Shown here in pieces: positions 1 to 33,230 of a stretch of 33,230 nt of DNA. The translations under genes and the position numbers were made by a program. Position 1 is the first letter of the stretch. Each line of letters opens with the position of its first letter. Location of the stretch: positions 1-33,230 of the IMG/VR virus record IMGVR_UViG_3300022539_000260, one strand, 5' to 3'. The notes beneath the pieces are model-generated. The model was not told where the DNA came from, did not search any database, and saw nothing but the letters and a program-made list of their open reading frames with translations. Source of the DNA: a virus.

Positions 1-255
1 AAGCTTGTTGGCCGTACAGCCTATGTCCCGTAGGCCGCCTTTGGCAAGCTGGCAGCCCTGGACCAGCAGCAGAACCAGCAACACCACACAGACCAGCACC
101 CGTCGCTCAATCTGCTCAATTCTACGATAAGCGTGTTTCAGTGCTCCTTTCAATTCTTTCAGGTGTGCCGCCGAACCGACGAACTCCTCTATCATCTGTC
201 GCACGGTTACGGCACGCTCTTTCCAATAAGCCAGTGTCTTAATCATTGTGTTCAC
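1..255 (-). CDS. Coiled-coil / membrane or lipoprotein-like protein, partial at window edge
   Basis: Open for 85 codons and running off the left edge, so the C-terminus is missing. I start it at GTG 255 because this gives a GTGA overlap with the stop of the upstream gene and places AGGAG six bases before the start; an ATG lies three codons later. The N-terminal half is charged and helical. It is followed by a hydrophobic run (VLVCVVLLVLLLVQGC) ending in a Cys that could be a lipobox or simply the end of a membrane helix. Position at the end of an accessory run and topology would suit a spanin-like or holin-associated protein, but no family signature was recognised. Confidence 0.7.
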   Translation of the reverse strand, partial: MNTMIKTLAYWKERAVTVRQMIEEFVGSAAHLKELKGALKHAYRRIEQIERRVLVCVVLLVLLLVQGCQLAKGGLRDIGCTANKL

Positions 256-587
256 TTTGTTCTCCTCTTTCTCCCACTATTTCCTTTAACTTTAACCCCT
301 CCGATGACTTTTAATATTCCTTGCTGTCCCCATCCTAAATGCTTAACATAAGGATAGGGTTCTCCGATATCCGTACATTCAATACAATGTCTATCGTCTA
401 TTTGCTTGATTTGATGCAGTTCGGCAGTTATAACAATGTCGCCGACTTTTAAGTCTTTGAGGCAAGTTGGATATTTTACTTTGATTATTTGTTCTATTTT
501 TGCTTTTTCTTCATTCATTTTTCGCCTCTTTCCATTAAGACTAAAATCATCAGGGTCTAATTTTATAAGGTCAGTATCAAGACTCAT
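252..587 (-). CDS. Hypothetical phage protein
   Basis: 111 residues, family not recognised. The first ATG makes an ATGA overlap with the stop of the upstream gene, which suggests translational coupling. A second possible start at 518 has a good upstream AAAGAGGCG, giving an 88-residue form beginning MNEEKAKIEQ. The middle (KVGDIVITAELHQIKQIDD) looks like a short beta-barrel of SH3 type, followed by Cys and Tyr residues and a very basic tail (GRKRRTK). Nucleic-acid contact would fit the charge, but this is inference. Confidence 0.65.
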   Translation of the reverse strand: MSLDTDLIKLDPDDFSLNGKRRKMNEEKAKIEQIIKVKYPTCLKDLKVGDIVITAELHQIKQIDDRHCIECTDIGEPYPYVKHLGWGQQGILKVIGGVKVKGNSGRKRRTK

Positions 588-853
588 TTTTTACTTCTTA
601 CTTTGGCAAGGGCGGCTTCAATTAACGCAACTTCTTTCGCCCAGTCTTTTGGTTCGGATGATAAACCTATAAAATGTATCCTCTGTTTTACTGCCCTTAC
701 TACGTCCACCAAGTCATCGTAGCAGTCGTAGCGATGAAGGATTTCGGTAGCAAGTTCCAATGTTTGAATATGATTAAACAATCCCATCTCATCCAAAAAA
801 CCAATATCAGTTCGCTTTTGGTTTATTACGAGTTTCTTTGGTAATTCACTCAT
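584..853 (-). CDS. Hypothetical small helical phage protein
   Basis: 89 residues, mostly predicted helix, no family recognised. CAGGTGA before the ATG is a plausible ribosome site and lies inside the end of the upstream gene. The stop overlaps the next ATG (ATGA). It is the middle of a chain of short genes that share one transcript direction. Confidence 0.65.
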   Translation of the reverse strand: MSELPKKLVINQKRTDIGFLDEMGLFNHIQTLELATEILHRYDCYDDLVDVVRAVKQRIHFIGLSSEPKDWAKEVALIEAALAKVRSKK

Positions 854-856
854 TTT

Positions 857-1051
857 TCACCTGCTTTCGCTCAAATCCTTATTACCCGGCTTGCCCCAAA
901 TATATATGGCAAGCGTACAAGGTTCTATTTTACAACTTTCGCATATTTCTGGATTTTCCTTTAATTGCTTAAGTGCTCTCCTTGCCTCAGAATGATTTGG
1001 GATGCGGTCGGTGCAAATCCGTTTTACTTTATTTTTCATTGCCATTATCAT
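857..1051 (-). CDS. Small Cys-containing hypothetical protein
   Basis: 64 residues with a basic N-terminus and a CESCKIEPC cluster that could bind a metal. Two further in-frame ATG codons follow within five residues, so the start is uncertain; AAGG precedes the first. The four-base gap to the next gene contains that gene's ribosome site. Function unknown. Confidence 0.6.
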   Translation of the reverse strand: MIMAMKNKVKRICTDRIPNHSEARRALKQLKENPEICESCKIEPCTLAIYIWGKPGNKDLSESR

Positions 1052-1139
1052 CTTTTTGCCTTAAATCCTTATTATTCCTGCTCGCCAGCCTCGTTCTAAA
1101 GCGTTTATATTTCACTTAGGTAGTTTGATACCCTTGTTT

Positions 1140-1301
1140 TCAATCTGGGGCAAGTCGTAATATCACAACATCTTTATCCTCTTCAATATTGCTCTCTATG
1201 CTATTTACTTCTTCGGTATTCCACTTTGCCCCGTGCTGTACTAAAACTGATAAATCTGCCGGATAATTATATAATTGGTTAATCAATTCTTGTACCGTCA
1301 T
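1140..1301 (-). CDS. Short acidic phage protein (MTVQELINQL type)
   Basis: 53 residues. ATG at 1301 is preceded by GAGGTGG. The sequence begins MTVQELINQLYNYPADLSVL and ends in a beta-rich stretch (VVILRLAP). This layout, a helix with Leu/Pro/Asp and then short strands, is typical of a widespread group of small phage proteins of unknown role. The start region resembles that of the next upstream gene (see repeat finding). Confidence 0.7.
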   Translation of the reverse strand: MTVQELINQLYNYPADLSVLVQHGAKWNTEEVNSIESNIEEDKDVVILRLAPD

Positions 1302-1333
1302 TTTACCACCTCAATAGGTTATCATTCTAAAGC

Positions 1334-1525
1334 CTAATTCTTTACTTTATTCCAGCCACCGCTACTGTTGACATAGTAGCTACCTTTTCTCAAGTGGCCG
1401 TTTTTGTTTCGATATTTCAGGTTTAACTTGGTGCGAGTAATGGCCTCTTCCCTTGATAGCCCCTTTTTGATTCGTTTAATTTCCAGAATCGAAAGTAATT
1501 TCGTTTCAATTTCCTGCAAAGTCAT
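1334..1525 (-). CDS. Small basic hypothetical protein
   Basis: 63 residues from ATG 1525, which has GAGGT eight bases upstream; a longer reading from a TTG has no such site. The protein is rich in Lys and Arg. A leading helix (TLQEIETKLLSILEIKRIKKG) is followed by a basic, aromatic tail ending GGWNKVKN. DNA binding is possible but no motif was recognised. Confidence 0.6.
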   Translation of the reverse strand: MTLQEIETKLLSILEIKRIKKGLSREEAITRTKLNLKYRNKNGHLRKGSYYVNSSGGWNKVKN

Positions 1526-1547
1526 TTTATACCTCAAATTAAAGTTA

Positions 1548-1745
1548 TCATTCTAAAGCCCGTACAAAACATCGCAAATCCACTGCCGCCGCCAACAAAT
1601 CTGTCTGGTGCTGTATCTGCTCGAGGGCTGTAATGTTTCGTGTATCATAAGCAGTTTTTGCCTGCTCATCGGCTATCCATTGGCGCCTGCGTAATTCCTT
1701 CAGCGAATACTTGGCCAACATTTTAATTGCGTCAAAGTCTTTCAT
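1548..1745 (-). CDS. Small helical hypothetical protein
   Basis: 65 residues, strongly helical (KMLAKYSLKELRRRQWIADEQ). No recognised family. It lies in line with the other short accessory genes; the 98 bases upstream hold no further gene that I can support. Confidence 0.5.
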   Translation of the reverse strand: MKDFDAIKMLAKYSLKELRRRQWIADEQAKTAYDTRNITALEQIQHQTDLLAAAVDLRCFVRALE

Positions 1746-1843
1746 AAGCCCCGGCCCTGAGCTAATAAACCCTCTGCCCCGGCCAGTGTGCGTAGTAAAT
1801 GCGTTTCCACTGCCGAGGCAGGGGCAAGAGTAAAGCTCTTGCG

Positions 1844-2038
1844 TTAGAGTTTTGGGCTTATAATCAGTATTGCCTCGTCATTGTTGCCCAGGTCAGTAAA
1901 CAAAGTATAAAAGTGTTTGCCCTCAACACTTTCACAAATCGAAATCTCTCTTTTAGTCTTATCTGCTCTTTTTGCTGCATCTTCTAAAAATTCGGAAGAC
2001 ACATAACCTCTAAACTTTGTACGTCCTACTTTTGCCAT
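1844..2038 (-). CDS. Small hypothetical protein
   Basis: 64 residues beginning MAKVGRTKFRGYVSSEF, with AAAGGTGG before the ATG, a strong ribosome site. Basic N-terminus, acidic middle, beta-rich end (AILIISPKL). No family recognised. It follows the zinc-ribbon gene and should share its leader-controlled transcript. Confidence 0.65.
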   Translation of the reverse strand: MAKVGRTKFRGYVSSEFLEDAAKRADKTKREISICESVEGKHFYTLFTDLGNNDEAILIISPKL

Positions 2039-2101
2039 AATCCACCTTTCCTTTCTGCTTTACTCTTACTTCACTCCTTCAATAAAAGCCCAGGGGGGCG
2101 G

Positions 2102-2272
2102 TTAAGATACTACGGGTTTAGACGATACTATTTTTCCACATCTTATACAGATAGTAAATATTCTATGAGGTATCATTCCAACGTGTTTTTGCTTATAAGT
2201 GTTTTTGTGTTGACATTTACCTTGGAGGTCTATTTGGTTGAGTTTTGCCTGAAAAGTTTTTTCTAAACTCAT
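2102..2272 (-). CDS. Small zinc-ribbon-like protein, first gene behind the attenuator
   Basis: 56 residues, ATG at 2272 with AAGGAGTGAAGAT upstream. The Cys/His pattern C20-x-H22, later C42-x2-C45, could form a small zinc ribbon. It is the first gene after the predicted terminator and antiterminator leader at 2287-2383, so its expression would be controlled by that switch. Function unknown; small zinc proteins in phages are often regulators or host-takeover factors, which here is only a guess. Confidence 0.65.
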   Translation of the reverse strand: MSLEKTFQAKLNQIDLQGKCQHKNTYKQKHVGMIPHRIFTICIRCGKIVSSKPVVS

Positions 2273-2286
2273 ATCTTCACTCCTTC

Positions 2287-2347
2287 AAAAAAGCCCAGGC
2301 CGGTAGTGAGAACCGTTGCGAAGCGGAAGTGCAAAACCGGCTGGGCT
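2287..2347 (-). terminator. Predicted intrinsic terminator in the leader
   Basis: On the minus strand AGCCCAGCCGG (2347-2337) pairs with CCGG-C-CTGGGCT (2303-2292), 11 bp with one bulged C, followed by five more T (2291-2287). The 33-base loop contains one arm of the alternative helix. It sits about 15 bases before the ATG of the zinc-ribbon gene, directly before the ribosome site, and so could act as an attenuator. It could also terminate readthrough from the methyltransferase/nuclease pair. Confidence 0.7.
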
Positions 2348-2383
2348 GATTAGTTTGGTTTGGATTGTTCGCAACAATTCTCA
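2307..2383 (-). promoter_or_regulatory. Predicted antiterminator helix (alternative to the terminator)
   Basis: UGAGAAUUGUUGCGAA (2383-2368) can pair over 16 positions with UUCGCAACGGUUCUCA (2322-2307) in the minus-strand RNA, including two adjacent G.U pairs. In plus-strand RNA those two positions would be A/C mismatches, so the helix belongs to the minus transcript. Its arms interleave with those of the terminator. Three bases between its 3' arm and the terminator 3' arm are too few to span 16 bp, so the two structures should exclude each other. Confidence 0.6.
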
Positions 2384-2390
2384 TAAACAT

Positions 2391-2419
2391 ATTATCGGTT
2401 ACCTGGCCCGAAAATACAA
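2391..2419 (-). promoter_or_regulatory. Sigma70-like promoter P1 for the left accessory genes
   Basis: TTGTAT (2419-2414), 17-base spacer, GATAAT (2396-2391). A start about seven bases downstream falls at 2384, exactly where the antiterminator arm begins. The core AACCGATAATA is shared with the promoter at 3886-3913. Confidence 0.6.
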
Positions 2420-2547
2420 GTAAAATCTTTGGAGATTTTGAAAATACTTATAAACTGTTATATGGCAAGGGCTTACAGGAGAGGTATTTTCAGAGACAAT
2501 TCAAGGGCTTTATTGTTGGGTATAGGTTTGTGATTTTCAGGCTCTAA

Positions 2548-2934
2548 TTATATGCAATTTTGTCGGCCTCGAATTTCAAACAAAAATGCTACATATTCTT
2601 CCTCGGTCATTTCAAAACAAGGCCGTCCGATATAATTTTTTGCAAAGGAATTAAGTGGTAATATCTTAAACCAAATAGGGTCTTTGGAATACCATACTAT
2701 AAATGCAGGGAGGCCTGCCATATCACCGAGTTTTCTTTGAACAACATAAATTGATTCATTAAGATTTATCTCTTTTATAGCACTATTTTTGTAGTCGATA
2801 ATTGCTTTTGGCGTTTTTTCACTATATTCAATGACAAGCCAATCTATATCAACCAATCCTAATGAACTACCCCATTCCCGATGCTTTCTACTTATCCATT
2901 CATCTCTCCAACCACTACGCTCTTGTCTCGTCAT
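2548..2934 (-). CDS. PD-(D/E)XK nuclease-like phage protein
   Basis: 128 residues. The segment RDEWISRKHREWGSS is followed by LVDIDWLVIEYSEKTPKAI and IDYKNSA, which has the spacing D...E...(D)xK expected of a PD-(D/E)XK-type active site. I recognise it as resembling a common phage hypothetical family with the form 'RHR.WG...DIDF..IEY..GKP.A.IEYK'. It overlaps the methyltransferase gene upstream by 20 bases, so the two are expressed together. It may be the nuclease of a small restriction-modification pair, or an unrelated conserved phage protein. Confidence 0.65.
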   Translation of the reverse strand: MTRQERSGWRDEWISRKHREWGSSLGLVDIDWLVIEYSEKTPKAIIDYKNSAIKEINLNESIYVVQRKLGDMAGLPAFIVWYSKDPIWFKILPLNSFAKNYIGRPCFEMTEEEYVAFLFEIRGRQNCI

Positions 2935-3862
2935 CTGTTTTAATCTTTCTTAATCTTGTTTTTGTAATATCAATGGCTTTCACATCAACATCAAATCCAT
3001 ATATGAAGCGTTTTAATCGCACTGCTGCTTCTGCTGTCGCTCCGCCTCCTAAAAACGGGTCAATTATTACATCGGTCGGCTTTGTTATCTTTTCTATAAT
3101 ATCGGCCATTCCGCTAATGCTTTGTCCCCACTCGTGAAATCGTTTATCGTTTCTGTCGCTTTTGAAAACATCCGTAACCGTTCTTTCCGGTTTAATGTTT
3201 CGTATATACCAAATTAAAGGCTTCCAATTGCTATTTATGCGCTTGCCCCAAATGGCTGGGGCTTGTCCTGGTGTAAGATATGCTGATGTCCAGTAATATG
3301 TTAATTCTATACATTGTTCTAAAATTCGGAAAATATCAGGTAAATAACTATGTCCTGTCATAAATATTAAAGAGCCAGTTTTCTTAAGCGTGTTGGCAGC
3401 AAATTTAGCCAGTTGTGCATATAAGCCAAGAAACTCTCTGCCGTATGGCGGGTCGGTAATGATGTAATCAACTTTTGATGGTATGAATTTTGGTGGATTG
3501 TTTATATCACCCACGCCCAATTTGAAATATTTACCCCCGAGCGGTGCATTATTATCTATATCTGGCTCAAGGAGAGTTTTTGGAAACCATAAGGCAAGCC
3601 AGCGATTAACCGACCTGCGGCAACTGCCTATTTCTTTGCAATAATTAGTCCAATTAAATCGTGGGTCATTTGTCTCATGTTTTTGGGCAGCCTTTTCTGG
3701 GGGTATTGATAATTTCTCTCTTGCAATCCATAGTTCGTTTGCCATTTCCTTTGTTAGCATTTTCCATTTATAAATGTAAGTTTTGATTTTCGCTGTCGAT
3801 TTGTCATAATTCCATTTTTTTGGGATTTTAGGTAAGTCAAGTTTCAGGGCTAATTCATTCAT
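2915..3862 (-). CDS. DNA methyltransferase, beta-class (N4-cytosine/N6-adenine type)
   Basis: 315 residues. An N-terminal helical region of about 100 residues resembles a DUF3102-like DNA-contact region. Motif IV (DYIITDPPYG) follows at roughly residue 132-141. The FxGxG SAM site (DPFLGGGATAEAAV, then FDVDVKA) is near the C-terminus; motif IV before motif I is the beta-class order. It would transfer a methyl group from SAM to an exocyclic amino group of DNA. Promoter-like boxes lie directly upstream (3886-3913). The overlap with the nuclease-like gene suggests a modification/restriction or self-protection unit. DPPY is more common in N6-adenine enzymes but does not settle the target base. Confidence 0.85.
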   Translation of the reverse strand: MNELALKLDLPKIPKKWNYDKSTAKIKTYIYKWKMLTKEMANELWIAREKLSIPPEKAAQKHETNDPRFNWTNYCKEIGSCRRSVNRWLALWFPKTLLEPDIDNNAPLGGKYFKLGVGDINNPPKFIPSKVDYIITDPPYGREFLGLYAQLAKFAANTLKKTGSLIFMTGHSYLPDIFRILEQCIELTYYWTSAYLTPGQAPAIWGKRINSNWKPLIWYIRNIKPERTVTDVFKSDRNDKRFHEWGQSISGMADIIEKITKPTDVIIDPFLGGGATAEAAVRLKRFIYGFDVDVKAIDITKTRLRKIKTDDETRA

Positions 3863-3885
3863 AGCGTCTCTGTCTTAAAAACAGT

Positions 3886-3913
3886 ATTATCGGTTATTTG
3901 CCCCAAAAAGCAA
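3886..3913 (-). promoter_or_regulatory. Sigma70-like promoter P2 for the methyltransferase
   Basis: TTGCTT (3913-3908), 16-base spacer, GATAAT (3891-3886), leading to a start about 17 bases before the methyltransferase ATG. It shares TAACCGATAATA with P1 at 2391, plus a G-rich spacer (GGGGC against GGGCC), so the two look like copies of one phage promoter. Confidence 0.55.
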
Positions 3914-3945
3914 GAAAAAAAGTGAAAATATTTTTTATTTTTGTC

Positions 3946-3974
3946 TTGCCAGGCGTCTTTAGTTATGGTATAAT
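3946..3974 (+). promoter_or_regulatory. Strong sigma70-like promoter, plus strand
   Basis: TTGCCA (3946-3951), 17-base spacer, perfect TATAAT (3969-3974). It fires away from P2, so 3886-3974 is a divergent promoter region. Confidence 0.65.
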
Positions 3975-3980
3975 GCCCGA

Positions 3981-4082
3981 TGAAAGTCGGATAATATATA
4001 TGGATAGTACATTACTTAACGGATTAGGTGTTTATAGGCTCGTTGGCCTTGGCAGCGATGTTGGGGCTGACGGGCTTTTTTT
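3981..4082 (+). ncRNA. Putative ~100-nt small RNA or attenuated leader
   Basis: Bounded by the plus-strand promoter and by the terminator at 4046-4082. No convincing gene lies inside: a 43-codon frame (4000-4131, beginning MDSTLLNGLG) crosses the terminator and has a poor ribosome site. It could be a free small RNA or the leader of the nuclease gene further downstream. Confidence 0.4.
4046..4082 (+). terminator. Predicted intrinsic terminator, plus strand
   Basis: GCCT (4046-4049) pairs with GGGC (4072-4075) and CAGC (4053-4056) with GCTG (4066-4069), across a small internal loop, followed by seven T (4076-4082). Confidence 0.5.
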
Positions 4083-4098
4083 ACAATTAAATATAAGA

Positions 4099-4349
4099 CC
4101 TGTTTGCGGACAGGCAAGGGCTTTGCCGTAAGCCGGAAGAAATCGGCAAACGACTTTATTAACAAGAGGCGCAGAGAGCCTACTGTGTCCCGCTTTTAGC
4201 GTGGTTGGCCCCTATTTCCAAACCAGCTTAGTCAGCGAAGTAACGTTAGGGATGGGCACTTTTCCTGCATACTGCTTTATACGGGAAAGTTAGTCTGTAA
4301 GCTTTTTGCTTATGGGCTATTCCTGCGCCTACATTACCGGGAAAGCAAA
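4099..4349 (+). ncRNA. Heavily structured RNA stretch upstream of the nuclease gene
   Basis: A chain of helices can be drawn on the plus strand. CCTGT/ACAGG at 4099-4114. TTTGCCG (4122-4128)/CGGCAAA (4144-4150), competing with GGCAA/TTGCC at 4113-4127. AGGC/GCCT at 4167-4181. A roughly 10-bp stem AGC-TGGTT-GG with CC-AACCA-GCT at 4198-4228. CTTTTCC (4259-4265)/GGGAAAG (4283-4289). GTAAGC/GCTTAT around T5 at 4297-4313. A second GGGAAAG at 4339-4345 overlaps the ribosome site of the nuclease, so CTTTTCC could switch partners. I found no group I or group II intron core and no known riboswitch. Confidence 0.45.
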
Positions 4350-4895
4350 ATGCAATTTACAAGACTTAGGAAAGCGACTAATACACAAAGATGTTATTGG
4401 TCAAAAAACTGTAGAAAATGGGTAAAGTTTTGGTGTTCTGAAAACAGACATTACTATTGTGGAAAGCACAAGAAGAAGCTTCAGAAAAAGGAAGTAAGCA
4501 AAAAACGGATGGCCTCAACTTGTAAGAGTATGAGAGCCAAAAGAAAAGTAGTTACCGCAAGAGTGCTAAAATTGAGGGAAAATGCAACTTGGGCCGAAAA
4601 GATATTCAAAGATAAAATGAGGGTTGCGTGCCCTGTAAAGTTTCAATTTCAGCGGGGATTTATAAAAGGGGGCTATTTTGCAATTGTCGATTTCTACTTA
4701 CCGAGCAGGAAATTGTGTATTGAGATTGATGGGGAATACCACAATAGCCCTGAACAACGAAGAAAAGACAGGCATCGAGACAATTGGCTCAGGACAGCAA
4801 GAAAAATGAAAGTGGTGCGGATAACTAATAAACAAGCAATAGATATGAGCATTGAAGACGTAAAGCAATTATTTATAAACTTATGCCAAAAATAG
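4350..4895 (+). CDS. EDxHD / DUF559-type (Vsr-like) endonuclease with N-terminal zinc finger
   Basis: 181 residues. Residues about 15-40 hold a Cys/His cluster (C, C, C, then YYCGKH) that looks like a zinc finger, followed by a Lys/Arg-rich linker. From about residue 95 the DUF559/Vsr-like fold is readable: ATWAEKIF, FQFQRGF, IVDFYLPSRKLCIEIDG, EYH, then DRHRDNWL and KVVRITN. Family members include very-short-patch-repair-like and EDxHD homing endonucleases, some of them intron-encoded. It is preceded by the structured RNA stretch and followed by a small basic protein whose start it overlaps. The likely role is a mobile or homing nuclease; repair or DNA defence is possible. Confidence 0.8.
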   Translation: MQFTRLRKATNTQRCYWSKNCRKWVKFWCSENRHYYCGKHKKKLQKKEVSKKRMASTCKSMRAKRKVVTARVLKLRENATWAEKIFKDKMRVACPVKFQFQRGFIKGGYFAIVDFYLPSRKLCIEIDGEYHNSPEQRRKDRHRDNWLRTARKMKVVRITNKQAIDMSIEDVKQLFINLCQK

Positions 4896-5020
4896 GTTAT
4901 AAAAGACGAGTAAAACTTACAAAGAAGCGCAGGAAGGCTAAAGGTTTAACAAAGGCAGTAGTACAAAGGGCTTATGATAATTTACCTGATAGAGATACCA
5001 GCTTACCGCCTAATTTGTAG
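4883..5020 (+). CDS. Small basic protein coupled to the nuclease
   Basis: 45 residues from an ATG inside the last codons of the nuclease gene (13-base overlap, different frame), which suggests coupled translation. The N-terminal half is very basic (YKRRVKLTKKRRKAKG), so nucleic-acid binding is likely. The C-terminus is neutral (TSLPPNL). No family recognised; it may be an accessory factor of the nuclease. Confidence 0.55.
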   Translation: MPKIGYKRRVKLTKKRRKAKGLTKAVVQRAYDNLPDRDTSLPPNL

Positions 5021-5133
5021 GTAAAATAATGGCTAATTCAGCCCTCACTCATATAAATCTACTAATATCTTAGGAAAACGCCTTAGGACGCATCCTCGTG
5101 CGAAAAAAAACTATTCTATGGGCAAGATTTAAC

Positions 5134-5161
5134 TTGCAAAGAATAAATTTTCTGTTATAAT
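5134..5161 (+). promoter_or_regulatory. Sigma70-like promoter for the pseudopilin gene
   Basis: TTGCAA (5134-5139), 16-base spacer, perfect TATAAT (5156-5161), about 24 bases before the ATG. Between 5021 and 5133 I see only a small hairpin next to an A8 run (CGCA/TGCG) and no gene. Confidence 0.65.
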
Positions 5162-5184
5162 CAGGTTATTTGAAAGGAGCGAAA

Positions 5185-6006
5185 ATGAAAGCCAAGCAAT
5201 CCAGTTTTACTCTGATAGAACTTATAGTTGCTACTGCAATTTTGGCTATGGTAATTTTCTTTGCAGGCATAATTTTCAAAGTCAGTATAGGGGCTTTTCG
5301 CATTGGAATTGCAAATGCTGAAATTATGCGAAACCTACGAGCCCTTACTGACCAATTAAATATCGACTTCAGAGGTGTCCATAAAGGTATGCCTATTGTA
5401 GTATGGCCAGACCGCATCGTATTCCTTGCAACTGGAGATTTTCAATCATTTAGACAATATCCTTATGAAGACCCTAACGGTGATATATTCTCCAAAACAA
5501 TATGCGGTAATCTTGCAAGTATATTTTATGGCATAACCGATGTAGTAATAGATAAAGATGAAAAAGGGAACGATATTTTAGGTGAGCCAATATTGTCAAG
5601 AGGACAAATGATATTGACTTCCGATGATTCTTTATTGCAAAATCCGCCTGCGTTAAAATTAGGTGAATATTGTCAGATGTCTTTTTATGAATTTAGAGCT
5701 GAATGCAAAAACATTTTTGGGACTAAGCTTAGATGGGCGGGAGGGAATTTGCTGCCTTTAGACATTACTTCAGAACAGGATTTAACAAGGTATATGATTA
5801 AAGGAATAAGTGCTTTCAAGATAGAATATGAGCAATGGAACAACAAAAAGCTGGATTGGCTTTCAGGAAATAATATTTTCGTAGATGCTGAACACGCTAA
5901 AGGTCATAGCACAAGAGCCATCAAGTTCACTTTTACACTACACGATTCAAAAAGGATTATAGAGAACGGTCGGCGGTTTACTCATATTGTTTATATAGAT
6001 AATTAA
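5185..6006 (+). CDS. Type IV pilin-like / type II secretion pseudopilin
   Basis: 273 residues from ATG 5185, which has AAAGGAGCG upstream; a TTG five codons earlier is the ribosome site itself. The N-terminus is a classic prepilin: a short basic leader, then FTLIELIVATAILAMVIFFAG, with Glu at +5 of the mature protein and a hydrophobic helix. The rest is a long globular domain with an aromatic, acidic C-terminus; the length suits a minor pseudopilin of GspJ type. A prepilin peptidase of the host would process it for insertion into a pilus or secretion pseudopilus. It is out of place in a virion operon and is carried with its own promoter, which suggests a cargo gene acting on host surface structures. 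Confidence 0.8.
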   Translation: MKAKQSSFTLIELIVATAILAMVIFFAGIIFKVSIGAFRIGIANAEIMRNLRALTDQLNIDFRGVHKGMPIVVWPDRIVFLATGDFQSFRQYPYEDPNGDIFSKTICGNLASIFYGITDVVIDKDEKGNDILGEPILSRGQMILTSDDSLLQNPPALKLGEYCQMSFYEFRAECKNIFGTKLRWAGGNLLPLDITSEQDLTRYMIKGISAFKIEYEQWNNKKLDWLSGNNIFVDAEHAKGHSTRAIKFTFTLHDSKRIIENGRRFTHIVYIDN

Positions 6007-6062
6007 AAGGATACGCAGTACCACAAAAATCAAAATGAAAACTAAAAAGTAAAGGAGCGAAA

Positions 6063-6377
6063 ATGAAAACTATTATATGTAGTATGGTAGCGTTTGTGAT
6101 AATAATTGCCGGTCTTGCTTATGCCAGACAAAAACCTCTAACTACGGAACAAAGAATGGCGATACACAAACGGCAACTTGAGGAGCGCAAGGAAGGTCTT
6201 GAGCTTGGTGAAGTTAGACCATCCCGCTTCTCACAGCGGCAGGGAATAAGACCAACAAGAACAAGTATATATATTGCCATTGCCGTTGACGAGAGATACC
6301 TATATCTTTTAGACAGGAGTGGGCGGTTAAGCAAGATAGCTAAATCAAATATTACTATGGCTGATTATAAACGGTAG
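6063..6377 (+). CDS. Small secreted protein
   Basis: 104 residues. A Sec signal peptide is clear (basic MKTI, a hydrophobic core to about residue 20, cleavage after LAYA). The mature part is charged with a helical segment (TTEQRMAIHKRQLEER) and a beta-rich end (VDERYLYLLDRSGRLSKI). Its ribosome site and start (AAAGGAGCGAAAATGAAA) match those of the pseudopilin 56 bases upstream, so the two probably form one unit. The 3' end overlaps the end of the opposing tail gene by 23 bases. Function unknown. Confidence 0.7.
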   Translation: MKTIICSMVAFVIIIAGLAYARQKPLTTEQRMAIHKRQLEERKEGLELGEVRPSRFSQRQGIRPTRTSIYIAIAVDERYLYLLDRSGRLSKIAKSNITMADYKR

Positions 6378-7344
6378 CCGGGTCTATATCGAGCTTGATT
6401 CCCTTATCTAAGGTTATTTCCGCCCCGTAATTGTAAAGAGTGGGTACGTCTATTGTCCCCATATTATTATTCAGATTTATTACGGCGCCGGGATAGGCAT
6501 GCATAGTCGTAATTATTTTGCTCACATCATCATTTACGGTCGAATTTGCATCGAAAGTTCCGCCGAATATATGGGCGGTTGTAATAGACGGTGCGCCGCC
6601 TGTTGATTCCGGCACCCAATTAAAAGTCCCTTTATGTAGTCTCAACAGAGTTAATAATTGGTCGGTAGTACCGCCTCCGCCTTCTGTGCCAAGAGTAAAC
6701 GTCCCGCCATTCATTTCAAGCAATGCTATGGCACTATCGCAAACAACAACGCCGGTAGCCATATAAATCGTCATCGCATACGTTGTGGCCTTTATGCGTT
6801 CACAATCATTATGTATCGTTAAAGCAACATTTGAAGATTTGTTATTTGTGGGTGAGACGTGAAGGTATTGAACGGCCAAACTTTTTTCCGCCGTTCCATC
6901 ATAACCTATATAAACAGTGCCGGCTATTGTATATAGATTTGTTACTTCACAAACCCAATCAGCATCACATTCTTCGCCTGTCAAATATACAATAGCGGCA
7001 GCATTATTAACGATAATCGTTGGTACAATTTGATGTGCACCAACGGCAGTTTCAGATATTTCAATATAATAAGTACCAGAACCTTCGATGATTATCTTTT
7101 GTGCAGAGGTATGTAATGGTACTTGTGTCGCACCTATACCACCCGTGTAAGTGGATTTGAAATGCAATAGGTCAAAATCAATACCGCCAGTATTACCTAT
7201 CGCCATCCCGGTAAGCGGAGCAACAACGGATGTCGTATCAAAAACAACCTCATCTGCCGCAACAGGTGCAGTGTCCGCCGTCCAATTCGCAGCAGTAGTC
7301 CATACCGTTGTCGACGCACCATAATCCCAAGTTCTTACAGCCAT
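6355..7344 (-). CDS. Beta-structured tail or receptor-binding-like protein
   Basis: 329 residues. The start (WDYGASTTVWTTAANWT...APVAADEVVF) has the 'NW..G..P...D.VVF' pattern seen at the start of beta-helical surface and autotransporter-like proteins, and the remainder is Gly/Thr/Ile-rich. It is last in the tail operon, where fibres and adhesins usually lie. It shares the peptide GYDGTA with the Cys-rich protein two genes upstream. Host-surface binding is the likely role. Confidence 0.6.
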   Translation of the reverse strand: MAVRTWDYGASTTVWTTAANWTADTAPVAADEVVFDTTSVVAPLTGMAIGNTGGIDFDLLHFKSTYTGGIGATQVPLHTSAQKIIIEGSGTYYIEISETAVGAHQIVPTIIVNNAAAIVYLTGEECDADWVCEVTNLYTIAGTVYIGYDGTAEKSLAVQYLHVSPTNNKSSNVALTIHNDCERIKATTYAMTIYMATGVVVCDSAIALLEMNGGTFTLGTEGGGGTTDQLLTLLRLHKGTFNWVPESTGGAPSITTAHIFGGTFDANSTVNDDVSKIITTMHAYPGAVINLNNNMGTIDVPTLYNYGAEITLDKGIKLDIDPATVYNQP

Positions 7345-7357
7345 TATATATCTCCTT

Positions 7358-7576
7358 TTACCATTTATCTAATTTGCATTTTTCTTTTTTGACTCGCACT
7401 TTTGCGGGAATATAACAGTGGCATTGATTACACCACATCCTTAGTCCTTTCCAGCGGTTATCGCCGCAATTCCTGCAAATACTTATTCTCTTTTGTATAT
7501 CCTCATTGGTAAAACCTATTGCCAGATTATACCAGCCGGTTATTATATTCTTTATTTTTTTGCCACAACATCCCAT
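7358..7576 (-). CDS. Small Cys-rich (zinc-ribbon) phage protein
   Basis: 72 residues. ATG at 7576 forms a one-base TAATG overlap with the upstream gene, so I prefer it to a longer reading. After a helical start (MGCCGKKIKN) comes ISICRNCGDN, then CNQCHCYI, and KVRVKKEKCKLDKW. This is the recognisable C..C...C..C.C...K....C...W pattern of a small phage metal-binding family of unknown role, often found near tail genes. Confidence 0.75.
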   Translation of the reverse strand: MGCCGKKIKNIITGWYNLAIGFTNEDIQKRISICRNCGDNRWKGLRMWCNQCHCYIPAKVRVKKEKCKLDKW

Positions 7577-8088
7577 TATATCAATGCTCCCGTGCACGGG
7601 TCGTAAATATCAGCAGTGCCATCATATCCTATAACATTTGCCGCCTCACAAGCGACAGCGCCAATATAACTATTGGTAGTCTCGGCAGTACAGCAACCTA
7701 TAATTCCTGTATGGTAATAATATTTACTGGAGGATAGATGCTGTACTGCAACTGCCATATTATTATCTGCGCATATATTTACTTGAATCTCGCAAGCATT
7801 CCCTGATATAGTTAATGCCTTATCATAATAACAATTACCAAGTCCTGCTCCTACGTTTTGCACAATACAATGTCTACCATTCAATTCTGTAATAAGAGCA
7901 CCGCCAGTACAAAATCTGACATCCGCAAATTCGATACATAAATGAGTTGGAGTTTCATTAGCTGCCATACAACTGCAATCATTACCTGAATAATTACAAG
8001 CGCAAAGAGTAGTACACCAATGCGTACAACAACTTGAACATAACCCACCAGCAGCCACTAAAAGTTTTCCGTCTTTCATATAAATCAT
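7576..8088 (-). CDS. Cysteine-rich beta-structured tail-tip or adhesin-like protein
   Basis: 170 residues from ATG 8088, a TAATG overlap with the upstream gene. It has about 18 cysteines, eight of them between residues 17 and 40 (CSSCCTHWCTTLCACN, then CSC). The remainder is beta-rich with regularly spaced Cys and ends GYDGTADIYDPCTGALI. The cluster could bind metal or form disulfides; the gene is placed between tail and adhesin genes. No family recognised. Confidence 0.55.
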   Translation of the reverse strand: MIYMKDGKLLVAAGGLCSSCCTHWCTTLCACNYSGNDCSCMAANETPTHLCIEFADVRFCTGGALITELNGRHCIVQNVGAGLGNCYYDKALTISGNACEIQVNICADNNMAVAVQHLSSSKYYYHTGIIGCCTAETTNSYIGAVACEAANVIGYDGTADIYDPCTGALI

Positions 8089-8537
8089 TAGCAAGCCGTA
8101 CCATCATCAAACACAAACGGGAAATACCACTTACCGTCCCAGTCTTTATAGACAGCCAACTTATCTCCCTGAATTAAATCAGGCCAGACATCGCCATCGA
8201 AATCGTTAGTACCCAAATGAGTGCGTGGGTAAACATCAATCGCAGCACCAACTTCATTGCCATCCTGGTCTAATAGTTTACAGGTAAAAGGGCCGGTAGC
8301 GTTAGAAGGTATACCGCCTTCTTGGATTTGAACAGAATAGCCACGATTACTAATATCAACATCTCTTGCCCTTGCAGGCGGCATACGGCTTGATATATGA
8401 GTCCCCATCGGCGAAGTAACAACTCTGATTCCTTTTGACCCTGTAATTTTAGAATTGATATTTATACGGTCAACTAATTTATTAACCACGTCGGGGGTAA
8501 TATCTCGCCAGCGTTCTATCTTTTTTAATTCGTTCAT
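8088..8537 (-). CDS. Conserved phage tail-region protein
   Basis: 149 residues. It begins with a helical ruler-like stretch (KIERWRDITPDVVNKLVDRIN) common in phage tail-region hypotheticals, then Ig-like beta sequence ending FVFDDGTAC. It overlaps both neighbours (ATGA upstream, TAATG downstream), so it is translated as part of the tail operon. A structural role is likely; the exact one is unknown. Confidence 0.6.
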   Translation of the reverse strand: MNELKKIERWRDITPDVVNKLVDRININSKITGSKGIRVVTSPMGTHISSRMPPARARDVDISNRGYSVQIQEGGIPSNATGPFTCKLLDQDGNEVGAAIDVYPRTHLGTNDFDGDVWPDLIQGDKLAVYKDWDGKWYFPFVFDDGTAC

Positions 8538-9481
8538 CTCAATCCGTCATTCACAGTATCGTCAGGGTCATCAGGATAAGGAAGCACATCGAAATTAGCC
8601 GTTTCGTAAATACCAAGCGTTAGACTATAAGGCGTATTCCAGCCGTCGTAATTATAAATATATGTTAGCGTAACTTCGTAATTTCTATATCCTATCTCAT
8701 CACAATGAAAGCCCGAAAACAGCCACTTGCCGGTATCGTCTCCGGTTACATCCACCCACGCAATTCGACGGTCTCGAAGTTTTTTGATATATGCTTTTAA
8801 CCAATCGCTTTCGTTTACTTTGCCGATAGTATTTTTAATAGCATTCCAATCCCAAGTGTTAAGATTCATCTTTTCAACCATTACTATATTGGCGGCAGGT
8901 TTCGGAACGGGCGGCAATTCGATAAGCGGTTCCCAAACATCAGTCCAGAGAGCGCCTGTCCCTGGCTCGTTATCCGCCGCTCCGGTATGGTTTGTAGTAC
9001 ATCTATAAATTACAAAATCATTAGTCCTGATATAACCCGCTACCTGTGCTTCTGCCGCCCAGGCGGTATATTTGATTGAGAACTTTTTGCCCCAGGTAGT
9101 CAGGCCGCCCGCCCCTGCGTTGTCGGTAAAATCCCAGTATTTATCGTCGGCGTTGTTAAGCTGGATTGGCTCGTAACTAAAATCGAATAAAGTAGTTATA
9201 GATGACATTTTATCCGGCAAGTTTCTCGGATATGCCAACCCCTGCGTAGAATACAATATTTCGACACGGGCGTTTTTATTATTGAGCCACCAATAACGAA
9301 TATCGGTAACTCGTAAGTCCTCTCGGTATGGCGACCACGCCAATCCCAATATCGGTAAGGCAGTAGTGCCATCACCGCCAGCATTAATATCATCATCAGA
9401 ACAGGTAAAAATCTGCGTGATGGTAGTACCTTCTTTGGTTATGTGCATCCCTCTGGATGTCCAATCTTCTGAAACTGCCAT
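8534..9481 (-). CDS. Tail-tip/baseplate-like protein with carbohydrate-binding-like insert
   Basis: 315 residues, directly after the tape measure (TAATG overlap), the usual place of the distal tail protein or baseplate hub. Around residues 158-185, YRCTTNHTGAADNEPGTGALW then W resembles the aromatic HT...P....W..W pattern of small chitin/cellulose-binding modules (CBM5/12 type), often found in phage tail proteins. The flanks are beta-rich. Likely contacts the host surface. Confidence 0.6.
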   Translation of the reverse strand: MAVSEDWTSRGMHITKEGTTITQIFTCSDDDINAGGDGTTALPILGLAWSPYREDLRVTDIRYWWLNNKNARVEILYSTQGLAYPRNLPDKMSSITTLFDFSYEPIQLNNADDKYWDFTDNAGAGGLTTWGKKFSIKYTAWAAEAQVAGYIRTNDFVIYRCTTNHTGAADNEPGTGALWTDVWEPLIELPPVPKPAANIVMVEKMNLNTWDWNAIKNTIGKVNESDWLKAYIKKLRDRRIAWVDVTGDDTGKWLFSGFHCDEIGYRNYEVTLTYIYNYDGWNTPYSLTLGIYETANFDVLPYPDDPDDTVNDGLR

Positions 9482-10668
9482 TAGTAAAACTCTCCAACTT
9501 GTCTTCTCGCTATACGCTCTTCTGTTGTAAGCCTCAGTGTCGCTTGTTGTCCGCCAATTTTCTGGGTTGCAAATTCCCTTGCTGATTTAGTCTGCGCCAA
9601 ATATTCAATACCTGTAAACATTGCCCGCAATCGAGGAAATTCTTTTGCAAGCCCTGTCATAATACCTTTGCCTAATGCTTTACCAATTTTTTCGCCGGCA
9701 GGAAAAACATCGGCTTTCATAATCTTCCACATTTCTCTAAATATCCAGATAATCTTTTGAGTCCATACTCTTATAACATCCTCTAATCTTCCTTCTCTTA
9801 TAACATCAATAGTGGCGTGAATATGGGCAGCAACCGTTATTAAAGCATCGGAGACAGCTTTGCCCCATTCTACAAATTTCTCCCTGTTTTCTATCAGCCA
9901 ATCCCGCATTATTTTGGATGCTTTTGTAAATATCGGTAATAATTCAGTGCCATAAAGAGTAGCAACATTAGCAATTTGCGTTCTAAAAGAACGCCATACA
10001 TTCGTTGCACTGCCTACTGTTCGCTGCAAATCGCCTTGCGATTTAGTCGTCTGTTGTAGAATAACGCCAAAGCGGGCCATAACCTTTTGGATTTCCGTTA
10101 GTTGTTCTTTGCCTTCAATCATTCCTTGATTGAGCGCCCATTGCTTTACTGTAGTTTCGCTAACAAGAATGCCTAATCGTTTCAATGGTATTACCATCCC
10201 TGTAATTCCAGATTGTATTTTTTCAAACGCTTCCTCAGCCTTGAGATTGTAAAATGAGGCCATGTCATAGGTAAGTTCAACTAATTTTTTACTCATCTCT
10301 GCTGTCTTTTTTGGGGCAATTCCCATACTTTCCAGCATTACATTAAAAGTAGCAACATATCTGCGTATATTGAAAGCATTAAGGCCAAGTGCTGCTGAAA
10401 GTTGCTCGGACCAGTTGCGGGTCGCCGCCGCCATTTGACCCATTGATACTTCAAAGAGGTTCTCGGATTCTTCGACATCCATAGCCATCTTGACCGCAGC
10501 CGTACTTATAGCCACGAATCCTATCGTCGCCCATTTGCCTGCCCTGATAATAGTGTGGGTAATACGTCTTAACATATCAGAGACAGACCTAAATGCCTTA
10601 CGCAGCCCTGCCTGTAAGGGTTTAAGATTCGCTCTGATATTTACCCAAGCTTCGCCCAATCTTGGCAT
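9481..10668 (-). CDS. Tail tape measure protein
   Basis: 395 residues, almost entirely helical. The N-terminal part (LKPLQAGLRKAFRSVSDMLRR, hydrophobic ITHTIIRAGKWATIGFVAIST, then MDVEESENLFEV) is typical of TP901-type tape measures. ATG at 10668 overlaps the stop of the frameshifted chaperone part (TAATG). At the usual about 0.15 nm per residue it would set a short tail of about 60 nm. Confidence 0.85.
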   Translation of the reverse strand: MPRLGEAWVNIRANLKPLQAGLRKAFRSVSDMLRRITHTIIRAGKWATIGFVAISTAAVKMAMDVEESENLFEVSMGQMAAATRNWSEQLSAALGLNAFNIRRYVATFNVMLESMGIAPKKTAEMSKKLVELTYDMASFYNLKAEEAFEKIQSGITGMVIPLKRLGILVSETTVKQWALNQGMIEGKEQLTEIQKVMARFGVILQQTTKSQGDLQRTVGSATNVWRSFRTQIANVATLYGTELLPIFTKASKIMRDWLIENREKFVEWGKAVSDALITVAAHIHATIDVIREGRLEDVIRVWTQKIIWIFREMWKIMKADVFPAGEKIGKALGKGIMTGLAKEFPRLRAMFTGIEYLAQTKSAREFATQKIGGQQATLRLTTEERIARRQVGEFY

Positions 10669-10918
10669 TATGGTTTTCCTTTAGGAAACATCCTTCTTGC
10701 AAGTATAGCACCTTGTTCGCCAGTCAAAGAAACTTCTCTGTCTTCTTTGCCTTCCTCACCGTATTCCAATTTATGAATTATGCTTATCTGCCTTAGCTTT
10801 TCCATAAATTTTGTATAAGTCATTGACATTACTTCGCTTTCGCTAAAACTATAAAATCTACATACTATCGCTTTTACTGTTTCCCATTCTATTTCTTCTT
10901 TTTCGGAGTCCGTGTCCG
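10668..10918 (-). CDS. Tail assembly chaperone, -1 frameshift extension (gpT-like)
   Basis: This frame has no good start of its own, is open from before the A9 run, and ends immediately before the tape measure. It reads TDTDSEKEEIEWETVKAIV and further to MFPKGKP. It lies in the -1 frame of the preceding gene, the arrangement of lambda gpG/gpGT and many siphophages. A minor fraction of ribosomes would make the fused protein, which binds the tape measure during tail assembly. Confidence 0.75.
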
Positions 10919-11395
10919 TTTTTTTTTGCGAGCTTCTACAATCAACTCATTGATAGTAGTAGTTTTTCCATCGGCCAATTTAACTTCATGTCCAAGTACT
11001 TTCATATCGACAGATATGCTGGGAGGTTCTTCCGGTAATGGAACAATCTTATCCCCGATAGCTATTAACTCCTTTGGGGTAAGTGATTGTTTTATTATTT
11101 CCTCTGTAATATCAGAATGCTTTTTCTTTATTCCCAAATAAATCCCATAGGCGATACTATCAAGACTATCCATTCCCCCGTCTATTTCATGTTCTTGAAC
11201 TGGTTTATCCAAATACTCTAATAGTTTTAACGGGTCAATATCGCCAAGTCTTTCAGTGGTTGCTATCTGCCTATCTTGAATCTTTTTTCTTTCGGCTTCT
11301 TTCGCTTTCTTTATTCTATCTCTTATCAATGTTAAATCTTCAACGGTAAGTTCTGAAAAAGTATATTTCGTACCGCCTATTGTAATTGTTTTCAT
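10889..11395 (-). CDS. Tail assembly chaperone, main frame (gpG-like)
   Basis: 168 residues lying between the tail-tube genes and the tape measure. Starts MKTITIGGTKYTFSELTVED and ends in a Lys/Arg-rich tail encoded over the A9 run (ARKKKRTRTPKKKK). Position, size and the overlapping -1 frame identify it as the tail assembly chaperone; sequence similarity alone would not. Confidence 0.75.
   Translation of the reverse strand: MKTITIGGTKYTFSELTVEDLTLIRDRIKKAKEAERKKIQDRQIATTERLGDIDPLKLLEYLDKPVQEHEIDGGMDSLDSIAYGIYLGIKKKHSDITEEIIKQSLTPKELIAIGDKIVPLPEEPPSISVDMKVLGHEVKLADGKTTTINELIVEARKKKRTRTPKKKK
10919..10927 (-). promoter_or_regulatory. Slippery A9 site for -1 ribosomal frameshift
   Basis: Nine A in the minus strand, read as CGC AAA AAA AAA CGG in the main frame, which includes the canonical A AAA AAA heptamer. 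Slipping back one base enters the frame that runs to the tape-measure start. Confidence 0.75.
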
Positions 11396-11405
11396 TTTCT
11401 CTCCT

Positions 11406-11849
11406 TTATGGTCTTACTCCCGCCGATGCCGCCCATACTATCTGGCCGGAACCCTGAAAAGTATAAGTTACCGTAGCGATACCATTCACCGTCGCCCCAT
11501 ATACTATTCCTGAAACGAAGGCCTCGCCATACAAAGTCGTATATGCAGGTGTTACCGTGTCCCATACAAGATACAATTCCAGTCTCGCAGTAGTCTGGTC
11601 TCCGATTGATAACGGTGTACCATCCCCCTCTAATGGAATCGAACTTCCGGCAATTGGTAACAAACAATTAACAACAACCGTCCAGTCCTGAAAGCCAGTC
11701 CAATAAGTTTTCCAGGTAGCCTGCATAGCAGTCGCTTCAGCCACTTCGCGGGTCACATCAAGCGTCCATGATTGCCCTTCCGCTACAAGGGTATCCGTTG
11801 TCTGCGAGTCCCAATATATATTTGCAGATTTACCGTGTAAAATTGCCAT
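11406..11849 (-). CDS. Tail tube-like protein, copy 3
   Basis: 147 residues. Starts MAILHGKSANIYW and has the motifs shared with the two genes upstream: W.LDVTREVAEAT, TWKTYWTGFQDWT, and a C-terminal VTYTFQGSGQIV. It lies directly before the tail chaperone, where the major tail protein is expected. Most diverged of the three copies, with a longer middle. Confidence 0.75.
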   Translation of the reverse strand: MAILHGKSANIYWDSQTTDTLVAEGQSWTLDVTREVAEATAMQATWKTYWTGFQDWTVVVNCLLPIAGSSIPLEGDGTPLSIGDQTTARLELYLVWDTVTPAYTTLYGEAFVSGIVYGATVNGIATVTYTFQGSGQIVWAASAGVRP

Positions 11850-11858
11850 AATTATCTC

Positions 11859-12281
11859 CTAAATTACCGCCGCCTCAACTAATGCACCGGAACCCTGAAC
11901 GGCGTATGTTACCTTGATAATATCATTTTTATCAGCAGTTACCGAAATACCAATCACCATACCATTGCCAGTATATTTCCTGCCTCCTGTCGCCGCAGTA
12001 GTACTTTCTAAAACGACCGCAATCCCATCGGGGTCTGTCGAAAAATCGGTAGCCAAATCGGGGTCTAACCCAGTCGAATTGAAATCGGATTCTATCGTGG
12101 CCGTCCAATCGAGAAAGCCCGCTTTGTATTCCTTCCAGTGCGTAGTTGCAGCTACGAGCGAATCATCCATTATCGTACTCTCCGCCACATCACAAGTGAC
12201 TTCGACACTCCATGCAGTTACATTAGCAACGTCACCACCGGCGAAAGATATGTTACCCTGTTTACCGTGTAAAATAGCCAT
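11859..12281 (-). CDS. Tail tube-like protein, copy 2
   Basis: 140 residues. MAILHGKQGNISF, WSVEVTCDVAEST, THWKEYKAGFLDWTATIE and VTYAVQGSGALV align with both neighbours. Ten-base gaps carrying a ribosome site separate the three copies. It could be an alternative or additional tube subunit. Confidence 0.75.
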   Translation of the reverse strand: MAILHGKQGNISFAGGDVANVTAWSVEVTCDVAESTIMDDSLVAATTHWKEYKAGFLDWTATIESDFNSTGLDPDLATDFSTDPDGIAVVLESTTAATGGRKYTGNGMVIGISVTADKNDIIKVTYAVQGSGALVEAAVI

Positions 12282-12290
12282 AACGTCTCC

Positions 12291-12689
12291 TTATACGTTA
12301 GCGTTCTCTTCTAACTGGTCTGTCCCCTGAAATGATAAAGTACAGGCTCCGAGAGAAGTAGCGGACGCCGATGGCCCGATGCCGGTACAGATAGCATTGC
12401 CTTTATATATTCTTGCGCCCGTATCTACAATAGTTATAGTTAGTTCCGCCTCTGTCCCGCACACTGTCATCGCACCCATACCAGCTAACGGCAAGACACA
12501 CTCTATTACAGCCGTCCAGTCTTTGTGGCCGGACACATATCCTTTCCAGTGTTTTGTGGCTCCCAACGCACTATTGTCCATTACCGAACTACCCGCCATA
12601 TCAGCGGTCACTGTTAGTGTCCAACTGATTATATCAAAGGTCAGGCCGGTAAAGCTGCCCGCCCCTCGCTTGCCGTGAAAAACAGCCAT
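12291..12689 (-). CDS. Tail tube-like protein, copy 1
   Basis: 132 residues. MAVFHGKRGAGSF, WTLTVTADMAGSSVM, KHWKGYVSGHKDWTAVIE and CTLSFQGTDQLE match copies 2 and 3. First of the three in transcription and shortest. As it follows the tail terminator it may be the main tube subunit. Confidence 0.75.
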   Translation of the reverse strand: MAVFHGKRGAGSFTGLTFDIISWTLTVTADMAGSSVMDNSALGATKHWKGYVSGHKDWTAVIECVLPLAGMGAMTVCGTEAELTITIVDTGARIYKGNAICTGIGPSASATSLGACTLSFQGTDQLEENANV

Positions 12690-12692
12690 AAG

Positions 12693-13097
12693 TTACTCCT
12701 TTTGTATTGCCAAACTATACATAATCGTTATCTGCCACACCTCATCTACAAACCCTACGTCCACAATAGTCTCTCTCTGCATCTTTATATGGTGATAGCC
12801 ATCAGCATATAGTTCCTGCCAGTTAAAACAATTATCTAACTGCTCTGCTAATATCGCTATGTCCTGACCACCATCATCGGCGGAACTGAACAGATTAAAC
12901 TGCAAATCTACGGTAGCGATAACATCGTCTGCGTCGCCCATAATCTCTTCGTAGGTTGTACCATTAAAATAGAATACTCCATAAGGACTGATAGCATTTT
13001 GCGGGGCCTGCTGAAAATATAATCCCGTTAGAGCGTTCCTTAATATTAGATTGCTCTTGTACTTCTTCATAACGGCTTCAGCGACTTCGGTTATCAC
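12693..13097 (-). CDS. Tail terminator / tail completion protein (DUF3168-like)
   Basis: 134 residues, GTG start in a GTGA overlap with the upstream gene. The pattern (AVMKKYKSNLILRNALTGLYF, PYGVFYFN, DLQFNLFSS, LEQLDNCFNW) fits the family that caps the tail tube and joins it to the head. Position between the gp10-like and tail-tube genes agrees. Confidence 0.75.
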   Translation of the reverse strand: MITEVAEAVMKKYKSNLILRNALTGLYFQQAPQNAISPYGVFYFNGTTYEEIMGDADDVIATVDLQFNLFSSADDGGQDIAILAEQLDNCFNWQELYADGYHHIKMQRETIVDVGFVDEVWQITIMYSLAIQKE

Positions 13098-13501
13098 GAA
13101 TTAGCCCTCTTGAAAATCTCACCTATTTTGCGCTTATCTTTCCTAACGGTAGGCATTAGATACGGTCTTTTAGTCATAGTCTTTGTCCCCAATTCCAAAT
13201 ATAACGAATAGGGCATATCGGAGCCAACCTCTCCGAGAACATTTATGCCCCTGACTTGTACTTTGCTTTGTATAGATGCCCGAAGATTACCTGTATCTAT
13301 TGCAGGGGGTTCGCCTGGCATACTGGCAATATGAATTTTGCCTTTGCCCTTACTATAAACTCGACCTGTACCGATTTTAGGAAAAGACTTTTTAACATCC
13401 CGTTCAACCATAAGCGTTGCCTTGTGCATAGCATCAAGATTGGCTTGCGTTGCAAGAGTTAGGACGGAAGCCCCGTACCATTTTATCTTCGTTTCAGCCA
13501 T
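13094..13501 (-). CDS. HK97 gp10-like head-tail protein
   Basis: 135 residues with the family signature: PGEPPAIDTGNLRASI, then a beta stretch, VGSDMPYSLYLELGT, and MTKRPYLMPTV. These proteins take part in joining head and tail. Overlaps the tail terminator gene by four bases. Confidence 0.85.
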   Translation of the reverse strand: MAETKIKWYGASVLTLATQANLDAMHKATLMVERDVKKSFPKIGTGRVYSKGKGKIHIASMPGEPPAIDTGNLRASIQSKVQVRGINVLGEVGSDMPYSLYLELGTKTMTKRPYLMPTVRKDKRKIGEIFKRANS

Positions 13502-13544
13502 ATCAATATCACAGCCATAAGCAGTATTATTACCGCTGTCTCGA

Positions 13545-13889
13545 TTATCTGACCTCCATAATATCTATTTGTAAATGCCTATCCAATATCGCTACGTTAT
13601 TAGTTCCAGTAACCTCAAAGGTCTTTCCGGCCACTACTATTCTATCGCTTTCGGCTATTGCCTGATTTGTAGTGGAGCCATCGCAGTACAATCGCCACCC
13701 TTCACGAACGGTCATCTTGCCGTACATATCTATCTCTGAAATATTCTTATTCGATATTCGACATTTCAAAGCGGCTATTCTAACGGTATCGTAATTTTTG
13801 CGCATACCCCCCATCCCCGTCTGTGTAGTGGACAGTTGATAAACTACCGCAGTCGAATTAAAGAAGTCGCTAATCGCCATCGTATCCAA
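13545..13889 (-). CDS. Head closure / head-tail adaptor protein
   Basis: 114 residues; a second start (MAISDFF) lies three codons in. A small beta-barrel-type sequence with Y...DGSTTNQAIAESDRIVV and a C-terminal DRHLQIDIMEV, matching the size and position of the SPP1 gp16-like head-tail joining family. Neighbouring gaps (43 and 78 bases) hold no gene I can support. Confidence 0.65.
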   Translation of the reverse strand: MDTMAISDFFNSTAVVYQLSTTQTGMGGMRKNYDTVRIAALKCRISNKNISEIDMYGKMTVREGWRLYCDGSTTNQAIAESDRIVVAGKTFEVTGTNNVAILDRHLQIDIMEVR

Positions 13890-13967
13890 CTGATAAAGCC
13901 CATTCTTTAGTTGTTAATCTATAATGCAGAATCCTTTTTATCTTGAGCCAATAGATATAAAAGATTT

Positions 13968-15146
13968 TCATACTGCATATCTCCATCTCATATACGGCGC
14001 TAATCTTTTTGCTATATGTTGAGGGATGTCCCTTGCTCCGCCACCGCCTTCATTGGCATAGACTATTTTATGGTCGGCAAGCCGTTCTTCTTTAACGGTA
14101 GAATCCGTTTTACGACTTCTGTAATAAGTATTTATAAGGTCGATTGTTATCTGCTCTAAATCTGCCGGTGTAGTTGAATAGCCTGCCGTATATCTAACGA
14201 TTATATTATTATGCCCTGATGTAAAACCAGTCGGCAGATATATAATTCCCCTATTGGCATAAATTTGATAGTCCGATTCGGGGTCGTCTGGGCACTGGAC
14301 GTAGGCGTAACTATCCAAGCATTCTAATCCCATAACCGGTAGGAGTTCATCAGCCTCCCATACTCCATAAGTAGATGATTGCAGAGTAGCTGTCCAGCCT
14401 GTTGTTAATTCATCGTTTATCTTCGCCACCAATTCTGTTAATGTATAATCGGCTAAAGTTAATTCGTCATTGCCGTCGTTAGTACCGCCATCGACATACA
14501 AAGTCATATTAGTAACATCAACAGTTGCCCTTGCGGTATAGGCATCGCTATTAACATTAGTCAGCCGCACCATATCCGTTCGGCCTACGGATAATAAATT
14601 GATTGCCGTAATTGGGTATTCTTTTAGGAACAATTCGGTTGTCCCGTCTCCGTCATATTGCTGCCGATAAGAGGCCGAGCGTAAAGTCCTATCGCAATAC
14701 CCTTCAATCGCTGAAGTCGCCCTGCTAACTAAATAACCTATCAGAGTATCGTCGTCAGTATGTGTTATCCCCGCATAGCTTTTGTAATTAGCCGTACTGG
14801 TCAATGCGCCAGTCGTTGCGGTAGGCGTATCTTCTATACCGAGACAGAGAAATGTATAGCTTTTAGCAAGCGTAATGCTTGATACAACGGCTGTAATCCG
14901 TATTGAATAAGATTTATAACGCTCAAAACCATTAGCAGTTGTGCAGGCAATTTGCTTCAAGCAAAAACCAGTCTTAGCGTCGAAGTCTTTTGACATCGTC
15001 CCCGTCAGGATTTCGGTAGTAGTAGTATCTTCATAGACGGCATAACTAACATTGCCTGTAGGCGTAGCCGCCGCACCCGTACCATCTTTGGTATTAATCG
15101 TGAAGGTCAAGTTTTGACCTAAAATACATTGTGCTGGACATCCCAT
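13968..15146 (-). CDS. Head-tail connector (gp6-like) with added N-terminal Ig-like domain
   Basis: 392 residues, three to four times the length of ordinary gp6-like connectors. Residues about 1-105 are an Ig-like beta domain (LTFTINTKDGTGAAATPTG). From about 118 the connector begins (YKSYAGITHTDDDTLIGYLV, ATSAIEGYCDRTL). A long beta-rich insert of about 120 residues follows, then the helical end (ADLEQITIDLINTYYRSRK...PHIAKRLAPYMRWRYA-like). It probably forms the ring under the portal; the added domains may face outward. Confidence 0.7.
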   Translation of the reverse strand: MGCPAQCILGQNLTFTINTKDGTGAAATPTGNVSYAVYEDTTTTEILTGTMSKDFDAKTGFCLKQIACTTANGFERYKSYSIRITAVVSSITLAKSYTFLCLGIEDTPTATTGALTSTANYKSYAGITHTDDDTLIGYLVSRATSAIEGYCDRTLRSASYRQQYDGDGTTELFLKEYPITAINLLSVGRTDMVRLTNVNSDAYTARATVDVTNMTLYVDGGTNDGNDELTLADYTLTELVAKINDELTTGWTATLQSSTYGVWEADELLPVMGLECLDSYAYVQCPDDPESDYQIYANRGIIYLPTGFTSGHNNIIVRYTAGYSTTPADLEQITIDLINTYYRSRKTDSTVKEERLADHKIVYANEGGGGARDIPQHIAKRLAPYMRWRYAV

Positions 15147-15147
15147 A

Positions 15148-16479
15148 TCAATCCTCTATAAATGGCGCACTCCCACCAGCGGCGGTATCTGCAAGTATGG
15201 CATCGAGAATAAGGTCGAGCCGCCCACCATTTATCCAATCAGTTAAGACAGCGGCCCTAACAACTGACAATCGTGTATTTGTTGTAGTCGTAGCGGCTAT
15301 TATGGTATCTGTATTATCATAAGTATTATCGATTTTAGTTTCTAAAGTATTGAGAATCCCATCTTTTAATGCCTCAAGGCTTTCGGTGGTATTGGTAAAA
15401 TCACTCCAGTCAGCCGTTGCATCTTTACTTACTATCTTTGCAAGTGCGGTATTATTAACAACGTCATCCGCTCCGCAAGCGACTTTCATTAGATGGTCGA
15501 GATTAATATCAGAAAGAGCAGTGTCGGCTTGAGTATTAACTGCGGCAGCAAAACCGGAATCGCCAATCGTTATCGTTCCACTTGTGGTACTATAAGCACA
15601 ACCATTAACAACAATAGTCCCAGTAGTGTTATACAAATCAAATGGCCCTGTCCCTGCACTTGCCGAGACAGTCGAAAAGGAACAGCCCTGAAATATTATC
15701 ATAGTGGAAGCGTGGGTTGTCTTGACCCCATAAGCTTCCCCACTCTGGTTAGCTCCGCCGTCCACATCGAAAAGACAGTTATTAAATGTCATATTAGCCG
15801 CAGCAAATGCGTGGTCTATACAGCCACCAAGATTATTTGCAGTTGTATCTATTCGACGGGCAATAATAGAACAATTATTAAAACATCCACGACCGCCTCC
15901 AAAAATACTGCGGGAATTAGTGGTCGTACCATAAGTACCGTCTGTTATAAGAACACAATTATCGAATACAAATCCGAGAGCAGCATGTACATTAACACCG
16001 TCATATTTGCCTTTGATTCTGGAATTTTTAACTATGTAATTAAACGAATCCGTCATAAGCAATCCGTCAGTCCTGCCGTACATAATACAGCCATCTATCA
16101 ATATATCAGTTTTTCCATCTGCGTTTACTGCATAAATATCCGTGGTTGCCTCCAATGCCTCTATGTTAAGATTCAATAGGGTACACCCGTTTTCGAGCAC
16201 AAGGGCATTTCCAGAAGCTGGGACTATTTTGGATTTGTAACGGTCAGTACCTATAATTGTGAGGGTTTTATTTGCCGTATCCAAATTGACAGTTTCGGCA
16301 TAATCTCCTGGCCAGATTATAATGGTATCACCAGAAGCGGCAGCAGAGAGAGCCGAGCCGATTGTAAGTTTAGAATCATTTACCAATGAAATAGGATATT
16401 GCTGAGCAAGACCACCATTAGCATCGTTGCCGGTTTTGGAAACGTGAAAAACGTGGTCGCTGTCATAAATCATATCCAC
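15148..16479 (-). CDS. Right-handed beta-helix protein with phage-type C-terminal segment
   Basis: 443 residues. It opens HVSKTGNDANGGLAQQYPI and TIGSALSAAASGDTIIIWPG, the usual start of pectate-lyase-like beta-helix proteins, followed by repeated rungs (LINLNIEAL-, FDNCVLI-, FNNCSII-, FQGCSFS-like). From about residue 315 it changes to LDHLMKVACGADDVV and SKDATADWSDFTN, a linker type common in phage structural proteins. It could be a head-exposed or tail glycan-binding protein. Confidence 0.7.
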   Translation of the reverse strand: MDMIYDSDHVFHVSKTGNDANGGLAQQYPISLVNDSKLTIGSALSAAASGDTIIIWPGDYAETVNLDTANKTLTIIGTDRYKSKIVPASGNALVLENGCTLLNLNIEALEATTDIYAVNADGKTDILIDGCIMYGRTDGLLMTDSFNYIVKNSRIKGKYDGVNVHAALGFVFDNCVLITDGTYGTTTNSRSIFGGGRGCFNNCSIIARRIDTTANNLGGCIDHAFAAANMTFNNCLFDVDGGANQSGEAYGVKTTHASTMIIFQGCSFSTVSASAGTGPFDLYNTTGTIVVNGCAYSTTSGTITIGDSGFAAAVNTQADTALSDINLDHLMKVACGADDVVNNTALAKIVSKDATADWSDFTNTTESLEALKDGILNTLETKIDNTYDNTDTIIAATTTTNTRLSVVRAAVLTDWINGGRLDLILDAILADTAAGGSAPFIED

Positions 16480-16482
16480 TCC

Positions 16483-16938
16483 TTATGAAGCTCGTGCTCC
16501 AGGCACTAACGGTCTGTAACGAAGAAAAATAGTTGCTATTCCGGTACTGGGGGTAGATGTAGATAGTTTCAAATCAATCCCACCGACAGGTACAATTATC
16601 GGATTATTGTCCAAGCCTTCGGGCAAGTCCGTACCCGTAGCCGCTTTCACCATAACAACCTGACTTCCGCCGACAACATAGAAGAAATCGCCTTGTGCAG
16701 CACTCGCTATATCGGGAGCAGCAGTTCCTTCGCTTATATGAGTTGAACTGCCTAAGGTCGGGTCGGACTCGAAATGTATTAAGCAAGCATTCGCAGATAC
16801 TGCTGTTGTAATCTCCATAACTAACACATCAAGAAGTATAGGCCCGCCAGCCACAGTAAAGACATCAACTACATCGCCACCCGTTAGAGCAACGGCGGTA
16901 TTCTGGATACATCGAGATTCAAAATGTTCGTATGCCAT
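16483..16938 (-). CDS. Phage structural protein, decoration-like
   Basis: 151 residues, beta-rich throughout with no long helices (ALTGGDVVDVFTVAGGPILL, GIATIFLRYRPLVPG). No family recognised. ATG overlaps the stop upstream (TAATG). Length, composition and location among decoration-like genes suggest a head or connector accessory protein. Confidence 0.55.
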   Translation of the reverse strand: MAYEHFESRCIQNTAVALTGGDVVDVFTVAGGPILLDVLVMEITTAVSANACLIHFESDPTLGSSTHISEGTAAPDIASAAQGDFFYVVGGSQVVMVKAATGTDLPEGLDNNPIIVPVGGIDLKLSTSTPSTGIATIFLRYRPLVPGARAS

Positions 16939-17096
16939 TAAATTATATCCTTCGTCCGTTCAAAAACTTTTCTGGCCTCGTGAGCGTCAAGCTCTATTTC
17001 ATTTACGGCAACAAATTCGTCTGATTCGGTTGCGAGAGCCGCCAAATCGTGAGTAATTTTGGCCAATTCATCGAATAATTCTTTTATCGTTTTCAT
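16938..17096 (-). CDS. Small acidic helical protein
   Basis: 52 residues (MKTIKELFDELAKITHDL...), wholly helical and acidic. Its start overlaps the upstream stop (ATGA) and its stop overlaps the downstream start (TAATG), so it fits the operon exactly. Function unknown; it follows the coiled-coil/TM gene. Confidence 0.65.
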   Translation of the reverse strand: MKTIKELFDELAKITHDLAALATESDEFVAVNEIELDAHEARKVFERTKDII

Positions 17097-17284
17097 TTTA
17101 CTATCCTCGATACCAAACTTGCATAAGTCAAAGCACAGCCCAATAAAAAGGTTAATAATGATATAACAAGCGTAGCCCAGACCGGAAGCCGGTCTCTTAA
17201 CTTATTAAGAGCCGCCCATTGGTCTTCGTTCTCTTTCTCTAATGTATCAAGTCGCTGGCCGTGAACATCGCAGGGATTATCCAT
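17093..17284 (-). CDS. XhlA-like coiled-coil / single-TM protein
   Basis: 63 residues from ATG 17284; a longer reading overlaps the upstream gene without need. Charged coiled coil (HGQRLDTLEKENEDQWAALNK) followed by one C-terminal membrane helix (WATLVISLLTFLLGCALTYA). This order resembles the XhlA holin-associated family, so it is the best lysis candidate in the window, though membrane anchoring of another process is possible. Confidence 0.6.
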   Translation of the reverse strand: MDNPCDVHGQRLDTLEKENEDQWAALNKLRDRLPVWATLVISLLTFLLGCALTYASLVSRIVK

Positions 17285-17286
17285 AG

Positions 17287-17844
17287 TTAGTCTCTGTAAT
17301 AAAAGTGGATACAACCTGTGTACTTACCGTCTTTGGTACAGGATACGCTGATAGATTGACCGTGCGGAATGACCCAACCGCCAGGCACGCTAAGCTCGGC
17401 ATTATAATTCTTTAATGGCTGTTTCTGAGCGTAACCTACATAAGCATTCGATTCGGTTGTCATATCGCCGGAACCGTCATTGACATAAAACAATCCACCG
17501 GCTGGCTTACTACTGGCTCCATTGATATTACCAGGCGTAACCGCTGTACTATTGGCAATCGTAGCAGAAAATGTACCGCCAAGATTTATCTCAAGTATGG
17601 CATTATCATCAGTATCGTTACCAGCTACATTGACTTCGGTAACTATTATATTTCTGCCTTTGGCGTCTTCGTTAATTATCAAGGCGATAAGATAATCGTC
17701 TGCGCTGAGAGTAATCCCGTCAATATGCAGAATATACGCATCGCCATTGAGGGCAGCTGTGAGAGCAGGATTGTCCGTTGTTACCTGCAAATGCTCATTT
17801 CTTACATCGGCTTTGTTCCCGTCTTTAGCACCTTCTATTAACAT
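17287..17844 (-). CDS. Structural paralogue family A, copy 4
   Basis: 185 residues. The N-terminus MLIEGAKDGNKADVRNEHLQ and the C-terminus IHFYYRD align with the other A copies (MLIEDGTGSGRIAAVINNELQ, HLYFYMED). The middle is more diverged. Beta-rich, no known domain. It lies after the capsid genes and is probably a virion surface or decoration protein. Confidence 0.65.
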   Translation of the reverse strand: MLIEGAKDGNKADVRNEHLQVTTDNPALTAALNGDAYILHIDGITLSADDYLIALIINEDAKGRNIIVTEVNVAGNDTDDNAILEINLGGTFSATIANSTAVTPGNINGASSKPAGGLFYVNDGSGDMTTESNAYVGYAQKQPLKNYNAELSVPGGWVIPHGQSISVSCTKDGKYTGCIHFYYRD

Positions 17845-17881
17845 AATTTTGTCTCCTTAAATGTTTTGCTTTTTAACATTC

Positions 17882-18430
17882 CTATTCTCTAAAATAAAAA
17901 TAGACATTCATGTTGTGAAGCCCTATTGTTAAATCCTGAAAAAACAGCCGTGTTCCCGAAGCTAAAATTATCCCCGCTGGGAAATCAAAACTGCGAAGCA
18001 GAAGTGCCGTTTCGGAAAACTTTAACAATGCTACAACGCTTCCACCAGTAATAGCCAATTCGGTAGCATCCTGTGTACAATCAACATCTGCATTATTACC
18101 GTAAGCAGTATTCATATTTATCGGCGTAAGCACATCCCCAGCATCCGTACCTGCATCGGTAGCGCCGAGATAAACTGCAATCTCCTGTTTGGCGGCAGCA
18201 TGCCATCCTTCAATCTTGAAAATCACCAAATCTCTTGAGTCATTGTTTTTCAAATAAAAGAAATCCTGAGTTGCGCCGGCGGCGGTCGTTATATCCGATA
18301 AAACAGAATAACAATCGCCCCTCAAGTTGGCTTTTAACGCCTCGCTTGCAGTCGATACGGCTAAATTGTATCTCTCATCAACTCCAGCTTTATCTCCCGA
18401 ACCTGGACTACCTTCTATTGTGGCTTTCAT
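17882..18430 (-). CDS. Structural paralogue family A, copy 3
   Basis: 182 residues. EGSPGSGDKAGVDERYNL, ALKANLRGDCYSVL, RDLVIFKIEGW, AITGGSVVALLKF, FDFPAGIILASGTRL and YFYFRE all match copy 2 closely, showing a fairly recent duplication. Preceded by a small hairpin and AAGGAG. Confidence 0.7.
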   Translation of the reverse strand: MKATIEGSPGSGDKAGVDERYNLAVSTASEALKANLRGDCYSVLSDITTAAGATQDFFYLKNNDSRDLVIFKIEGWHAAAKQEIAVYLGATDAGTDAGDVLTPINMNTAYGNNADVDCTQDATELAITGGSVVALLKFSETALLLRSFDFPAGIILASGTRLFFQDLTIGLHNMNVYFYFRE

Positions 18431-18452
18431 AATTTACTCCTTAAAAAATATT

Positions 18453-19007
18453 TTACTTTTTAATATCTTCCATATAAAAATACAGGTGCATATCCACAAC
18501 GTCTCCCATCTTAGCTTCCATGTGCAATCGTGTACCAGGTGCTAAAATTATCCCTGACGGAAAATCAAAGGTCTCAAATAACAGCGTAGTATGGTGAAAC
18601 TTCAATGTCGTTACAATACTCCCGCCCGTAACTGCCAAGTTAGTATCATCTGAAGCACAATATACATCGGCGGTATTCGTAAAGCCTGAATTGTTATTGA
18701 CTTGAAGCTCGGTATCGCCAGCGCCCGTACCATCGTCCGTAGCGCCGACTAAAACATTCCATTCCTCATCAACATCGACACACCAGCCTTCGATTTTGTA
18801 AATTACCAAATTGCGGTAATCGTTATTCATCATATAGAACCAGTCTTGGCCGGCACCGCCAGGGTCAACGTCGTCAACGACAACAGTATAGGCATCGCCT
18901 CTTAGATTGGCTTTCAAAGCAGCGACTTCGGTAGTAACCTGTAATTCATTGTTAATTACAGCAGCTATCCGACCCGAACCCGTGCCGTCCTCAATTAACA
19001 TATCCAT
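18453..19007 (-). CDS. Structural paralogue family A, copy 2
   Basis: 184 residues. It has the clearest form of the family N-terminus (LIEDGTGSGRIAAVINNELQ), then ALKANLRGDAYTVV, RNLVIYKIEGW, AVTGGSIVTTLKF and FDFPSGIILAPGTRL. Probably a virion protein. The end (DIKK stop) forms the loop of the intergenic hairpin. Confidence 0.7.
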   Translation of the reverse strand: MDMLIEDGTGSGRIAAVINNELQVTTEVAALKANLRGDAYTVVVDDVDPGGAGQDWFYMMNNDYRNLVIYKIEGWCVDVDEEWNVLVGATDDGTGAGDTELQVNNNSGFTNTADVYCASDDTNLAVTGGSIVTTLKFHHTTLLFETFDFPSGIILAPGTRLHMEAKMGDVVDMHLYFYMEDIKK

Positions 19008-19043
19008 AATTTTCTCCTTAAAACATTTTACTTTTTAATGCTT

Positions 19044-19304
19044 TCAATCATTCATTGCACTTGCGATTGTTTCTAAAAGCTCACTGGATTTCTTGGCCTG
19101 TATTAGTAATTCGTCCAGCCGAAAAAGCATCTCTACCCGCAGAGCAGCAACGCCTTCGTCTTTCAAAGACCATTTGCCATCTTGAAAAATCATCAGGTTG
19201 CCTGTGTCCTTCTCAAAAAAAGTCGAAGCAGGCGGGCAATCGGTCGGCTTAATATCACCGGATTCGCCAAGAAATCTTTTTATTGTAGATAATAGTTGTA
19301 TCAT
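19044..19304 (-). CDS. Small phage protein between family A copies
   Basis: 86 residues. The segment ASTFFEKDTGNLMIFQDGKW is a common short beta motif in phage structural-region proteins; the remainder is helical with a possible coiled coil (LFRLDELLIQAKKSSELLETI). Function unknown. Confidence 0.6.
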   Translation of the reverse strand: MIQLLSTIKRFLGESGDIKPTDCPPASTFFEKDTGNLMIFQDGKWSLKDEGVAALRVEMLFRLDELLIQAKKSSELLETIASAMND

Positions 19305-19314
19305 AAATTACTCC

Positions 19315-19944
19315 TTAATGTTCGTGGCCGTGCCCGGCCAGCATTTCTTCCTGCCAGTCCAATACCAGATTACAGATATTGTCATCATCAGTAGTAGTCT
19401 TAATAATCACCGCATACTGCTGGTTAAAACCTAAAATCCATTCATTTGCCGACCTTGCGCCTACCGCTTCAAATGCCTGCTTTAAGGCCGAGCCGATAGA
19501 ATGCTGCCATAATTCGGTGGTTGTAGTGATATTAGCGCCTGCTGCCTGGGTCTCATCGAACCGAGTAACAAAGCCTTTAACTGGCGTTGTTTCGATAGTC
19601 GATAATGTGCTTGCAATTCGTTTTTTGTTTCTATTGCGGTTATAAACCGTTAAGGTTGTCCCTTCGCCCACATCAATAGATGTATTCTCATAAAATGCAA
19701 ACGCAGCCGTTCCGGTAACTTCCGCCCTGAATCCTAAATGAATCCTTTTGTCCATCGGGGTATTAAAGGCAATCACAGTCATCTCGTTCGTATTAGTAAC
19801 GGTATTTTCGTAATGGCAGGTAAATAATTCACCTTCGTGCAATTGATGATGCACAATCGGTGTAGCGATACTATCAATCTCTAACCGGTTATTAGTATTA
19901 ACGCCCGCCTTTCTACTTGAACCTGTCCCGTCTCCTATTATCAT
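19315..19944 (-). CDS. Structural paralogue family A, copy 1 (diverged)
   Basis: 209 residues from ATG 19944, which gives an ATGA overlap with the upstream LamG-like gene; a GTG start five codons earlier is less likely. Only the N-terminus (MIIGDGTGSSRKAGVNTNNRL) matches the family; the body is different, with conserved-looking FVTRFDETQAAGANI. A shared tag on different bodies suggests the N-terminus is an assembly or attachment element. Ends HGHEH. Confidence 0.65.
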   Translation of the reverse strand: MIIGDGTGSSRKAGVNTNNRLEIDSIATPIVHHQLHEGELFTCHYENTVTNTNEMTVIAFNTPMDKRIHLGFRAEVTGTAAFAFYENTSIDVGEGTTLTVYNRNRNKKRIASTLSTIETTPVKGFVTRFDETQAAGANITTTTELWQHSIGSALKQAFEAVGARSANEWILGFNQQYAVIIKTTTDDDNICNLVLDWQEEMLAGHGHEH

Positions 19945-20741
19945 CTCAATTGCACACACTTAACCCAGTCGACATTCATAATTACATCGTTCGTACTATC
20001 GCCTTGACAGACGAAACTTACCGAAAGGGCGTCGGTTACAGGAATGCTCGTATAAACTACGGTCGTTAAAGCTATCTCTACACCATCGATAAAAGCATGG
20101 ATACCAGTAACCCCGTCAATGTGAAAACCGAGGCGAATCCAGGTATCTTCTGCAAATGTACCTGCCGTTCCCATCGTATCCTTTACTTCGACGGTGGCTT
20201 TACACATATAAAAGTAATTAACACCGGCCAGTCCGGTCTCTACGCCGAATCCGATAAACTCTGAACTGGCGGAATCCAAATTGCCATTTGGTGATAACGT
20301 AGTATCCTTTGCCGCCAGGCCAACAAAGGATTCTATCGTAGTGGCGGTATCATCTATATTAAGTCTTGCCTCAAACCAGATGTCCTTATTTGCTACCGGC
20401 AGGAAAGGGGCTATCGTCTGCTGTATCTGTATCCCCCTATGCTGAGTAGTACATTCGCTGTCAACTTGCAGAACGCCACCTGCCGCATCTGCAATAACTA
20501 AACCACCTTCGCCACCGGCCTGGGTAGCCGTCCAGTTTGCTAAGGTAGGCGGGTCGGCATCAGTAATCTTATAAAACTGGTTAAAGTCATCGAAGAAAAC
20601 ATACGCTAAAGTCGGGTCGGCGGCTATCGCTAATAAGGGACAATCAGCCCACACACCCGTCCTGTAATCGGAATTATTGACTTCATCATAGAAGCCCTTA
20701 ATCCCGCTTTTCCAATACGACCTTGTTTGTTGTGCGACCAT
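19941..20741 (-). CDS. LamG-like structural paralogue family B, copy 3
   Basis: 266 residues. SYWKSGIKGFYDEVNNSDYR, then VWADCPLLAIAADP, FFDDF, beta-sandwich sequence (IQIQQTIAPF, IWFEARLNI, IRLGFHIDG, HAFIDGVEIALTTV) and the end VDWVKCVQLR. This is a concanavalin/LamG-like fold by pattern. About half identical to copy 2 by eye. Confidence 0.7.
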   Translation of the reverse strand: MVAQQTRSYWKSGIKGFYDEVNNSDYRTGVWADCPLLAIAADPTLAYVFFDDFNQFYKITDADPPTLANWTATQAGGEGGLVIADAAGGVLQVDSECTTQHRGIQIQQTIAPFLPVANKDIWFEARLNIDDTATTIESFVGLAAKDTTLSPNGNLDSASSEFIGFGVETGLAGVNYFYMCKATVEVKDTMGTAGTFAEDTWIRLGFHIDGVTGIHAFIDGVEIALTTVVYTSIPVTDALSVSFVCQGDSTNDVIMNVDWVKCVQLR

Positions 20742-20751
20742 AATTATCTCC

Positions 20752-21546
20752 TTATCTTAATTGAACACACCTGACCCAATCGACGTGCAGCATCGGGTCT
20801 TCCGTGCCTTCCGTCTGACAGGTAAAGCCGAGAGTAAGTGCATCGTCTACCGGAAGACCGGTATAGACTACGGTCGTTAAGGCGACTTCAGCCCCGTTGA
20901 CGAAACAGTGAACGCCCGTAATACCATCAATATGAAAACCTAAACGAATATAAGTATTCTCTGCACAAGTAACCACTGAATCGCTTAACTCAGCTCCGCC
21001 TACACATTCATAAAACTTTATAGCCCCCGCCGCTCCTGTCTCCATTCCGAATCCGATATAGTCAGAGGTGGTGTCCAAATCGCCATCGTTCTTAATTAGT
21101 GTCCCATCAATTTTCGATAGACCAGCCCATAATTGAACCGTAGCGTAAGTTTCTAATACTTTGAGTCTCGTTTCGTACCAGATGTCCTTACCAGCGGCAC
21201 ATTTGAAGTGGGCTATCGCCTGCTGGATATGCAAGCCTTCATGCTGCGTAGTTGATTCGCTATCGACTTCTAAAATGCCAGTCGTACCTGTCAACAGTCG
21301 AAGAAGCCCTTTGGTATTACCGCCTTGCGTACAAGTCCAGCCCGACAAGGTAGGAGCATCAGCATCAGTGATAAGCGGGAACTGAGTGAAGTCCTCGAAT
21401 ACGATATATCCCAAAGATGGGTCGGCCTCGATTGCCAGTAGAGGGCAGTCTGCCCATACGCCGGTTCTATAATCAGAGCCGTTGACTTCTTCGTAGAAGT
21501 TTAATACGTTATCTTTCCAGTGCGACCTCAATTGTTGGTGTGGCAT
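20752..21546 (-). CDS. LamG-like structural paralogue family B, copy 2
   Basis: 264 residues. SHWKDNVLNFYEEVNGSDYR, VWADCPLLAIEADP, IVFEDF, IWYETRLKV, IRLGFHIDG, VDWVRCVQLR. Intact, with ribosome site AGGAG in the 54-base space before it. That space also holds the C-terminal relic of copy 1. Glycan or host-surface binding, or capsid decoration, is likely. Confidence 0.7.
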   Translation of the reverse strand: MPHQQLRSHWKDNVLNFYEEVNGSDYRTGVWADCPLLAIEADPSLGYIVFEDFTQFPLITDADAPTLSGWTCTQGGNTKGLLRLLTGTTGILEVDSESTTQHEGLHIQQAIAHFKCAAGKDIWYETRLKVLETYATVQLWAGLSKIDGTLIKNDGDLDTTSDYIGFGMETGAAGAIKFYECVGGAELSDSVVTCAENTYIRLGFHIDGITGVHCFVNGAEVALTTVVYTGLPVDDALTLGFTCQTEGTEDPMLHVDWVRCVQLR

Positions 21547-21600
21547 AATTTTTCTCCTTTATATTAATTTGACGCATTTAATACAATAGACTACCAGGTA

Positions 21601-22344
21601 TTATTCCGGCGTACCGCCTCCGGCCTTCGCACCAAAGAACAGTTCCATTTCTTCCAGACCGGAAAGCGTAATACTTGTTGCTGTCTTAGCCACACCGTCA
21701 ATATAAGGCGTTATAACGCTGGTTGTAGCAGCACCATCAAAGTAAAAGCCCAGTCTGTAAGATGTACCGCTAACGCAGGTCGTTTTCATCGTGGTAGCTG
21801 TTGAAGGCGTTCCGGCGTTGCTGCTCTCAAAGTAGATGTTCATAGTGGCGTCTACTTTGTAAAAGACAGCGCCATCGTAAGTGGCAGCGGGGCCGGCCCC
21901 GTCATCCACCAGGAAGTTCTCGGCAGCGGCATCCGCCAGACCGAAAACATAATTGGCTACATTAGTAGCGCCTTCCGTACAGGCATATTTGACCTCAAAC
22001 CATAGCTTTTTGCCTTCGGCAAACAGCCAGCTTTCGCTGTCGCTTACCTCGTAAAATTCATCGTTGTCATCAGAATCGCAATACGTTGTATATTGACCAC
22101 CAATACCTGCGGAGATTCCAGTAGTGCCTGTCGGTGCTCCTGCCGGGTGAACCTCTTTGGTAAATGATTCGCCGTCTGTATGCTCAAAAAAGTCTGTAAA
22201 GAAGATGTGCGCCAAACTTGGGTCGCACTTTATGGCTTGGATAGGACAGTTCGCCCATAAATCCTGACGCCAGGCGGAATGGCCTATCTTGTCCCAAAAG
22301 TTATGTACTCCGTTTTTCCAGTATGACCTTATTTCAGAAGCCAT
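21601..22344 (-). CDS. LamG-like structural paralogue family B, copy 1, early stop
   Basis: 247 residues. SYWKNGVHNFWDKIGHSAWR, LWANCPIQAIKCDPS, FFTDFF, LWFEVKYACTE and YRLGFYFDG align with copies 2 and 3. It stops (TAA at 21603-21601) where the sisters continue. The next 13 codons in the same frame (21600-21562) read YLVVYCIKCVKLI, like VDWVKCVQLR in the sisters, and end at a second TAA (21561-21559). So it is either C-terminally truncated or read through. The SD before its ATG is strong. Confidence 0.7.
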   Translation of the reverse strand: MASEIRSYWKNGVHNFWDKIGHSAWRQDLWANCPIQAIKCDPSLAHIFFTDFFEHTDGESFTKEVHPAGAPTGTTGISAGIGGQYTTYCDSDDNDEFYEVSDSESWLFAEGKKLWFEVKYACTEGATNVANYVFGLADAAAENFLVDDGAGPAATYDGAVFYKVDATMNIYFESSNAGTPSTATTMKTTCVSGTSYRLGFYFDGAATTSVITPYIDGVAKTATSITLSGLEEMELFFGAKAGGGTPE

Positions 22345-22379
22345 AGTAAACTCCTTTCGAGTTTAATGGATTCCCCCTA

Positions 22380-22407
22380 CCCCCCGCTCCGCAAAGAGCA
22401 AGGGGGG
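22380..22407. repeat. Strong GC hairpin between decoration genes
   Basis: Six C / six G outer stem, AA bulge, GCTC/GAGC inner stem, six-base loop. No T run follows on either strand, so it is not a standard terminator; it could stabilise or separate the messages of neighbouring genes. Confidence 0.6.
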
Positions 22408-22421
22408 AGGAGGAAAATGAT

Positions 22422-22934
22422 TTAGTTAGTAATCGCCGTCGGCATTGCTGCCTTCGCATAGCGGGGCTTTGATAGAACAGCAACTCCGCCCAAAATACAA
22501 CTTGTCGCATCAGCCCATACGCAGCTAACTTTTACCGTATCGTAGGGGTTGCCTATCGTAGGTTCTAAGTTTTCAGCATCAATCTCAACGACCATAAAAC
22601 CGCCGCCCGTACCTATATCCTCGGTATTACCCACCCCTAAAGACACACCGGTTGCGGGCATCGCCGTCAATACCCCTAATGTATCGGCGGTGGCATCCAG
22701 TTCTATGCGATAGCCCCTAACGGGGGTGGCTGTAGTACAAGTCGTTACGTTCTCGCCCTTGTAAACGATAAGGTTAGTTGTAGTAGCTGCATTTGTATTC
22801 GTTGCACCAAAATTGAGTATAATCGTACAATGGTCGTAGCCTTTCATACTGACAATATCGCTCGTCATTGTCGAGTTGTTATAATCCGCAGGCGGTAGAA
22901 TATTAACGACCTTATTCAAAAAAGTTCCAACCAT
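22422..22934 (-). CDS. Head decoration-like protein, pair copy 2
   Basis: 170 residues. Shares SMKGYDHCTIILNFGA, TTTNLIVYKGENVTTC, ELDATADTLGVLTAMP, GGGFMVVEIDAENLEP, NPYDTVKVSCVWA and AMPTAITN with the gene upstream. It follows the major capsid gene, the usual position of capsid-stabilising proteins. Confidence 0.7.
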   Translation of the reverse strand: MVGTFLNKVVNILPPADYNNSTMTSDIVSMKGYDHCTIILNFGATNTNAATTTNLIVYKGENVTTCTTATPVRGYRIELDATADTLGVLTAMPATGVSLGVGNTEDIGTGGGFMVVEIDAENLEPTIGNPYDTVKVSCVWADATSCILGGVAVLSKPRYAKAAMPTAITN

Positions 22935-22944
22935 AATAAACTCC

Positions 22945-23451
22945 TTAATCAGTTATCGCCGTAGGCATTACCTTGTTTTTGTAGCGGCCTTTCGATAGAA
23001 TAGCGATAATACTCATTTGTGTATCCTGAGCCGCCCAGACCATACCCAATTTCACCGTATCATAAGGGTTCGCTATCGTTGGCTCCAAATCCGCCGCATC
23101 AATTTCAACCACAATAAATCCGCCGCCTGTATCAATGTCTAAGGTATTGCCTGAACCTATGGATACTCCGAGTACTGGTAATGTAGTTAATGCTCCTAAT
23201 GTATCGGCGGTAGCGTCCAATTCCGCTCGATATTTACAGATAAAAGCCGTAGCGCAAGTCGTTACGTCCTCACCCTTACAGGCGATAAGATTCGTTGTAG
23301 TCGCTGCGCTTGTATTGCATAGACCAAACGAAATGACAAAGGTGCAATGGTCATAACCCTTCATACTGATAATATCAGTAGCTACTGTTGCGGCAGTCGC
23401 GTTTATAGATGCGTATGCATTTACAAGCTTGAATTCGTAAGTTCCAATCAT
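22945..23451 (-). CDS. Head decoration-like protein, pair copy 1
   Basis: 168 residues, aligned end to end with the next gene and clearly a tandem duplication. Immediately follows the major capsid protein. Beta-rich with an absolutely shared SMKGYDHCT segment. A role in coating or stabilising the capsid is inferred. Confidence 0.7.
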   Translation of the reverse strand: MIGTYEFKLVNAYASINATAATVATDIISMKGYDHCTFVISFGLCNTSAATTTNLIACKGEDVTTCATAFICKYRAELDATADTLGALTTLPVLGVSIGSGNTLDIDTGGGFIVVEIDAADLEPTIANPYDTVKLGMVWAAQDTQMSIIAILSKGRYKNKVMPTAITD

Positions 23452-23468
23452 AATTTGTCTCCTTTAGG

Positions 23469-24800
23469 TTATGCCCGTGCCGCCAAAGAAATAAACGAGC
23501 TTTGAGTAATCGTGCTTCGCTTCGTGGTGAACGTCGAAGATTCCCAGGGCTGACCGTCATATCTCATTACGAACCGATACGCTATTTCGTCATAATCAAA
23601 CTTCAAGTGAATGCTTGAAGCTGTCGCTATTGCCGATGCGCCTGCCTTCTGGCCGATAAGGTATTGACGCCAATCACAGAGAAGAATATCGCCCGCATCA
23701 CCGATAGTATCGCAATGCTCGGTCAGGATTAAAGGCCTGCCGAGAATCGTTTGATACGGTGCGCCTGGTACAGACTGAACCAGACCAACAGCGCTACCAC
23801 CGGTTCCAACAGCCATCTCCAGTTTAGCAAGTTGCGGGAAGCAATCATTATGGGCGAACCATACAGCGCTGCCCATACCTCTCGGGCGCAATCTCGACCA
23901 CATTTTAAGAATATTATCGGTAACAATCGTATCCGCTACCTGGTCAGTTTCTTTAGGCTGCGAAACTAAACAGGCAGCATTCATAATACCTAAAGGCATT
24001 GCCCCGCCCGTACCCCAGATAAAGTCCTCGTCTTCCTGCCAGGCAAAGGCCTCGCTAAACATACGACTCATTAGCGGGGCTATACTAATCGGGCTATCCT
24101 CAAGCAGTTCGTCAGAGACATAAACTATCCCACAGAGTTTATGTAGCGTTAGTTCAATCTGCCCGAATGCCGGCTTAGTCGGGTCTTTCTGGCCGGCTTC
24201 GCCAGGCCTTACAAGAGCAATCCCACCGTGCGTACTCGATGCATGCGTCCAGTCCTCGACAGTAGGGATTTTGATTGCGTTGCTTTGCATCGGGATAATC
24301 TGCGCCCTGCTGCGAATAAGAGATGCCTCAATAAGGTTCTCCATTAGCATAGCCCTAAACTCGGTAGGTACTAAATAACCGCCTTGAACCTGGTCGCCTT
24401 CGGCCATGTGTCCGGCTGTCTTTACGCTCTTATCCCAGGTCGCTAACTTATTCGATATTGACCGCCCGCCTGGGCCGGCTTTGTAAACATCGTTGGCAAA
24501 CTGCCATAACTCATCATAGCCAGCAGTCTTATCAAGTTTCTCAGCAGCTTCACCAAAGGGAGGCCTTTTTTTCTCGCTTTGCGCGGCAAGTTTGGCATCC
24601 ACCATTGCTTCCAATTTTGCCTGCTCGGTTTCTACCTCTTTAACAATAATGACGTTATCGACCTTCGGATTATGCTTTTCGGCGAGACCGTCTTCAATAA
24701 GCTGGTTGCCTATCTCATCCGGCACTTCTAAAATCTGATATTCCGATGGCTTATAGAGGTCATCTCCGTTTTGCCATTCTTTAACTAATTTGATTTTCAT
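23469..24800 (-). CDS. Major capsid protein, HK97 fold
   Basis: 443 residues. Residues about 1-45 (MKIKLVKEWQNGDDLYKPSE to LIEDGLAEKH) look like a small domain usually found alone in phages. The delta region with KLEAMVDAKLAAQSEKK is followed by the HK97 core: GGYLVPTEFRAMLMENLIEAS, IPTVEDW, KLCGIVYVSDELLEDS, AFAWQEDEDFIWGTG, PLGIMN, GRPLILTEHC, RFVMRYDGQP. The preceding protease should cut off the delta part. Shell subunit. Confidence 0.9.
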   Translation of the reverse strand: MKIKLVKEWQNGDDLYKPSEYQILEVPDEIGNQLIEDGLAEKHNPKVDNVIIVKEVETEQAKLEAMVDAKLAAQSEKKRPPFGEAAEKLDKTAGYDELWQFANDVYKAGPGGRSISNKLATWDKSVKTAGHMAEGDQVQGGYLVPTEFRAMLMENLIEASLIRSRAQIIPMQSNAIKIPTVEDWTHASSTHGGIALVRPGEAGQKDPTKPAFGQIELTLHKLCGIVYVSDELLEDSPISIAPLMSRMFSEAFAWQEDEDFIWGTGGAMPLGIMNAACLVSQPKETDQVADTIVTDNILKMWSRLRPRGMGSAVWFAHNDCFPQLAKLEMAVGTGGSAVGLVQSVPGAPYQTILGRPLILTEHCDTIGDAGDILLCDWRQYLIGQKAGASAIATASSIHLKFDYDEIAYRFVMRYDGQPWESSTFTTKRSTITQSSFISLAARA

Positions 24801-24813
24801 AATCAGTTCCTTA

Positions 24814-24861
24814 AAATGTTAGTTACCGCCTATAATCTCCACCATCTTACAACTAACATTT
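24814..24861 (-). promoter_or_regulatory. Long-looped hairpin before the major capsid gene
   Basis: AAATGTTAGTT (24861-24851) and AACTAACATTT (24824-24814) are perfect complements (11 bp) around a 26-base loop, just upstream of the AAGGAA ribosome site. It may stabilise or regulate the capsid message. The rest of the 114-base gap holds no gene. Confidence 0.5.
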
Positions 24862-24914
24862 CAGCTTTACTTTTTAGCGAACGTCTCCATTGCGTCTGGC
24901 TAATTACTCTGGCT

Positions 24915-25901
24915 TCATTCGTACATAATTCCTTTTTTACGTTTGATATAACGGTCTATTAACAAATCGTTATTCGTCTCTGTTTTTACAGGTACTTTGT
25001 TTATGACCTTGACCGGATAACGAGTTATTACCTTACATTCACATCCTTCCGATTTCGCCGCCTCGAATGTCCCGCCCCTTGCCGAACATACGGACTTTGC
25101 TGAGCCTGCCGTCCAAATCTTTTTATCGAAACGCAGAGCTTGTATTTCGCTTTTGTTCGGCGACTTAATACCATAAATTACATCAATACATTTACCATCG
25201 TGCTTTTGGGCGCATTTCTGCCTGCGATATTTTGGATAATTAGGCGGCTTTAGTCGACAGGAATGCTCGTTAGGATACGGTTTCAATATAGCTTCCTCCT
25301 CAATATCTTTTTCTATCATATCAGCAACAACCGTATCAGGGTAATATGTTATCTCCTCCTCAATACCAAGTTCGTCCTGTGTTTCCTTCGATATGGATAT
25401 ATCCTTGCTCTTAACGGCAGTAGCAAGGGCTTCGGGATTGGCTGGTACGGGCACGGCAGAGAACTCTAACAGTTCCCATTTATCATATATCCGCTTGGCC
25501 TCCGCCCAGTCCGGGTTTTTCTTGACCTCATCAGGTGTAGGCGGGTGCGAACCATCCTCGGCAGGTAAGAATCCAACACTAAAGGCATTAAGAAATTTGC
25601 CTTTGAATAATTGATATATCTCGTCGGCCTTTTCGGTTTCGGCAAATCTAACTTTAGCAGTAATAGTCTTTCGGGCACTCTTTATCCATAGAGCCTTGCC
25701 GATAGGGGTTTCTCGATAATCGTGTGCCCACAAGACGACAGGGTTCTTGAGATATTGCTCATAGTCTGCGCCTTTAGGCAATAAGACTTCCTTCTCTCTA
25801 TCTACAGCGCTGGTAGAGATGACCGCCGTTACAGTACGCTCCTCGTCATCAACATCGGCTTTAGCGACGTACGTTTTTCTTATTAGTTTTTCTTCTGGCA
25901 T
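24915..25901 (-). CDS. Prohead protease with C-terminal extension
   Basis: 328 residues. The first 170 are HK97-type prohead protease: AVDREKEVLLPKG, PVVLWAHDYRETPIGK (His), LNAFSVGFLP (Ser) and LLEFSAVPVPANPEAL. The remainder is a Cys/Lys-rich region (EHSCRLKPPNYPKY, GKCIDVIYG, WTAGSAKSVCSARGGTFEAA) of the sort seen fused or adjacent to phage head proteins. It matures the capsid by cleaving the scaffold-like delta domain. Confidence 0.85.
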   Translation of the reverse strand: MPEEKLIRKTYVAKADVDDEERTVTAVISTSAVDREKEVLLPKGADYEQYLKNPVVLWAHDYRETPIGKALWIKSARKTITAKVRFAETEKADEIYQLFKGKFLNAFSVGFLPAEDGSHPPTPDEVKKNPDWAEAKRIYDKWELLEFSAVPVPANPEALATAVKSKDISISKETQDELGIEEEITYYPDTVVADMIEKDIEEEAILKPYPNEHSCRLKPPNYPKYRRQKCAQKHDGKCIDVIYGIKSPNKSEIQALRFDKKIWTAGSAKSVCSARGGTFEAAKSEGCECKVITRYPVKVINKVPVKTETNNDLLIDRYIKRKKGIMYE

Positions 25902-25921
25902 TTCTCTTGCCCTTAATCAGT

Positions 25922-26290
25922 TTATTTTTTGTCTTTGTTATCATCCTTCGCCTTCTGTTCTTTTTTTAGTTTGCGTAAAACAGGGTCAAGGTGTAATCCG
26001 CACTTAATACAAGTCCCTGGCACTGAATCCATAGCGCAGTGCCATATCTTGCAGTCTGGGCATAGCTTGGCTTCCTTTTTAGAGACGTGCCGGCCACAGG
26101 CTTTACAAAATACAATCAGCGGCCCTAATGGAGCGGGCTTAGCAGGTTCCCCCTTTTCGATTTTAGGCGGATTCGCAATAAGAGCCAAAATCTGCTTTAC
26201 CGTTAGATACCTGTCTACGTCTTCAATGCCTATCGATGTAGCGTAGGCAATTAGCTCTGCCTTATTCATATTTTTGATTTTCTTTGCCAT
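25922..26290 (-). CDS. SAP-like / zinc-ribbon phage protein
   Basis: 122 residues. A short helical N-terminus (MNKAELIAYATSIGIEDVDR, then LTVKQILALI) resembles SAP or Rho-N-like helix pairs. Four CxxC/CxxH pairs follow (FCKACGRH, LCPDCKIWHC, TCIKCGLH), enough for two zinc ribbons, then a very basic acidic-ending tail. ATG overlaps the portal stop (TAATG). Possibly DNA- or head-associated; no defined role known. Confidence 0.65.
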   Translation of the reverse strand: MAKKIKNMNKAELIAYATSIGIEDVDRYLTVKQILALIANPPKIEKGEPAKPAPLGPLIVFCKACGRHVSKKEAKLCPDCKIWHCAMDSVPGTCIKCGLHLDPVLRKLKKEQKAKDDNKDKK

Positions 26291-28401
26291 TAGAACTCCT
26301 CAATAACTGGCACTATCGTACATCTACAATTACAATGAAGCGGCGGATGGCCGACATCTTCATAGACAAAAGACAAACTGCGGTCGCCGACCTCAAATTT
26401 ACTACCCTTCTCAAAATAGTAGGCCTCGACCGATATAGTTTTGCCATCCATTTGAGGACAGAAATCACAACTCCTATCGTCGGCTGCGCTTAGCCATTGT
26501 TTCTTTTCCACTATCCCCGATTGGATATAGCCTTGCACGGCCCCTTCATTCCAGGCCCAGATGGTCTCAGTGCGGGCAATTCGTGCGGCAGAGTATCTCT
26601 CTAATCCCTCAAAAACGCCCTCTACCCGCTTACGTAGAATAGGAATCGTCTCGCTTGCCTCTAATCCCTCGGTAAGGGTTTTGCGCAGCCTTTTAGCTAT
26701 ATCGCTATTGGTGGATTGGACACTGCCTATACGCTGCCTCTCTAAGGCATTCATAACTTTAGGGTTCATAGGGTCGAAGAATTCTTCCTCAGCGATTTGC
26801 CTTAATACCTTCTCCCCGCCGCTCATAAGGGTATATCTGACAAATGGCTCTTTCTTTTCGCCTAAGACCTTGTCCCATTTCTGCATATCGAATATGGCGG
26901 AGATAATATCGCCTTCAGGGGTCTTTATAGCTTTGACTTCCCTATCGAAATTAGCTAATATCTCTCTTGCCTGCGCCCTGAAGACCTCCTGAACGGCCTC
27001 TACAAATGGTTGATTTATGAAATTAGTCGGATGGCCCATCGGCGGTAACCTGCGAGGAGCTTTGACCGTCTTTATCTTTTTTTCTTGCTCCGGTAACTCG
27101 CCCTGCAGACCACTGCCGACAGGTACTAAAGTCATCGGCAACATAGGCACATCACCCCAGTCAACTTCCTCAAGGCCATCTATCTGCCGTTCTTGATTTA
27201 TAGATGCATAGCCATTCTTAATATGCGAATCTTGTTCTTCTAATCTGAATTCCTTATCTTGCGGTACAGGATTATCAAAAGCACAGAACAGCCTTGCATC
27301 AAACATCGGCAGTAGTTTCTCATTTAGCTTTTGCTCTACCTTGCAAAGCCGAGGCCGAACAGTATCTTTCATATACGAATAGTCACCGGCCTCAGCATTA
27401 GCCCTATTCACATTTTCTGTAGTCAATTTGCTCATCGGTACGCCAAAAATTGCGGCTATTTCATTTAGAGTGGCCTTGCGGCCTTGCAGGAAAGCCATCT
27501 CTTTAGGCGTTAAGGAAAGTTTTGCTATCTCCGCCCCACCAAATAGATATGCTGGCTTGCCTGCTTTCTTAATGCCACCAAACCGTTGAGTCCATTTCTT
27601 TATTGTCCGCTTTTGCTCTTCCTCTGGCGGCGTTCCCGCTTCGACCGGTAGTTTAATAGCGAATTCGGGTATAGCACTATTCTGCATTAAGCTGGTCTCG
27701 TAGGTATTCATACTGACACTCAAATCAGCAGCTACTACACAGGCTTGCAAAGGACTAAGACCATAAAAGACACTTCTGGGATTGACGTTTTTGAAATGAA
27801 CCATTCTTTCCGGCTCGACTTTATATATATCAATCCTATCCAGAGTGTATTCAAAGTAGCGAATAAACTTCTGCTTATCGGGAACAATCTTTACATATTG
27901 AGACATCAACGGCCAAATCTCGTCCGGTACACCTATGTTGTTCGTTAAGATGACCCAGTAAGCGTTACCTACTAAATCCAGGTATAGGAACATCTCCTCT
28001 GTTAAATCAAAGCCGTTTCTAAAATCATTCACTTTAGCCATTAGCTCTAAGAACGGGTGTTCTAAAACTTCCTCGACTTCTACGGCCTTTGATACGGCTT
28101 GCCATGTACTCGGCGATTTAGCAAGGTAATCCATACGCTCTGGTCGTATTGACCTGGTGGGGAATAGCGATTTGGTCTTTTTGCCAGTTCTTGCCGCATA
28201 GAGCCGCAGGGGTATCTGGGCACAACTTACAGCGTTGATATGGGCGCAGGCATAAACCCAGCCAGTATATTTCTTAACGAGGGATTCATAGTCTTCTTCG
28301 GGATAATACGGACGCCCCACCTGCCAGGGGGAAATACTCCAAGCCCCAGGCATATCTGCCGCTTTTAACAACCATAGGGCAATCCTGCTTCTTAAGCTCA
28401 T
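26290..28401 (-). CDS. Portal protein fused to MuF/SPP1-gp7-like minor head protein
   Basis: 703 residues against about 400-500 for portals alone. Residues about 1-430 are HK97-type portal (YTGWVYACAHINAVSCAQIPL, LVGNAYWVIL, VHFKNVNP, GLSPLQACV, QGRKATLNEIAAIFGVP). After a Pro-rich link the MuF-type domain runs from about 480 (VQEVFRAQAREILANFDREV) to RIARTETIWAWNEGAV, DDRSCDFC and PPLHCNCRCTIVPV, with the Cys/His cluster of the family. Forms the DNA channel ring and delivers the minor head part. Fusion means strict one-to-one copy number. Confidence 0.85.
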   Translation of the reverse strand: MSLRSRIALWLLKAADMPGAWSISPWQVGRPYYPEEDYESLVKKYTGWVYACAHINAVSCAQIPLRLYAARTGKKTKSLFPTRSIRPERMDYLAKSPSTWQAVSKAVEVEEVLEHPFLELMAKVNDFRNGFDLTEEMFLYLDLVGNAYWVILTNNIGVPDEIWPLMSQYVKIVPDKQKFIRYFEYTLDRIDIYKVEPERMVHFKNVNPRSVFYGLSPLQACVVAADLSVSMNTYETSLMQNSAIPEFAIKLPVEAGTPPEEEQKRTIKKWTQRFGGIKKAGKPAYLFGGAEIAKLSLTPKEMAFLQGRKATLNEIAAIFGVPMSKLTTENVNRANAEAGDYSYMKDTVRPRLCKVEQKLNEKLLPMFDARLFCAFDNPVPQDKEFRLEEQDSHIKNGYASINQERQIDGLEEVDWGDVPMLPMTLVPVGSGLQGELPEQEKKIKTVKAPRRLPPMGHPTNFINQPFVEAVQEVFRAQAREILANFDREVKAIKTPEGDIISAIFDMQKWDKVLGEKKEPFVRYTLMSGGEKVLRQIAEEEFFDPMNPKVMNALERQRIGSVQSTNSDIAKRLRKTLTEGLEASETIPILRKRVEGVFEGLERYSAARIARTETIWAWNEGAVQGYIQSGIVEKKQWLSAADDRSCDFCPQMDGKTISVEAYYFEKGSKFEVGDRSLSFVYEDVGHPPLHCNCRCTIVPVIEEF

Positions 28402-28411
28402 ATAAGCCCCT

Positions 28412-28435
28412 ATATAGAAAAACGTTCTTCTATAT
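28412..28435. repeat. 8-bp inverted repeat upstream of the portal gene
   Basis: ATATAGAA (28412-28419) and TTCTATAT (28428-28435) around an eight-base centre that contains AACGTT. It lies between the HTH gene and the portal and could be an operator for a dimeric regulator or an RNA hairpin; no T run follows. Confidence 0.45.
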
Positions 28436-28452
28436 TAAAGGGCGAATGTTAC

Positions 28453-28689
28453 TTAAAATTTGTCCAGAATATTGGAATCAAGGCTTGACGTATATGATAA
28501 AAGCTTGTAATTGTGAGATGAAATCGGTTTTCCGTCAAATAACTGGGGATTTGATTTTTTTAAGCGTAGCAGCAGGCGTGTAACATTACTTCGAGAGCAG
28601 CCCATTAGTTTGGCCGCTTCCAAGTGCTTGCAATCGTGCAAATAACAAAATCTATATGCCTCAATCTGTTGTCTCGTCGGTCTTCGCAT
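28453..28689 (-). CDS. Small HTH protein (sigma70 region 4-like)
   Basis: 78 residues. QIEAYRFCYLHDCKHLEAAK then LMGCSRSNVTRLLLRLKKS is a helix-turn-helix of the sigma70-region-4 type. The tail is Ser-rich. A DNA-binding regulator or terminase-related factor is possible; the inverted repeat just downstream of its stop is a candidate site. Confidence 0.65.
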   Translation of the reverse strand: MRRPTRQQIEAYRFCYLHDCKHLEAAKLMGCSRSNVTRLLLRLKKSNPQLFDGKPISSHNYKLLSYTSSLDSNILDKF

Positions 28690-28791
28690 CCGTGCTTTCG
28701 GCTTGTTCTTGTGCTTCTATCTCGGCCAATACTTCAAAGAGACGTTTTTCATTGACCTCGTAAAACTTACTTTTTCACCTTCAATTATCAT
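28661..28791 (-). pseudogene. Possible frameshifted small gene
   Basis: ATG 28791 begins MIIEGEKVSF, then the zero frame changes character and stops early. Moving back one base at the T4 run gives YEVNEKRLFEVLAEIEAQEQAE and an acidic tail ending at the stop at 28661. Either a sequencing or natural -1 shift, or chance. The start overlaps the stop of the tiny frame upstream (ATGA). Confidence 0.35.
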
Positions 28792-28865
28792 TTTCGGTCT
28801 CTTTTCACTGGGAATTTCTTTGCATATTGTTTTAGCATTTCATTTTCCGCCTTTTGGCGAAACAA
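28788..28865 (-). CDS. Possible tiny basic ORF
   Basis: 25 codons from TTG 28865 (GAAGAG upstream), reading FRQKAENEMLKQYAKKF and PVKRDRK. It lies in the same frame as, and immediately after, the stop of the gene at 28878, and ends in an ATGA overlap with the next frame. Coding is likely from composition but not certain. Confidence 0.35.
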   Translation of the reverse strand: MFRQKAENEMLKQYAKKFPVKRDRK

Positions 28866-28877
28866 TTGCTTTACTCT

Positions 28878-29066
28878 TCACAATAGACGATAAAGCCAAT
28901 TATGGCGTTGTTGCCAGCGGTCTTTATGCCAAAGTATACAGTTCATATATTCTTCATAAGGCGGCCTATTCATTTTCGCTGCTTGTTTTAATATTGATTT
29001 TTTGTAATTATTGATAAAATCAAAGCTATAGCCACCCCAAAAATAGCCACCTGTTTCTTCAGTCAT
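28878..29066 (-). CDS. Small aromatic phage protein
   Basis: 62 residues from ATG 29066, with GAAAGGATAG upstream; longer readings overlap the membrane-protein gene. Sequence TGGYFWGGYSFDFINNYKKS then W.KDRWQQRHNWLYRLL. Conserved-looking, rich in Trp and Tyr, function unknown. Lies between the terminase and portal genes. Confidence 0.65.
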   Translation of the reverse strand: MTEETGGYFWGGYSFDFINNYKKSILKQAAKMNRPPYEEYMNCILWHKDRWQQRHNWLYRLL

Positions 29067-29076
29067 TTCTATCCTT

Positions 29077-29241
29077 TCAATAAAAACAATCCCAAAAGCC
29101 GCCCCACCATAAAAGCAAGGCACTAAGTATTAAACTTATCAATATCGACCAAAAGTTCCAATCGCTTCGTGGCTGTCCGTGCTTATTTGCGGTTGCACAT
29201 AAACTTATTATAGCCAGCAATATCCATATTATTTGTGCCAT
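29077..29241 (-). CDS. Small membrane protein
   Basis: 54 residues with two hydrophobic helices (IIWILLAIISLCATA and WSILISLILSALLLWWGGFW) joined by a polar NKHGQPRSDWN turn. I recognise the form as a common small phage membrane protein found near terminase genes. Holin-like function is possible but unproved. Its ribosome site is nearly identical to that of the next gene. Confidence 0.7.
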   Translation of the reverse strand: MAQIIWILLAIISLCATANKHGQPRSDWNFWSILISLILSALLLWWGGFWDCFY

Positions 29242-29253
29242 TTTCCTATCCTT

Positions 29254-30558
29254 TCAATATTCCATCCAGCCTGCCTCGCCAAACATTGCGTCCCTATCTT
29301 CCTTTTCTTCTTCTATCAGTATCCCCGCCCTGGAGCCGCCTTTGACTTTCATTATACCATATCTTTCGGCGTCCATCAAGTGGTCTCTGAATTTTACGGG
29401 TTCTGGTAAAGGGTTCTTGTCTCTGTCCTGCTTCCATTTATAGCCCTCCTTTTCTTCCCTTAGATGAATACTATCAGCTGTAAGATGGCATTTATATGCT
29501 TTAACAGCCTGTATACCTTCTCGTACTGAGTTCTTGCCCTTGTAGCAGGGATGGATATTAAATCCAGCATTGGCAATTTCGGTAATAGTCTTTGGGTCTT
29601 CCGAATCAGCTATAATCTCCTCGTAGTCATCTTTATCGATTATCTCTTTTAAGCTCTGGATTATCTCTGGATTAGTTAAGTTCGTTCGATACAACCACTC
29701 CTTCTCCCAGACTTGATTGCCGATAAACCTCAATTCCACTAAGGCGGTAGGATTAACATAGCCGAAATCAAGTCCCCATATCTTCCGTTCGTACTCTTCA
29801 GGCATATCCAGCACTATATCCCAGTTAGTATAGATTATTTGAGTAGGTGTAGCCCATTCACCTCTACGGTATATCTTATCATATTCAACATCCTCGTCGG
29901 CCAGGTCTTCAATATTCTGATATTCTTCGTCTGACAGAAAGGGATTTTCGTCATAATTGATATGCAGCAGTTGTCGCTTGTCTGTATCGCCCGTTTTCGT
30001 TGCCGCTGAAATCCACTTATTACCATACGGGTCTTCAGGATTAAACGATGTAAATATCTGATTTATAGCCCCATTAGGCGCTTTATGACGGCAGATTGTA
30101 TTCAAAAGCATATATTCCCGTTTTGTAATACGAGTATCAGAACTTAAGCCGGCCAACTCCTCTATCCAGATATAGTTAATGCCCTCTATAGACTTCTTTT
30201 TAGCTATGTTATCCAGACCGTCAAAGGTAAAAAAATTGCCCCTTGTATTATAGATTTTAAGCTCTGTCTTGTTCTCAGTAATCTCAACGCCGCCTTTATC
30301 AAGATAATCGTGTATTAACGGCCAACAGCTATCCTTAACGGCGGGACGGGTCTTTCTAAGTATGAGGATGCCTATGTTACGCAGCTTACAGAATTTCTCA
30401 AATACAAGGTGCTGTGCTATTGTGTGAGACTTACTACTCGACGCCCCACCCCATAGCCAGTTATTCCGCTTCGTGCTGTTCTTTAGCCAGTCGTAGGGCT
30501 TACGGTTGATTTGGATTAGGGGAGTTTCGATATTAATACCAACTCTATTGAATAGCAA
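29254..30558 (-). CDS. Terminase large subunit (ATPase and nuclease)
   Basis: 434 residues. PBSX-type pattern: Walker A-like GGASSSKS (residues 37-44, Ser where Gly is usual before Lys), GILILRKTRPAVKDS, Walker B IEGINYIWIEEL, FTSFNPEDPYGNKW. The nuclease half has Asp in WGLDFGYVNPTAL, IIADSEDPKTI and DHLMDAERYG. Cuts and pumps DNA into the prohead. The start is uncertain: no ATG is available near the N-terminus. TTG 30558, used here, overlaps the preceding gene by 43 bases. Confidence 0.9.
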   Translation of the reverse strand: MLFNRVGINIETPLIQINRKPYDWLKNSTKRNNWLWGGASSSKSHTIAQHLVFEKFCKLRNIGILILRKTRPAVKDSCWPLIHDYLDKGGVEITENKTELKIYNTRGNFFTFDGLDNIAKKKSIEGINYIWIEELAGLSSDTRITKREYMLLNTICRHKAPNGAINQIFTSFNPEDPYGNKWISAATKTGDTDKRQLLHINYDENPFLSDEEYQNIEDLADEDVEYDKIYRRGEWATPTQIIYTNWDIVLDMPEEYERKIWGLDFGYVNPTALVELRFIGNQVWEKEWLYRTNLTNPEIIQSLKEIIDKDDYEEIIADSEDPKTITEIANAGFNIHPCYKGKNSVREGIQAVKAYKCHLTADSIHLREEKEGYKWKQDRDKNPLPEPVKFRDHLMDAERYGIMKVKGGSRAGILIEEEKEDRDAMFGEAGWMEY

Positions 30559-30767
30559 TCATAGTGCAATTCTTTAATAGCCTTTTTAAGATTTAATCTT
30601 GCCTTCTCAACTCGATCATTATCAACAATCTCACCGTCTTTCCAGAAGACTGTAAAATATGTATAGCAATCGCTAAAGATAATACCGTCGCATAAGTCGG
30701 CGGCCCGCATCAATTGTCCTATATGCGGATAAGGACTCATTCGCACCTTGAAAACCGCTTCAGTCAT
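30516..30767 (-). CDS. Small hypothetical protein
   Basis: 83 residues, AGGAGAG before the ATG. Sequence MTEAVFKVRMSPYPHIGQL, then DCYTYFTVFWKDGEIVDNDRV and a helix (EKARLNLKKAIKEL). No family recognised. It overlaps the terminase large subunit start by 43 bases. Confidence 0.6.
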   Translation of the reverse strand: MTEAVFKVRMSPYPHIGQLMRAADLCDGIIFSDCYTYFTVFWKDGEIVDNDRVEKARLNLKKAIKELHYDCYSIELVLISKLP

Positions 30768-30782
30768 TTTCTCTCCTTTGGG

Positions 30783-30947
30783 TCAACGTGAATTGGATTC
30801 ATAAGTCTTAAGCCAACATTCCCCTCTACAAATCCGAGCATGTGGCTCTAAATAGAAAACTACCCATCCACGTTTTCGCAAATACCGCATCATTATTCTG
30901 TGATGAACCGATTTGAGATTACGCAAAAACACTTTTAACTTATTCAT
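30783..30947 (-). CDS. Small basic phage protein
   Basis: 54 residues, starting in an ATGA overlap with the small terminase. KSVHHRIMMRYLRKRGWVVF then LEPHARICRGECWLKTYE. I recognise this SVHHR.MMRYLRKRGWVVF form as a small family common in phages, role unknown. The two Cys could be structural. Confidence 0.7.
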   Translation of the reverse strand: MNKLKVFLRNLKSVHHRIMMRYLRKRGWVVFYLEPHARICRGECWLKTYESNSR

Positions 30948-31417
30948 TTTTCTTTCCTTAATTTAGGGTCAACGTATTCCAACCTTATTACCTGTTCTGG
31001 CCTGCTATCGGCTTCGCCGGCCAGGAACTCACTTAATCGGATAAGCGTATCTACATCCCTGAATTGGGGCTTCAACTTTGTTATTGCTATTGAATGCTGC
31101 TGATTACAATTGGGGCATATTACTTCAATACTACCCTTTAGCCATTGTGCCCATACAGCCTTAGCCGATTCGACCAGCTTCAAGTCTTTGACCTTATCCC
31201 TGATTATAGCCGTATCGTTCTTTTTGGCAAGGGCAAGAGCGTTTTTATCATCTCGTTCTATGACCCGTTTCTGCCAACCAAAGGCCTTGCTCCATTTAAC
31301 CAATGATTGCACTGAAACGTTAAATTCCCGACCAACCTTTGCTAAACTGCGTTTCTCCCCCAATTTGTAGTAATACTCAAAGGCTTCTCGATGGCGCAAG
31401 GTCTCTATCATTCCCAT
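30944..31417 (-). CDS. Terminase small subunit-like DNA-binding protein
   Basis: 157 residues. N-terminal HTH (REAFEYYYKLGEKRSLAKVG then REFNVSVQSLVKWSKAFGW) typical of small terminases, followed by helices, a CPNC zinc-type pair with a later H, and a helical end. Lies three genes before the large subunit. It would bind the packaging site. Assignment is by HTH and position. Confidence 0.7.
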   Translation of the reverse strand: MGMIETLRHREAFEYYYKLGEKRSLAKVGREFNVSVQSLVKWSKAFGWQKRVIERDDKNALALAKKNDTAIIRDKVKDLKLVESAKAVWAQWLKGSIEVICPNCNQQHSIAITKLKPQFRDVDTLIRLSEFLAGEADSRPEQVIRLEYVDPKLRKEK

Positions 31418-31434
31418 ATTCCTGTTTTAATAAA

Positions 31435-31547
31435 AGGGCGGACAGGATTCGAACCTGCAACTGCCAGCCACGTTGGGGCATTCCCGCTTACGCTGACACG
31501 GTAATCTTTGCCTACCGCTGCTTCTTCTATACACCGGCCACCGCCCT
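31435..31547 (-). tRNA. tRNA-like element, atypical cloverleaf
   Basis: AGGGCGG (31547-31541) pairs perfectly with CCGCCCU at the other end (31441-31435). Next to it is a standard T arm, GCAGG-UUCGAAU-CCUGU. At 113 bases it is about 35 longer than a normal tRNA. Inside, CGGUA/UACCG makes a five-bp stem around GGCAAAGAU, an unsuitable anticodon loop with no U33. A long variable-arm-like stem (CAGC...GCUG with GGG/CCC) precedes the T arm. A clear D arm and anticodon are not visible. CCA is not encoded. It could be a degenerate or intron-bearing tRNA or a tRNA mimic. Confidence 0.45.
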
Positions 31548-31650
31548 TATAATCTTTTCAAATATTGCCCCGCCCCGGCAAGTCCGTTTTATCTGGCTTA
31601 CATCCGTTTACACCATACCAGAGCGGAGCATTTCGCTGGGGTCAGCAGCA

Positions 31651-32226
31651 TTAAGTTATCGCTTTTCGTGCATCGCCGATATTGTTATACATCATCGACT
31701 TTACTATTGGCGCAGTAATCTCAGCATCGGGCAAGGTTGCAATCTCACGCAAGGTTTTCTCCCTGCCTTCTTTATCTGCCTGTCGCTTGTTGGCCTCTTT
31801 CTTTTTGCTTCGATTCACAAGCAATAATACAATGCCTTCAAGCAAAGATAAACCCAAAAGTATTGGAGCCGCATAAGGATTCCAAGAGGTTGAAGCGGTG
31901 GTTCCGGCTTTGGCTAATCGAACATAATTACCAAACCCATCATCTTCTATCATACCCGCATCCTGAAGAGCCTTTGCAAAAACTAACATCTGCGGTTGAA
32001 CTCTATCTATTTCCTCATTTGCTTTATCAATTTTAACTGCAAGCTCTTCCTTAATTATCCCCTCTAACTTAAGCAAATCAATGATGTCGCCCATCTCTTT
32101 CTGATAGGTATCCACCTTTTCCGAAAACAACATTGCTTTCTTAGAAAAAGTCTGCACATCTCTTGCTTCTGGTAGACACCCCACCGGCATTACCAGTAAC
32201 ACCATACATAAAATTAGCTTTTTCAT
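31651..32226 (-). CDS. Lipoprotein with coiled coil and C-terminal membrane helix
   Basis: 191 residues from ATG 32226 (AAAGGAAA upstream). Signal with lipobox: MKKLILCMVLLVMPVGC. The mature part has a helical Asp/Glu/Lys-rich region (about residues 30-100), then Ala/Gly and a hydrophobic stretch (APILLGLSLLEGIVLLLVN), then a basic RSKKKEANKRQADKEGREK tail. Placed in the envelope with both lipid and helix anchoring. Possible lysis or superinfection exclusion role; no family recognised. The 31548-31650 gap downstream has only small hairpins such as TTGCC/GGCAA. Confidence 0.65.
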   Translation of the reverse strand: MKKLILCMVLLVMPVGCLPEARDVQTFSKKAMLFSEKVDTYQKEMGDIIDLLKLEGIIKEELAVKIDKANEEIDRVQPQMLVFAKALQDAGMIEDDGFGNYVRLAKAGTTASTSWNPYAAPILLGLSLLEGIVLLLVNRSKKKEANKRQADKEGREKTLREIATLPDAEITAPIVKSMMYNNIGDARKAIT

Positions 32227-32274
32227 TCTACATTTCCTTTCAAAATAAAATTGTTTCGTTTTCAACAATGTCCT

Positions 32275-32280
32275 ATTATA
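32275..32280 (-). promoter_or_regulatory. Possible promoter -10 box
   Basis: Perfect TATAAT on the minus strand about 50 bases before the lipoprotein ATG, in an AT-rich gap. No good -35 box is visible, so this is weak. The gap 32227-32356 otherwise holds no gene. Confidence 0.35.
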
Positions 32281-32356
32281 TAAGTAAATCGGCAAAAGTG
32301 ATACGAAAATCCTTCCTTTTTCAAAAAAATATCAGAGGTTCTTCATCGGTCTCCTT

Positions 32357-32563
32357 TCAGGGCTTGCTCAAGAACTCTCCGATTTCAGTTATAAGCCCTG
32401 ATTGTGAATTGTTTTTACATTCTATATTAGGCAAAGCAGCTTGCAATAATGCTTTCAGTCGCTTGTTCTTGGCTCGGAGTTGCTTTACGTCTTTCCATAA
32501 ACATAAATCCCCATCACGACAAAGATGAATCAAGCCTCTATTGCTGGCTTTATATCTGTCCAT
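32357..32563 (-). CDS. Small coiled-coil protein
   Basis: 68 residues. WKDVKQLRAKNKRLKALLQA is a short basic coiled coil. AGGAG in the methyltransferase tail precedes the ATG, so it is probably coupled to that gene. Function unknown. Confidence 0.6.
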   Translation of the reverse strand: MDRYKASNRGLIHLCRDGDLCLWKDVKQLRAKNKRLKALLQAALPNIECKNNSQSGLITEIGEFLSKP

Positions 32564-32565
32564 TG

Positions 32566-33230
32566 TCAGTCTCCTTTCTCAAATAAAGCCATTTGGCCTG
32601 CCTTTTGCTCTTGGACGGGCACGCCTGTATCTACCGCCTCAAGTCTCTGGCGGGCGATTTCACAATACTTCTCGGATATGTCTATGCCAATATATCTACG
32701 GCCTAACTTTTTGGCGGCTACGCAGGTAGTGCCAGAGCCGCAGAAGGGGTCGAGGATGAGGCCGTTTTCTTGAGTACACAACCCTATCAGTCTCAAAACT
32801 AATTTCAGCGGCGTCATTGCCGGGTGTCCATATCTATCTTCGTTAAAATAATATCCTTCCCCGGGCCAGCGTATATCTTCCCATAAATCTGGAGACCAAG
32901 TATGAGAAATGTTTTTGGCGGAGGTTAAAACCGAGCGATATTGCAACGAAAAACCATTAATTCGGTTATGGCTAAAAGCACCCATTTTTACAATGATTAA
33001 CTTGGACCCGGGCAGGTTATTCCACCAAGGCAATAGTATTTTAGCTGAACTGCCCAAAATAAGCTGTATTGAATCTGAAAGTTTAGTAAATTGCTCAAGC
33101 AACAATATTATCCCGTTCTCGTATTCCTGTGGCGTTAGCTTGTCGGTAGAATTTGCATAGTTTATGCCTACGTTGTACGGTGGGTCAGTCAGCACCAAAT
33201 CCACACAGTTATCAGGCCAGTCCTTCATAA
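32566..33230 (-). CDS. DNA methyltransferase, beta-class, N-terminus at window edge
   Basis: 220 residues from the first ATG (33228); the frame is open to the edge and the usual N-terminal strand of the family is not present, so it is probably cut. Motif IV DLVLTDPPYNVGINY at about residue 9-23. The conserved HPAMTPLKLVLRLI precedes the SAM site LDPFCGSGTTCVAAKKLG and RRYIGIDI. Beta-class order, N4-cytosine or N6-adenine type. Probably protects phage DNA or marks it for packaging or regulation. A second, different methyltransferase lies at 2915-3862. Confidence 0.85.
   Translation of the reverse strand, partial: MKDWPDNCVDLVLTDPPYNVGINYANSTDKLTPQEYENGIILLLEQFTKLSDSIQLILGSSAKILLPWWNNLPGSKLIIVKMGAFSHNRINGFSLQYRSVLTSAKNISHTWSPDLWEDIRWPGEGYYFNEDRYGHPAMTPLKLVLRLIGLCTQENGLILDPFCGSGTTCVAAKKLGRRYIGIDISEKYCEIARQRLEAVDTGVPVQEQKAGQMALFEKGD

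Follow-up and report, generated by a model that had tools for sequence, protein, structure and literature searches.

A predicted attenuator-like leader with a 5'-terminal helix interleaved with an intrinsic terminator ahead of a phage accessory operon

The window analysed here is the whole stretch of 33,230 bases, an entire virus record with tailed-phage genes for portal, terminase large and small subunit, head and tape-measure proteins. To the right of the leader considered below, the minus strand carries a DNA methyltransferase gene (3862-2915) and then the phrog_16357 gene (2934-2548), which a gap of 275 bases separates from a set of small minus-strand genes of unassigned function (2272-252). 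Read along the minus strand, the gap holds in order a promoter-like site, four pairing arms (A, then a linker, B, A' and B'), a U tract and a ribosome site. The first gene beyond it (2102-2272, minus strand) encodes 56 amino acids and was called a zinc-ribbon gene in a preliminary description of this DNA. A CxxH...CxxC pattern is indeed visible by eye, but a comparison of the product with Pfam gave no match, and the similarity to phrog_7696 is weak (E 0.005). Elsewhere in the window, tandem copies of about 340 nt that are 70-75% identical (22513-22859 and 23033-23376) lie in adjacent minus-strand genes and represent a duplicated gene. The plus strand encodes a prepilin-like protein (FTLIELIVATAILAMV, 5170-6006), whose gene is adjoined by that of a small protein with a signal-like start (6063-6377).

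The promoter-like site (2391-2419, minus strand) consists of TTGTAT at 2419-2414 and GATAAT at 2396-2391, with a spacing of 17 nt that places the predicted +1 near A2384, as the preliminary description had it. By consensus the site is weak: its hexamers match at three and five of six positions, and the total of 8/12 falls under the 9/12 used as the threshold for listing promoters. A near copy precedes the methyltransferase gene (3886-3914, minus strand), where TTGnnTTTTnGGG...TAACCGATAAT recurs nearly unaltered, a recurrence not expected by chance. The near-identity of the two promoter regions, both of which contain the block TAACCGATAAT, points to shared regulation. In addition, three of the four GTATTTTC words of the window fall within 82 bases (2410-2491), at and upstream of the leader promoter, and one of them is inverted relative to the others, giving a 14-bp inverted repeat (2436-2495); this clustering suggests a candidate operator. 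On the opposite strand the window has a second promoter-leader-terminator unit (3946-4085, plus strand), located ahead of the rightward genes and comprising a strong, extended promoter (TTGCCA-17-TATAAT, 11/12) and, about 55 nt past its predicted start, a 19-bp hairpin with a T run.

From the predicted start, the minus-strand RNA opens with arm A (UGAGAAUUGUUGCGAA, 2368-2383, nt +2 to +17), the 5' half of a candidate antiterminator helix whose other half is arm A' (UUCGCAACGGUUCUCA, 2307-2322). The A:A' helix has 16 contiguous pairs, 14 of them Watson-Crick and two of them adjacent G.U pairs; at both G.U positions the plus strand would have A.C, in agreement with the claim that these pairs exist only in minus-strand RNA. 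Arm A is followed by an A/C-rich linker of 20 nt (2348-2367), which is unpaired in the A:A' fold, as had been noted, and which would be loop L1 of a possible pseudoknot. Arm B (AGCCCAGCCGGU, 2336-2347), the 5' arm of the terminator, pairs with arm B' (ACCGGCCUGGGCU, 2292-2304), the 3' arm with one bulged C, and A' lies within the loop that they enclose. The hairpin and the U tract (2287-2292) are present as described, but the stem has 12 bp (7+5, interrupted by the bulge), one pair more than the 11 first counted. The terminator directly abuts the Shine-Dalgarno sequence GAAGGAG of the 56-aa gene (2280-2286), again as described. At the level of sequence, an intrinsic terminator thus sits between the promoter-like site and the first gene, and the whole series, from the promoter-like site through the leader and the terminator with its U tract to the ribosome site, is directly consecutive. 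The leader is about 94 nt long and is made up almost entirely of the four arms and the unstructured linker, with no aptamer-like domain.

Such an arrangement is rare in shuffled sequence. Among dinucleotide shuffles of the leader, one in 20,000 contained a helix like A:A', and in shuffles of the whole window such a helix occurred anywhere in 3 of 60. A:A' is the longest helix with at most three G.U pairs in the whole window and the only one of that kind with an interleaved terminator. Interleaved elements with a helix of at least 12 bp arose in 58 of 400 shuffled windows, where the longest helix was at most 15 bp; none of the 400 had one with a helix of at least 16 bp. The folding energy of the whole leader lies 2.4 standard deviations below that of shuffles. 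Judged by sequence statistics, then, the A:A' helix with its interleaved terminator is a real, non-random RNA architecture, and it is rightly placed.

Folding of the growing transcript was followed with a pseudoknot-free model. Minimum-energy folding recovered both folds of the preliminary description, A:A' ahead of the terminator: A:A' is the minimum-energy fold between about nt 70 and nt 90, at -23.8 kcal/mol for nt 82-90, and by nt 94 the minimum has become the terminator, at -28.3 kcal/mol. In the ensemble the average for A:A' falls from 0.965 and 0.921 at nt 90 and 91 to 0.117 and 0.009 at nt 92 and 93, and that for B:B' has reached 0.93 at nt 93; the switch is therefore sharp and falls at nt 92-93, the final bases of the terminator. 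These averages imply that A:A' should form first and that the terminator is favoured once its last bases have been made, which in this model is the order that an attenuator should display. When A:A' is forced at nt 94-100 its fold has -25.2 kcal/mol, so that the terminator fold is better by just 3 kcal/mol or so, a gap within the error of the model, and the A:A' fold may be kinetically trapped over this interval. Pseudoknot-free folding of the leader accordingly gives an alternative helix of comparable stability that appears earlier than the terminator.

Whether one helix keeps out the other is a separate matter. The arms of A:A' and B:B' interleave, as had been claimed, but the mutual exclusion that was drawn from this does not follow from the sequence: the two helices have no nucleotide in common, and an H-type pseudoknot may hold both, so that exclusion is a hypothesis, if a plausible one. 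The folds are exclusive in the nested model, and a pseudoknot of both helices is sterically possible. The sterics were assessed coarsely, with both A-form helices treated as rigid bodies that linkers of 20, 13 and 2 nt connect; about 120,000 placements were free of clashes, of which, by straight-line distance only, 40% could be bridged at up to 4 Å per nucleotide and 91% at up to 5 Å. Given that no base is shared and that the two-helix pseudoknot is sterically easy, A:A' may not prevent termination.

The reading that best accommodates these features, and one about evenly balanced between right and wrong, is that the leader attenuates transcription in cis, with A:A' as the default, read-through fold. 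Polymerase would start near 2384 and transcribe leftward into an accessory operon of this uncultivated tailed phage. On leaving the polymerase, A' would pair with the 5'-terminal arm A (about -24 kcal/mol) some 15 nt before B' is complete, trapping arm B in a closed loop; the terminator hairpin would be slowed or blocked, and read-through into the small-gene operon would result. If instead the first 17 nt or so were occupied or removed, by a ribosome on the +1 AUG, a protein or a complementary RNA, B would be free for B', and polymerase would stop at 2292-2287, leaving a short transcript some 94-98 nt in length. Arms, energies and folding order in this scheme are computed; transcript start, termination, exclusion, the direction of control and the trigger are what we infer. 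The attenuator suggested in the preliminary description thus keeps its standing as the best reading, with the computed order of folding behind it and the exclusivity of its folds assumed. Counting in its favour are the A:A' helix, which is far beyond chance, its early dominance in the growing transcript, the two G.U pairs, which are more in keeping with a helix of minus-strand RNA than with an inverted repeat in DNA, the unbroken succession from promoter-like site to ribosome site, and the near copy of the promoter before the methyltransferase gene; the weak consensus of the promoter, the small energy gap between the folds and the possible pseudoknot count against it. A more specific and improbable form of the idea is that the 5' terminus of the RNA itself, perhaps a leaderless start codon, inserts into the terminator loop and so senses occupancy by a ribosome or of the 5' end through pseudoknot topology, no stem base being shared. 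If the attenuator is real, the phage controls a set of accessory genes through a very compact RNA switch that does its sensing with the first 17 nucleotides of the transcript, and an arm that pairs with the loop of the terminator, not with its stem, would test pseudoknot-type trapping as a means of controlling intrinsic terminators.

The main rival, itself unlikely, is a pseudoknotted terminator, in which both helices form together as a stable RNA of about 95 nt with its 5' end (from +2) and its 3' end buried. Such a molecule would not be a two-fold switch; it would function as an RNA, for example in trans, alongside a minority of read-through mRNA. The arms lend themselves to this, having no common nucleotide and linkers (20, 13 and 2 nt) that permit clash-free placement, and the energies of the two helices amount to -22.5 and -21.0 kcal/mol. 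Allowing for a pseudoknot penalty of about 9.6 kcal/mol (the Dirks-Pierce value), the structure with both helices would be the most stable one. The unstructured, A/C-rich linker would suit a switch and a pseudoknot equally. A trans-acting role fares less well: the best target for the 5' part at phage gene starts has -17.2 kcal/mol, and 92% of shuffles do as well. Moreover, the position of the ribosome site straight behind the U tract points to a role for read-through.

A variant of the attenuator would be controlled by translation. An AUG lies exactly on the predicted +1 and begins a putative leaderless ORF of 35 codons (MRIVANNPNQTNQPSRFCTSASQRFSLPAWAFLKE, 2277-2384, minus strand), which spans all four arms and stays open to a UGA overlapping the Shine-Dalgarno sequence of the next gene, as in coupled genes. 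A ribosome at its start would cover arm A and permit termination, and the operon would be read when translation was absent or the ribosome far downstream. Against this, the openness of the frame is at chance level, since 45% of shuffles and 29% of the ATGs in the window are open equally long; no similar peptide was found in phage records; and the ORF has no Shine-Dalgarno sequence of its own and, several Asn codons excepted, no obvious stalling codons. The variant is accordingly quite unlikely, and the ORF is a possible lead for ribosome sensing, not evidence for it.

Equally doubtful is a simpler account, in which the hairpin is a plain terminator of the methyltransferase/phrog_16357 operon, or a barrier to early genes that is passed by means of a phage antitermination factor, and A:A' has no switching role. 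The genes at 3862-2548 share the strand of the hairpin and lack a strong terminator behind them, and a promoter-to-terminator leader such as that on the plus strand (3946-4085) would be expected under general antitermination. This account, however, leaves the 1-in-20,000 helix unexplained, and a promoter-like site intervenes between the upstream genes and a terminator whose U tract adjoins the next ribosome site. Least probable is a DNA-level element, either a pair of 16-bp sites in inverted orientation that bind protein or a palindromic operator ATTGTTGCGAACAAT where transcription starts: as DNA, the arms are indeed inverted copies of each other, and near +1 arm A is overlapped by ATTGTT-GCG-AACAAT, but both departures from symmetry are of the type that minus-strand RNA tolerates as G.U, the pattern recurs elsewhere in the window only with three mismatches, and we know of no operator that fits asymmetric 16-bp sites, inverted and 45 bp apart.

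Comparison with known systems places the attenuator closest to the antisense-controlled attenuators of pT181-type plasmids, with which it is alike in its proposed working. The pT181 repC leader can fold in either of two ways: its antiterminator ties up the 5' portion of the terminator stem and allows read-through, and when the 5' part of the leader is blocked by another molecule the terminator forms (PMC4878617). In the phage leader, arm A pairs with A' in the terminator loop and not with B, no stem base is shared, and the terminator 5' arm is not sequestered by the antiterminator. A search of the plus strand at 1276-2367 gave no countertranscript promoter matching at least 9/12 of the consensus; weaker ones may be present there. 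For these two reasons, pairing with the loop and the lack of a strong countertranscript promoter, the leader is not placed in the pT181 class.

IsrK of the Salmonella prophage Gifsy-1 is transcribed from a prophage promoter, ends as a short RNA at a terminator with some read-through into downstream mRNA, has two alternative long-range folds and acts on translation in trans (PMC4825925). It is a precedent for the pseudoknotted terminator as a short sRNA accompanied by a read-through mRNA, and the phage leader, which is predicted only, resembles it in this respect and in its alternative long-range folds; it differs in that IsrK works on translation in trans and in that the leader matches no Rfam family. 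Across the whole window no Rfam family matched at gathering score, and a permissive search of the leader gave a best E of 0.46, far under the cut-off, which bears out the statement that it belongs to no obvious known riboswitch class. With transcription-terminating riboswitches it has in common an expression platform of antiterminator and terminator, but it is about 94 nt long and has neither an aptamer-like domain nor an Rfam match. Leader-peptide or uORF attenuators of the trp and vmlR kinds have competing hairpins preceding an operon. The phage leader has these too, with a possible short ORF through them, but that ORF is at chance level, is leaderless and spans the whole terminator rather than stopping before it.

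Relatives were sought among viral and genome contigs, using as queries the methyltransferase, the zinc-ribbon protein, the 1844 and 2548 proteins, terminase (as single and as aligned sequence) and portal, together with two DNA patterns of the arms. The searches returned the near-identical contigs 3300022538_000391 and 3300022538_000324 and one 79% relative by terminase (L020), which stops short of the leader region. In these collections the leader occurs elsewhere only in IMGVR_UViG_3300022538_000391, which is 99.96% identical over 2,500 bases; no diverged relative carrying it was found, and relatives of the methyltransferase at 40-49% identity are without it. The leader switch is at present a prediction from a single species. 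Matches to the arm patterns (L023-L030) had no promoter and terminator, and were set aside as chance-like.

Within the window, the core of the terminator 3' arm, the U tract and the Shine-Dalgarno sequence recur together (CCTGGGCTTTTATTGAAGGAGTGAAG, 2069-2094, minus strand) upstream of the gene at 2038-1844, and are followed by an apparent decayed start codon. Arms B, A and A' are missing from this copy, and a second attenuator there was rejected in the absence of the 5' partner of the terminator arm; the copy is probably left over from a duplication or a gene insertion. An unrelated viral contig (L007, 1920-2150, plus strand) has a TTGACA-17-TAGAAT promoter followed by a structured leader of about 190 nt (z -4.0) without a match in Rfam. 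In that leader a 15-bp helix is interleaved with a 19-bp terminator-like hairpin bearing a TTTTGTTTT tail, and it is an independent case of similar architecture.
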